Positions 1 through 64,000 of a stretch of 64,000 bases of DNA are shown piece by piece. Origin of the DNA: Branchipolynoe longqiensis. Taxonomy: Eukaryota; Annelida; Polychaeta; Phyllodocida; Polynoidae. The stretch's first letter is position 1; the number at the start of each line of letters is the position of its first letter. The stretch spans positions 25,423,363-25,487,362 of the forward strand of contig CM059194.1 in assembly GCA_030323885.1 (NCBI GenBank), given 5' to 3'. The translations under genes were made by a program, and so were the position numbers. The notes beneath the pieces were generated by a model. The model ran no database searches. It saw only the letters and a list, made by a program, of their open reading frames with translations, and was not told the DNA's origin.

Positions 1-235
1 ACGTACAAATATGCGTGGAGATTGGTATCGACCTCAGACGGGATGGCCGATGTCCGCGGTTGTGGGTGCGTGCGTTATTGTGTATGCACAGTTGCTTAAA
101 AAAAAGTTATTTGTGCACATCTCATGGCAAAGAGATTGCGGTTTAACTACCCCATTCCCATCCCCACCTAACAACAGGTGAATACAAAGATAGATGACTC
201 ATACCAGGTTACCTTGGATTGAGACCATTTGTACC

Positions 236-565
236 ACCAGATATGGTGGCCGAATCGTTAGTGCGCAGGCTTCCCATGTGGAAGGTCATGAGTTCGAATC
301 CCACCCGAGTCAAATCAATGAATTATCAAATTTATAGTTGTCGCTACTTACCCTGGTGCTCGGCATTAATAAGATAGGATAGGACAAGGACTGGTTCGCA
401 CAGTGTCAGGATAATGTGACAGTGTGGGATATCGGGTCATGGTGCTTGCAGCCTGGTCTACCAGTGGGAAAGCACTATAAAGTCGCCATGAGTGTGCGCT
501 GTCAGAAGTCGGTACCCATCCTGATATGACCACAGATGTTTCGAGGTCGTAAATCAACAAGAAAA
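236..565 (+). mobile_element. tRNA-headed SINE, full-length copy
   Basis: This belongs to the dominant SINE of the window (about 30 copies). The 5' head resembles a tRNA: an A-box-like TGGCCGAATCG, then a B-box-like GAGTTCGAATCCCACC. After the head come a conserved body (GATAGGACAAGGACTGGTT, CAGTGTCAGGATAATGTGAC, CACTATAAAGTCGCCATGAG) and a tail ending in TGATATGACC...GTTG and AAAACTCCAAC-like sequence. No protein is encoded; mobilisation would depend on a LINE. There are two head subtypes: 'GACGCGGTGGCCGAATCGG' and 'GACGGGATGGCCGAATGAG'. This copy has the first. Confidence 0.8.
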
Positions 566-632
566 ACTATTTGCACCAAAGCCAGATATGCACTTGCATC
601 GAAAACCTCTAGATGATTTATACAACTTATTA

Positions 633-847
633 CATGTCGCTACCTGGCCTGGCACTCGGCATTGCTAGGATAAGACAAGGACTGGGTGCATGGTTCAGTA
701 TCAGGATAATGTGACTGAGTGGGATATTGGGTCATGGTGCCAGTGGCATGGTCTCCCAGTGCGGCAGCACTATCAAGTCCTCACGAGTGTGAAGTGCCAC
801 AAGTCGGTTTGTTTGTTGTTTTACATCCGAGTAACATCTACGGCCAA
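633..847 (+). mobile_element. headless SINE fragment
   Basis: Body and tail of the same SINE without the tRNA-like head. The last 40 bases switch to the opposite-strand tail (TTGTTTTACATCC, then ACATCTA), so this is a rearranged or doubly inserted copy. Confidence 0.7.
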
Positions 848-1084
848 TTCAGGACGGGACCACAATTCGGTACTCGTCCAAGAATGTTATTAGTACATAA
901 CACCCCAGCCAACAAAGATCCCACAAAGAGGGACTGGAAGGTGGGTCACAAATCACCCTAGGCATAGTTCCTATGCCACACGCCCAGAGCATGGTGCGGA
1001 GAGGAAATGCCTGGGGTGATGACATTAGTCAACTTAGTTAGAAAATTAGCCACTACGCAGGCTTCTCGCCATTAAAATTCCAGA

Positions 1085-1345
1085 AGCCAATGAAAGCATC
1101 GAATTTTCATAAAAACAACTTTCTAGATTTGATCCTACGTATCAAACTTAGACGAGGTTGCACTTATTGGACATTTATTGCAGTTTTATGTTCCTGAACT
1201 GCACTGCTGTGCTTGAAAATGGGCAGGTAATGACAGTCCTGCATTTCGATCTCACTCCAAAAATAAATTTGACATATGTTCATTTCAAATATCTACAACG
1301 TTAAGCCTTTAATATAAAAGTGACATCAGACAAAAGGTGCAATAA
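1085..1345. mobile_element. degraded TTAA-type MITE fragment
   Basis: It contains recognisable interior blocks of the AGTTGCATAGTCCGAT MITE (TTTCTAGATTTGATCCTACG, CATATGTTCATTTCAAATAT), but both termini are lost. See the complete copy at 39339-39640. Confidence 0.55.
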
Positions 1346-2057
1346 AATGTAACAACGATCGACTTAATTTTTTTATAAATAATTTAAAGATGGCAGAAAC
1401 TAAAATGAGGTATACCTTGTTATGCAAATATTATATAGGATGCAGACAAACACTGATTGTCCATCCGTTACTGATTGTCATAGTTTAATAATAATTATAA
1501 TACAACTACCTAGCTAATTCAGGTCCGACAGTAAGTTACTTGATTAAATCACTTGCAATGTGTTTATTATATATTCTACTCAGTAACCTTATTGTTTCTC
1601 TACTTGCCAGCCGCTCTCTATCTGCCCAGGTTGAAATCACTACTGCTTGTTATACAGGCCCTGAGCCCCTTGGGTAACTAACTGCTCCACTGCTCTAAAC
1701 TATGCTATTTTAACAGTGGGCGATGTCACGTGACCACGCTCATCCCCACTATCTGCCTCACTCGCACAGATTTTTTACTTTAATAAAGGAGCGGCAAATT
1801 AGGTCCACCCAGAGTTCGCTCAACCAACCTTATAATATCTGCCTCTTTAATTGCATCATAATATAAATAATAACCATCGTAGCCATGATGTAACGATATT
1901 TATCCAAATATGAGACAGGAAAATGTCTGCCTGTGGTTTGGAACAACACCTAAGGGTGTTATCTCGTATGCGAGCGTTAACTTTTCTGGAAAATAAATTT
2001 GAAGAAAATAAAAATAATCTACAAATGAAAATAACAAAGAAGCACAATGACGCACTT
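1346..2057. other. AT-rich stretch, nothing recognised
   Basis: I see no coding potential, tandem repeat or inverted repeat here. The short open frames contain no recognisable protein motif. Confidence 0.5.
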
Positions 2058-2111
2058 CTATAAAATATTAAATAAATAGTCAGATTTCCGGTTCATAATA
2101 TAGTGTGAGAC

Positions 2112-2184
2112 TGAGTGAGTGAGTGAGTGAGTGAGTGAGTGAGTGAGTGAGTGAGTGAGTGAGTGAGTGAGTGAGTGAGTGAGT
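2112..2184 (+). repeat. (GAGT)n microsatellite
   Basis: About 18 uninterrupted GAGT units. On the opposite strand it reads as a spurious LTHS-repeat peptide. Confidence 0.97.
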
Positions 2185-2666
2185 AATATGCCACTCTTAT
2201 CACAGACAGGAAGTAGACAATGGCTCTTCCCGCATTCTCCCACTTCACCCCGGCCGATCGCCCTTCAATTTAGAAGTGACACCCCCCCCCCCCCTCACCA
2301 CCACCACCCCCTCACCAACGCCTGCTAGGAGGCTTGCAGGCTTCGTTCACTAGCAAAATATATTATAATTTTATATATTATTAATATTTTAGATATTAAA
2401 TAGAAGCCTCGGCACTTACCATCTCAGCTAAGGTCTTCTTAATCCTATCAACTAAATTTGAATGCTTAGCAGTATCTGTTCCCCTTTCAAATATATCAAG
2501 GCATGAAATAATTATTAAAATTAAAATAAAAAGATACAATATTGCCTACATTAAATAATCTGAATAGTCGATTTTCTACCAATTGTATCACGCTTACTTG
2601 GCACTAGTGAACTGGGCACTTAATTACACGAAATCGTTTTTCACCACAATGACCAACGCCATTGTG

Positions 2667-3480
2667 GTTGGTTCATTGGAGTTTTATGTCCTGGCAACAT
2701 CTAAGGTCAGGCACATCAGGACGGGCACTGAGGCCGTAATCGATTAACACGACCCGGGCGACTCGGGTCACCCGAGCCATCAGAATTTCAAATAGAACAC
2801 CGCGAGTGGAGTCGACAAATACACGTGACGTGTGCAAAACAACCCGACCCCAGTAACCCACCTCTTGGCTGGGGTTTGCAAGGAGCGATGACGTCACATT
2901 TGTACTGGTACCATCCTGCAGAATAACAGCCACCGGTACCAGTCATACATATTTTTTTTTGGTAATAACATAGATTAATTAAATTGAAATATCACTAAAC
3001 TATGCCATCATAAAAATAGTTAAATCATATTTTGCTGTAATTATATCGGCTACTAAAAAAACTAATAAATCGGCCACCATTTTTGTCACCCGAGCGTGGA
3101 GAAGCTTATTCGATTATTCGACCCGAGTGTGCAGGATGTGCGCATGGGCCAAAATGTGGCTCGGGTGACCAGAGTCGATCAATCGATTACGCCCCAGCTT
3201 GTGACAGTGCGCACAAGGCAACTTTACAGTGCTGCCCCACTGGAAGACCAAGGTGCCAGCACCATGACCTAATATCCCACTCAGTCACATTATCCTGACA
3301 CTGAGCCAACCAGTCCTTGCCCTATCCTAATAATGCTGAGCGCTGGCTAGGAAGTGGCAAGTAAAAAATGTTAAGCCATTGGTTTGACTCGACCATGGTG
3401 CGAACCTGTGGGTTCGAATCTCACAATCTACCAAAACGGGAGACGGACACTTCATTCGGCCATCCCATCTGGTAGGCCAT
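2667..3480 (-). mobile_element. SINE split by a 464-bp MITE
   Basis: The minus-strand SINE tail and first body part are at 2667-2731; body and head resume at 3196-3480. The join falls inside the conserved 'GGGCACTGACTTGTGACAG' block, so the copy was whole before the element at 2732-3195 inserted. The head carries a duplicated B-box region (GGGTTCGAATC). Confidence 0.8.
2732..3195. mobile_element. TIR element, GGCCGTAATCGATTA family, copy 1
   Basis: It begins GGCCGTAATCGATTAACAC and ends AATCGATTACGCCCC, giving imperfect TIRs. Subterminal CGGGTCACCCGAG-type blocks recur at both ends. It lies nested in a SINE. A second copy at 51829-52279 is in the opposite orientation. Both keep a short open frame starting MAVILQDGTS, but its C-terminal half is made of TIR sequence. 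Confidence 0.85.
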
Positions 3481-3489
3481 TGAGACACT

Positions 3490-3812
3490 TCACTGACGAG
3501 AACGACAGCCCACTGATGGCGGACTTCGGAACCAATACAGCGAGTGGTAATGGCGGCTTCGAGAATGTTCTGTTAAAGTGTTGCTATCATAATGAAACGA
3601 TAACGTGGCACACACTATACGTGAATCATATACATCGTATGGCGTTTGTGCACATAACAACACATTAACAAACCGGGGGCTGTCCACATTGCGGTCAGAG
3701 CGCCATAACTATTCATGGTACACGCCCCATAGTGGTGGTTCTCGGTACTAACAACGTACAATGGTGGGGGAAACACAAAGTATGTTTAGCCATAGATAAA
3801 AGATTAACCCCA
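3490..3812. other. unassigned sequence
   Basis: Slightly GC-richer unique-looking sequence between a SINE head and a TIR element. Open frames on both strands are short and have no recognised motif. Confidence 0.4.
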
Positions 3813-4907
3813 TACTTGCAGTAAGGGTGAATGACAATGTCGTCTAAAATACGGGCGAAAATAGACAGGATCACGGTTCCGACTGCGCATGCGCTGAAAA
3901 CGGTGTTGGCAGCAAAGCAAATGCGAATTGCCATTGAGTTTGTCGATATGCATAGGGAAAAACTTTGATTTAATTCAAAATGAATAGAAATACATAACAA
4001 TTTGGCATAAACATGTATGCACACATGCAATATAATGATCTGATGAATATAGCTAAGACAAAAGTAGCCATAGTTAAACATTTTGAGCTAAGAAACATAC
4101 AATTCCACACAAAACAATCAGTGATATCCACATCACCATTATTATTTCTTGTTCTAAATATTAAAATGCCAAATGTGTCAACATACACTTGTTTCAGAGA
4201 AATATATAACCAATATCTGATTAACCCTACTCATTTTCTAGTTCTACATATGTCATTAACCATAGGATATAAATAAAAACATCCAATAAAATAAGTAAAA
4301 CTGACTCTGGCTATGGCTATGGCTCTCACACTAGTCTGAGTGCCAAGATTGATCTAAATCTAAATGCACAAGGCATAAGATGTGCATATTATATTGATGT
4401 AAATGCAATGCTGGATAAAAGATTAATATCTTAATTTATTATATATATTTTTTTAGTTAGTGTTCTATGTTTCAAACAAGAGCTGAGATAAGCTGAAACT
4501 CGCATATTTCATAGCTGCACCCAGTGTATTAGCATGTGCAATGTGCTTCTCATGGGTTTGCTTTGCTTTGATGCATCCCACAATGCATCGCGCCGTTGGA
4601 ACAGTGATGTAGTCTATTGCTTTAGTATGGAACAGGAAGTGGAATTCCGGGTTCCAGTATCAAATGGCTAGCTATATATATGGGCACAGAGTTGGTGAAA
4701 TGGAAGAGAATGCAAAAAGACAAGATGGCGATTATAGAATGCTGTCGATTTCACTTTCAAAGTTCATTAAACTACATGTTTTATATTTTCAACTCAAACG
4801 TAGCATGTAAATGTATATGAAGAATATATTTTGCTTCTTAAATTAAGAATTGATGTCCCATATTGCCACTTTTTCTAATGGGTTGTTTTCCACCCTTACT
4901 GCAAGTA
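3813..4907. mobile_element. 1.1-kb TIR element, TACTTGCAGTAAGGGTG termini
   Basis: The left end TACTTGCAGTAAGGGTG (3813) is the exact reverse complement of the right end CACCCTTACTGCAAGTA (4891-4907). The terminal TA may be the target duplication. The inside holds a perfect NRF1-type palindrome TGCGCATGCGC (3884-3894) and a module shared with the 204-bp repeat (ATTGAGTTTGTCGATAT...AATAGAAATACAT). No transposase is present, so it is non-autonomous. A partial second copy lies at 50270-51003. Confidence 0.85.
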
Positions 4908-4951
4908 CAGGGTGAATCATTTATCTAGCTTAGACTAATTTAGGCTCTGGA

Positions 4952-5284
4952 CCAGACGGGATTGCCGAATGAGTTGAGCGTCCGTCTCCCGTGCTGGTAG
5001 ATCATAGGATTCAAACCCATGGGTTCAAACCCTGGTCGAATTAAAACCAATGACGTATAAATTTATAATTGTCACTTCCTAGCCAGGCGCTCTGCATTAA
5101 GATAGGGCAAGGACTGGTTAGCTCAGTGACAGGATAATGTCACTGAGTGAGATGCCAGGTCATGGTGCTGGAAGCCTGTATCCCAGTGTGGTGGCACTAT
5201 AAAGTCACCATGCGTGCACACGCGGTCCCATCCTGATATGACCTTCGATGTTGCCAGGACGCAAAACTCCAACACGCAACCAAT
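4952..5284 (+). mobile_element. SINE, 'GACGGGATGGCC' head subtype
   Basis: Head at 4954, B-box region GGTTCAAACCCTGG, then complete body and a tail ending GACGCAAAACTCCAAC. Full-length. Confidence 0.85.
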
Positions 5285-5460
5285 CGTTTATCTAGACTAG
5301 ACTCGGCGCGCTGCGTTCTGAGATCCTCTACATATGTGCACTATTTATAGAAGCTGTTTCTGTAGGCTACGACCTGGCTGTGAAAGGAAGGGGAATGGGT
5401 CTGTTATAATGGACAGACGGCTACAATAACCCCCACCCACCCTCCGCCAGCACAGTGCAG

Positions 5461-6485
5461 GGGCCGTATGCATAAAGCAGTGTTAGCGTTGTGTGGCATT
5501 AACCATCTAACACCGGGTAGCTATCACCGGCGTTGCGAAGTATTTCACGCCATATGCATGGGCGCCTAAATGGTTTTAGCTATACGTGAAGTTATTTATA
5601 GATTTGGGAAATCCCTCTGAGCCTTTTGCCGGCGAGCACCGCTATTTACTAATATCACAGCCGATTTAGCGGCGGCGGCGATTTGTTTTGGTTACATTCG
5701 TCGATTCGACAATATTAATATCGCCCCCGATTTAGCAGCGGCGTTAATATCGCTTCGATTTTGTGGTTAATTTGACCACATTTCACTTTTTGAGCATGTA
5801 ATTCTGTTAAATATGATAGCATTGAATAGATTTGGGCCTAATATATTGCCGCCGATGCAGCGATTGCCTTCTCCACACACCGGGAACCAGCAAGCCTTAT
5901 TACTGGTGAGCCTGTTGCCGGCGAGCACCGCTATTTCCCAATATCGCAGTCGATTCGGCGGCGATTTGTTTTGCTTACATTCGTCGATTCGACAATATTA
6001 ATATCGCCGCCGATTTAGCGGTGATGTTAATATCGCTTCGATTTTAGGGTTAATTTGATGAAATTTCACTTATTGCGTATGTAATTCTGTTAAATATGAT
6101 AGCATTGAATAGATTTTGCTCTAATATATCGCCGCCGATGCAGCAGCGGCGTTTTGTTTAGTTTACATTCATCGATTCAACAATATTAATATCGCCATCG
6201 ATTTAGCGGCGGCGTTAATATCGCTTTGATTTTAGGGTTAATTTGATGAAATCTCACTTATTGCATATGTAATTCTGTTAAATATGATAGCATTGAATAG
6301 ATTTGGCCCTAATCGGTACCTAACACCCCCTCCTGTAAACCTGCTATGGGCTGGAATTAGAATCTCCAACCTTAAACTCACAGTGTTTGCCTAACACTGC
6401 TCCATGCATAGCGACTTTTCGCCGCTAAACCAGAAATCGTCTTAAACCAGTTTTGGCTCGCTAACGCCGCTCCATGCATATGGCC
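5461..6485. mobile_element. 1-kb TIR element, GGGCCGTATGCAT termini
   Basis: Starts GGGCCGTATGCATAAAGCAG and ends CTCCATGCATATGGCC, with imperfect TIRs. The interior has at least three units of a GCC-rich/AT-rich repeat, marked by TCGATTCGACAATATTAATA at 5701, 5983 and 6172, and by repeated AATTCTGTTAAATATGATAG. The same interior occurs in 15032-15782, so both belong to one family. It has no transposase. Confidence 0.8.
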
Positions 6486-6520
6486 AGAACAAGATCTCGT
6501 TGTCTTATTATAACCTACGG

Positions 6521-6908
6521 CGACCAGACGGGATGGCCGAGTGAGTAGATCGTCCGTTTCCCGTTTTGGTAGATCGTGGGATTCGAACCCTCATCGAGTC
6601 AAACCGATGACATACAAATTTATACTTGTCGCTTCCTAGCCAGGCACTCTGCATTACTAGGATAGTGCAAGGACTGGTTAACTCTGTGTCAGGATAATGT
6701 TTCTTTGTTGTTTTACTTCCTAGCAACATCTAAGGTCATATCAGGATGGTCAGGATAATGTGACTGAGTAGGATATCAGGGCATAGTGCTGGTAGCCTGG
6801 TCTCCCAGTGGGGCAGCACTATAAAGGCACCATGAGGGAGCACTGTCACAAGTCATTACCCGTCCTGATATGACCTTAGATGTTGCCAGGAGGTAAAAAT
6901 CCAACAAC
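6521..6908 (+). mobile_element. rearranged SINE
   Basis: Plus-strand head and body (6521-6694), then about 50 bases of inverted SINE tail (TTGTTTTACTTCCTAGCAAC), then plus-strand body and tail (6749-6908). Best read as one SINE inserted into another, followed by deletion. Confidence 0.7.
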
Positions 6909-7219
6909 CAACCAACCAAGCTCCCCTCCCAACACAGCACAGCACAGAACAAGATGTCGTTGCCGCATATATATAATATATACGGCAACATATCTCGGGG
7001 GGATAGTACGGACCATAGTCCACGGATACAGTCGGGGACGATGTACGGACTGACAGTTCTAAAAATAGCACCCCCACCCCGACCCCCACCCCACCCAACA
7101 GGCCATGACCCGACCTTGACCGTGTAGCCCCACCTCACTAAGCACATCACCGACAATATCATTGCCAAATAAAGATGGCGCAGTTTTTAATACTATAGTT
7201 CTGTGCGCACGTTGACGCT

Positions 7220-7566
7220 CGTGGTTGGTTCGTTGTTTGTTGGAGTTTTACATCCTTGCAACATCTAAGATCATATCAAGATCAGGATGGCTACCGATAT
7301 ATGACAGTGCGCACTCATGGTGACTTTATAGTGCTGCCCCACTGGGAAATCAGGACACCAGCACCATGACCCAATATCCCACTCAATCACATTATCCTGA
7401 CACTGAGCTAACCAGTCCTTGCCCTATCTTATTAATGCCCAGCACCAGGCTAGGAAGCGACAAGTATCAATTTGATAAGTCATTGGTTTGACTCGACTGG
7501 GAACCGATCTCCCGATCTCCCGCGTGCAAAGCCCGCGCTCTACCAATTCGTCCAACGCGCCGGGTC
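7220..7566 (-). mobile_element. SINE, 'GACGCGGTGGCC' head subtype
   Basis: Tail at 7220-7275, body to about 7470, tRNA-like head to 7566 (GCGCTCTACCAATTCGTCCA on the plus strand). Confidence 0.8.
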
Positions 7567-7746
7567 TTGACGCTCGTCGTCAAAGTGAGGCGCGCACACC
7601 TGCAGGACGCCATCTGTTAACACACATTGTTTGCAAGGATCGGGAAAATCGAAATCCTATCGCACGACTGTAGTCGATTGGTCGTTGGTAAAACGGTGCT
7701 CTTGGGGGAGACTGTTTTGCAAATGATTCGTCTGACGGTTTTGTAT

Positions 7747-8058
7747 TTTTGTTTGTTGTTGTTTCACGTCCTGGAAATATCCAAGGTCATATCAGGATGG
7801 TTACTGACTAGTGACAGTGCACACTCATGGCGACTTTATAGTGCTTCCCCACTGGGAGACCGGGCGACAGGCACCATGACCCGATATCCCACATAATACC
7901 AACACTAAGCTAACCAGTCCTTGTCCTTTCCTAAGCGCCAGGCTTAGGTACCGACAAATATCAATTATATAAGTCATTGGTTTGACTCGGCTGGAATTCG
8001 AACTCCTGACCTTCCGCACAGGAAGCCTGAGCTCTACCGATTCGGCCACAGCGTCCGG
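7747..8058 (-). mobile_element. SINE copy
   Basis: Full-length minus-strand copy. The body lacks part of the 'ACTCAGTCACATTATCCTGA' block. The head ends GCTCTACCGATTCGGCCACA. Confidence 0.8.
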
Positions 8059-8121
8059 TATTGACACAAGTAGAGTGGTGTATCCTTAGTCTATAACGTC
8101 GGGTCCGAAGTGGCCGCAATC

Positions 8122-8702
8122 TTAAGGGGCTGTCACATTACGACGCATTGCGCAAACGTACGCTGACATAAGTGATTTCTGGCCGCTACGTCGGGATACG
8201 GTGTAATGTTACGCTTCGTTATGCGCACATCGACGCTCGTTTGGGGGTCGCGGAAGTTTTGTGCATGCACAAAACTTTCGACGTACGACAACGTATGGGT
8301 GTTACGTTGGCTGTACGTTATGTATACGTTAGGCGTACATCGATGTACGTTGTTCACTACGTTGCACTACATCAAAGGCAGTGGAAACCTAAAGTCTGCG
8401 AACTGACAACGTATGTCTAACGCAAGTTTTGCGTTTCTCCACCGTGTCGTGACGTATATAACGTATGAGGCGTAGTTCTGGCGATCAAATAACGTATATA
8501 ACGTTCACCAGCATTCTGCATACGCACTGTGAGCGTAATTCAAGCATTTTTCGCCAGGAGGCAACTTAGCCATACGATATGTATACGTCCAACTTTGCCC
8601 CCCCCACAACCGAAAAATTTGACGCATCTCAATGTAAAAAAGTGATTTTACGCGTTGACCACACGCTTCTGAGATGCGTCGTAATGTGACAGCCCCTTTA
8701 AG
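8122..8702. mobile_element. 581-bp TIR element, GGGGCTGTCACATTACGACG termini
   Basis: TIRs: GGGGCTGTCACATTACGACG at 8126 and its reverse complement ending near 8697, with TTAA-like sequence outside. The interior is rich in ACGT/TACG dinucleotide steps and contains a perfect 24-bp palindrome at 8254-8277, centred on TGCATGCA. The same core sits in 11791-13718, whose termini also match (GTCACACTACGACG). Confidence 0.85.
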
Positions 8703-8767
8703 TCTGGCGCCGATTACCTGGCCTTAGTTCGGCGACAAGTGGCTGAGCACACCAAAGGGATTTCAGG

Positions 8768-9075
8768 TTGGTTGGTTGTTGGAGTTTTACATCCTGCCAA
8801 CACATAAGGTCATATCAGGACAGGTACCGACTTGTGACAGTCCACACTTTATAGTGCTGCCCCACTGGAAGACCAGGCCACCAGCACCTGATATCCCAAT
8901 TAGTCACATATCTGGACACTGAGCCAACCAGTCCATTTCCTATCCTAATGATGCCGAGCGCCTGGATAGGAAGAGACAAGTATCAATTGATAAGTCATAG
9001 GGTTGACTCGACCAGGGTTCGAATCCCATGATCTACCAAAACTGGAGACGGACACTCAACTAATCCTGTCTGGTT
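8768..9075 (-). mobile_element. SINE, somewhat shortened
   Basis: Tail, body and a truncated head on the minus strand; a few body blocks are missing. Confidence 0.75.
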
Positions 9076-9088
9076 GTGGAATGCTTAA

Positions 9089-9560
9089 AGTTACATGATT
9101 CGTTGGCTTTGAATGTTTGCGTTAAATATGTTAGGTTGACAATTATAACCTCCTCTATCTACATTACTACATAGTTTGCATTAAACTTCGCGATAATTGG
9201 ATGGCTTTGGAGATATTTGAAGTGCAAGCAGACAACATAATTTGTGTGTGCGCACCAGTTGGACCGAAGCACAATCAATACATCACTGCTACATTAAAGT
9301 TGCATAGTCTGAAGTGCTTAAATTAGTCCTTTTTAAAAGATAAAAATATTACTTTGATCGTTATAATCTACCATATAGTTAAATTACTTTGAAGTCACTT
9401 TTTTTTCAAATGGTTATCTTTGGAAATATTTTATGTGAAATGGAAATAATGTTGGTGTGTATGGAAAAACTTGACACCATAGGCTTCAGTAGTAACATGT
9501 TCTATCAAATTGACTCATTATTCCCTTCTATGCGACAATAAATGCTTAATAGGTGGTGGC
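9089..9560 (+). mobile_element. two fused TTAA-type MITE copies
   Basis: One copy starts after TTAA at 9085 (AGTTACATGATTCG). A second start, TTAAAGTTGCATAGTCTGA, lies at 9294. Interior blocks (TTAGGTTGACAATTATAA, ACACCATAGGCTTCAG) follow; the right terminus is missing. Confidence 0.65.
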
Positions 9561-9599
9561 CGACTGTCGCTGCCAGTTAAAGGCCAACTTTTATTTTAG

Positions 9600-10135
9600 A
9601 AGAAAAACTCGGCAAGTAAAGTTAGGGATTGTGTTAGTTCGCTGTGTTATTTAAAGGTTAGAGCCGGCGCAGATCTATCAGCGTAAAAGCACATAACAAC
9701 ATGAGGAGCATCCCTGCCCGTTCAATAACTCGACACCAGGTAATGGTGCTGATGGACCGGCATCTCAGTGGGGCAGCACTATGAAGTGTCCACGAGTGAA
9801 CCCGTTTTGAAATAACCTTAGATGTGGCTAGGTCGTACCCCGTCCAGCCCCCACACCCACAACAACAACGACGATAACAATCCTAACCCATCCATGCAGA
9901 TGAGAATACAGAATTAGTTACTCAAACTGTCAGAAGTAGAACGCACATTGCTTGTATGGTTTGAGTGTGGTTGCTGGCACAACAACAAATACAGATTTAA
10001 CCTTGGCGTAAAGGAAAGTATGCGTTCGGACAGTGTATTGTATTTTTAAAACAAATGCGAATATCTAACACTAGTAAGAGCATATGGTATATATCTGTAA
10101 CAAAAGGCACCAATAGACTTATTTCATCTGACGTC
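9600..10135. other. mixed intergenic sequence with a SINE remnant
   Basis: Contains a plus-strand SINE body fragment at 9733-9840 (CATCTCAGTGGGGCAGCACT). I recognise nothing in the rest. Confidence 0.45.
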
Positions 10136-10194
10136 AGCATAGGTATTTAGGTCAGTGTGCGTACAGCTTGGCTGCAGGACAACATCCGATCACA

Positions 10195-10435
10195 TTGCAA
10201 ACTTAATGGCAGTGAGCAATCTTGATACAGAAAAAATGAAATATCTCTAAAACCACACCACCTAGAAACAAACTGATTGGAACACATATAGAAAACATAT
10301 TCAATGAACAGATTATATCAAATTTATAAGGTTAGGGTTCTGCATTTCTATTAATTTTGAATAAAATAGACGTTTTGCACTGCGTGTACCGGCAAACTCA
10401 ACAGCAGTGTGCATTCGTTCTGCAGCCAAGGTGTG
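10195..10435 (+). repeat. single diverged 204-bp-type repeat unit
   Basis: One unit resembling the tandem repeat at 30060-30843: GTGAGCAATCTTGATACAG, AATATCTCTAAAACCACACC, AAGGTTAGGGTTCTGCATTT, ACGTTTTGCACTGCG. No clear TIR was found around it. Confidence 0.7.
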
Positions 10436-10584
10436 CATGCATACACAATGTTTATAACATTGAAAGGAGTCTATTCACACTATTCACGCCACGGCAATGT
10501 TGAAACCAGACCGAGGTCCTTACGCATCTGCGAGGTGCCGCTGTATGAAAAGTAATGTGAATACTTTTTCGTCGACCAATACCT

Positions 10585-11085
10585 CTCGAAATCACTCAAA
10601 TTTGAGGGTATTCATTTTTTAAACTACCATATTCAGCTTTGTATACCTGTTTTCTATCTATTGGCCAATTTTCACGAAGATTGGGTGACCCTTGAATGGT
10701 GATTTTCCCATTCCGTAACTACAATGTGACTGTCAACTTCAAGTCTGCATAGTTATGGTGGTATCATGTGATGCAGCAAGCACTGTCAGCGTAGTTATCT
10801 GTGCAACACAGTTAAACAACTAGTCTTAGTAATTACAAATTAATAAAAGCTTTAAAAGGGTCAATATATATTTTTTAAATATATATATATATTAAGAAAG
10901 TTATGCAATTTAGAATTTAAGAAAAGATTGTCAGCCAAGGCGAGCGACTTTGTTGACATTGCCTACTGAAATGCATCTGATCATCACTCAATCTTCATGA
11001 AAATTGACCAATAAATAGAAAAAAGGTAAGCAAAAATGATTGATAGTTTCAAAAGTGAATATCTTCAAATTTTACTCCTTTAATT
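10585..11085. mobile_element. foldback element with about 110-bp arms
   Basis: The left arm (about 10585-10690: AAATTTGAGGGTATTCATTT, ATTGGCCAATTTTCACGAAG) recurs inverted at about 10968-11085 (CTTCATGAAAATTGACCAAT, GAATATCTTCAAATTTTACT). The spacer is AT-rich and non-coding. Likely a palindromic MITE. Confidence 0.7.
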
Positions 11086-11790
11086 TCTGTAGTAGTTCAT
11101 ACACATCGGCACACAGCAGTGCCTTATGGCAATTTCCAATACCCGACGCGTGATGAGCCTCGTTTTGATGACGAATTAGGTCATGCGTGAATAGTGTGAA
11201 TTGCCTCCAATTTATTATAGCACAATAAAATGCGAAAAATAAAGCTATCTTTGTGGTGTGACACTCTGTATACATAACTGCAACAAGATCTGGTAGCCTG
11301 CTTCCCTGGCCTTTTTAATGGAGTTGATTCATGAGATAAATCTCAAAGACTTTATAATAAAATGTTACCAAACTACCTTCTTAACAACACAAGAAGCATA
11401 TCATACTATAAAGTCCATGGCTGGAATCTGCGGTTGTGTAGGCAGGCTATGGTGAAATCAATACCGGCAAAAAGAGAAAGAAAGAGTATAAAGAGTGAAA
11501 AGTAGAGAGAGAGCCAAGCCCTCAGGTTTATTATTTATAGTGGTACATGGATCTGGTATGGCACACCACCTGAACTTATTCTCCAATGAGAATCAAGCAT
11601 CTACAGCTCCACCAATGACCATCAAGCATTCCTGTGTCCCCATGGTTACAGTGCTCTGACCACCACCACCATGCGTGTGGCTCCCTTGGCCACCACCTTC
11701 CCTGAGCTGAGTGTGTGTGGTGATCCATGACTAACAGAGGGGGAGGGGGTAGTGAGTAGAGCTCCAAATGCCCCTTACACACTATCTGAC
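11086..11790. other. non-coding stretch, nothing firm
   Basis: A GA-rich patch lies near 11470-11515. No open frame with a recognised motif and no repeat arms were seen. Confidence 0.45.
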
Positions 11791-11939
11791 TAATGGAGCA
11801 GTCACACTACGACGTGTTGGCCCGGCGTTGGACAACGCGTGCCAACGTGTTGTGTTTTTGGTCGAAACGTCGGAACCCGCCGGCAACGCGTTAGCACACG
11901 TCGGTACACTATGATTGACAGGTCGCTTTGATACAACGC

Positions 11940-12013
11940 GTCGGCGCGCGTCGCCCAGCGCCGAAAGTTTTGTGCTTGCACAAAACTTTCGGCGCTGGGC
12001 GACGCGCGCCGAC
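11940..12013. repeat. perfect palindrome, 36-bp arms, 2-bp loop
   Basis: Arms 11940-11975 and 11978-12013 are exact reverse complements, GC-rich outside (GTCGGCGCGCGTCGCCCAGC) and AT-rich at the centre (AAGTTTTGTGC / GCACAAAACTT), with loop TT. It could extrude as a cruciform. The central core is shared with 8254-8277. Confidence 0.95.
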
Positions 12014-12084
12014 GTGTTGCGTAGCGCGTTACGGGCGCGTTTGCAGGATGTACAAGCGCGTTGGAGGAACGTTGCTCGCACGTT

Positions 12085-13546
12085 GCTGTGTGTGTGTCTC
12101 TGTGTGTGTCTCTGTGTCTGTGTGTGTCTGTGTGTGTGTCTATGTGTCTCTGTGTGTCTGTGTGTGTGTCTCGGTCTGTGTCTCTGTCTGTGTCTCTGAA
12201 TGTGTCTCTGGCTGTGTCTCTGTCTGTGTCTCTGTCTGTGTCTCTGTCTCTGAATGTGTCTCTGTATGTGTCTCTGTCTGTGTCTCTGAATGTGTCTCTG
12301 TATGCGTCTCTGTCTGTGTCTGTGTCTGTGTCTGTGTCTGTCTCTGAATGTGTCTCTGTCTGTGTCTGTGTCTCTGTCTGTGTCTCTGAATGTGTCTCTG
12401 TCTGTGTCTCTGTCTCTGAATGTGTCTCTGTATGTGTCTCTGTCTGTGTCTCTGTCTGTGTCTCTGTCTGTGTCTCTGTCTGTGTCTCTGTCTGTGTCTC
12501 TGTCTGTGTCTCTGTATGTGTCTCTGTCTGTGTCTCTGTCTGTGTCTGTGTCTCTGTATGTGTCTCTGTCTGTGTCTCTGTGTGTGTCTGTCTTTGAATG
12601 TGTCTCTGTCTGTGTCTCTGTCTGTGTCTCTGTCTCTGAATGTGTCTCTGTCTGTGTCTGTGTCTCTGTATCTGAATGTGTCTGTGTCTCTGTCTCTGAA
12701 TGTGTCTGTGTCTCTGTATGTGTCTGTGTCTGTGTCTGTGTCTCTGTCTCTGAATGTGTCTCTGTCTCTGAATGTGTCTGTGTCTGTGTCTCTGTCTGTG
12801 TCTCTGTCTCTGAATGTGTCTCTGTCTGTGTCTCTGTCTGTGTATGTGTCTCTGTCTGTGTCTCTGAATGTGTCTCTGTCTGTGTCTCTGTCTGTGTCTC
12901 TGTCTGTCTGTGAATATGTCTCTGTATGTGTCTGTGTCTGTGTCTATGTATGTGTCTCTGTCTGTGTCTCTGTCTGTGTCTCTGTGTGTGTCTCTGTCTG
13001 TGTGTGTATGTCTCTGTGTATCTGTGTCTGTGTGTGTGTCACTGTGTGTCACTGTGTGTCTGTGTGGGTATGTGTGTGTGTGTCTGTGTGTGTGTCTCTG
13101 TCTTTGTCTCTGTCTCTGTATGTGTCTCTGAATATGTATCTGTCTGTGTCTCTGTCTGTGTCTGTGTATGTGTCTGTGTCTCTGTCTGTGTCTCTGTCTG
13201 CATCTATGTATGTGTCTCTGTGTCTCTCTGTGTCTGTGTGTGTGTCTCTGTGTGTCTATGTCTCTGTGTCTCAGAGAGAGAGATAGAGAGAGACACACAC
13301 AGACACAGAAAGAGACACATACAGAGACACAGATAGAGACACAAACAGAGACATATACAGAGACACATACACACAGACAGAGACACAGAGAGAGACACAG
13401 AGAGAGACACATACAGAGACACAGACACATTCAGAGACAGACACAGACAGAGACACAGACACATACAGAGACACATACAGAGACACAGACAGAGACACAT
13501 TCAGAGACACAGACAGAGACACAGACAGAGACACAGACACACACAA
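12085..13546. repeat. (TCTGTG)n / (CACAGA)n array with strand switch
   Basis: From 12085 to about 13270 the plus strand reads TCTGTG with variants (TCTCTG, TATGTG, AATGTG). After a short TCTCAGAGAGAGAGATAGAG junction the plus strand reads the complement (CACAGACAGAGA) to 13546. The array therefore holds an inverted junction. All long open frames here are repeat artefacts. Confidence 0.95.
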
Positions 13547-13718
13547 TTGGGTCAAGCGGCATTGTTTTTCCACCGGCGGAACACGTTGGCACCGCGCCAA
13601 TAACGAGCCAAGTTTTCTCAAAACTCGCCGAAAAGTTTGACGTTTCTCGACGGGTTGAATATATTTAAGCGCGTTGGCGGCACGCCGGAATACACGTCGT
13701 AGTGTGACTGCTCCATTA

Positions 13719-14140
13719 TACACACAATAACTATTGACAATGAGTAAAGTATCACCAGCAACTACATAAACACATTCACGCACCTGGCCCTATATACCTT
13801 TTACACCAATAGACCATTGGCATTCCCCCAACAATGTGTTTTATCGGAATATTTGACAATACTATAGCATATCATTTTCAGATAATTGAAATTAATTGCT
13901 AAAAGTTTTTTTTGTTCACAGCAAGGCCAACATTTTATTTCAAAATAAGTGTTAGCCACATAAAATCAGCCAATCAGATGCCAGATAGGCGGCCTTTAAG
14001 AGCAATTTGCCACCAGTACTTGGGTCGCTAACAGAGTAGGTCAACATCCAGTACATTGGGCCTAATGCATACCCTCTCTTAGGGTCATGGAGCGGTCAGG
14101 CTAGACCAATGCACGGGATGGTCTGCATCGTTTTGCTGCT
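13719..14140. other. non-coding stretch
   Basis: AT-rich to 14040, then ordinary composition. I see no gene or repeat arms. Confidence 0.4.
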
Positions 14141-14143
14141 TTG

Positions 14144-14376
14144 CTGTTTGTGGTGTTTGTGGTGTTTGTGGTGTTTGTGGCGTTTGTGTGTGTGTTTGTG
14201 AGTGTTTGTGAGTGTTTGTGAGTGTTTGTGAGTGTTTGTGAGTGAGTGAGTGAGTGAGTGAGTGAGTGAGTGAGTGAGTGAGTGAGTGAGTGTTTGTTTG
14301 TTTGTTTGTTTGTGAGTGAGTGAGTGAGTGAGTGAGTGTTTGTGTGTGCGTGCGTGCGTGCGTGTGTGTGTGTGTG
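14144..14376 (+). repeat. compound GT-rich microsatellite
   Basis: Successive blocks of TTTGTGG, GAGTGTTTGT, (GAGT)n, (TTTG)n, (GAGT)n, (GCGT)n and (GT)n. Confidence 0.95.
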
Positions 14377-14425
14377 TGTATGGCTCGATCAGGATTCCAC
14401 GTTACCATTGTGTGCAAAGAATAGT

Positions 14426-14765
14426 TTGTTTGTTTGTTGTTGTTTTACATCCTAGCAACATCTAAGATCCTATCAGGACGGCTACCGGCTTGTGAAAGTG
14501 CGCACTCATGGCGATTTTATAGTGATGTCCCACTGGGAAACTAGGCCGCCGGCACCATGACCTCGTATCCCACTCAGTCACATTAGCCTGACACTGAGCA
14601 CACCAGTCCTTGCCCTGTCCTAATAATGCCAAGCGCATGGCTAGGAAGCGACAAGTATCAATTTTGAAGTCATTGGTTTGAGTCGACCAGGGTTCAAACC
14701 CATGACCCCACGATCTACCAGCACGGGAGATAGACGCTCTAACTCATTCGGCCATCCCGTCTGGT
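14426..14765 (-). mobile_element. SINE, full-length
   Basis: The tail (TTGTTTTACATCCTAGCAAC) starts at 14439. The head ends at ATTCGGCCATCCCGTCTGG. Duplicated B-box region as in 4952-5284. Confidence 0.85.
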
Positions 14766-14821
14766 CTACAAAGGATAGAATCATGCCACAACGCTCGAAC
14801 TGCCCAAATTGTTGAGTACTA

Positions 14822-15895
14822 ACTAGGTTGGTTGTTGGGAGTTTTAGGTCCTGGCAACATCTAAGGTCATATCAAGATGAGTACCGACTTGTGACAGTAC
14901 ACACTCATGATGACTTTATAGTGCTGCCCCACTGGGAGACCAGGCCACCAGCAGCAAGACCTGATATCCCACTCAGTCACATTATCCTGATATTGTGCTA
15001 ACCAGTCCTAGTCTATTAATGCTGAGCACCAGGGCCCGTATGCACGAATCAGGGTTAGTGCCTTAACCGCGGCTAAGGTATCCCCGCAGGGCTAAAAGTG
15101 AAAATTCGGTATGCACCAATCGGAGTTAGGGCTAACCGCCGACCGTAGCCTCGGCTAAGCTACCCCAGTTTCAAATCAGGTTTTACCTTCTAGCCGGGGC
15201 GGTTAGTGTGCATGTGTGCCTCTCAATCTATTGAATGTGATCATATTTAACAGAATTACATATGTAATAAGTGAAATTTGATCAATTTAACCCTAAATGC
15301 GAAGCGTTATTAAGGCTACTGCCGCATTGGCGGCGATATTAATAGTTATATTTTCGAATCGACGAACGTAATGTAAACAAATCGCCGCCGCATCGACGTC
15401 ACTTTCCATACTGCCGGCAGCGGTGGTTTGTTTACTGTACCTTCGCCGATTCGAAAATATAACTATTAATATTGCCACCAATGCGGCGGTAGCCTTAATA
15501 ACGCTTCGAATTTAGGGTTAAATTGATAAAATTTCACTTATTGTGTATGTAATTCTGTTAAATATGATCGCATTCAATCGATTTGAGCCTAATATATGGG
15601 TAAAAACGCAGAGGGAATTCCCAAATCTATAAATAAACTCACGGTTAGCTATCCGCAGCGGCTAAAACATTGGTGCATACCGATTCACACATTTCTCAAA
15701 TTCCCCGCTACCCTGAGGTAGCTATCCGCGGCTAGTGTCTTAACTCCGGCTAAGCCTAACCCCGATTCGTGCATACGGCCCCAGGCTAGGTAGCGACAAG
15801 TATCAATTTTACAAGTCATTGGTTTGACTCGACCATGAATTTAACTCCCGACCTTCCGCACTGGAAGCCAGCGCTCTACCAATTCGGCAACCGTA
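14822..15895 (-). mobile_element. SINE interrupted by a TIR element
   Basis: Tail and body at 14822-15031, then body end and 'GACGCGG'-type head at 15781-15895. The two parts rejoin within GAGCACCAGGCTAGG; the short CAGG at both edges of the insert is the likely target duplication. Confidence 0.8.
15032..15782. mobile_element. TIR element, GGGCCGTATGCACGAATC termini, nested in a SINE
   Basis: Starts GGGCCCGTATGCACGAATC and ends GATTCGTGCATACGGCCC. The interior contains a long imperfect palindrome (about 15290-15400 against 15425-15520) and the AATTCTGTTAAATATGATCG block also found in 5461-6485. Non-coding. Confidence 0.85.
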
Positions 15896-16009
15896 CTAGT
15901 GATATATTTAATATTTCATCTTTTCTACTCGTCCTCGGTTACCAGGTATTTCTACCACTGAAATAAATCCGCTACAAATTACAATAGTCCCTGCCTTTGG
16001 CGACCCCTA

Positions 16010-16605
16010 TATCAGACGGGATGAACTAACAGTACTGACTGGCTTCACATGAAGGGAGGTCGTCGGTTTTCAAACCTCGACCGAGTCAAACAATTGACGC
16101 ACATAATTGATACTTGTTGCTACCTAGCCTAGAGCTCAGCATTAAAGTTGCATAGTCCGAATACTTTGAGTTTCTGCAATTTTTCCGAGATATATATCTA
16201 CATATATCTAAGTTTTGGCAAGCATGCCAAAAGTCTGACACCATATGCCTTAGCAGTAAAAGGTTCTATTAAATCGATTCAGTGTTCCCTTCTATGTGGC
16301 AACAAATGGTTAATAAGTGCAGCAGTATCTAAGTTAGATTTGTAGAATCAATTCTAGCTAATTATTTTGGTTTTGAAAATTTGATGTGTCATCGGATTAT
16401 GCAGCTTTAATAAATCAAATATGACAAGGACTGGTCTTGCTCAGCATCAGGATAATGTGACTGAGTGGGATCTCAGGTCATGGTGCGAGTCATACCCTGG
16501 TCTACCAATGAGACAGCACCATAAAGTCACCATGCGTGTAAACTGTCACAAATCAGTATCCATCCTGATATGATGATAGATGTTGCTAGAACGTAAGACC
16601 CCAGT
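16010..16605 (+). mobile_element. SINE interrupted by a TTAA MITE
   Basis: Head and first body part to 16141, body and tail from 16411. The interruption falls in the SINE 'CTCGGCATTATTAGGA' block. Confidence 0.8.
16146..16406 (+). mobile_element. TTAA-target MITE, internally deleted
   Basis: TTAA at 16142-16145 and 16407-16410 flank AGTTGCATAGTCCGA...ATGCAGCT. It is shorter than the ~300-350-bp form because the first third is deleted. Confidence 0.85.
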
Positions 16606-17037
16606 AAACAGATACACAAGTAATCATCAAGCCTTGTAATTGGCGAACCTATGGCTTTTGTGGTACTTATATATAGTCCACGTTCCCCTCAAAACTAACT
16701 ATGACTATGAGGGACGCCTTCATAGGAAATCGAATGCTTGAACTCGGCCAAGGTCTTGATAGTGCACACTATTCACAACGCCTATTAAATTGACGATGAA
16801 ATTGTTTTGGGAGATTCAATTCAATGGCATATTAATACAATTATACGGTGAAGCGAACCATATGGAGTAGATCATAGGTAATTTATGCGTTTTTGTGATC
16901 GGGCACCGAGCCAAGATGGGGTGGGATGCGTGGGGGGCCGGGGGCATGGCAGTAAACTGTCGCCGCCCCCCCCCCCCCCACCTTCCATCCGCCCATGCAA
17001 TGTAGTGCTGGAGGGCTGGCACATCCGCTCATTCATT

Positions 17038-17720
17038 AAACAACATTGCTTAATGCCAAGTAGTCAGGGGTTAATGGGGTGAAGGCCATTTCGGGAACCT
17101 TCGCTTGGAGATGTGTCTGAACAACATTTGTCATGTAAACAAACACAGCCTTTTCACAACTACCAGAATACAGGTATTCTAAATACAGCCACTTCCATTA
17201 ATGAAAGTGGTCTCCAGCAAAAACTGCGAAATCAAGCCGAGATTATTACACTGACAGCAAATTTCCATGAAAATGTAGATTTCCCCCCATAGTATTAGAA
17301 CTGTCAGGGAATTGCGGGAAAATGCCGGAAGTCAGGTTTCAAATATCCTTGTTGTGCCTATATTATCGCCCGTACCTAACTCATTCTTGTTTGCGTTACA
17401 TTATTCTCTAAGAATATCTAAGGTCATATAAGAACGGGATTCAAACTACCCAATTGTCATCATGATATACATCCTGATTCCTTAGCATTTTATTTAACGT
17501 CAATCGGTAAAAAAAAATTGTAATCGTGGAAATCCGCAAAATCGCGGAGACCTTTCATCCCTGCTTAATGCCGAAAACTCAGGGGTTAATGGGGTGAAGG
17601 CCATTTCAGAAACTTTCGCCTGGAGATGTGTCTGAACAATATTCGTCATTTAAACAAATGCAGCCTTTTCACAGCTACTCATTACTTACAGGTAGTCTAA
17701 AAACAGCCAGTTACTCTCCA
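17038..17720. repeat. duplicated 155-bp segment flanking a hAT-like MITE
   Basis: A segment with GGGGTTAATGGGGTGAAGGC and GGAGATGTGTCTGAACAA occurs at about 17038-17192 and again at about 17563-17720. Between them lies a degenerate CAGGGATGAAAG-type MITE (about 17200-17563, right end CTTTCATCCCTG). Confidence 0.7.
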
Positions 17721-17997
17721 CCTAAACAACACCATTCTATTCTGGACTAGTCCGCCCCCTTTGGCTTCAATAGTCGCCTCTCACAACACGCAGACAGGAA
17801 AGGGAGCTCGCCTGTGTTGTAAGTTGTAGCCAGACAAACACAGGCAGGACTTGACAGTGGATATAACCACCCAAAATACCGCTAGAGGGGAGTGTGCTAG
17901 TTCACTGTGCATACACGTGAACGGGGGTCATCGGATGGTCACTGTGACGACAATTCAGATCACTCCCCCCCCCCCCCCACCAACTCTCACCAGACGA
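17721..17997. other. short unassigned stretch
   Basis: Includes a poly-C run at 17966-17978. No gene found. Confidence 0.4.
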
Positions 17998-17999
17998 CC

Positions 18000-18330
18000 A
18001 GACGGGAATGAGTTTAGCACCTTCTCCCGTTTTGGTAGATGGTGGGATTCGAAGCCACAGGTTCAAACCCTGTTCTAGTCAAACCGACGACTTAAAAATG
18101 TGTACTTGTTAATTCCTAGTCAGATGCGCGGCATTGTTAGGATTGGGCAAGGACTGGTTGGCTCAGTGTCAGGATAATGTGATTGAGTGGGATATCAGGT
18201 CATGGTGCTGGCGGCCTCGTCTCCCAGTGGTGCAGCATTGTAAAGTCGCCATGAGTGCGAATTGTCACAAGTCAGTACATGTCCTGATATGACTTTAGAT
18301 GTTGCCAGGACGTAAAACTCTAACAACCAG
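18000..18330 (+). mobile_element. SINE, 'GACGGGA' head subtype
   Basis: The head starts GACCAGACGGGAATGAG with part of the A-box deleted. Body and tail are complete to AAAACTCTAACAACC. Confidence 0.8.
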
Positions 18331-18668
18331 CACATCACCAGCCAGCTACCTTTTCAGGTGTCTAAATATTTGTTGTTTATAAATTTTTCTTCTTTAAAGA
18401 TCTGGTCACGTGATTGAACCATGTATTCTTTAACATGTATTTAACATGTATTTTCATGAAAACATCACACTTAGAATGGGCTATCCGAGTGCAAACTCAG
18501 TAGGTCAGGATTGGTATGCCCAGTATCATTAGATTTTGACTGCCCCATTGCTTCTGTGATGTCAGATAGGGAAGGGTGGACTTATTCAAATTTTCTTTAA
18601 TGTACCATAACCTACGTCATTGAGGTCTGTCATTAGGGCAAAATGATACTAAAGCTACAGTAATATAG

Positions 18669-18928
18669 CAGGGTCCGAACGCATGTGAAGACATGGAATT
18701 CAATGCTATTGCAAGGCTTTTCAAGGCTGTTTTTGATAGGAATTCAAGACTATTTTCATTTGGATTTCAGGACATAACAACACTGGCGAATGGCGATTTC
18801 AGACTAATTTAGATCAGTGGGAATAGTATAATGGGATTCAAGGCTTTTCAAAGCTTTTCAAGACTAATTACCCAAGATAGGTTCAATTCAAGACTTTTCA
18901 AGACCTTACAGGCCCTGTACGGACCCTG
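18669..18928. mobile_element. hAT-like MITE, CAGGGTCCG termini
   Basis: Begins CAGGGTCCGAAC and ends GTACGGACCCTG. The flanks TAATATAG and TAATTATG are a plausible decayed 8-bp target duplication, as hAT elements make. The interior repeats 'AAGGCTTTTCAAGGCT' and 'GGAATTCAAGACT'. Relatives lie at 32006-32228 and 40388-40668. Confidence 0.7.
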
Positions 18929-19179
18929 TAATTATGAATATTTAAAGGTGTTGGTCATGTCACCACCCCTTTTAACCTTTAAAACAAGTGATGGGAATGC
19001 TATCAATGTGGCTTATGAAGCATCAGCAGGCGTTCTCGTTACTGCGCTCTGATGCAACGGTTTGACGAACGGTTTATATGTTTACAATAAAGCCTATCTC
19101 TGGAGATTCATTGAGCAGCGATAAGTTATCGGATGTTACTGGGGCCGGATCCAGAATTGTCAAAACAAGGATGGTCTAA

Positions 19180-21533
19180 AAGTAGGTACCTGCAGCGGTA
19201 TGAAAAGGTCCAGGAATGGTTCTTTTTTTCCCCATCAATATCCACATGCTTGTAACTATTTCTGTATGTAATTGATTTTGATGAAATTGCATAACCTAGA
19301 AGATCAACATATTTTCCATCCGATGATGTTGTTGGATTGAATACATAGTAAGTTTGTATTTAAGTTAAATCCATTTGCATGATGAGTGTATTTAGTGAAT
19401 ATTCCTTCATTACTGGTGTCAATGAAAACAAATCTGAAAACAGAATATCTTTAATGGGCTCGTGCTTCCTTGCACTACATCATGGATGGTATCAAAAGAA
19501 GCGCAATCACATCAGCTTTCTATCCATATATAGTTTGCCATAGGTCAAAAAGGTCAATCAGGTCAGATTCTGCAATTTAAATTATTTTGAAAGTTTAAAA
19601 CCCATTTACTGAATTAAAAACTATTAAAAACCTAATAAGATTTGGTATGGGTAGATAGACAATTTGATTCCCTTTCCAATGATATCAATCTTACTACAGT
19701 ACATCCTCGTTAAACCAAGCTTGGTTAAACCAAACAATCGGTTAATCCAAACTTTTTTTCGGCGGCCCGGCAAAATACTACCATTTATCATATAAAAAAG
19801 TTGGTTAAACCAAAGTCGGTTAATCCAAATTATCGGTTAATCCAAACAGAATTGTCAGACCCAGGCCACTTCCGGTACAGTTAAACCAAACTTTCATGTG
19901 GTTATAAGGTCATCTGAGACCCCACAAACCTTTTTATATGATAAATGGTAGTATTTGCCAGGCTGCTGAACAAAAGTTAGGATTAACTGATCGTTTGGTT
20001 TAACCAAGCTTGGTTTAATGGGATTGTAATGTATATACATAAAAAACAATAATCAAAGTGTCCACATACATTGTATATTACATCTGGAATACAACCTTAC
20101 TCAAAGTCAAAGCCAAAGCTCGGTTAAAGCAATGATTGGTTAATCCAAACAAATTTCTAGGGTCCCTTCAAGTTTGGTTTAACAGGGTTATACTGTATAG
20201 TGCTAGTTAGTACAAGGAGCCGCAGACAGAATATTGACACTAACTTTGCTGACCACACTAGTTTTACTATGGTAACACCCATGTAGAAACTTGTACATGA
20301 CATTGATGTCTATTGAGATATATTACAGAATATATAATCTAATATTGGGCCAAATTTGGAGAGGATCCAACCATTGCTCTAGGCATAGTGAATATTTAAA
20401 GCTTTTCTTAAATCGTTATTTTTGGTTTCAGACACTTTTAATTTGCATTTGCAATCAAAATGCATATTTTGATATTCTTAGCAAGTCTTGCTAAAGCCAA
20501 TATGCATTTGTTCCATATGCTATGTCTACAAAATTTGAAGAAGATCCACCTATTGGATGAGCCACAGTGAGTGTTCAAATCTTGACTAACAAATCTTAAT
20601 TTTTTTATTTTGTACACTTTTCTTTTGTATGTGCAATCAAAATGCACTTTTTGTATCCAGACAGAATATTAATACGATAATGTGTATAACCTCCAGATGA
20701 TGTGCACTGTCAATTTATAGGAAGTTTAACCAATTGGTTAAGCTACAATGAGCATTTAAAGATTCATCAAATTGATATATTTGCTTTTTCAACAATTTGT
20801 CTTTATAGGTTCAATCAAAATTCAATATTTTCCATGTCTTTGAATATAATATTGATATAAATAATATCTATTAGTCGTAGAGAATGGCTATTGTAATACT
20901 CTGCCAAATATAAAGAAGATTCAAAAGATTGTTTTGTTGCAATGAGCTTTCAAACATTGAAATGTTGAAAATAATTCACTTACAGATCCTGTTTACATGC
21001 AAACAATTACACTTTCTGATATGTTAAGATGCAAATATCGTTTGAATCTCTGAAGATAGAGCTCTGAGGAATAAATAGGGTGTTACACTGTTATCAATCG
21101 GTGAACTATTTAGCATTTATTCAGTCTTGTTACAGTTTTCCAAGAAAATACCATACTTTGAAAATGGCTATTTGGCCAAATCAGAATGTTTAAGTTTTTT
21201 ATGAATTGCCCTTTTTGGCATTGTCTTATTAAAAATCTGAGTAATTGATTAAGCAATTGACAATTTAAATTCCTTTATATATGTAGAATGGAAATTGGTT
21301 AGCAGAACTCCCCTCACATCCTTACACTTATTATAATAGTTGGTTAAAGTTCCACTTTTTATTCAAAATTAATACATTTTATACATTTAATCTTGAAAAA
21401 TTATTATCTCAAGAACAATAATATATATAGCCTAACTGTTTTTGGATTTAGGCTTGTAATTTTAACGTCTACAGGAAGAATAACAATATTGAATGCTATG
21501 CATATTTTAAAAATTCACTGCCGGTACCTACTT
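19180..21533. mobile_element. 2.35-kb TIR element, AAGTAGGTACC termini, copy A
   Basis: Ends AAGTAGGTACCTGCAG and CTGCCGGTACCTACTT, with TAA on both sides as candidate target duplication (19177-19179, 21534-21536). The interior is AT-rich and has diverged repeats of about 170-190 bp (GAAGATCC...TTGG...GCCACAGTGAG, then GCAATCAAAATGCA). I see no open frame of transposase size, so it is non-autonomous. It carries a nested MITE at 19695-20197. The inverted sister copy is at 37888-39817. Confidence 0.85.
19695..20197. mobile_element. pogo/Tc1-like MITE, TACAGTACATCCTCG termini
   Basis: Ends TACAGTACATCCTCGTTAAA and AACAGGGTTATACTGTA. The inside has alternating GGTTAAACCAAA and TTAATCCAAA motifs in both orientations. 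The sister element at 37888-39817 lacks it, showing an empty TA-type site. Confidence 0.85.
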
Positions 21534-21659
21534 TAATGCAGCTGTTGACTGGCTAGTCTTGCATGCTTCGCTGGCGAGATGCACATGGTTCACTGGAGCT
21601 GGGTGCTCAGTGATAACTGGTCTATATCTACAGTGGCAGCTCAACAGTCGAGATAGCTT

Positions 21660-21945
21660 GGTTGGTTATTCGAGTTTTACATATGGGCAACATCTAAGGT
21701 CATATCAGGACAGATACTGACTTGTGACAGTGCACACTCATGGTGACCTGATATCACATTCAGTCACATTATCCTGACACTGAGGCAACAAGTCCTTGCC
21801 ATGTCCTGATAATGCCGAGCGCCTGGCTAGGAAGCGACAAGTATACATTTTAAAGTCATTGGTTTGACTCGACCAGGGTTTGAAACGGTGTGGTCGAATC
21901 GCACGATCTACTCAACTCATTCGACCATCCTGTCTTGTCCATCGA
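21660..21945 (-). mobile_element. SINE with body deletion
   Basis: The 'TTTATAGTGCTGCCCCACTG' block is missing. Tail and head are recognisable. Confidence 0.8.
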
Positions 21946-22249
21946 GATAGCTATCTTGATTGATGACCAGAATAGGTGGTGTGGTTCAATAATTGGCCAG
22001 CCTTGCCATAGCCAACGCTGCCATGCACCCACACACACCCCATCTCCCATCATATTGTTTTGTGCAGTAAATTCTGATCAATTGGAGTGGGGTAGTTATT
22101 TTTTTCTTTAGTTTATTGGGATTACAACAACAAACCCGCCTGACACTGAGCAAACAGAACCTGTGTAGTCACGGTGCAAACAACTATGGATACACACATA
22201 TGCTTACATATAAGCTCATGCTACAAGTGCACATTCTCCAATTAAAAAT

Positions 22250-22376
22250 GGACCAGATGGGATGGCCGAATGAGTTGAGCGTCCGTCTCCGTTTGGTAGA
22301 TAGTGGAATTCGAACCAATGGGTTTGAACCCTGGTCGACTCAAACCAATTACTTACCAATGACATACTTGTCGCTT
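22250..22376 (+). mobile_element. SINE head fragment
   Basis: GACCAGATGGGATGGCCGAA head with duplicated B-box, truncated after ACATACTTGTCGCTTCC. Confidence 0.75.
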
Positions 22377-22384
22377 CCTTTCCA

Positions 22385-22640
22385 TTCTGACATATTTCTT
22401 TTGAGGAAATCCGCTGCCGCCACATAAGCTACTTTTTCCGATACGCAGCAATGGGTCTTTTATATGCACTTTCCCACAAACAGGACAGTACATACCACAG
22501 CCTTTGATGAACAAGGTGTGGACTACTGGTTGGAACTAAAAATAGCCCAAACTGCAAATGGGTCCACTGAGCAGGATCTATAGGATGATCCACGCCTGCA
22601 CAGGTGGACACTCTACTGCCTGAGCTACATCCCGCTCCCT
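22385..22640 (-). mobile_element. second SINE family, copy with tRNA-like head
   Basis: Minus-strand head (GGATGTAGCTCAGGCAGTAG, a clear tRNA A-box) at 22600-22640, then the conserved block CTTTTATATGCACTTTCCC and CAGCCTTTGATGAAC on the plus strand. This body is, to my knowledge, common in gastropod genomes. Shorter copies are at 34970-35205 and 36972-37260. Confidence 0.75.
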
Positions 22641-22745
22641 ACAAATTTATACTTGTCACTGCCTCGAATGGCATTCAGCAGTATTAGGTTTGGGAAAGGA
22701 GCAGTGAAATGAGGAAGACCAATTAAATCACCCTGCTTAATCAAC
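22640..22745 (+). mobile_element. short-tailed variant of the main SINE, fragment
   Basis: Has AAATTTATACTTGTCACTGC, but then a different tail (GAGGAAGACCAATTAAATCA, CTTAATCAACTG). The same variant tail is at 39950-40145 and 35455-35820. Confidence 0.6.
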
Positions 22746-22856
22746 TGTTGTACCAAATAAAAAATAAAAAAAATAAAAGTAAAAGTAATACTTAGAAGGG
22801 CAGATCTAAGACCCCGCTTTTCGACATGAGCACCATACCAGATCTTGAGAGTTTAA

Positions 22857-23173
22857 AGTTGCATAGTCCAATGGTCTGTTATTTTCTGAGATAAATATAT
22901 TAGGTTGATCACAATAATCTACCTTAATTTAGTTTGGAACAACATTGCTTTAAAATGACTAACGTGTGAGATATTTCAAGTGTAAACATGCCAAATTAAT
23001 ATTGGCATCGTTGTCAAAACTCTGACCAGATAGGCTTTAGTTGTAACAAATTCTCTTAAATTGACATCCCTAAGTAACAGCAAATACTTAATAAGTGAAC
23101 CAGTACCTCAGGTTCAAATTTAGATGAGTGGTTTGCTTTCGAAAAGTTTATGCTTTAATCGGAATATGCAACT
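22857..23173 (+). mobile_element. TTAA-target MITE, complete
   Basis: TTAA at 22853-22856 and 23174-23177 flank AGTTGCATAGTCCAATGG...ATATGCAACT. Confidence 0.85.
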
Positions 23174-23389
23174 TTAAGGTATTCGTTGCTAATATTATGA
23201 AAGATCAAACTAGCATATTTAACCAATAGAAAATAATAGCTAAGAAACTAAAACTAGCGCATTAGACAACTAATAAGGTCATCCATGATGCAACAGCCGT
23301 GACCGGCCTACTTGGGATGAATCAAATAATCAAGGTAATGTGTACATGGATGTGGCCCCCACCCTCCCCCAACAAGCATAAACAGATAA

Positions 23390-23985
23390 TGGCCCAAAAA
23401 GATAATCAAGGACTTCTTTAATCGGCCCTGTTAAAGTGGTAGGTAACCAGAAAAAAAGCCTCTCCTCACCACAGTATGCAAGTCTCATTCTTCACCCGTT
23501 CATTGCCCAAAGCCTCGGACTGTGTCTATACGCATTGAACTAACCGAAGCTCCAAGCAAGGCTCAACCCCATTCTCAAAAACCACACACGCCCAAAACCT
23601 GTCTTTATCCCAACATTCGAAAATTCCAGTTCATCAAGCTTACGGTAGGTTCACGGAGTCTCAACTCATCTGAATGCGTAATTCTGGTTATATATGGCTA
23701 AATTAACAATGGCCCAAAAAAGAGAATCAAGCTCTTCTTTAAATCGGTCTTGTTAAGTGGCTGGTAACCAGAAAAAAAGCCTCTCCTCGCCACCGTATGC
23801 AGGTCCCATTCTTCACCCGTTCATTGCCCACAGCCCCAGATTGTGTCAATACGCTTTCAACTAATGGAAGCTCCAAGCAAGGCGTAACCACATTCTCAAA
23901 AACCATACACGCTAAAAACCTGTCTTTATCCAGACATTCAAAAGTTCCATGACATCAACCTTACGACACATGGAGTCCCAACTCA
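23390..23985. repeat. 317-bp tandem duplication
   Basis: The segment with AACCAGAAAAAAAGCCTCTC, CCCATTCTTCACCCGTTCAT and CTCCAAGCAAGGC occurs at about 23390 and again at about 23707. The second copy sits just before MITE sequence. The function is unknown. Confidence 0.8.
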
Positions 23986-24049
23986 TCTGAAGCCAAAAGG
24001 TTTGATTCCCACCACTTGCCCTTTCCCTGCCAATCTATTCACGCAACTT

Positions 24050-24424
24050 GTTAAACTCCCATAATTTTCAGTGTCTGCGACATTTCTTGGACAAATATAT
24101 TAGGTTGATCATTACAATATATCTGCTTTTTAGTTTGAAGTAATTTCGGTTATAAATGGCTAAATTATTAATGGCGTGCACATCAAAATGCCAGACAATA
24201 CAGGCTTCAGCAGTAACAAGTTCTATTAAATTGACTTAGTATTTCTTTTTAAGCAGCAACAAATTTGACTATTAAATTGACTGATAATTTAAATATAATT
24301 GTATCTTCCTCTATGCAGTAACAATGTTAAATAAATTCACCAGTATCTAAGTTCAAAATGCAAGATCAGATCTAGTAAGTGCTTTGATTTCAAAAAGGTG
24401 ATGCTTTCATCAGACTATGCAGCT
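24050..24424 (+). mobile_element. TTAA-target MITE with degraded left end
   Basis: Right end ATCAGACTATGCAGCT followed by TTAA. The left end is diverged, and an interior segment near GACTATTAAATTGACTGATA is duplicated. Confidence 0.7.
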
Positions 24425-24445
24425 TTAAGACATGGTATATATTAA

Positions 24446-24792
24446 AGCTGCATAGTCCGATGAAATATCAAATTTTCAAAACCAAACCAATTATCTAGTT
24501 TTGATTTTAAATATCTAGCTTAGATATTGATGTACTTATTAAGCATTTATTTCTGCATAGAAGGCAATACTGAATCAATTTAACAGAACCTGTTACTGCA
24601 GAAGTCTATGGTGTCCGAGTTTTGGTAAGCTTGCCAAAACTAATTTTCCATGTTAGCACTCAAAATATCTCAAAGGTTTACCACTTAAAATAACAGTAAC
24701 TTTAAACTAATGTAAAGTAGATGCTAGTGATCGATCTAATATATTTATCTCAGAAAAAATACAGAAATTGAAAACCATCGGACTATGCAACT
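24446..24792 (-). mobile_element. TTAA-target MITE, complete, opposite orientation
   Basis: TTAA at 24442-24445 and 24793-24796 flank AGCTGCATAGTCCGATGAAA...GACTATGCAACT. Confidence 0.9.
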
Positions 24793-25086
24793 TTAAATAA
24801 AGTTTTATTTCTGACTGTAGCAGGCTACGGTTGATTCGCTCAAAAACAAGGGATGCGCATTGCAAAGATCTGTAATTAGTTTTTGTTGTCGTTATTCTTT
24901 TTAAACAAAATTGTTGTTATCCCAAAATAGAAGAAATTAATCCTCCAAAATACAATATGCAGTGTGTAATGTTGGGGAGGTGTGGCAGAATTCCATCACC
25001 TACCTGGATATGTCTCTGTATCGATAAGTGGTCGCCACGCAGTGATAAAAGTTGAAAGCCATGGTAACGATCAAACCCAACTCCCG

Positions 25087-25100
25087 CCACCAGGTGGCAG
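25087..25100 (+). promoter_or_regulatory. CTCF-like motif
   Basis: CCACCAGGTGGCAG matches the core bilaterian CTCF consensus CCASYAGRKGGCRS. The sequence is seen; occupancy is inferred. Confidence 0.4.
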
Positions 25101-25402
25101 CTCAGCCAGTTTACAGCGCCACATCTAGGTAGCGGATTACCGCTGAACTAACAACTACCAATATATGAGTATGATATTGATAGCAGTTTCTGCTCTCTCA
25201 ACCCACTTTTATCCGTATATATGTATCCGAGAAAATTACAAAAACTCAAAATTATCGGACTATGCAGCTTTAATGACAGTACAACTGTGCTTAAAGGAGG
25301 GGCTCTCAGAGTTAGGAAGAACCGGCCTGTTGCCAATTAAGACCCTGGCCCTGTGTCACCCTTATTTGGTGGAGGTGTCCTACTTTAACGAGTTCACACG
25401 GT

Positions 25403-25417
25403 GCCGCCCCCTAGTGT
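25403..25417 (-). promoter_or_regulatory. CTCF-like motif, opposite orientation
   Basis: The minus strand reads ACACTAGGGGGCGGC, matching the CTCF core apart from the first position. It is convergent with the motif 300 bp to the left. Confidence 0.35.
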
Positions 25418-25626
25418 TGATGTTCATGGCTCCCTCTTCCGTGGCCGCCAATCAGGACACTTACTATGTGACACCACCACATGTTTTCTGGCCATTTAGT
25501 GGTTATTTACAAAGACTGTCCTATGATGACTTGACCTGTCAATCGTAAGGAATAATGGCTTTGACTGGTTAATTGAAATTACATGAAACCTAATTTACAG
25601 ACATTGAGCACCGTATTATCTCACAC

Positions 25627-25895
25627 AATATTGTTGTTTGTTTGTTGTTTTACATCCTAACAACATCTAAGGTCATTTCAAGACGGGTATCGACTTGTGA
25701 CAGTGCACACTCATGGTGACTTTATAGTGCTGCCTCACTGGGAGACGAGGCTGCCAGCACCATGACCTGATATCCCACTCAGTCACATTATCCCGACAAT
25801 GAGCCAACCAGTCCTTGCCATATTCTAATAATGTCGAACCCAAGAACCCATGGAGACGGACACTGAACTCATTTGACCATCCCGTCTGGTCGCTC
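25627..25895 (-). mobile_element. SINE with head deletion
   Basis: Complete tail and body; part of the head is lost after AATAATGTCGAACCC. Confidence 0.8.
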
Positions 25896-26253
25896 TCTCA
25901 CACAATATAACTATCTGCATGCACTGAATATTCACTAGCACCTAGATGAGAATGGCCGGACAACAACAAAAATCAGGAAAATATTTAATGAATTGTGCAA
26001 TACCAGAATGGTCGCAAATTTGGACAATATCTGAAAAAAATCGGAGAGATCAAAAATCCGGAATTTCGGATAAATCCCGAATATTCTCATCTATGACATA
26101 ATGCTAGATAGCCCTCTAATTCTAGAGTGATGCCTCCTACACATCGGGAGGCGTGTCAGAAACCAGTATGGTTTGTAGGTCATGGTTTGAAGGTCAGAGC
26201 GTAGGCTCTTTACACAGTCTGGGTCCGGCCTTTAATTATAAGACATTTTAATC

Positions 26254-26599
26254 AAAGTTGCATAGTCCGATAGTTTAGAGTTTCTGTCATTTTCTCTGAT
26301 AAATATATTAGGTTGGTCGTTATAATCTACCTAAGTTTAACTTGAAGTAACTCATTTTAAATGGCTAACTTTGGAGAAATTTGAAGTGCAACCATGCAAA
26401 TTGAATTTTGGCAAGCATGACAAAACTCTGACACCATAGGCTTCTGCAGTAACGGGTTCTATTCAATCGCTTCAGTATTCCATTCTGCTGGCAACAAATG
26501 CTTAATAAGAGCACTTGTATCTAAGTTAGATATGTAGAATCAAATCTAGATAATTAGTTTGGTTTTGAAAATTTGATGCATTCATCGGATTATGCAGCT
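26254..26599 (+). mobile_element. TTAA-target MITE, near-complete
   Basis: Starts AGTTGCATAGTCCGATAG and ends CGGATTATGCAGCT before TTAA. The left TTAA has decayed to ATCA. A good reference for the family interior: TAAATATATTAGGTTGGTCG, ACACCATAGGCTTCTGCAGT. Confidence 0.85.
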
Positions 26600-26764
26600 T
26601 TAAAACCCCCATGCACTGTTATGTTAAGGTGTTTCCATTATCACGCTAATTTCTAAGGTTGTCCACACAGGGGACAGAGGTCCATATTAGTTGAGTGAGG
26701 AGAGTGCATTCAAAGTGACATGAATTTAAATAATAATTGTTCAAAGACCCAAGTCCCCGTGGTG

Positions 26765-27010
26765 TTCTCTGTGGCAGAGTGGTTAGAGGGTCTGACTTTT
26801 TTTCTAGGTCAGACTCCTAACCTGAAGGTAGGTGGTTCGATTCCAAGTGCCCCTACCTCTGCCAATTTGGATATCCACTGCTGTATATAACTTACAGCAT
26901 CATCAGAGGCCGGTTGCTCTCATACCATGTCTATGTGGTGTGGGAGGTCCATCGACAAACTGTCTAATGGCGAAAACAAGTCTATTCAGACTTATCCATA
27001 ATAGGCAGTA
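26765..27010 (+). mobile_element. class-II-tRNA-derived SINE, copy 1
   Basis: The head GTGGCAGAGTGGTTAGAGGG resembles Ser/Leu-type tRNAs, including a long variable region, followed by B-box GTGGTTCGATTCC. The body has TATAACTTACAGC, TGTCTAATGG and TTCAGACTTATCCATAAT. The second copy is at 46848-47160. Confidence 0.8.
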
Positions 27011-27433
27011 TAAATCTTCAAGAAAAAAAGTCTTCTTTCTGGAAATAAGAATTGCTTAGATATAAAGATAACGACCTGTACCAACCTAGTACATAACATA
27101 CTGTGCGTTGTTTCTTTACAACCTGAATGGATGCAATACGTCATGTCTGAGATAATAATAAAGTTGGTATTCTGTAGTTATGCTATGGTCTGGATGTAAA
27201 GCATACTTCAGCACTACACATACACATAGAAAGTGAGATCCTTAAAAAAAATACTAAAAATTAAAAAGAAGAGTACAATAGTTGCTTTAAAGTACGATTT
27301 GACTGCAACCAAATTTAGCAACAAATGAAGGAAGGCCAAGATCCGTAGTAACTGCCATTATCAGGAACCACGTATTCGTGGTTTTCAAATTGAGTTTGAA
27401 GTAGAAGACATAGAGTGAAGAATATGGCTTTAA

Positions 27434-27776
27434 GGGACGGTGTGGCGTACTCAGACGTGTCCCGTGCTCAGCCGTGTCCATCGCTTCTGCGCATGCGTCA
27501 GAATCTAACAGCATCGTCTGTGCATGTGTCAAAATCCATCCACATTCAAGCTGTCAGCTAAGACACTTCACTAAGACTTATTTGGATATTCACTACAACT
27601 GTGGCCTAAGTAGGCTAATTCTAGACCCCTCCCCCCAGCCAAGAAAAGATAAATAAAAGTGTGGTGAATTCCTGCAGTAGGAAATAGAGATACAAAAACA
27701 ATAATAAATCTGTGCATGCGCAGAAGGGATGGACACGGCTGAGCACGGGACACGTCTGAGTATGCCACAACGGACC
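27434..27776. mobile_element. 343-bp MITE with about 55-bp TIRs
   Basis: The left TIR (GTGTGGCGTACTCAGACGTG, then TCCCGTGCTCAGCCGTGTCC) recurs inverted at about 27714-27776. The inside is AT-rich. It lies just 3' of the host exon, in its downstream intron if the gene continues. Confidence 0.85.
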
Positions 27777-27826
27777 ACCACTTTCCACTAAGTGAACACA
27801 CCAGGTCACAGCTTCAGTCCTTCCTT

Positions 27827-27915
27827 AAAGATGCATAGTCTGATTGCAAACACGCAAAAATAATTTTGGCAAGCATTCCAAAACTCTGACACCATAGGCT
27901 TCTGCAGTAACTCAA
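27827..27915 (+). mobile_element. TTAA-type MITE fragment
   Basis: Interior block ACACCATAGGCTTCTGCAGT preceded by a reduced terminus GATGCATAGTCTGATTGC. Confidence 0.6.
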
Positions 27916-27978
27916 CTTTAACAAGTGATTTGGGAAAACAAACAAACAAACAAACACACAAAGAGAGGCGCCACCTAC

Positions 27979-28783
27979 CGTGACGCGATGACACTGTTCG
28001 TGGCCGTATCAATGGCCTTCACTTGCGTCCCGAATGTGAAGACGGGCACATCGGAGCCAAACTTGGTGAACACATACTGCGACGAGGACACGGCCCCCGA
28101 CGCGTCGAACACCTTCCCGTCGGCCACCGCGCCCAGTGACGTCACGGCGCCGTTCGTCGCGTCCCCGCCGGCACCCGGCTCCACCTTGGGCACAATGCCG
28201 CTCACGTGACTGACGGCGTCGCTCTGATCACCCGACGCACGCGGCGCCTTGCGCATGCGCATGTCGTCGTCACTGACAATCCTCCAAAAGCTGCTCGAGT
28301 CCATGGTAGTGAGCGGGTCGTCGAGGTGCAAGTGCTCGGAGCGCTCAACCAGCGACAGCTGGGTGTTCATATCGTGCAGCGTGCCGTCCGGCGAGTACAG
28401 CGACTCCTCCACCGGTGACGTCACGCCCGGCGACGTCAGAGGCGACGTCGAGTCGCTGTCATTGTCCACCGCCAGGTGGCGGATGACGTCAGAACTGATG
28501 GTCTGCAGCACTTGCATGCTGCCGCCCGCGCCGCCCGGCGACAGCTCGCCGGGCGGCGCGGGCTTCTCCAAACTCCGAAGCAGAGTCTGGGCGGGCGTCT
28601 GTGCCGCAGCGGCGGGACCTGTGTAGATTGTGAGTCCGTTGCGCACTGAGGAGGAAGGGGAGGGGTCATGGTGGCCATGTGGCTCGGGCGGCGTGGCGTC
28701 GCCATCCTGGGTGGTGGTGGTGTCTGGGCAGGAGTTCCTCTGGAGGTCGTTCCCGATGATACCGAACCCGAGGTCGACTCCAG
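27979..28783 (-). CDS. internal exon of an unidentified host gene (268 codons)
   Basis: Open for its full length on the minus strand between acceptor ATTACAG (28784-28790) and donor GTAGGTGG (27978 downward). A CTAAT-type branch site and a TC-rich tract lie upstream of the acceptor. GC content and CpG density are far above the surroundings. The first two bases complete a split codon; the last codon is split after two bases. The peptide begins GVDLGFGIIGNDLQ. It is rich in Ser/Thr/Pro, Gly and Asp, has proline-directed sites (SPLTSPGVTSP), an acidic run (DNDSDST), a short basic patch (MRMRK) and a more hydrophobic end (YVFTKFGSDVPVFTFG). I see no folded-domain signature. The composition suits a disordered part of a nuclear or signalling regulator, which is inference. 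The phase fits the exon at 41208-41285. Stop-free frames on the plus strand here are GC-rich shadows. Confidence 0.8.
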
Positions 28784-28939
28784 CTGTAATTTACAATTAT
28801 AAATTAGGCCAAACATTATGTAAACAAAGCTTCAAACCTACCTTTTTTTCCTCTTTCTTAAAAAAAACAACAAAAAAACTATTTCATGGGCATCACCATT
28901 TGGAAGTTAAGTCCTGCCCAACCCTTTTTATAATAGAAA

Positions 28940-29072
28940 TTTACATGTATAAAGTTCTATGCAGCAACACATGTTTACTACGTGCATCAGGATCTAAGTT
29001 GGGTGTGAACAATAAAATATAGATATTTGGTTTTGAAAGTTTGATACTTTCATCAGACTCTGCAGCTTTAAG
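28940..29072 (+). mobile_element. TTAA-type MITE, right-end fragment
   Basis: Ends CATCAGACTCTGCAGCTTTAA, with interior blocks CAGCAACACATGTTTACTA and AGGATCTAAGTTGG. Confidence 0.7.
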
Positions 29073-29272
29073 ATTTGTGATATATTCGTATGTGTCATGC
29101 AAAGGGTGAGCGGGTGAAGGAAATGTCTGACGATGAATGGACATGATTCACTGAAATTGAATGAATGAGCATGATTCCATGTGTGTGCAAGCGTTATGCG
29201 TAAAATTGAATCATTCCATGTGTAAAGTGATGTGCACTCACATATATATATGAAAGTCAAACAAAACATGCC

Positions 29273-29902
29273 TTAAGCGGGCATTCCTTACACGTGGTAT
29301 GCGGCATGCGTTATGCGAATGGCAGCATTCCTTACACGCGGCATGCGGCACACGACTGGCTATATTCCTACCTTTATAATTACCAAATTATAGATAAGTA
29401 TTCATATTTTTGTGGCTCTGGTAGCATTTTTACCAACCCGAACCCCCACCACCACCACTACCATATGTTTCCCCTCAGCACCCTTGTGTGTGACCGTTCC
29501 GTAATGCTCAGTCGCTTCTCCTCGTCTAAAACTAATGGACAAGTGCGACTGACTGAACCCCTACCACCACCACTACCATATGTTTCCCCTCAGCACAAAC
29601 ATGTCCGTAATTATCAGTCGCCTTCTCCGGCCTTAAACCTATGGACAAATGCGACTGATGGTTTTCCTCTCAGAAGCCTTGTGCGTGACCATTCCGTAAT
29701 GCTCAGTCGCCTCTCCTCGTCTATAACTAATGGACAAATGCGATTGATGGTGTGCCGCATGCCGCACCGATCGCTACAGGGACTGATCGGTTTGACGCAT
29801 TCGCATTTGCATACCCGCGTGTAAGGAATGTAGTCCATTGACTTCAAGGCATTTTGATTTTTTGTCGCATTCGCATACCGCATGTAAGGAATGCACCCTT
29901 TA
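29273..29902. mobile_element. 630-bp TIR element, GGGCATTCCTTACACG termini
   Basis: The left end (GGGCATTCCTTACACGTGG, with GCATTCCTTACACGCGG again at 29330) is mirrored at the right (CGCGTGTAAGGAATG near 29815 and CATGTAAGGAATGCACCC to 29902). Each end thus has a double TIR. The middle has about three units marked by CATATGTTTCCCCTCAGCAC and CGTAATGCTCAGTCGC. Open frames here follow the repeats. Confidence 0.8.
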
Positions 29903-30059
29903 GCCCTAGTCTCGTACACACTACGCTTATGTTTAGATCCTAATTTGAGACATTTACTTACAGATATCAAGCTATGCCAAATGTAGCATTAACACGCTAT
30001 AAATCATCTCTTTTTCCAGATGGGTGGGGCTTATTATTAAAGGTTTGTTTAAACTGGTT

Positions 30060-30843
30060 TAATGGGGGACCTCCGACTTTTTAGTTCAAATTCCTGCCGT
30101 TCGCGTCTCCACTGAACGAGTGGGCCTATTCGGCACACTGTCACACTGCAAACCCAATGGCTATGAGCAATCTTCATACAGAAGAAGTCAAATATCTCTA
30201 AAACCACATGACCTAGACACAAACCACTTGGTATACATGTAGAAAACATACAACGAATACATTATATTAAATTTCTAAGGTTAGGGTTCTGTATTTCTAT
30301 TAATTTTGAATAAAATAAACGTTTTGCACTGGGCGTACCGCCAAACTCAGTGCATTGTCAATGGCCGTGAGGAATCTTCATACAGAAGAAGTCAAATATC
30401 TCTAAACCCACATGACCTAGACACAAACCACTTGGTATACATATAGAAAACATACAACGAATAGATTATATTAAATTTCTAAGGTTAGGGTTCTGTATTT
30501 CTATTAATTTTGAATAAAGTAAACGTTTTGCACTGGGCGTACCGCCAAACTCAGTGCATTGTCAATGGCCGTGAGCAATCTTCATACAGAAGAAGTCAAA
30601 TATCTCTAAAACCACAAGACCTAGAGACAAACCGCTTGGTATACATATAGAAAACATACAACGAATAGATTATATTAAATTTCTAAGGTTAGGGTTCTGT
30701 ATTTCTATTAATTTTGAATAAAATATACGTATTGCACTGCGCGTACCGGCAAACTCAAAGCATTGTCAATGACCGCGTAGGCCCACTACTACCGATGCGC
30801 CACCAAGTGTCGGAAAATGAACTACGCCACATGTCCCCCATTA
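30060..30843 (+). mobile_element. 784-bp TIR element with 204-bp tandem repeats, copy 1
   Basis: Ends TAATGGGGGACCTCC and CATGTCCCCCATTA, with TIR ATGGGGGAC and TA as possible target duplication. The inside holds three units of exactly 204 bp (CAATGG starts at 30155, 30359, 30563, partial at 30767). Each includes TCAAATATCTCTAAA, GGTTAGGGTTCTGTATTTC and CGTTTTGCACTGGGCGTACC. The opposite-strand 66-codon frame at its left end is conserved in copy 2 only because the copies are near-identical. Copy 2, also 784 bp, is inverted at 60679-61462. Confidence 0.9.
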
Positions 30844-30907
30844 CATTATTGAACAAGGGTATCAGAGAAATAATGGGGGGGAATGAATTTCTTTGTAAAC
30901 ATTAAAA

Positions 30908-31280
30908 TACAGTAAAACCTCTCTAAATTGACAGACGTTGGGAGCGACTTTATGTGGTGCATTTAGGGAGGTGATCGGCTTAGGGGGTGAAGGCCCGGTC
31001 ACATCGACGTTAGTGGATGTAGTTGAACGTAGTGGAGGTTAACGTAGTTGAAGGTAATTGAGGTAGTTGAGGGTACCGGAGAAGTATGGATGCCAGTACG
31101 TTCAACTACGTTCAACTACGTTAGCCTCCACTCCATTCAACTATGAGTATGTCCACTAACGTGTATGTGACCGGGCCTTTAGTCTATGGTTACAATGGTA
31201 TTGTTGGGAGCCAAATAAATTGATCGATATAGGGGAGTGGTGGATCTGTGAAGGTGGTCGGTTAGAGAGGTTTTACTGTA
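30908..31280. mobile_element. pogo/Tc1-like MITE with a nested MITE
   Basis: Ends TACAGTAAAACCTCTCTAAA and TTAGAGAGGTTTTACTGTA, with TA termini. These are typical of Tigger/pogo-derived non-autonomous elements. Split by 30989-31181. Relatives: 40953-41134 and 62925-63095. Confidence 0.85.
30989..31181. mobile_element. about 190-bp MITE, GGCCCGGTCACAT termini
   Basis: AGGCCCGGTCACATCGACG and CGTGTATGTGACCGGGCCTTT are TIRs. The interior repeats GTAGTTGAACGTAGT and its complement, so the element is almost fully palindromic. Relatives at 35890-36098. Confidence 0.85.
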
Positions 31281-32005
31281 GATAGGGATAAAATAAATAT
31301 ACATTTCCCACACTGAGATCTATTTATATGCAGTATGACTGGATTACATGATTAGCATTTCATTGAGCACATGGTGAACTTACAGTCGACACGCATGACT
31401 AGTTCATAGCAACAATAGTGGTGTCACAAATTTCACCTTTCATATTTACAGAACAAATGCTTCAAATTTCTAGTAGAAAATCTGCTGCTACGATATATTT
31501 TTAATTGTGGGAAGTGGTGGTTCTGTTTGGTAGGTACTTAAATTGTTTGTCGCTTCTCAATTTAATACTTCCGTATTAGTATATATACTAGTCATTTTGC
31601 ATCGTATGAAGACACTTTATGTACATATTAATAAATGCGCAGTTCCTGGTGATTGGTTTTATACATGTTGTATTACAAGCATGGACTTGGTGTTGCTGGA
31701 GCGACCTGGGCGGCAGGAGAATATGTATAAAGTGCGGTCACATGACTTGGTAATGGTCTCATTTATACCCAGATTTTACTTTAAATAATGAGGGATTTTA
31801 TTTAGGCCAGCCAAAGTGATCCGACTGAATTCAAATATATTTGTCTCAATTATATTGAATTTAACAATATTTATAAAATGTGTCAATTATTTTGTAAAAT
31901 TACCAAATTATATAAACCATGGCATAATTATCCTATCACAAACCATCTGTTAGGTCCCCCCCCCCAACTGGGTTGCTCACAATCAGGATAATGTGACTGG
32001 GATAA
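31281..32005. other. AT-rich stretch, nothing recognised
   Basis: The plus-strand open frame of 81 codons (31543-31788) has no motif or codon bias that I would trust as a gene. Confidence 0.45.
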
Positions 32006-32228
32006 CTGGGTCCGTACACAAGTGAAGATACGGAATTCAAGGCTATTGCAAGGCTTTTCAAGACTGTGACTAATTTCGATCAGTGCGGACAGTTTAATGG
32101 AATTCAAGGATTTTCAATACTAATATAATTACCATAAACAGGTTTAAATTCAAGGTTTTTCGAGGCCTTGAAATGGGGCAAATAAAGTTCGAAACTTTTC
32201 AAAACTTTCTGTGATACCAACAACCCTG
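32006..32228. mobile_element. hAT-like MITE, GGGTCCGTAC family, degraded
   Basis: Starts CTGGGTCCGTACACAAGTGA with AAGGCTATTGCAAGGC inside. The right end CAACCCTGG is decayed. Confidence 0.6.
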
Positions 32229-32469
32229 GCTCACAGTTGGGCAGCACTATAAAGTCGCTATGGCTGTGCACTGCCACCACAAGCCAGTGTAACAGATAGA
32301 TAAATATATGTTTATAAACAAATAAAAATGTACATTCATCTTCTCATAATACGAGACTTTGTGTCGACCGATTCCGATCACATTCACATGTCACTCATGT
32401 GTGTCAATAACGGGGCTGGCGGCGGAAGCCAGCACCTCATTACCTACAAGTAACCCTCGGTTGGAATAA

Positions 32470-32813
32470 TGATGGTTTTTTGGAATTTTACGTCCTGACA
32501 ACATCTAAGGTCATATCAGGATGTTTACCGACTTGTAAAACTCATGTCCACTCATGGCGACTTTATAGTGCTGCCCCACTGGGACATGAGGCTGCCAATA
32601 CCATGACCCGATATCCGACTCGATCACATTATCCTGACACCGAGCCAACCATTCCTTGCCATATCCTAATAATGCCACGTGCCTGACTAGGAACCGATAG
32701 TGTAAGTCAATGGTTTGACTCAACCGGGAATTCAACTCCAGACCTTCCGTACGGGAGGCCTGGGTCGTACAGGAGGCCTGCGCTCTACCGATTCGGCCAC
32801 CGCGTCCGGTGGG
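32470..32813 (-). mobile_element. SINE, 'GACGCGGTGGCC' head subtype
   Basis: Full-length. The head contains a small internal duplication (GGGAGGCCTGGGTCGTACAG then GAGGCCTGCG). Confidence 0.85.
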
Positions 32814-32904
32814 TTGTAACAAACCCAAAACCGCTTGTCACACAGACACCGTGAGCGAATAATGCATATGTCCATGTCTGGAGCCATTGTCGATGAATTG
32901 TTAA

Positions 32905-33245
32905 TTGTCAATGGCCGTGAGCAATCTTCATACAGAAAAAGTGAAATATCTCTAAAACCACACCACCTAGAAACAAATCGCTTGGCACACATATAGAAAA
33001 CACATTTACCAAAAAGATTATATTAAATTGATACGGTTAGGGTTCTGGACTTCTATTAATTTTGAATACAACTTATGTTTTGCACTCTGTGTACCGGCAA
33101 ACTCAAGGCATTGTCAATGGTCGTGAACAATCTTCATACAGAAAAAGTGAAATATCTCTAAAACCACAGCACCTAGAAACAAATCGCTTGGTACACATAT
33201 AGAAAACATGTTTACGAAAAAGATTATATTAAATTTATAAGGTTA
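32905..33245 (+). repeat. 204-bp-type repeat, 1.7 units
   Basis: Unit starts CAATGG at 32909 and 33115 (period 206). Same internal blocks as 30060-30843, but without its TAATGGGGGAC termini. Confidence 0.8.
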
Positions 33246-33409
33246 CTGACGATGCTGTTCGATTTTGACGCATGGCAGAAGCGATGCGGAGAGCTGAAAC
33301 CGACGGAGGGCTGAAACCGCGACACCGGCTCCATTACGTACGTCGGATCACCATAATAGTAGTGCTAGGTCAGTGGCGGCTACACTAGACGCGTTCAAGT
33401 TGCATAGTT

Positions 33410-33742
33410 GGTTTGTTGTTGGGAGTTTTACGTCCTGGCAACATATAAGGTCATATCAGGACGGGCACTGACTTGTGACAGTACGCACTCATGGAAACTT
33501 CTATAGTGCTGCCCCACTGCGAGACCAGGGTATTAGCATCATGACCTGATACCCCACTCAGTCATATTAAACTGACACTGAGCTAACCAGTCCTTGCCAT
33601 ATCCCATTATTAATGCCGAGCGCCAGGCTAGGAAGCAACAAGTATCAATTTTATGTCATTGGTTTTACTCGACCTGGAATTGAACTCCCGACCTTTCAAA
33701 ACCGGAGCCCTGCGCTCTACCGATTCGGCTACCGCGTCCGGT
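33410..33742 (-). mobile_element. SINE inserted in a TTAA-type MITE
   Basis: Full-length copy between a MITE left fragment (CAAGTTGCATAG, 33398-33409) and its right part (33755-33883, ending GACTATGCGGCTTTAA). Confidence 0.8.
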
Positions 33743-33972
33743 AGTCTCCACTTATATGCACTATTATACCGAAACTGATGCTTAATAAGTGTGCCAGTAT
33801 CTAAGTTGGATATGTAGGGTCAAATCTAGGTCAGTGTTTTGGTTGTGAAAATGTGATGCTTTCATCAGACTATGCGGCTTTAACTAAAAAGATATTTGTT
33901 CACATTCCCAGACCTCAGTGACTGACCCCCGATTTAAAAGCCAACAGAGGACAACCGGATCCGTCCCCTTAA

Positions 33973-34688
33973 AGTTGCGCAGTCTGATTGTTTTGAGTTT
34001 TTCAGGGATGAAAGTGGTCTCCAGGAAAAATAAGCGGAAATGCAGATATTCTCCCATAGGTTTCGCATTGTCAGGGAATCGCAGACAATTTCCGGAAGTC
34101 GGGTTTCATATATATTGGTATATGCTGATAGCGCTGCACCTTTTGAAGCATTTATTAGTGGTATACACTGATAGTGCTGTGAGGTCTTCACGTATTAGCA
34201 TAGATCTATTGGTATACGATGATAGCACTGCACAGTTTGAAGCATGTATTAGTGGTATACGCTGATAGTGATGCGGGGTCTGCACCACATATTAGTATAG
34301 ATCTACACTGATGGTGCTGCGGGATTGAAAAATCCCGGAAATCCGCAGAATCGCGGAGATCTTTCATCCCTGGTTTTTAGTCATTTTTCTGAGATAAATA
34401 TAATAAATGGATTGTAATAATCCATTTAGTTTGAAGTAACTTGTTTTTTAAATGGCTAACTTTTAAATGGCTAACTTTAAGATATGCTACATGAAACATT
34501 AATTTGGCAAGCATGCTGAAACTATTGACACCATAGACATAGGCAGTAATAGGTTTTATTAAATTGATTCAATGTGCCTTTCTATGTGGCAACAAATACT
34601 TAATAAGTGCATCAGTATCTAAGTTAGATATGTAGAACCAAATCTAGGTGAGTGTTTCGGTTTTGAAAGTGTGATGCTTTATGCAGCT
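33973..34688 (+). mobile_element. TTAA-target MITE hosting a hAT-like element
   Basis: TTAA at 33969-33972 and 34689-34692. The sequence AGTTGCGCAGTCTGATTG...TTTATGCAGCT is split at 34003 by another element. Confidence 0.85.
34003..34372. mobile_element. hAT-like MITE, CAGGGATGAAAG termini, 6-bp target duplication
   Basis: CAGGGATGAAAGTGGTCTCC at the left, GAGATCTTTCATCCCTG at the right. GTTTTT is duplicated exactly at 33997-34002 and 34373-34378. The inside has three to four copies of 'TGGTATACNCTGATAGTG'. Relatives at 61634-61908, about 17200-17563, 37379-37490 and 36655-36700. Confidence 0.9.
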
Positions 34689-34749
34689 TTAATATTAAAA
34701 TTGCCCAGCGCAATGTTCTTGAGTTTTGGTCATTTTTATTTTAGATAAA

Positions 34750-35337
34750 TATATTTAAGTTGCAACTTGCATAGTCCGATGGCTTCGAGCTTCTGTCATT
34801 ATATCGATATTTATAATCTACTTTACTCTAGCTTAAAGAACATCTTTGGCTAACTTTGGATATATTTGAACTGAAAACTTGCTGAATTAATTATGGCAAG
34901 CACATCAAAATTCGAACACCATAGGCTACAACGGAAATAGATTGTATTAAACTCACTTTGTCTTCCTTCCTAAAACTTCTTTTATTTAACGACGCCTCTA
35001 GAGCACATTGATTTAATATCATCAGCTATTGGACATCAAACATATGGTCATACTAACATATTTCTTTTGGAGGAAACCTGCTGCCGCCACATAGGCTACT
35101 CTTTCCGATAAGCAGCAAGGGGTCTTTTATATGAACATTCCCACAGGCAGGACAGCACATACCACAGCCTTTGATGAACCAGTTGTGGACCACTGGTCGT
35201 ATTCCTTCCTATGCATCAACACATCTTTACTAAGTGCATTACAATCCAAGTTGGTTATGTTGGATCTTATTTAGCGAAGTGTCTAGGTTTCGAATTTTGA
35301 TAGTTTCATCGAACTCTCGAACTTTAAGAATATGGGA
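34750..35337 (+). mobile_element. TTAA-type MITE interrupted by the second SINE family
   Basis: Left CTTGCATAGTCCGATGGC, right CTCTCGAACTTTAA. Between them at 34970-35205 is a minus-strand copy of the CTGCCGCCACATAGGCTAC SINE body. Confidence 0.7.
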
Positions 35338-35454
35338 GAGAAGCAGTTTCAGTATCTGTTCAACCATAAATGTAGATAACTGATGAGCATGCGTCACAAA
35401 TACGCTGTCAATCATTTGTGTGTGTGTGTGTGGGGGGGGGGGGGTGAGTGATCA

Positions 35455-35820
35455 GATGGGATGGTGGAATGAGTTGAGTGCCCGCTTCACGTGTGACAGG
35501 TCATGGGGTTCGAACCAACCTGACTAGATTTGATCCTACATATCCAACTTAAAATAATGGAACACTTATTAAACATTTGTCGCTGTATAGTGACTACAGT
35601 AAATTAGATTACAATGGTCAACCTCATATATTTATTTAAACTAATTAAGTAAAAACCTATGCAACTATAGTATAAACCAATGACATTAAAATGTATACTT
35701 GTCAATACTTAGCTTGACTCAGTATTACTGGGTTAGGGCAAGGAGCCATGGAATGAGAAAGACCAATTCTCCATGATGAAGATTTCTCTGGCTTAATCAA
35801 CAAATGGAACAAAAATGCAC
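35455..35820 (+). mobile_element. short-tailed SINE variant interrupted by MITE sequence
   Basis: Head GATGGGATGGTGGAATGAG at 35456, MITE interior at about 35525-35670, then AATGTATACTTGTCAATACT and the variant tail with CTTAATCAACAAATGG. Confidence 0.65.
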
Positions 35821-35827
35821 CACCTAG

Positions 35828-36350
35828 GCTCCCTGATATCAACACACTACCCAGGCCTGCCTGTCTATGCGGCTCCTTCTTGCCTTAGAGGTCAGTACTG
35901 GAGAAGTACAGATGTTGGTATATTCAACTACGTCACTTCTCCGGTTCGTTCAACTACGTCCACTAACGTGTATGTGACCAGCCTTTAAGGCCCGGTCACA
36001 TACACGTACAAGAGAAGTAAGGATGCCAGTACGTTCAACTACGTTAGCCTCCACTACCTTCAACTACGTCCACTAATGTGTATGTGACCGGGCCTTTAGA
36101 CTGCAATAAATGTTTAAAGAGTGCACTAATATCTAGTTTAAACAATTTTATGCGTTCCTTGAATTATACAGCGTTAATGCTAATGCTAGTGTAGTGGTTT
36201 GCACTGACCTCTCAGGCAAGGAGCCACATAGACAGGCAGGCGTGGGTAGCATGTTGATATCAGGAAGCCCAGGTGGTGTAATGGTTAGCACACTGGCCCG
36301 GAATGCAAAGAGATGAGGGTTCGAGTCCCGCTCTAGACACAATATTTCCC
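35828..36350. mobile_element. tRNA-like-arm palindrome, rearranged copy, with GGCCCGGTCACAT MITEs
   Basis: The right-arm part (35828-35895) and left-arm part (36180-36350, including TGGTGTAATGGTTAGCACAC and GGGTTCGAGTCCCGC) are the same as the arms at 49511-49871. They are separated by one partial (35890-35986) and one complete (35987-36098) GGCCCGGTCACAT MITE in tandem. Confidence 0.7.
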
Positions 36351-36970
36351 ATTTTCATCACCCCCAAGGCACTGGTTCCGTGACCAGGATCATGTACAAG
36401 CTACCCGCTGTATTGTTGTTGACCCTACCCTGTGTATGTATGTAAGTGTGTTGCCTGTATGTATGTAATTGTAAGGAAAATGATGGAATTCAGGTTTGAA
36501 CTTTATTTGGGTCCAAACAAGACCAATATAAGACTATTCTAACTCCCTAAACCGACCGCCTCCCTAAATGGACCACCTAAAGTCGGTCCCATGGCCGGTC
36601 GTATTATATATATAATATACTGACATTTTCTGAACGTTAACCAGTGAATATCAACAAACGCGGAAATCTGCGATATCGCGGAGATCTTTCATCCCTGACA
36701 AATAGTCACACAGTGAATTGTGCAATTCTAGCTCAGTGTTGTCAAGACAGTCATTACCAACAGTGACACACAAAATGATGTCCCTTTTGCTCATTGTCGT
36801 CAAGTTAAGTTAGTGACATCTATCGGCATAATCTGGAACCACTCTATTCGGGTACTTTCCCCGAGGGCCTGTCAGCAATTTAGCTGAAAAATGGGATCCC
36901 TGGTAATGGCCGCTAACTTATACTAAGTTATAATGACACAACGTGACAGTAGAGCTACTGCTGCACATTC
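36351..36970. other. mixed remnants
   Basis: A pogo-like MITE interior (AACTCCCTAAACCGACCGCC, about 36538-36600) and a hAT-like right end (GGAGATCTTTCATCCCTG, to 36699). The rest is unassigned. Confidence 0.5.
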
Positions 36971-36971
36971 A

Positions 36972-37260
36972 AGTAAGGCTTGTTTTATTTAACGAGGCTT
37001 CTAGAGCACCTTGATTTTCGGATCATTTGCTATTGAACGTCAAACATATGGTCATTCTGACATATTTCTTTGTAGGAAACTTGCTGCCGCCACATAGGCT
37101 ACTCTTTCCATTAAGCAGCAAGGGGTCATTTATATGCACTTTCCCACACACAGGACATCGCATACAACAGCCTTTGATGAACCAGTTGTGGACCAGTGGT
37201 TCTGCTGGACATTCAGTCACAACCTCAAACTGGGGCAGCGCCATAATCCACACTCAGCGT
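36972..37260 (-). mobile_element. second SINE family, copy
   Basis: TTGTTTTATTTAACGAGGC, then CTGCCGCCACATAGGCTAC and CAGCCTTTGATGAACCAG on the plus strand. The tRNA-like head is lost. Confidence 0.75.
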
Positions 37261-37504
37261 GACGGGGACTGCTTCACACGTCTTTGTCCTCATCCATGTG
37301 ACGTCATCATAGATTTTGCACATCCGGTTCCGCTGGGCAAACACTGGCTACCCGACTACCCGATAATGTCATATCAAGGATGAAAGTGGTCTCCAACAAA
37401 AATCGTGGAAAGCAAGCCGAGATTATTACACCCACAGTGAATTTCCGTGGATTTTCGCTCATAGGATTGGCACTGTCAGGGAATCGCGGGAAAATATTTG
37501 TAAC

Positions 37505-37815
37505 TCAAAACCATGGGACTATGCAAATGTCTTATGTCCTAGCAACATCTAAGGTCATATCAGGACGGATACTCATGGCAACCTTATAGTGCTGCCCCAC
37601 TGGGACACCAGGCCGCTAGCACCATGACACGATATGCCAGTCACATTATCCTGATACTGTGCAAACCAGTCCTTGTCCTATCCTATTAATGCCGAGCACC
37701 AGGCTAGGTAATAAGTATTAATTTTATAAGTCACTGGTTTGACTCGGCTGGGATTCAAATTCCCGACCTCCCGCACTGGAAGCCTGCGCTATACCGATTA
37801 GGCCACCCAGTCCGG
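37505..37815 (-). mobile_element. SINE, 'GTGGCC' head subtype, full-length
   Basis: Follows a truncated hAT-like MITE (37379-37490). The head ends GCTATACCGATTAGGCCACC. Confidence 0.8.
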
Positions 37816-37887
37816 TATTAGGCAACTTCATGCTGCTATCTGATTCTCACAACGGAACCGCTTTGTCACTAGCATGTCACCTGTCAG

Positions 37888-39817
37888 TAGGTACTGGCAG
37901 CAAAATTATAAAATGTGCATGGGGTTCAATATTCGTATTCCTTCCTGTAGATGTTGAAATTACAAGCCCAAATCCAAAAACAGTATTATTGTTCTTGAGA
38001 TAGTAATTGTTCAAGATTAAATGTATCAAATGTATTAATTTTGAATAAAAAGTGGAACTTTAACCAACTATAATAATAAGTGGAAGGATGTGAGGGGAGT
38101 TCTGCTAACCAATTTCCATTCTACATATATAAAGGAATTTAAATTGTCAATTGCTAAAACAATTAGTCAAGCAGATTTTTGATCAAGACAATGTCAAAAA
38201 GGGCAATTCGTAACCAACAAAAATCATTCTGATTTGGGCCAAATAGCCATTTTCAAAGGATGGTATTTTCTTGGAAAACTGCAACAGGACTGAATAAATG
38301 CTAAATAGTTCACCTATTGATAACATTAACAGTGTAACATCCTACTTTATCCCCAGAGCTCTATCTGCAGAGATTCAAAAGATATTTGCATCCTAAAATG
38401 TCAAAAAGTTTAATTGTTTGCATGTAAACAGCATATGTAAGTGAATCTTTTTCAACATTTCAATGTTTGAAAGCTCATTGCAGCAAAACAATCTTTTGAA
38501 TCTTCTTCATATTTGGCACAGTATTACAAAAACGATTCTCTAAGACTAATAGATATGATTTATATCAATATTATTATTATATTCAAAAATATGGTAAATA
38601 TTGAATTTTGATTGAACATATAAAGACAAATAGTCGGAAAAGCAAATATATCAATTTGATGAATCTCATTGTAGCTTAACTAATTGGTTAAACTTCCTAT
38701 AAATTGACAGTGCATATCATCTGGAGGTAATACACATTATCGTATTAATTGTCTGTCTAGAAATACAAAAAGTGCATTTTGATTGCACATACAAAAGAAC
38801 AGTGTCAAAATAAATAAATATAAATTTGTTCGTCAAGCTTTGAACACTCACTATAGCTCACCCAGTAGGTGGATCTTCTTCAAATTGTGCACACATAGCA
38901 TTTGGAACTAATACATATTGGCTATCGCAATAATTTTGCTGAAAATATCAAAAGCTGCAATATTCTGTCTGCAGCTCCTTGCACTAACTAGCACTATTGT
39001 AAGATTGGTATCATTGGAAAGGGAATCAAAGTGTCTATCTATCCATACCAAATCTTATTAGGTTTTAAATATTTTTTAATTCAGTGAATAGGATTTAACC
39101 TTCCAAAATAATTTAAATTGCAGAATTTGACCTGATTGACCTATGGCAACCTATATATATATGGATAGAAAGTTATGGTGATCGCGCTTCTTTTGGTACC
39201 ATCCATGACTTTCTACCATGTAGTCCAAGGAAGCTCAAGTCCATTAAAGATATCCTGTTTTCAGAGTCATTTTCATTGACACCAGTAATGAAGGAATATT
39301 CACTAAATACACTCATCATACAAATGGATTTTACTTAAAGCTGCATAGTCCGATGAAATATCAAATTTTCAAAACCAAACCAATTATCTAGATTTGATTT
39401 TACATATCTAACTTAGATACTGATACACTTGTTAAGCATTTGTTTCTGCATAGAAGGCAATACTGGGTCAATTTAACAGAACCTGTTACTGCAAAAGTCT
39501 ATGGTGTCAGATTTTCCATGTTTGCACTCAAGATATCTTCAAAGTTTACCATTTAAAATAAAAGTAACTTTGAAGTAATGTAAAGTAAATACTAGTGATC
39601 GATCTAATACAGAAATTCAAAACCATCGGACCATGCAACTTTAAATACAAACTTACTATATATTCAATCCAACAACAACATCGGATAGAAAATATGATGA
39701 TTTTCTAGGTCATGCAATTCCATCAAAATCAAATACATACAGAAATAGTTATAAGCATGTGAATATTGGTGAAAAAGCACCATTCCTGGACTTTTTCTTG
39801 CCGCTGCCGGTACCTAC
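37888..39817. mobile_element. GTAGGTACC TIR element, copy B (inverted)
   Basis: GTAGGTACTGGCAG at the left and CTGCCGGTACCTAC at the right. Collinear with copy A (19180-21533) in reverse. It lacks copy A's nested MITE and instead carries one at 39339-39640. No transposase frame. Confidence 0.85.
39339..39640 (-). mobile_element. TTAA-target MITE with verified empty site
   Basis: TTAA at 39335-39338 and 39641-39644 flank AGCTGCATAGTCCGATG...GACCATGCAACT. Copy A of the host element reads ATTTAAGTTAAATCC (near 19360) at the same point with a single TTAA, so the target and duplication are TTAA. This is characteristic of piggyBac- or Kolobok-type transposition. Confidence 0.92.
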
Positions 39818-39949
39818 AGTGTCAGACATGTGCATGAAGGGCTGCTACATTTAATCATTAGACCTGCTCAGCTGAAACTGGTCTGAACCGGCTCACACTG
39901 ATCGAATATAGTTGGGAGTCAGGGTCCAGCAAATAAAGGCAGTGATAAA

Positions 39950-40145
39950 GTGATGGGATGAGTTAGAGCATCTGTCTCCCATGTTGAAAGATCGTGGGAT
40001 CGAACCATGGGCGAGTCAAACCATTATACTTGTCGCTTCCTAGCCTGGTGCTCTGCATTCTTAGGAAAGGGCAAGGAGCGGTGGAATGAGTAAGACCAAT
40101 CGTCCGCGATTGACATTTCCCCTGCTTAATCAACTAATGTACCCA
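39950..40145 (+). mobile_element. short-tailed SINE variant
   Basis: Head with GGGATCGAACCATGGG, body to GGGCAAGGAGCGGTGG, then tail GACATTTCCCCTGCTTAATC. Confidence 0.7.
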
Positions 40146-40187
40146 AAATAACAACAACAAAAAACAGAATCCAATATCACCCGTATT

Positions 40188-40862
40188 GCTTGCATTGCCA
40201 TGAAACTGACATAACTGACGCAGGTAGTTGTATTGGTATTACCCAAATCAGCAAATAGTTAGCAAATAGCACAATAGTCACGATTGTAATTATTGTTGTC
40301 CATTTTTATTGAGTGCTGTTTCAACAAATTCAGACGACGTTGAACAACAAAAATTAGATATTAATAAACACACCCATAGAATCACATGTGAAGATATGGA
40401 ATTCAATGCTATTTTCAGGCTTTTCAAAGCTGTTTTTGATAGGAATTCAAGACTATTTTCATTTGGATTTCAGGAGGGAGGGGCAGGGGGGGGGGGGGGG
40501 GGGCAGGAAACAACGACAGTGAATGGTGATTTCAGACTAATTTGGGGACAGTTTAATGGAATTCAAAGCTTTTCAAGATTAATTACCCAAAATAGGTTCA
40601 AATTCAAGGCCTTGAAATGGGGAAAATGAAGTTCAAGACTTTCTTTGTCCTGTCTGGACCAGGTGAACCCTGCCAACATAATTGACCAAAGTAACGCAGG
40701 TAGTTGTATTAGTATTACCCAAATCAGCAATAGTCAGCAAGTAGGACAATAGTCACTATGGTAATTATTGCCGTACGGTTTTACCGAGTGTTGTCAACAA
40801 ATTCAATTAACTTTGAACAAAAAAAATATTGATTAAAAAACACACCCATAGAATCAATTGTA
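40188..40862. repeat. duplicated about 185-bp segment flanking a hAT-like MITE
   Basis: ACGCAGGTAGTTGTATTGG...AACACACCCATAGAATCA occurs at 40219-40385 and again at 40692-40857. In between (40388-40668) lies a copy of the AAGGCTTTTCAA hAT-like MITE with a poly-G tract at 40485-40503. Confidence 0.75.
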
Positions 40863-40952
40863 AAAAATACAACTTGAATCCAATTAATTCTCTTCTCCTT
40901 CAAATTAGTGCTAAATTGTATCTATGGAGGGTCCCGTAAAGATGAGTAAAAT

Positions 40953-41134
40953 TACAGTAAAACCTCTCGAACAGACCACCTCCACAGATCGACCACTCCC
41001 CTATATTCATCGATGTATTTGGGTCCCAACAATGCCATTGTAACGATATTCTAACTCCCTAAGCCGACCACTTCCCTAAATGGACCACTTAAAGTTGGTC
41101 ACAAGGTCGGTCGATTTAAAGAGGTTTTACTGTT
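40953..41134. mobile_element. pogo/Tc1-like MITE
   Basis: TACAGTAAAACCTCTCGAAC to AGAGGTTTTACTGTTA. It lies only 73 bp past the donor of the exon at 41208-41285. Confidence 0.85.
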
Positions 41135-41207
41135 ATAGCATTTCATGCCAACATGCTGCATGAGTGAGGTGTTTACAGGTGAGGGTAATGGAATAGACCA
41201 GGCTTAC

Positions 41208-41285
41208 CTGACGTAGTTGGTACGGAGCTTGTTCCTGATACCATAACATCATTCTTGACAATACCATTCGTGGACAGCATTTCCC
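41208..41285 (-). CDS. 78-bp upstream exon of the same host gene
   Basis: Minus strand: a pyrimidine-rich tract (TTTGTTTTCTTTTGAACAG) ends at 41286. The exon runs to a strong donor CAG|GTAAGCC (41207 downward). The only frame matching its neighbour reads EMLSTNGIVKNDVMVSG..., starting after two bases and ending one base into a codon. That base plus CT from 28783 gives Ala, so it joins in frame to the 268-codon exon. No domain recognised. It could still be an alternative or decoy exon; transcript reads would decide. Confidence 0.7.
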
Positions 41286-41423
41286 CTGTTCAAAAGAAAA
41301 CAAATGCTGAGTAACTCTTGTCATTTGCATGCTAAGAAGCGTAAATGCCCAGTGCCATATTGCTGTGGAACTTGTACCTTTTGAGGGTAACTATCAGAAC
41401 TCCAGTGTGCTATATGCTCACCT

Positions 41424-41678
41424 TATATGAGCCTGTCTCAAAAGGTGATAACTTTTTTTTGTTGGTCCATTGTAACGATTGACACAAAACAGCACAGAAA
41501 CGGTTACACTGAAAACATTTGCTTCAAATCAATATGTATTCTATTGGGATTATGAAACGCCATGAAAAAACAAATCAGTTTATCCTGAGCAAATGCATGA
41601 GCAGATAGTATGTTGATCGTTACAATAGACAAAGTTTTGTCCCCTATTGCTTAGCACCTTTTGAGACAGTCTCATATA
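41424..41678. mobile_element. 255-bp MITE, TATATGAGCCTGTCTC termini
   Basis: TATATGAGCCTGTCTCAAAA against TTTTGAGACAGTCTCATATA; TIRs of at least 24 bp with one or two mismatches. TA-rich target. Confidence 0.85.
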
Positions 41679-41925
41679 CCTTACTCTATATACCATTTTG
41701 GGGTAAATAATCCCGAATTGAAAAATGACTGGGAGACCAGTGCTTTGGCGATGACAAAAGAACTTATTCAGCAGAATAAATATATTCAGCAGAATGAACA
41801 TATTTACAACAACAAAAAGAGCTACTGTTAATTTAAATAAACCAGCAATGTGGTTGGATATCATAGCGATTCGGAAAGAGGTGAAACCTTTGAAGAGATA
41901 ATGCCATCAAAGTTGAAATGTTACT

Positions 41926-42142
41926 TTAACCCTTTATGGACTAGAGCGCCTGGGTGCACCCGCAAGATCCATGTGTTTACAGCCATGGTGCACCTGTAGC
42001 TGAATTGCCTTTCTAGATATGTTTTCCTGACAATTTGTAGATCATATCAGAAATACAGTGCTGCCCGATTGCATGTGCATTCAGGCACACCTGGACTGTA
42101 AGGATACACAAACCACAGGCGCACCAATCTTTAAAGGGTTAA
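41926..42142. mobile_element. piggyBac-like MITE, TTAA-CCCTTTA termini
   Basis: TTAACCCTTTATGGAC at the left, CTTTAAAGGGTTAA at the right. TTAA lies on both sides, with GAGCGCCTGGGTGCACC mirrored by GGCGCACC. Confidence 0.8.
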
Positions 42143-42281
42143 AAAGATGTTAAGGTTTATCTGTTGAATATGAAATTCCAATCAACATTCCAGTCCTTAA
42201 ATAAATCAGACCATTATTGATCATATATTTCTCTTTGTTTGCCAATATGCGTCCATTTCTCATACCTTTATTCCAAATTAA

Positions 42282-42606
42282 AGCTGTATAGTCAGTTAAA
42301 AGTATCAAATTTTCAAAACCAAAGCAATTATTTACATTTGATCCTACATATCTAACTTAGATACTGGTGCATTTATTGAAAACGCCGAGTCAATTTAATA
42401 TAAGCTGTTTGTGCAGAAGCCTATGGTGTCAAGTTTTTGCCTGTTTGCCAAAATAAACTTGTCATGTTTGCACTCCAAATATATCCAAAGTTAACCATTT
42501 AAAATAAAAAGTTGCGTCAAACTAAAGTAAAATAGATTATAACCATTAACTTAATATATTTATCTCAGAAAGTGACTGAAACTCAAAACTATCTGAGTAT
42601 GCAACT
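42282..42606 (-). mobile_element. TTAA-target MITE, complete
   Basis: TTAA at 42278-42281 and 42607-42610; AGCTGTATAGTCAG...GAGTATGCAACT. Confidence 0.85.
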
Positions 42607-42702
42607 TTAAGCCACCGTCGAAGCACTAGATCTCTAGTCCTAGTGGTGAACTGGATATGATAATTGTTGGGACAGGAAATGCTTCCAGGAGGCTTGGGAC
42701 AG

Positions 42703-42859
<157 letters not shown>

Positions 42860-42919
42860 CCACACACACGTATGTACATAAAACCTATTAATTATAATCA
42901 AGACTGGAAAAAACAATGT

Positions 42920-43940
42920 ATTTACCTAATAACACAGCACTGAGGTCCACGAAATAGAAAAATAGCTATTCACGCGGGCGGGCGGGGAGGGGGTGGTGAA
43001 TACAGATGTAGAGGAAATAGTAAAATAGAGATTCCACACACCAAACAACCGGAACACACACAGGCATCCGCTTCCGCCACGCCTGATACACCGAGTGGCA
43101 TTTAAATGTGGTCAAATAAAGAAGCAAACTTGTTTAGCGTCCCCACCCGACCTCCAAATATGTATTTATTATTTTTCAGAAACCCCTTCAAATAAAATAT
43201 TATAACTCAAAACAACGCTTAATAAATTGTCACGTTATATACACATAGTTGAGCTTTCAGTTGAATAAAGAAGTCCGACCTGGACAAATTTAAATGGATG
43301 GATGGTAAACAAGTATTTTTTTCATGTGGCCTAGGCAGCGCCGCCAACTTTTCAGTCGAACTCGCAGCTAGAAAAAGTGAAATTATTCTCCTATGGTCAG
43401 TGTGTGCCATGATATCCCAGAGACGCCGTAGATAAAGGAATATTCCTTTTGTTGTAATATACAACATCGTAACGTCATGAGAATAGCTAGTGGTGAGAGT
43501 GACCGACATAGCAAATCAGGCAACTCTCCTCAGAGCCGAGTCTTTTGGATAAGGAGAAATGTTGGCACTTCTGGACTAAGTCTAGAGGGTATGCCAGCAC
43601 ATGCCTGTTACGATGGAGAGCGGGATGACGCCCCCCCCCCCCCCCCCACCAACCACTCTCCCCATCCCCTCCAAATGCCTAAAGGCTTGTCTGAGACGTG
43701 ATAGCGAGCCTGCTGGTGGTAATAGGTTGATGCATACACGCAATAGACCTTTCACTACTATATAACCTATAATTGGGGGCGTTAGGTAATAAATACAATT
43801 AAAAAACTATTTGATTTCTGTCTTCGTTCCCTTTCACTCTTACTTAGAAAGCCACTAAGAGGTGACTGGTGGCTTTACAGCGTTCGAAATAAGAACTGGT
43901 CCGTGACAAATGACAGTATGCACGGACAAGCAGAATATGG
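42920..43940. other. mostly unassigned, moderately GC-rich patches
   Basis: A 96-codon minus-strand open frame (43219-43509) has no motif. A poly-C run is at 43630-43648. I found no splice-bounded exon I could defend. Confidence 0.4.
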
Positions 43941-43944
43941 TTCA

Positions 43945-44280
43945 TGTTTGTTGTTGTTTTATGTCCTAGCAATATCTAAGGTCATATCAGATCGGGTACC
44001 GACTTGTGACAGTCCGCACCCATGGCGACTTTATAGTGCTGCCCCACTGGGAGATCAGGCCACCAGCACTATGACCTGATATCCCACTCAGTCACATTAT
44101 CCTGATACTGAGCCAACCAGTCCTTGCATTATCCTAATAATGCCGAGCGCCTGGCTAGGAAGCGACAAGTATCAATTTTTAAGTCATTGGTTTGACTCGT
44201 CCAGGGTTCGATCCCACGATCCCATGGTCTACCAACACAGGAGGCGGATGCTCTAACTCATTCGGCCATCCCATCTGGTC
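43945..44280 (-). mobile_element. SINE, 'GATGGGATGGCC' head subtype
   Basis: Full-length, ending CTCATTCGGCCATCCCATCT. Confidence 0.85.
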
Positions 44281-44529
44281 AGAATATGGTTCAAGATTTC
44301 CATTGGATAAGTATAAATGTTCGGCTGAAAAACCTGTATTCCACGATTTTATTTGCTTTCCATCATCTTTAAATGCAATTTACATTATTTATTACCTTTG
44401 TTTTGTTGTTTTGATTTATGTGTGTAGTTTTATGCCCATAACCATAGAGGTTAACTGAGATAATAAGGGTAAGTAATGAGGACAAGTCACAATTCAGATG
44501 GACAAGTGAACATATTTGCTCATTTCTAT

Positions 44530-44672
44530 CACTACTTTATAGTGCTGCCCTGATAGCGGGAACACTATAAAGGTGTAATTCACACAGCTTCAAGGGTTGT
44601 TTTGAAATGTGAAAACTTCAATCAACCCACCCTGATATGACCATAGATGGTGCTAGGAGGTAAAACCCTAAC
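44530..44672 (+). mobile_element. SINE body and tail fragment
   Basis: TTTATAGTGCTGCCC on one side and ACCCTGATATGACCATAGAT on the other; inner inversion of the CACTATAAAG block. Confidence 0.6.
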
Positions 44673-45103
44673 AAACAACTTTAATCAACGCAGAGAAAGG
44701 TGGCGTCGCATTAATTACCATCTAATGCAGTCAGTTAATACATAGCAGCAAGGGGCAAGTGATCTAGGTCAGGTCACGCGAGTCGGCATCAACAACAGGC
44801 ATGCGCGCGCACACAGGCATGCGCGCGCGCAGTCTCACCTGGGTGTGGGAGGGGGGGGGGGGGGCTATCAAAAGCGGTACAGTAGTACCTGCCTTCCAGC
44901 GACCGGCGAATTCATCTCATGAGCGAACAATTTTTCATCGTAGAAACTGATATTTGTCCCATTTGACTGTCCCTCTGACGACAGGACAGCTGCTATGTCA
45001 GGACAAAATTGTTGCTTTGTCCAGAGTCAGGTACTACTTATTATAATTATAAGCCATTTTTTCTCCATTTAATGGAATTGTAAGTAAGCAGCGATGAAGT
45101 GCA

Positions 45104-45282
45104 TGTATGAAGTGTATGTATGTATGAAGTGTATGTATGTATGAAGTGTATGTATGTATGAAGTGTATGTATGTATGTATGTATGTATGAATGTACGTAT
45201 GTATGTATGTATGTATGTATGTATGTATGTATGTATGTATGTATGTATGTATGTATGTATAGTATGTATGTATGTATGTATG
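45104..45282 (+). repeat. (GTAT)n microsatellite
   Basis: Imperfect at the left (GTATGAAGTGTAT blocks), perfect to the right. Confidence 0.97.
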
Positions 45283-45355
45283 GAAGAGCTAGGAACACTG
45301 GCCCCGTCTCACATCAAAATGGAACATGGTCATTTTAAGCAATACATGTGTGTAA

Positions 45356-46160
45356 GGCTCTGATCATGGGTCGATTCAGTACCCGCCCATTTAATATTGA
45401 TCTAACCACTAAATGGTCCAAAGTTTCAAAATGTTGACATGGCCCCTGCTAATAGGTGATATTCAGTAGCCTAGAGAAAGCAGACATTATGGTTGCAGTG
45501 CTAAACAACTGTAACTAGGGACAAAACCTTGTTTTAAAATTAGCTAAAAATAGCACTCATTTGTTACACGGCATCACTCACTCTTTTCAGTCTTTACTAT
45601 TATAAGGCAACTCAATAAAAATTTAATTTCCACGTTAATGAGTTAAAAAAGTGTTTGTTTTACTGACAGATTCTTGTATCGTTCACTGTGGTTTTTTTTT
45701 TAGCCAGCTTATTAAGATAGCAAGTTTTCACATCTGTACATAACCTATCGTGCCCAAATTTTGTACTTGCGAAGAGCATGTATACAAAGCTCTTGCCAAA
45801 AAGGATGACAATAAAAATTAAATTTCCACATTAATGAGTTTAAAAGGTGTTTGTTTTAGTGATTCTTGTATTGTTCAGTGTGTTGGTTTTTTAGCCAGCT
45901 CATTAACACAGCAGGTTTTCCCTTCTGTACAAAACCTGTAGTGTCCGATTTTCATGTCTGACCATTAATGATGCACGTTTTTACCCTTATTTTGCAACAT
46001 GTGAATAGTACAAAGTCAAAATACAAACTTTCTTGCTCTAAATTATAACTCATTCCTCAGGAGATATTCCTCACAACACAGTGCATGTATTTTTATGACC
46101 ATGTTGCCACTTTTATTTTACGGCTATAGTGTAATGCTTTCAGTACCCATGATCTGAGCC
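45356..46160. mobile_element. 805-bp TIR element, GGCTCTGATCATGGGT termini, with internal tandem duplication
   Basis: GGCTCTGATCATGGGT at 45356 is mirrored by ACCCATGATCTGAGCC ending 46160. Inside, a segment of about 205 bp is repeated (AATTTCCACGTTAATGAGTT at 45629 and AATTTCCACATTAATGAGTT at 45822; TTTTTAGCCAGCT in each). No coding frame. Confidence 0.8.
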
Positions 46161-46845
46161 GTACACACGTTTAACCTTTAATCAGGACAATCCAGGAAGG
46201 GACTGATGATACTAACATGCTACATACCAACGTTGAACCACGCACGATAATTATCTGTGGCACGAATTCTGAGCACATTCTGCAATAAATGCACATATCT
46301 CACCACTCTAGAATGAATATCACAAAATAAAGATTTTCACTCTCCTGAAAACTGGCCAGAAGTGTCACAAATCTAATATTTGAATTTTTAAAATTTTTTG
46401 GTTGCAAATGAAACCCGGAAATCTCCCCTTTACATCTATGTAAAATATAAATTGAGAAGATAAAAAATAAAGGTGTAGCCCATGATTAAGCTATGTCTTA
46501 TGGCAGTATAACATGTGTTGTTGAGATGTAACACATGTTTAGGACACCCCACAGTCTGCTTAATAACAATCTAAGCAGAATTAAATAATTTCATACTTAG
46601 AAGCATATTAATCAGAAATATGTAGTGCTTATATTGATTTTTTTTAAAGTAATTCCCAGCCATGCTTTATTCACTGAATAATTAGTGTACAATATTTGTG
46701 TGGCATCCAGACACCACCGGTTACACATGTGACGGAAATTTGTAATGTTATTTCTGAAGACATCAATATTTTTTTTTTAATTTAAGCATGCATACATGTT
46801 AATAAACACTTCCTTTTTGATTTGGGAACTGTTTTGTTTGATATA
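46161..46845. other. AT-rich stretch, nothing recognised
   Basis: No open frame or repeat arms seen. Confidence 0.45.
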
Positions 46846-46847
46846 TG

Positions 46848-47160
46848 GTGTTCTCTGTGGTGGAGTGGTTAGAGTGTCTGACTTTTTTCTAGGTCAGACT
46901 GCTAATCTGAGGGGTGGTGGTTCCATTCCCCATGCCCCCACCTCTGCCAATTTGGATTTCCACCGCTGTGTATAACTTACAGCGTCATTAAAGGCCAGTT
47001 GCTCTCATACCATGTCGATGTGGTGTGGGAGGTTAAAAATCCCTTGGGTCGGTAAAAGTGTAGGCTGGGGCTTCCTATCCGCAAACTGTCTAATGGTGAA
47101 AACAAGTCTATTCAGACTTATCCATAATACATTAATAGGCAGTATAAATCTTTTTTTTAA
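46848..47160 (+). mobile_element. class-II-tRNA-derived SINE, copy 2
   Basis: GTGGTGGAGTGGTTAGAGTG head and the same body as 26765-27010, with an extra GGTCGGTAAAAGTGTAGGC segment. Confidence 0.8.
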
Positions 47161-47985
47161 ATCAATGCAATACAAGATGTTAATAAGGATTCAACCACGT
47201 CCCATATGTCATGTTACAAATGGCTGACTGTAAAATGCGGTTTTTTGGTACAAAAACACTTCATAACTAAAAGGACCAAAGTTGCACATAGTTTATTTTA
47301 TTTCCCTTATTTCTTTCATCAAATCTGAACATGAATATGAAAAGTATAAGGAAAAAAATAAGTAGGATGTTTTTTTTAATCGATGTTTTAAAATCCCATC
47401 CCATGCTGACCCGTTTTCAGGAGAGTGACCCCAGGATTAATAGTAGTAATACTCATAGCATGTTAGTTGTGTGTCTGTGTGTGTGTGCGCGCGCGCGCTT
47501 AATAGCAACGAATACATCCATACACCACCAGTTTCTTGGAGGTAGGATACAATCAAACTACAACAGCCTAATGCAAAATCCCTGTAGCATCCACTCGGGG
47601 ATGTCAATCTGAAGTATGTGCCTCTTACACTTACATCAAACTGTAGGAGCTGAAACGAGGCTAAATCCACCAAAACAGATATTCTGAGTTTCGCTGGTCC
47701 CTCAGTAGGGACTGGCGCTGTGACCCAGCTCGCCGAGTCACAGCTTCAGCGTACACACAAAAGTTGGGGTTGGTGCCCTTCCTCCCAGCCATCTTTCATG
47801 TTAGTATAGACCCTATACTTTAAATTCACTTTAGACCTATAGGCACATCCACTGACGACCAAGCTTGGTAGGATCAGTGCATTCATCCCACCCACCCCCA
47901 TATGTAGATTGCAATGAAATTATCACAGATAAAATGCTCTTTTGTGTTGTGTATTAATCACCTCCCACCATTATATATTGAGAAC
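47161..47985. other. unassigned stretch with a possible exon-like patch
   Basis: 47637-47805 is GC-richer and ends, on the minus strand, in a strong donor-like GTAAGT. No frame matches the phase of the known host exons, so no exon is called. Confidence 0.35.
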
Positions 47986-47986
47986 A

Positions 47987-47988
<2 letters not shown>

Positions 47989-48017
<29 letters not shown>

Positions 48018-48110
48018 TGTATGTATGTATGTATGTATGTATGTATGTATGTATGTATGTATGTATGTATGTATGTATGTATGTATGTATGTATGCATGT
48101 ATGTATGTAT
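47989..48110 (+). repeat. (GTAT)n microsatellite
   Basis: About 30 units with one GCAT interruption. Confidence 0.97.
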
Positions 48111-48311
48111 CTTCACTAATACACCCTTTTATCACAACCATGCACAGTTTACTTCAAGAGATATAATATATACACTTATTAGTTGTTGTAATTAAATAGT
48201 TTTGCATAGCATGCTAATTAACATTATTTAATTACGGTGATCTTATTTAGTGAGTGCTCATAAAAGACAACCATCCGATTAGTGTGTTTTAATTTCACAC
48301 AGGAGTGCCCC

Positions 48312-48612
48312 ACATGGATGGCCGAGCGCAGAAGATCGGGACGGGAGTTCAAATCCTGACCGAGTCAAACCAATGACGTAAACAATTTATATTTGTTGCT
48401 ACCGAGCCTGGCGCTCTGCATTACTAGGATAGGGCAAGAACTGGATAGCCGAGTATCAGGATAATGTGAATGAGTGGGAATTCAGGTCATGGTGCCAGTG
48501 GCCTGGTATCCCAGGGGGACAGCACTATAAATTCACCATGAGTGTGCACTGTCACAAGTCGGTACCTGTCCTGATATGACCTTAGATGTTGCCAGGATGT
48601 AAACCTGATACA
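48312..48612 (+). mobile_element. SINE, head partly deleted
   Basis: GGATGGCCGAGCGCAGAAGA, GGAGTTCAAATCCTGACC, then full body and tail. Confidence 0.8.
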
Positions 48613-48619
48613 AACAAAC

Positions 48620-49150
48620 TATAAAATGATGTAGTGGTGTGGAAACAGAAACGTTGGGAGTTGTGTTGAAGGCGGATGGGGTTAGGGAGTGGTGGGCTCT
48701 ATCTAGTCAGTCAGCTATGTGCTCTTTTCTCTTATGACACGAGTGAAATGGTATTTGAGGAATCTGCTAGTCCGGGACCAAAGAGGTCGAGTGTGGCGCA
48801 TGAGCATGGAGGTGGGTATGTTTTTTAAAACTATAAATTTCCTAGCCGTCCGACTGTGACTGCTACCTCCTGTATTTAGCTAAAAGAAAAGTTGCTCCCA
48901 TCCCCACTCAACAGATTTAATATAGACAGTATATAATAATACTCTCCATAATTATAATTATACTCTCCAAATATTTGGCTTATATCGTTAAAACCTCTGG
49001 CTGGCCAACAACTTAGCCTTCCATTTATATAGCTTGGTCAAAATGTCCAACGGGAGTGAGGGTGATACTCATAGTGGTGCTCGCGCCAGCTCGGTGGCGA
49101 CTCGCAGTGATTTTGCCTAGCCGAGTGCAAACCTAAGTCGTCCCAGTGGA
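48620..49150. other. unassigned stretch
   Basis: No open frame, arms or tandem repeat noted. Confidence 0.4.
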
Positions 49151-49152
49151 AC

Positions 49153-49434
49153 TAATGCCTGGCACACACCTCCCGTACACGATTCACATGCTAAAACTGA
49201 CTGCGCTTCACAACCCAACCCATCCCGTTTCGCGACGTACAACTGGCCGATTCATTTTTCGAATGTCTTGCGATTCGAGTTTTAAGCACTAAAACTGAGT
49301 TTTAAGTCGCGAATCGTAATCATCAGTGTCTTAGGGGGGTTACACACCTAAAGACTGAAACCGACTAAAACTCAAACTTAGTCGCGAAACGGGCAGTTTT
49401 AGGTTTTATACGGGAGGTGTGTACTGGGCATAAG
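49153..49434. mobile_element. MITE, CACACACCTCCCGTA termini
   Basis: ATGCCTGGCACACACCTCCC at the left, GGGAGGTGTGTACTGGGCAT at the right. The interior also pairs in part (CGAAACGGG with CCCGTTTCGCG). Confidence 0.8.
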
Positions 49435-49510
49435 CGAACTGAAGTGTTGGCAAGTGGAACGCTACTGGCACTCTGTTAAATAATATTTATATAATATAAT
49501 TTATATAGCA

Positions 49511-49871
49511 TAGTGTAGTGGTCTGCACTGACCTCTCAGGCAAGTAACCACATAGACAGGTAGGCGTGGGGAGTGTGTTGGTATCAGGGAGCCTAGGTGG
49601 TGTAATGGTTGGCACACTGGCCCGGAATGCAAAGAGATGTGGGTTCGAGTCCCGCTCTAGGCACAATAATTCCCATGGTCACGGCACCAGTGTCATGGGG
49701 GTGATGAAAATGGGAAATACTGTGCCTAGAGCGGGACTCGAACCCACATCTCTTTGCATTCCGGGCCAGTGTGCTAACCATTACACCACCTAGGCTCCCT
49801 GATATCAACACACTCCCCACGCCTACCTGTTTATGTGGTTACTTGCCTGAGAGGTCAGTGCAGACCACTAC
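49511..49871. mobile_element. 360-bp palindrome with tRNA-like arms
   Basis: Arms 49511-49667 and 49719-49871 are near-perfect reverse complements around a loop of about 50 bp. Each arm contains an A-box-like TGGTGTAATGGTTGGCAC and a B-box GGGTTCGAGTCCCGC. It is therefore a head-to-head pair of tRNA-derived SINE units or a TIR element built from them. A rearranged relative is at 35828-36350. Confidence 0.85.
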
Positions 49872-50142
49872 AATATTATGCAAATAGCTGATTTGGTAAT
49901 TAGCTTGGATTGTTTGGTACATAAAGAACCACTTTCCACCTGCTTCCTCGGTAAGTAAGTACACACAGAAAAGTTGTGAGCAACATGCCTAACCTGGTTA
50001 ACGCAGGGATAAGATCTCTAATTAAAATGGACGTGATGGATTGGAATTCCAGCTTAAATTTACATTGGGGGGGGGGGGGGGGGAGTGGCACCAATCCCAA
50101 CTTATGATGCATAAGTTGAAACTGCAACCTGACATATTGGGT

Positions 50143-50208
50143 TAGAATGCCACGATTTACCAAAACGGGAGACGGACGCTCAACTCATTCGGCCATCCCG
50201 TCTGGCCC
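50143..50208 (-). mobile_element. SINE head fragment
   Basis: ACCAAAACGGGAGACGGACG, then CTCATTCGGCCATCCCGTCT; head only. Confidence 0.75.
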
Positions 50209-50269
50209 AACTGTAGTTGGTGTTGTACAGTTTAGTGGATATTATATATATACTCAAATAAACTACATC

Positions 50270-51003
50270 ACGGTACCGACTGCGCATGCGCTGAAAACGG
50301 CGTTGGGAGCAAAGCAAAGGCGTACGCCCATTGAGTTTACCGATATGTGTAGGGCAAAACTGGCATTTTATTCCAAATAAATAGAAATACATGACAATTT
50401 GGCACAAAATGGTCGGAAGGATGCAATAAAATAAATATAATGAATATGTTTAAGACACCACTCTCCATAATTAAGCATTTTGAGCTAAGAAACTTACGAA
50501 AATAGTACACTTTACAGGCTGATGTTTACATCACCATTGATTAGCCAGAATTCTTGTTCTAAATATTAAAATGTCAAATGTGTCAACAAAACCTTGTTTC
50601 AAAGAAATATATAACCAATATCTGATTAACCCTACTCATTTTCTATTTCTACATATGTCATTAACCATAGGATATAAATAAAAACATGAATAAAATAAGT
50701 AAAACTGACTCTGGCTCTAACACTAGTCTGAGTGCCTAGATTTGTCTAAATCTAAATGCGCATGCCATAAGATGTGCTGATTTTATTGATGTAAAGGCAC
50801 TGGTGGATAAAAGATTAATATCTTTATTTTTTTTAGTTGGTATTCTAGGTTTCATGCAATGGCAGAGATGAGCTGAAACGAGCACATTTCATAGCTGCAC
50901 CCAGTGTATTCGCATGTGCTATGTGCTTTTGGGGAGGTTGTTTTGCTCTGAAGCATCCCACAATGCACCGCGCCGCTGGAACCGTGATGTAGTCTATTGG
51001 TCT
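50270..51003. mobile_element. partial copy of the TACTTGCAGTAAGGGTG element
   Basis: Collinear with about 3870-4622, from ACTGCGCATGCGCTGAAAAC to GTGATGTAGTCTATTG. Both termini are missing. It retains the TGCGCATGCGC palindrome at 50281-50291. Confidence 0.8.
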
Positions 51004-51470
51004 AAGTAAGACCACCAACAACTAAGATGGTTATGGTGTTAACTTATGTTAACTTATGAACGGTCCATACATGTGAGTGTTTTTGTTTGTTTGTTTTTTT
51101 ACAATCCTAACAAGCTTAGCGTTGGGTTAACCTCTCCACCCCCCGCCCCTTTCTCTACCCAACCCATAACAATTGTTTTTTAATATTTAAAAAAAAACAT
51201 TAATCAAATTTAACCGGCGTTATAGCTGGAAAAGCAATCCGAATATCGCTTGTACCAAAGACCTCTCATCCCGTCATTCACGAATTGTAAAAAAAAACGT
51301 CGACGATATTTATGGACAGTCCCTTCTGACCCAGAGCCAGAGGGGCGGGGTGGGGGCGGAGCTGGGGGCAGACTTTGGTATACCCCCGACTATATAGTAC
51401 ACAGCTGCCCTGCTGAACGCCGGGAGTGAAAAGCAGTCTTACACTGACGTTTCCAAGGTGACATTTGTTT
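51004..51470. other. unassigned stretch
   Basis: GC-rich patch at 51340-51380 (GGGGCGGGGTGGGGGCGGAG), possibly Sp1-like. No gene attached. Confidence 0.4.
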
Positions 51471-51477
51471 TGTTTTT

Positions 51478-51820
51478 TTCCGTTATTTTACGTCCTAGCA
51501 ACATATCAGCATGGGTCCGACTTGTGGCAGTGCCCACCCATGGCAACTTTATAGTGCTGTCTCACTTGGAAACCAGGCTGCCGGCACCATGATCCGATGT
51601 TCCAGTCACATTATCCTGATGCCATGCTAACCATTCCTATTAATGCCGAGTGCCAGACTAGGTAGCGACAAGCATCAATTTCATGTCTTCCCACCCCACC
51701 CCCCACCCCCCTCTCGCTCTCTTTAAAACAAAATAATTTTTTAATATTTAAAAAAAAAACTCGGCCCTGATTAGAACTCCCGACCTTCCGCCCGGGCCTA
51801 CTGGTTCGGCCATCGCGCAT
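51478..51820 (-). mobile_element. SINE with low-complexity insertion
   Basis: Tail and body, then a C-rich and A-rich insert at 51688-51760 before the head (CTACTGGTTCGGCCATCGCG). Confidence 0.75.
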
Positions 51821-51828
51821 GGTCCCAA

Positions 51829-52279
51829 GGGGCGTAATCGATTAATCAACTCTGGTCACCCGAGCCACTTTTTGGCGCATGTGTACATCCTGCAGACTCG
51901 GGTCGAATAATGGAATATTCGGGGTGAAAAAAATGGTGGCCCTTTTTTTTGTTTTTTAATAGCCGATATAATTAAAGCAAAATATGATTTAAATATTTTT
52001 ATGATGGTATAGTTTAGTGATATTTCCATTTCATTAATCTATGTTATTACCAAAAAAAATATGTATGACTGGTACCGGTGGCTGTTATCCTGCAGGATGG
52101 TACCAGTGCAAATGTGACGTCATCACTCCTTGCAAACCCCAGCCAAGAGGTGGGTTACTGGGGTCGGGTTGTTTTGCACATGGCACGTGCATTTATCGAC
52201 TCTACTTGCGGTGTTCGATTTGAAATTCTGACGACTCGGGTGACCCGAGTCACTTGGGTCGTGTTAATCAAATACGGCC
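51829..52279. mobile_element. TIR element, GGCCGTAATCGATTA family, copy 2 (inverted)
   Basis: Starts GGGGCGTAATCGATTAATC and ends TTAATCAAATACGGCC. Collinear with 2732-3195 in reverse. Abuts a SINE head. Confidence 0.85.
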
Positions 52280-52459
52280 AAGGTGACAACAACCCATGGT
52301 AATGGCTATGGAATGACTCTGAGGCTGCAGTGTGCTTTTGTGTGTAGACCCAGATAAGACAATAGAATCAAGTCGCAGACGATTCCCTGTGTGTGTGCGC
52401 GTGTGATCAATGAGTCAGCGAATGGAATCTTATACGATATATATATTTTTTTAAGTGGT

Positions 52460-52780
52460 TGGTTGGTGGGAGTTTTACGTCCTGTCAACATCTAAGGTCA
52501 TATCAGGACAGGTATCGACATGTGACAGTGCACACTCATGACGAATTTATAGTGATCCCCACTGGAAGACCAGGCTGCCAGCACCATCACCTGATGTCCC
52601 ACTCAGACACATTATCCTGACACTGAGCCAACCAGTCCTTGCCATATCCTAATAATGCTGAGCACCTGGCTAGGAAGCGACAAGTATCAGTCATTGGTTT
52701 GACTCATCCAGGCTTCGAACCCTACCATCTACCAAAACAGGAGACAGGCACTCAATTCATTTGGCCATCCCATGTGGTCT
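52460..52780 (-). mobile_element. SINE, full-length
   Basis: Tail GGAGTTTTACGTCCTGTC, head to CATTTGGCCATCCCATGTGG. Confidence 0.85.
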
Positions 52781-53282
52781 CTTTTTTTTTAATTGAAAAG
52801 AACTGTGATCTATTACCCAAATATTTTTCTTCTGACTATCCACACGTACTGAAGACACAGCCATTATTGCCACTTGCCAACCCAGTTGTCTGCGAAAGGT
52901 GATCTGAAGTTGCACAGTCCGATGGGTTTTGAGATTCTGCCACATTTCTTATGATAAATATATTAGTTTACTTCGAACTTACTTCAACAAAAGGCATGCG
53001 CGTGCACCCTCTCAACTGGGGGGGGGGGGGGGGCGGTATCGATTTTGCATAGAATCTTAGGACAAAGTTTTGAGCAAAAGAGTTTGCCCATTGACAGTTT
53101 AATGGCTATACTAATTCAATTTCAGAAAGTTTTTGCTCAATAAATTGAATTTTCAGTTGAAAGAGATTCTAATGAACACAACCAATGTAATTAGAATACA
53201 ATTGTGACAATTTTGAATTTTGACAGTATGTAGCAACTTACTGTTCCCATCATTGAAACTAAACACTCATACAATAAAACTA

Positions 53283-53834
53283 TAGAGGGTATTCCCATGA
53301 CGTCATCAACCAGAAGTGCGGCCATTGTGGCCATGGCAAACAGTAAACAACCTGTCGGTTGCAGTAACATAGTCCATAGAGGTAGATCATTCTTTCAGTT
53401 TTATTCCAAATTAATAGAAATGCAGAACCCTAACCGTATAAATTGAATATAATCTTTTCATTGAATATGTTTTCTGTATGTGTGCCAAGCGGTTTGTTTC
53501 TAGGTGGTGTAGTTTAGAGATATTTCACCTTTTCTGTATGAAGATTGTTCACGGCCATTGACAATGCATTGAGTTTGCCGATACGTGCAGTGCAACACGT
53601 CAATTTTATTCCAAATTAATAAAAATGCAGAACCCTAACCTTATAGATTTAATATAATCTGGTTGTTAAACATGTTTTCTATATGTTTTCCAAGCAGTTT
53701 GTTTCTAGGTGTTGTGGTTTCACCTTTTCTGTATGAAGATTGCTCACGGCCATTGACAATGACTCTGTTATTCTGGTTACTATCGCCACAATGGCCGCAC
53801 TTCCGTTTAGCGTGACGTCAGTGCATACCCTCTA
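53283..53834. mobile_element. 552-bp TIR element containing 204-bp-type repeats
   Basis: TIRs of about 50 bp: TAGAGGGTATTCCCATGACG...GAAGTGCGGCCATTGTGG against CCACAATGGCCGCACTTCCG...CATACCCTCTA. TA termini. The inside carries nearly two reversed units of the 204-bp repeat (AGAACCCTAACC at 53421 and 53629), although its termini differ from those of 30060-30843. Confidence 0.88.
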
Positions 53835-54107
53835 TGGGCACTTTTGGCGATCAGCATTTCGCATAAGGATACACCGCACGAGACAATCACATCCCACTGA
53901 CTCATGTGCTCGTGTTACCAGTTGTCAGTGTATGATGACTTAAGACGGCACATTCGTCAGACACAGTGTTGTGACCGTTACCAATACTATAATCAAAAGT
54001 CAGTTTCAGATCAGAAATAGTCCGACTGGGGGGGCAGAGTGATTTCAAACGGCTCGAAGGCTGAGGGGCCTTTTAAACTTAATCCGCCCACCCACAAAGA
54101 TTATTAT

Positions 54108-55145
54108 ACATGTACACAGCTATTTTACGATTCGCTTTAGAACTACATTCTGTTGACTTTGTATGGCACTACTGCCGTTCGGCTGCTACAGGTATAAACA
54201 ATTGTGTCCATCGCACATGTACGCAGCTATTTTACTAATCGCATTAGAACTACATTCTGTTGACTTTGTATGGCACCCGTGCCGTTTGGCTGCTACAAGT
54301 ATAAACAATAGTGTGCGTCGCACCTGTACGCAGCTATTTTACTAATCGCTTTAGAACTACATTATGTTGACGTTGCATGGCACTCGTGCCGTTTGGCTGC
54401 TACAAGTATAAACAATAGTGTCCGTCGCACCTCTACGCAGCTATTTTACTAATCGCTTTAGAACTACATTCTGTTGACTGTGTATGGCACTCGTGCCGTT
54501 TGGCTGCTACAAGTATAAACAATAGTGTCCATTGCACCTGTACGCAGCTATTTTACTAATCGCTTTAGAACTACATTCTGTTGACTGTGTATGTAACTCG
54601 TGCCGTTTGGCTGCTACAAGTATAAACAATAGTGTCCGTCGCACCTGTACGCAGCTATTTTACTAATCACTTTAGAAAGTTTACATTCTGTTGACTGTGT
54701 ATGGCACTCGCGCCGTTTGGCTGCTACAAGTATAAACAATAGTGTCCATCGCACCTGTACGCAGCTATTTTACTAATCGCTTTAGAACTACATTCTGTTG
54801 ACTGTGTATGGCACTCGTGCCGTTTGGCTGCTACAAGTATAAACAATAGTGTCCGTCGCACCTGTATGCAGCTATTTTACTAATCGCTTTAGAACTACAT
54901 TCTGTTGACTGTGTATGGCACTCGCGCCGTTTGGCTGCTACAGGTATAAACAATAGTGTCCGTCGCACCTGTATGCAGCTATTTTACTAATCGCTTTAGA
55001 ACTACATTCTGTTGACTGTATTGCACTCGCGCCGTTTGGCTGCTACAAGTATAAACAATAGTGTCTGTCGCACATGTACAGAGCTCTTTTACGATTTGCT
55101 TTAGAAGTACATGTTGGTGACCTTGTATGGCACTAGTGTCGTTCG
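54108..55145 (+). repeat. 107-bp satellite, about 10 units
   Basis: CAGCTATTTTAC starts at 54117, 54224, 54331, 54438, 54545 and so on to 55080 (one unit has 3 extra bases). Each unit has TTTAGAACTACATTCTGTTG, GTATGGCACTCGTGCCGTTT and GGCTGCTACAAGTATAAACA. Outer units are more diverged than inner ones. No spacer/repeat alternation, so it is not CRISPR-like. Confidence 0.97.
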
Positions 55146-55327
55146 GCCAAACAGAAGGCACCCCTGCATCAAGATAGCGTTTCAAGTTGCATACATTGTG
55201 GGCAGCTTGTGGCTGATTAAGTTTTGCAATCTGAAAAATATGTTAGCCTGGGAAACTTTACCGCTAAGATTTAGCAACGTCAACCAGATCCAAGTTTGTG
55301 TGGTTTTTTTTGCCTAAAGCCTAAAAC

Positions 55328-55332
55328 AAAAA

Positions 55333-55424
<92 letters not shown>
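55328..55424 (+). repeat. (GAAA)n microsatellite
   Basis: About 24 near-perfect units. Confidence 0.97.
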
Positions 55425-55585
55425 ACGTTTAACAGTGTGCGCATTTGGGCAACATGCTGTGGAAATATACTCGACCTTTTTGTTGTTGGGTTTCTTTTTC
55501 AGGACCGAGCTGGGAACTATATTGTCGAGTATACAGTGTATCTGCAATACTGATTAGTTGATAAGATAGCCTAGCTCAACTGTCG

Positions 55586-55928
55586 GTTTGTTGGTTGTTG
55601 GCGTTTTACGTCCTGCCAACATCTAAGGTCATATCAGGACAGGTACCGACTTGTGACAGTGTACACTCATGGTGCCTTTATAGTGTTGCCACACTGGAAG
55701 GTCAGGCCAGCAGCACCATGACCTGATCTCACTCAGTCATATTATCCCGACACTGAGCCGACCAGTCCTTGCCATAACCTAATAATGCTGAACGACTGGC
55801 TAGGAAGCGACAAGTATCAATTTTTAAGTCAGGGTTGACTCGACTAGGGTTCCAACCCGTGGGTTCGAATGTCACGATCTACCAAAACGGGAGACGGACA
55901 CTCAACTCATTCGGCCATCCCGTCTGAT
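55586..55928 (-). mobile_element. SINE, full-length, abutting the 4.35-kb TIR element
   Basis: Head ends CATTCGGCCATCCCGTCTGA; the TIR element starts 14 bp further on. Confidence 0.85.
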
Positions 55929-56719
55929 CACTGTCGGGTTGTAGTGAGGGGGTCAAATGCATATTTTGGCCTGACCTGGAAAGTGGCTCTAAAGTTTTTT
56001 TCTCAGTGTTTTCATGTTATATAGGTATTGTACTCTATGAAACTGTGCGATGGCATTCTCCCATCATTGAGCATTTTCATAAAACAAGTTTTATACAATT
56101 GCGGTTATCGGGACCCAAATTACTGATTTTTGGGGGGTGGGGAAATAGAAATATCCTTATTATCTAGGCCCCTATATTTATATTATCCAGTATGAAATAG
56201 GTTAACTCTGAAATTGACTCCTGCCAGTGGACTTCCCATATATAATATCCTGCTGCGACCTTGTGGCCTATGTTACAGGTTCTGTTCTGGAAGCCACCTA
56301 GTGACAAGAAATAGACTTATCACTCAACCACAAGGCTTGTTGATCCACACTTCATTCGTCATTTATCCCTTAATTAGTGGTTTCTGAGGATATGTCATTG
56401 GACAGCATGATGTTATGAGGCCCAGAGAATAGGTAGGTACCAACCAGACCACTGTTAAAGTTCATGTAAATGTCCAGCTACAAGTTGAAGTGTGTCTCTG
56501 AGTGATAATTGGTGAATTTGCTGGCTGAATTATGAACTCCTGGCCCAAAGGATATATCCCTGAAGGGCATGTATGTATTTATTGATGATATGGTCAGTCG
56601 TAACTTCGTTCTGCTCAGATAAGACATTGGAAATGAAGTGAAACTACTGCTTAAAGATCTGATAATTCTATTGAAAAGCAGAATTTAGGTATTACTGAAA
56701 ATTACTGATTTCCACAAAA

Positions 56720-59666
56720 ATGATTACTGAAAACTACCCTAAATTACTGAAAACTGCTATCTACATTACTGATATTTGGAGACTTAGAGAGGTTGTCAAT
56801 GATGTGGACTCTCCAGAGGACCTCACAAACAAGTTGGAGAGAGCTGCAGCCAAAACCCCTACTGTAAAATTGAAACCTGTCTTCATAATGATGCTCTATC
56901 TGAGAGATGTGAGGAAGAAATTAAAAGAAGGATAACAATAGCCCGAACAACATTCACCCAAAATGTATAGAGTGTTAACATCAAGTAAGATATTAATACA
57001 AACAAGGAAGTGTATTCTTCAGTGTTATGTGTGGTCTACTCTAATGTATGGGGCATGGACAATCTCTAAGAAAATGTACAAACGTTTAGCAGCATTTGAG
57101 ATGTGGACTTATCGAAGGATCATGAAAATATCATGGACAAAGAAGATCACCAACAAAGAAGTTCTCAGAAAAATTAAAAATAAGAAAAGCTTGTTTGCCA
57201 CTATACAGACAAAGAAACTTATTTATTTTGGCCACATCATTCGTCAGAGTTCAATATACCGTACATTGTTGGAAGGGAAGGTGAATGGCAGCAGAGGGAG
57301 AGGGAGACCAAGAACATCATGGTTTACAAATATTTCACAGTGGACAGGCTTGAATTATTCACAGTCTATCAGAACAGCACAACATCGGGACAAGTGGAGA
57401 ACCATTGCATCCAACCCTCGACTAGAGGATGGAACTATTGATTGATTGATCTGAGAGCTGAGAAAGAAGGAGAATTTTACTTACACCTTAGAGCAATTGA
57501 ATTGATGCTGCCTTTTTTCTTTGCCGCCGGGCACATCCATGATGTTAGGTATGCCACATATTATATCATATCAATGAAAGCTCTCCCACAACATGTTCTA
57601 CAACATTTCACCAAAGGGGACCATGTTGTGAGGCACATTGATGGCATATGGAATGGAATCTGGTCTGACATGTTTATCGAGACCACATTCATGAGATATG
57701 GCAATGGAAAGCATGGCATAATAGGCATCACACTTAACCCCGAAGCTTTGAAATCTTGGGCATTGAGCCTACATGTCTGCGGTCAGATAGCTGCCGATGT
57801 AGCTGAAATGCGAGGTGATGAGAGTGTAGCCAGGCAGGCAAGCGTGCACAAAGAAGAAAGCAAATCCAGGATCAAATCTGATGCAAAGGATCGACAGGAC
57901 ATAAGAGTGAAGATGACCCAGTGCATACCACCACTTGACCACGAGCAGCATCCAGAGGGATCAATTGTGAACATTGTTACTGGAAGGGTACACTCATCTT
58001 CAACAGTTGATGTCCACAAAGCAATTGAAATCGGGAGCAAACAATCCGGGGAATTTACAGAGGCTTTGCCTCGAGGCTTTCATCACAAGATTGAAAGAAG
58101 AATAACTTCAATGGCAGACACAAAGAAGTCTGTAAATATCGGCAGACAGAACGTTTTTGATACAAACCTAATCTACAGTTGTGTCATATGTCTGCAGGCC
58201 AGTAATAGGGATATAGACATTGACCATCTGATGTCCCATGAATTGGCTCCACTGCCAATGGCTCTCTTTGCAGACTCTGGTGATATGCGGATATCCACAT
58301 CTAAATCCATCTTGAAAAGACATATGAAAATTGAGGTGTCATCAAGAGTAGCCCATGAAGAAATTGAAATCACTGTCATTGATGGGTGTGCCCTTCTCTG
58401 GATACCTGGTTGGCCTGCTGTTGGAAATGTGCAGACTTACATTGATGACTTAAAGCACAAAATAGCAGAGAAGCTCTAGTCTTTGATAGATACAACAAAT
58501 TCAGCACCAAAGATTCAACACGATTAGCCAGGGGTACTGGCAGGGTCTATCAGTTGACACCCTCAACACCAATCCCCGCCCAGAAAGCAGTGTTGACTGT
58601 TACAGGCGATAAGAAGCAGCTCATTAAACTGATATGCGAGGACTTGTAAAGTGATGAAGACTTTGTTCAGAACCATAGACTTTTGATAACAGGACAGGAG
58701 GAAACTATCGAGATTAGCAAGGGCATTGTCATAGAAAGATGAGATCTGTACACCAGTCACGAGGAAGCTGACAATATTATAGTACAGCAGGCATTTATGG
58801 CAGCTTCAGAGGGGGCATCCGGTGTAGCTGTGTTGGCTGATGATACAGATGTATGGGCCCTCCTGTTGCACCACTATCTCGAGCAGGATCTTGACATCCC
58901 AATTATAATGCAATCTCCTATACATGGAAGAAGTGTCATAGACATCAAAGCAACCACTGTCCAATATGCAGACCTCATTCCAAACCTGCTTGCAGGACAC
59001 TCCTTATCTGGATGTGATACTGTAGCAGGATGCTTTGGCATTGGGAAGAAGAAGATGTTGAACACTATAAAACAACACTCACTGAGTCTGCTTGGAGAAA
59101 TTGAGGCCCCCTGGCCTGAAGTAGTGAAGCAGGCAACTCAATTCGCTGTTGCTACTTATGGTCAGAAAAGCTGCCATACTCTCTGTGAGGCTAGAGCAAA
59201 GGTATGGAAGACCAGAATAGGCACGGGGAGCAGCACAATGCCAAAACTCTGTTCACTGCCACCAACTGATGCTGCTTTCCAGGAAAATCTGAAAAGAGCA
59301 CACCTACAAACATTCTTGTGGAAGAATGCCTTGAGGTTTGAGCCTCAGAAGTTAGACCCGTTAGAGTATGGATGGAGCAAAGATGGGGATATGCTCTGCC
59401 CAACTACAATTCCTGCAGGAAGTCAACTGGTCCCCGAGTACGTCCAAAAGATCATCAGTTGTGGCTGCTCCAGTGACACACCATGTGAAAGTATTCAATG
59501 TGGATGCAACAAAGCAGGAATGACTTGCTCAGTCTTCTGTGCCTGTCAGCAACAGGATGCAGTGTCAGTATGTCACAACAGGATGAATACTATATCACCT
59601 GATAGTGATGATGAAACAAGCGATGAAGGGGAATATGGTGATGATTACAATAACACTGGTGATTAA
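56720..59666 (+). pseudogene. PIN/FEN1-like nuclease + CXC-domain protein gene, degraded
   Basis: Read in pieces: 56720-56906, LINE insertion, 57458-about 58470, frameshift at about 58460-58480, then frame continues to 59666 with stops TAA 58647 and TGA 58740. Removing the LINE plus one target repeat (551 bp) restores the frame exactly. About 800 codons remain. Landmarks: LHLRAIELMLPFFFAAGH, then GIWNGIWSDMFIETTFMRYG (57649-57708), both typical of a family widespread in cnidarians, molluscs and fish. After these come LVFDRY in the shifted frame near 58479, a HEEADNII block just before 58797, ADDTD (58836-58850), SGCDTVAGCFGIGKKK (59007-59054), and a CXC cluster (59460-59546, CGC...CGC...CAC). 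The acidic set and the GCD...GIGK helix recall PIN/FEN1/XPG nucleases; the cluster recalls Tesmin/TSO1. Nuclease activity is inference. The N-terminus is probably missing. Confidence 0.8.
56907..57448 (+). mobile_element. 5'-truncated LINE, 3' end of reverse transcriptase ORF
   Basis: Flanked by an exact 9-bp duplication ATCTGAGAG (56898-56906, 57449-57457). It encodes the C-terminal part of a non-LTR retrotransposon polyprotein: ILQCYVWSTLMYG, MWTYRRIMKISW, YFGHIIR and GRGRPRTSW, ending ...DGTID* in an (ATTG)n tail, a pattern common in RTE-type elements. A frameshift near 56960 joins the first part (EEEIKRRITIARTTF) to the rest. It is a dead-on-arrival copy inserted into the gene above. Confidence 0.88.
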
Positions 59667-59817
59667 TGATGTTTATGATATAAGAAAGATTTTAAAACCA
59701 AATACAGAATATGTACAATTTTGGTGGTTTAGTAACCTATGAATAGGTACACCATATGCAGATCATTTACGTAGCCAGATTTGATGTAATCTTTGAACAT
59801 GAAATCATAAAGAACTG

Positions 59818-59823
59818 AATAAA
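59818..59823 (+). terminator. poly(A) signal of the element gene
   Basis: AATAAA 150 bp after the stop codon of the CXC gene, before the right TIR. Confidence 0.55.
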
Positions 59824-60678
59824 TATTATGTATTCTAGCATTTCCTTCGTCAGTATTGAGCTCATGAGACCTTATAACAAGCCATTAGACATTATAACAA
59901 TGGATACAGGTTCAGTATAATGAGAAATATATCAAAGTGTACAAACAATGCTGAATTGTACACATTTGACCCAGATATTTGAACTTCGACCTTGACCTAT
60001 GACTTTGACCCACCAATAGGTATGGCCAAGATACACCGATATGCAAAAATTCAAGACCCTAGCTTGAATGCTTGTGAAGATATAAGGGTATTTCTATTTT
60101 CCCCACCCCCCTAAAACTAGTGTTTTGCGTCCCGATAGCCGCAATTGTATAAAACATGTTATATGAAAATGCTCAATGATCGGAGAATGCCATCACACAG
60201 TTTCACAGAGTACAATACCTATATAACATGAAAACACTGAGAAAAAAACTTTAGAACCAATTTCCAGGTTCAGCTCCTGGCCCCCTGACTATTGTTGATG
60301 TGCGTTGACAGGATACGCCTAGCCTTAATAATGATAAGTTAAATATATTTAACTGAACGACGAGAGGAGAAGAGACGGGGGTAGGCTGGAATGACAAGTT
60401 ATTTAAAGCTGCATAGCGCGATGACAACCACAACTTAGACTCGTACCCCTTTTGATATATATATCAAATCCCCGGACTTTTCAGGACCTCCAGTGCAAAA
60501 TTCCAGGATGTTTCAAGATGTTTATTAAATTAAAGTACCCCGAAGCATGACAATAGTGATAGTCGATTCACTGTGTAAGATGTGATGTGTGAACAAGCAT
60601 AACTCTTTTAGCAACGAACACATGTAGTTTCAAGAGGCGGGATAACAAACAAAAGTCACTTTAAATAGAAAACATCAC

Positions 60679-61462
60679 TAATGAGGGACATGTGGCGTAG
60701 TTCATTTTCCGACACTTGGTGGCGCATCGGTAGTAGTGGGCCTACACGGTCATTGACAATGCTTTGAGTTTGCCGGAACGCGCAGTGCAATACGTATATT
60801 TTATTCAAAATTAATAGAAATACAGAACCCTAACCTTAGAAATTTAATATAATCTATTCGTTGTATGTTTTCTATATGTATACCAAGCGGTTTGTCTCTA
60901 GGTCTTGTGGTTTTAGAGATATTTGACTTCTTCTGTATGAAGATTGCTCACGGCCATTGACAATGCACTGAGTTTGGCGGTACGCCCAGTGCAAAACGTT
61001 TATTTTATTCAAAATTAATAGAAATACAGAACCCTAACCTTAGAAATTTAATATAATGTATTCGTTATATGTTTTCTATATGTATACCAAGCGGTTTGTC
61101 TCTAGGTCTTGTGGTTTTAGAGATATTTGACTTCTTCTGTATGAAGATTGCTCACGGCCATTGACAATACACTGAGTTTGGCGGTACACCCAGTGCAAAA
61201 CATTTATTTTATTCAAAATTAATAGAAATACAGAACCCTAACCTTAGAAATTTAATATAATGTATTCATTGTATGTTTTCTATATGTATACCAAGTGGTT
61301 TGTGTCTAGGTCATGTGGTTTTAGAGATATTTGACTTCTTCTGTATGAAGATTGCTCATAGCCATTGGGTTTGCAGTGTGACAGTGTGCCGAATAGGCCC
61401 ACTAGTTCAGTGGAGACGCGAACGGCAGGAATTTGAACTAAAAAGTCGGAGGTCCCCCATTA
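60679..61462 (-). mobile_element. 784-bp TIR element with 204-bp repeats, copy 2 (inverted)
   Basis: TAATGAGGGACATGTGGCG at the left, GAGGTCCCCCATTA at the right. Same length as, and near-identical by eye to, 30060-30843 in reverse; flanks are unrelated, so this is an independent insertion. Confidence 0.9.
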
Positions 61463-61633
61463 AAGTTTTGGGCACATCGGCGAATATGGGCGTAAAAAAA
61501 ATATTCACAATTTTCCCTTTTCCAGGATCCTTATGCATATTCCATGACTTTTCAGGCATGGAATCCTGAATTATGACATTTTTCAAGGACCCCTACAAAC
61601 CCTGTTATTAAACATTTGTTGCTGGTTACAAAG

Positions 61634-61908
61634 CAGGGATGAAAGTGGTCTCCCGGGAAAAAAAAACGGAAATGCTGATATTCTCCCATAGGCTTCATAT
61701 TGGTATACGCTGATAGTGCTGCGGTGTTTGCACCACATATTAGTATACGCTGATGGTGATGCAGCGTGAAACAACGTATTGGTTGGTTGGTTGTTGGAGT
61801 TTTACATCCTGGCAACATCTAAGGTCATATCAGAACGGGCGCAACTTATTAGTATACACTTATAGCGACAGGAAAAATCCAGGAAATCCGCGAAATCTTT
61901 CATCCCTG
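61634..61908. mobile_element. hAT-like MITE with 6-bp target duplication and SINE scrap
   Basis: CAGGGATGAAAGTGGTCTCC to CTTTCATCCCTG. ACAAAG at 61628-61633 and 61909-61914. A minus-strand SINE tail fragment (GGAGTTTTACATCCTGGC) is inserted at about 61780-61840. Confidence 0.88.
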
Positions 61909-62019
61909 ACAAAGGTATCCTGAAGTCAATTCAAGAGCTGTCAAAATGTTGATGGGCCCCCCAAAATAAACATATTTTCACTTCAAAGTTTAAACATAGC
62001 CATTTATAAGAAAGGTCAC

Positions 62020-62690
62020 TAGAAACTAAAGTAAATTATTATAAATGTAAACTCAGCAGAAACTCAAAACCATAGGAGCATGTAGCCTTAAGCAATCATG
62101 ACTTCAAACATTTGCAGGAACAAACAACATGATCCGTTTCAAAATACGGCAGATAAGGAAGGTGCCACCAAAACACAGAGTAAAAGTAAAACTGACTAAA
62201 TTATTGCACATCCCCCCCCCCCTCCTTTCAGATGTGTGAAATAGTGTTGCACCGTCAAAACAATGTAATAGAACCTCTTACTGCTGAAGCCTGTGGTGTC
62301 AGAATTTTGGTGTGCTTGCCCAAACTAATTTTACATGTTTATACTTCAAACATCTCAAATGTTAGCCATTTAAAAGAAAAATGGCAGAAACTAAAAAAAT
62401 ATTTGACTTTGCAACTTTAAAGTTGCAGTCCGATAAATGGCAACCATTGCGGTGGAGATATTTGAAAAGGAAAACATGGCTATTTACTTTTGGTGGGCAG
62501 TTACAAAGTCTGTCACCATAGGCTTCAACAATAGCAGGTTTTATTAAAATTGAATTTTTTTCGAAGTAATTTGCGATTGTTAATAAGTGCCCTAGTATTT
62601 AACTGATTTAAGTAGGACATGGATCAAATCTAGGTCAGGAGTAGGCCTTCGAAAACCTGATACTTTCATTGGACTATGGAGGGTAGCAAA
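62020..62690. mobile_element. overlapping TTAA-type MITE fragments
   Basis: Includes an inverted piece (about 62240-62425, ending TTTGCAACTTTAA) abutting a direct piece that starts AGTTGCAGTCCGATAAATGG at 62421. Confidence 0.65.
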
Positions 62691-62924
62691 GGTTAGGTGA
62701 GTGTATACACATGTTCTGTTTTAGGTGCATTTAATTTTTAATTATTGGGTGTGGCACAGGTTGTGTGCATGCATCTATTGACGAGTTTGTTTACTGATTA
62801 AAGTTGCATAATCCGATAGTTTGAATCTTTTGCCATTAAAATGTGTGCGTGTGTGTATATAGTTAGGTTGGTACATTAGTTTGAACTCATTTTACTTCAA
62901 AGGGCAAGATTTTGAGGATATATA

Positions 62925-63095
62925 TACAGTAAAACCTCTCTAACCAACCACCTCCACAGATGGGACTAATTCCCTATATCAATTGGTTTATTTCGGGCCC
63001 AACAATACCACTGTCGGGATTTTCTAACTCCCTAAACCGACCACCTACCTAAATGGACCAATTAAAATCGGTCAATTTAGAGATGTTTTACGGTA
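62925..63095. mobile_element. pogo/Tc1-like MITE, nested
   Basis: TACAGTAAAACCTCTCTAAC to TTAGAGATGTTTTACGGTA. Confidence 0.85.
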
Positions 63096-63249
63096 AAGTG
63101 AAAACATACCAAATTAATTTCTGAACACAAGTCTTCAGCAGCAAGAGATTATATTAAATTGACTTAGTATTCCTTCAATACAGCAATACATGCTTAATAA
63201 GTGCAATGCAGCAATACATGATTAATAAGCTGAATATGACTGATCAAAG

Positions 63250-63552
63250 CTAGATTAGTTGGTTGTTGTAGTTTTACGTCCTGGCAACTTGTAAGGTCAT
63301 ATCAGGACAGGCATCAACTTGTCACAGTGTGCGCTCATGGCGATTTTATAGTGCTCCCCCCAGTGAGAAATCAGGCCACCAGCACCATGACACAATATCC
63401 CACTCAGTCATATTATCCTGAGACTGAGCTAACCTGTGACAGAAGTGACACCTATCAAGTTTGTAAGTGATTGGTTTGACTGGACCGGGAATTAAACTCC
63501 TGATCTACCGCACAGGAAGTCCGCGCTCTATCGATTCAGCCACCGCGTGCAG
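63250..63552 (-). mobile_element. SINE, 'GTGGC' head subtype, nested in a MITE
   Basis: Tail GTAGTTTTACGTCCTGGC; part of the body after GAGCTAACC is deleted; head to GATTCAGCCACCGCGTGC. Confidence 0.8.
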
Positions 63553-63853
63553 TGTCAAAACTAGTATTTTGGCTTCGAAAATGTCATGCTTTCAACTTGT
63601 TAAGGTCAGGCAAGCCATATTGTATGAAATGGTAGTAGTCGGTTTTCAAAAACAAGGATGGAGAAGGATGGAGGGGGGGTGCAGGATTCCGGGTGGAAAA
63701 ATGGCCCTTTTGTATGTGATAGCTTTGCCATCACCCTTAATGACCTATCTTTCTTTATCATAAGTATATTTTTTGATTTTCTCTTTTAAAATATAATAAA
63801 CATATTGTGGTTATCATTATAATCTACATACTTTAGTTTAAAGTAGCTTTTAA

Positions 63854-64000
63854 AGCTGCATAGTCCGATGAAATATCAAATTTCCAAAACCAAACCATTT
63901 ATCTAGAATTGATTTTACATATCTAACTTAGATATTGATGCACTTATTAAGCATTTGTTTCTGCGTAGAAGGCAATACTGAGTCAATTTAACAGAACCTG
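63854..64000 (-). mobile_element. TTAA-target MITE, cut by window end
   Basis: TTAA (63850-63853), then AGCTGCATAGTCCGATGAAA; the right end lies outside the window. Confidence 0.85.

Follow-up and report, generated by a model that had tools for sequence, protein, structure and literature searches.

Two inverted repeats that enclose a gene for a PIN/FEN-like nuclease raise the question of whether this locus, within the 64-kb window (the whole stretch of DNA analysed here), represents a transposon class that moves without a DDE transposase, as a preliminary description had proposed. It is a real mobile element and not a new class; the family it belongs to is new and mostly defective, but of a type already known, matched to Academ by description. 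Taken as a whole, the data make it very probable that we are looking at a dead, non-autonomous copy from a cut-and-paste family of the Academ superfamily, within the AcademX lineage, which pairs a DDE transposase with an XPG/FEN-type nuclease. The element and its flanks are delimited thus:

55942–60291 (+): whole element, an internally deleted copy of a probable Academ-type DNA transposon, 4350 bp including a 543-bp nested insertion
55942–56160 (+): left terminal inverted repeat (TIR), outer end TAGT
60079–60291 (−): right TIR, outer end, read inward, TAGT
55939–55941 (no strand): left copy of the target site duplication TTG, from flank identity
60292–60294 (no strand): right copy of the target site duplication TTG, from flank identity

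An alignment of the whole TIR arms has 223 columns, 187 of them identical and 14 with gaps, and the ungapped core of 172 nt (55974–56145 with 60098–60269) has 92% complementarity. Target duplications were called from the identity of the flanks. The 3-bp flanks are identical in all 16 two-ended copies (15 fetched from the genome, plus the window), compared with 2 of 60 shifted positions in the 15 fetched copies, used as a control. A locus picked for arms ~8.2 kb apart, L032, also has agreeing 3-bp flanks (GTT), and a 3-bp duplication is seen in every copy checked, including the intact relatives L029 and L030. The first description is upheld in so far as this is a TIR element and the protein is encoded by its own gene. 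The element starts immediately after the right duplication of an adjoining SINE-like repeat (55580–55941; own duplication CTGTCGG[T/G]TTG), which has 30 further matching pieces elsewhere in the window.

Between the arms lie the remains of a gene and a second, nested mobile sequence:

57442–59666 (+): transposase gene remnant, matching residues 720–1467 of the full-length relative P0004, with one frame change and two in-frame stops
57679–57681 (+): conserved glutamate codon (SDMFIETTFMRYG) of the DDE-like half
58371–59110 (+, approximate limits): PIN/XPG/FEN-type nuclease part, with 7 of 7 conserved acidic codons kept, in three frames
59460–59573 (+): C-terminal cysteine cluster, CXC-like, its eight cysteines invariant in 33 full-length relatives
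56907–57449 (+): nested insertion, a retrotransposon 3′ end, LINE-like by eye, with a TTGATTGATTGA tail
56899–56906 (no strand): left copy of the 8-bp duplication TCTGAGAG that flanks the nested insertion
57450–57457 (no strand): right copy of the 8-bp duplication TCTGAGAG that flanks the nested insertion

The match to P0004 is made up of residues 720–1060 and 1067–1467. The motifs that had been noted from the sequence are present, but spread over three reading frames (57442–58479, 58449–58649 and 58743–59666). The glutamate, the nuclease and the cysteine cluster are retained; both transposase aspartates (P0004 residues 422 or 425, and 594) are missing, the match starting at 720. Split over frames and starting beyond both aspartates, the gene does not encode a complete transposase, and on its sequence the window element is a dead, non-autonomous, internally deleted copy. 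A short extra gene piece upstream of the nested insertion (frame 56699–56935), with a few residues that look homologous, was recognized by eye only. Copies without the 56907–57449 segment establish it as an insertion, one absent from the preliminary description. By eye its frame resembles the last part of a LINE reverse transcriptase, and Pfam gave no match above cut-off for it; the same piece occurs at three fetched loci (L014, L019 and L020; 97–99%).

What the undamaged protein looks like can be read from its relatives. A search among 5.8 billion proteins, with the best 7,999 candidates scored, yielded 225 relatives. Among the best 120 of these 225, 46 cover P0004 nearly end to end, and the organisms named include Holothuria, Pinctada, Nematostella and Branchiostoma; two entries are listed under a Sedimenticola MAG name, taken here as contamination. 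Source records call some relatives CXC-domain proteins and others merely uncharacterised. The domain order runs from N-terminal cysteine/histidine motifs through a DDE-like half and a nuclease half to the C-terminal cysteine cluster. The DDE triad is invariant in the rows of an 84-row alignment that cover each column (D 74/74, D 78/78 and E 82/82). Conservation of the nuclease acids (P0009 numbering) is D733 84/84, D779 84/84, E880 80/82, D882 82/83, D905 81/81, D907 81/81 and D963 82/82.

The nuclease half has a predicted PIN-like fold with the conserved acidic residues, of EXO1/FEN1 type. Structure comparison bears out the nuclease fold first proposed, placing the core inside the PIN/FEN superfamily and not outside it. 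In the DDE-like half of the predicted models (pLDDT 88.7 and 86.4), the first D is on a strand, the second just past a strand and the E on a helix that follows an inserted helical segment, a strand/strand/helix arrangement with helical insertion that is familiar from hAT-like transposases. Foldseek returned no significant match for the DDE-containing model, and VIA matches of the first model were taken up by the nuclease half, which leaves their list uninformative on the DDE half. The first model has 13 matches in a viral structure library at E ≤ 0.001 (match ranges not given), and most of those named are either uncharacterised or nucleases of the XRN/XPG/FEN type. Neither the window ORFs nor the relatives had a Pfam match above cut-off; DUF6589, of which we found no mention in the literature searched, reaches at best E 2.5e-4, a weak score below its cut-off, and is seen in 15 of 33 full-length proteins. 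Helicase families are absent from the Pfam matches of the same 33 proteins, that of L029 included. Sequence searches of solved structures gave one chance-level row only for P0004 (thymidylate kinase, E 0.85) and no match for a profile of alignment A2.

We scanned the window's own genome (1.85 Gb, 1,914 contigs) with the TIR arms. Each arm has 165 candidates; 40 were scored per arm, and all 40 match, at 95–100% for the left arm (window included) and 97–100% for the right. The next 20 loci below the window in the left-arm ranking were fetched with ~5 kb each side. Both ends are present at 15 of the 20, spaced 3.3–4.8 kb apart, and all 15 have element-internal sequence between them. The protein is matched at 19 of 20 loci, the exception being the retrieved stretch of L015; TIRs flanking an unrelated transposase, a refuting sign named in the preliminary description, were seen at none of the 20. 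Divergence over the gene averages 3.2% and is lowest, at 1.35%, between the window and L009 (190 sufficiently overlapping pairs from 21 copies); such low values suggest that the window family spread in one fairly recent burst. The extent of internal deletion varies from copy to copy, with the protein match starting at residue 458 in 8 of the 21 window-family loci that have such a match, at 653 in 4, at 810 in 2 and elsewhere in 7. Since L026 retains residues 7–124 within the element and L031 retains 251–1436, copies with window-type TIRs probably descend from an ancestor that carried the whole gene.

For a test of selection, 20 window-family copies (window included) were mapped on the 896-aa frame of L027, dropping columns with fewer than 8 copies. 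Singletons in the truncated gene comprise 350 non-synonymous, 100 synonymous and 25 stop changes, and shared variants 63, 29 and 4, respectively. The neutral N/S expectation is 2.4–3.0, depending on the assumed transition bias; the shared-variant ratio of 2.2 is slightly below this range, on small numbers. We considered the truncated protein as a functional helper and rejected it, there being no clear sign of its being kept and its changes being much like those of neutral sequence. The deleted copies, the window copy among them, are therefore read as likely passengers.

The same genome also holds intact relatives. A 1,483-residue frame without stops occurs at four or more places. Two of these were fetched: L029 (6,235 bp) and L030 (6,233 bp) occupy two chromosomal sites at 99.9% identity, with arms that align over 310 bp (95.8%), ends TAGTCCGG...CCGGACTA and flanks GTA/GTA (L029) and AAT/AAT (L030). 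They carry one 1,481-aa ORF, whose product combines all four parts of the domain order, and no further ATG-started ORF of more than 129 aa. Near-identity at two sites suggests that such elements transposed very recently here. TIRs also flank these relatives of the protein, which offers a reason for the multicopy state of these animal proteins: the relatives here are the transposases of TIR elements. In a FastTree phylogeny of relatives of at least 600 aa, the L029 protein and the window-family L027 protein are on separate branches; the two families share TAGT as the end and, close by within the arm, an ACCTGGA stretch.

Mobilization by the PIN/FEN nuclease alone would define a new transposon class, and several observations lean that way: of the two halves, the window retains just the nuclease and the last stretch of the DDE-like one, the seven acidic positions of the nuclease are nearly invariant, and fold evidence is weak for the DDE half. 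However, a DDE-like half whose D, D and E are invariant precedes the nuclease in full-length relatives and in the intact elements of this genome, and the window keeps its glutamate stretch only; the preliminary reading that no DDE transposase is involved is thereby corrected, along with the idea of a DDE-free class. Long TIRs and 3-bp duplications are, moreover, ordinary features of DDE transposons, and the reading frame of truncated copies shows no clear sign of selection, leaving nuclease-only mobilization highly improbable. Less credible still, to the point of near-dismissal, is the capture of a host gene by a TIR element. Some relatives are named CXC-domain proteins, as a host gene would be, yet the protein is the only large ORF in intact elements with TIRs and target duplications, has a DDE-like half and is multicopy.

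Placement in Academ is based on what the elements have: TIRs with a duplication of fixed length and conserved D, D and E in full-length members, as in DDE cut-and-paste transposons, and 3-bp duplications with an encoded nuclease, as in AcademX. The superfamily and its AcademX lineage reportedly go back to Kapitonov and Jurka 2010 (founding description) and Kojima 2020, and we take the AcademX nuclease to be of XPG type. According to PMC10045372, AcademX are DDE transposons with a nuclease that make 3 or 4 bp target duplications and AcademH makes 9 or 10, lengths linked to the encoded nuclease and helicase, respectively. This combination being already described, the locus is no candidate for a new class. 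From bivalves, 100 curated Academ elements and a mean length of 5,565 bp are reported (PMC10294476), and Academ-1 is listed in the clam Mercenaria mercenaria (1.86-Gb, 19 chromosomes; PMC8905726). The window copy differs from AcademX in being internally deleted and inactive, the likeness being judged by description, not sequence. AcademH shares the superfamily name only, with its helicase and 9 or 10 bp duplications against a nuclease and 3 bp here. KolobokE, KolobokD and KolobokP likewise have a DDE transposase accompanied by a nuclease, but theirs are lambda-exonuclease-like, DnaQ-like and His-Me finger enzymes (PMC9587614). The nuclease half resembles EXO1, FEN1 and XPG in its fold and its conserved acidic positions; here it is fused behind a DDE-like half within a transposon. 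A genuine DDE+XPG transposon of some other superfamily (undescribed, or an unusual branch of another) would accord with an Academ likeness known from description and with the absence of Pfam matches above cut-off; against it, the DDE, nuclease and 3 or 4 bp duplication are those of the AcademX description (PMC10045372), and element size is close to that of the curated bivalve Academ elements (PMC10294476), so we consider it unlikely.

For the AcademX-type family, the full-length protein would bind the TIRs and act in trans, its DDE domain cutting and joining the element ends and its nuclease processing DNA ends or flaps as the element excises or integrates; the deleted copies, window copy included, would be mobilized in trans by such a protein. 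We tentatively propose, as a possibility less likely than its converse, that the EXO1/FEN-like nuclease, fused to the DDE transposase, takes over a step of the transposase or of host repair (second-strand cutting, flap removal or gap processing), setting the 3-bp duplication. The parts of the literature searched hold no answer that we could find on the role of a FEN/EXO1-like nuclease inside a transposase. Intact relatives that are 99.9% identical are good material for that question, and the presence of very young intact copies in this genome makes the nuclease-step reading testable.

Elsewhere in the window, two tRNA-Ser (GGA) genes are convergent and ~57 bp apart (49591–49664, + strand; 49722–49795, − strand). 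A weaker tRNA match (36267–36339, + strand; 33.7 bits), not called by ARAGORN, is perhaps a tRNA-derived repeat. A long simple-repeat region at ~11800–13800 gives rise on both strands to open frames whose composition is repetitive, and a 271-aa open frame of non-repetitive composition (27975–28790, − strand) is perhaps a host exon.
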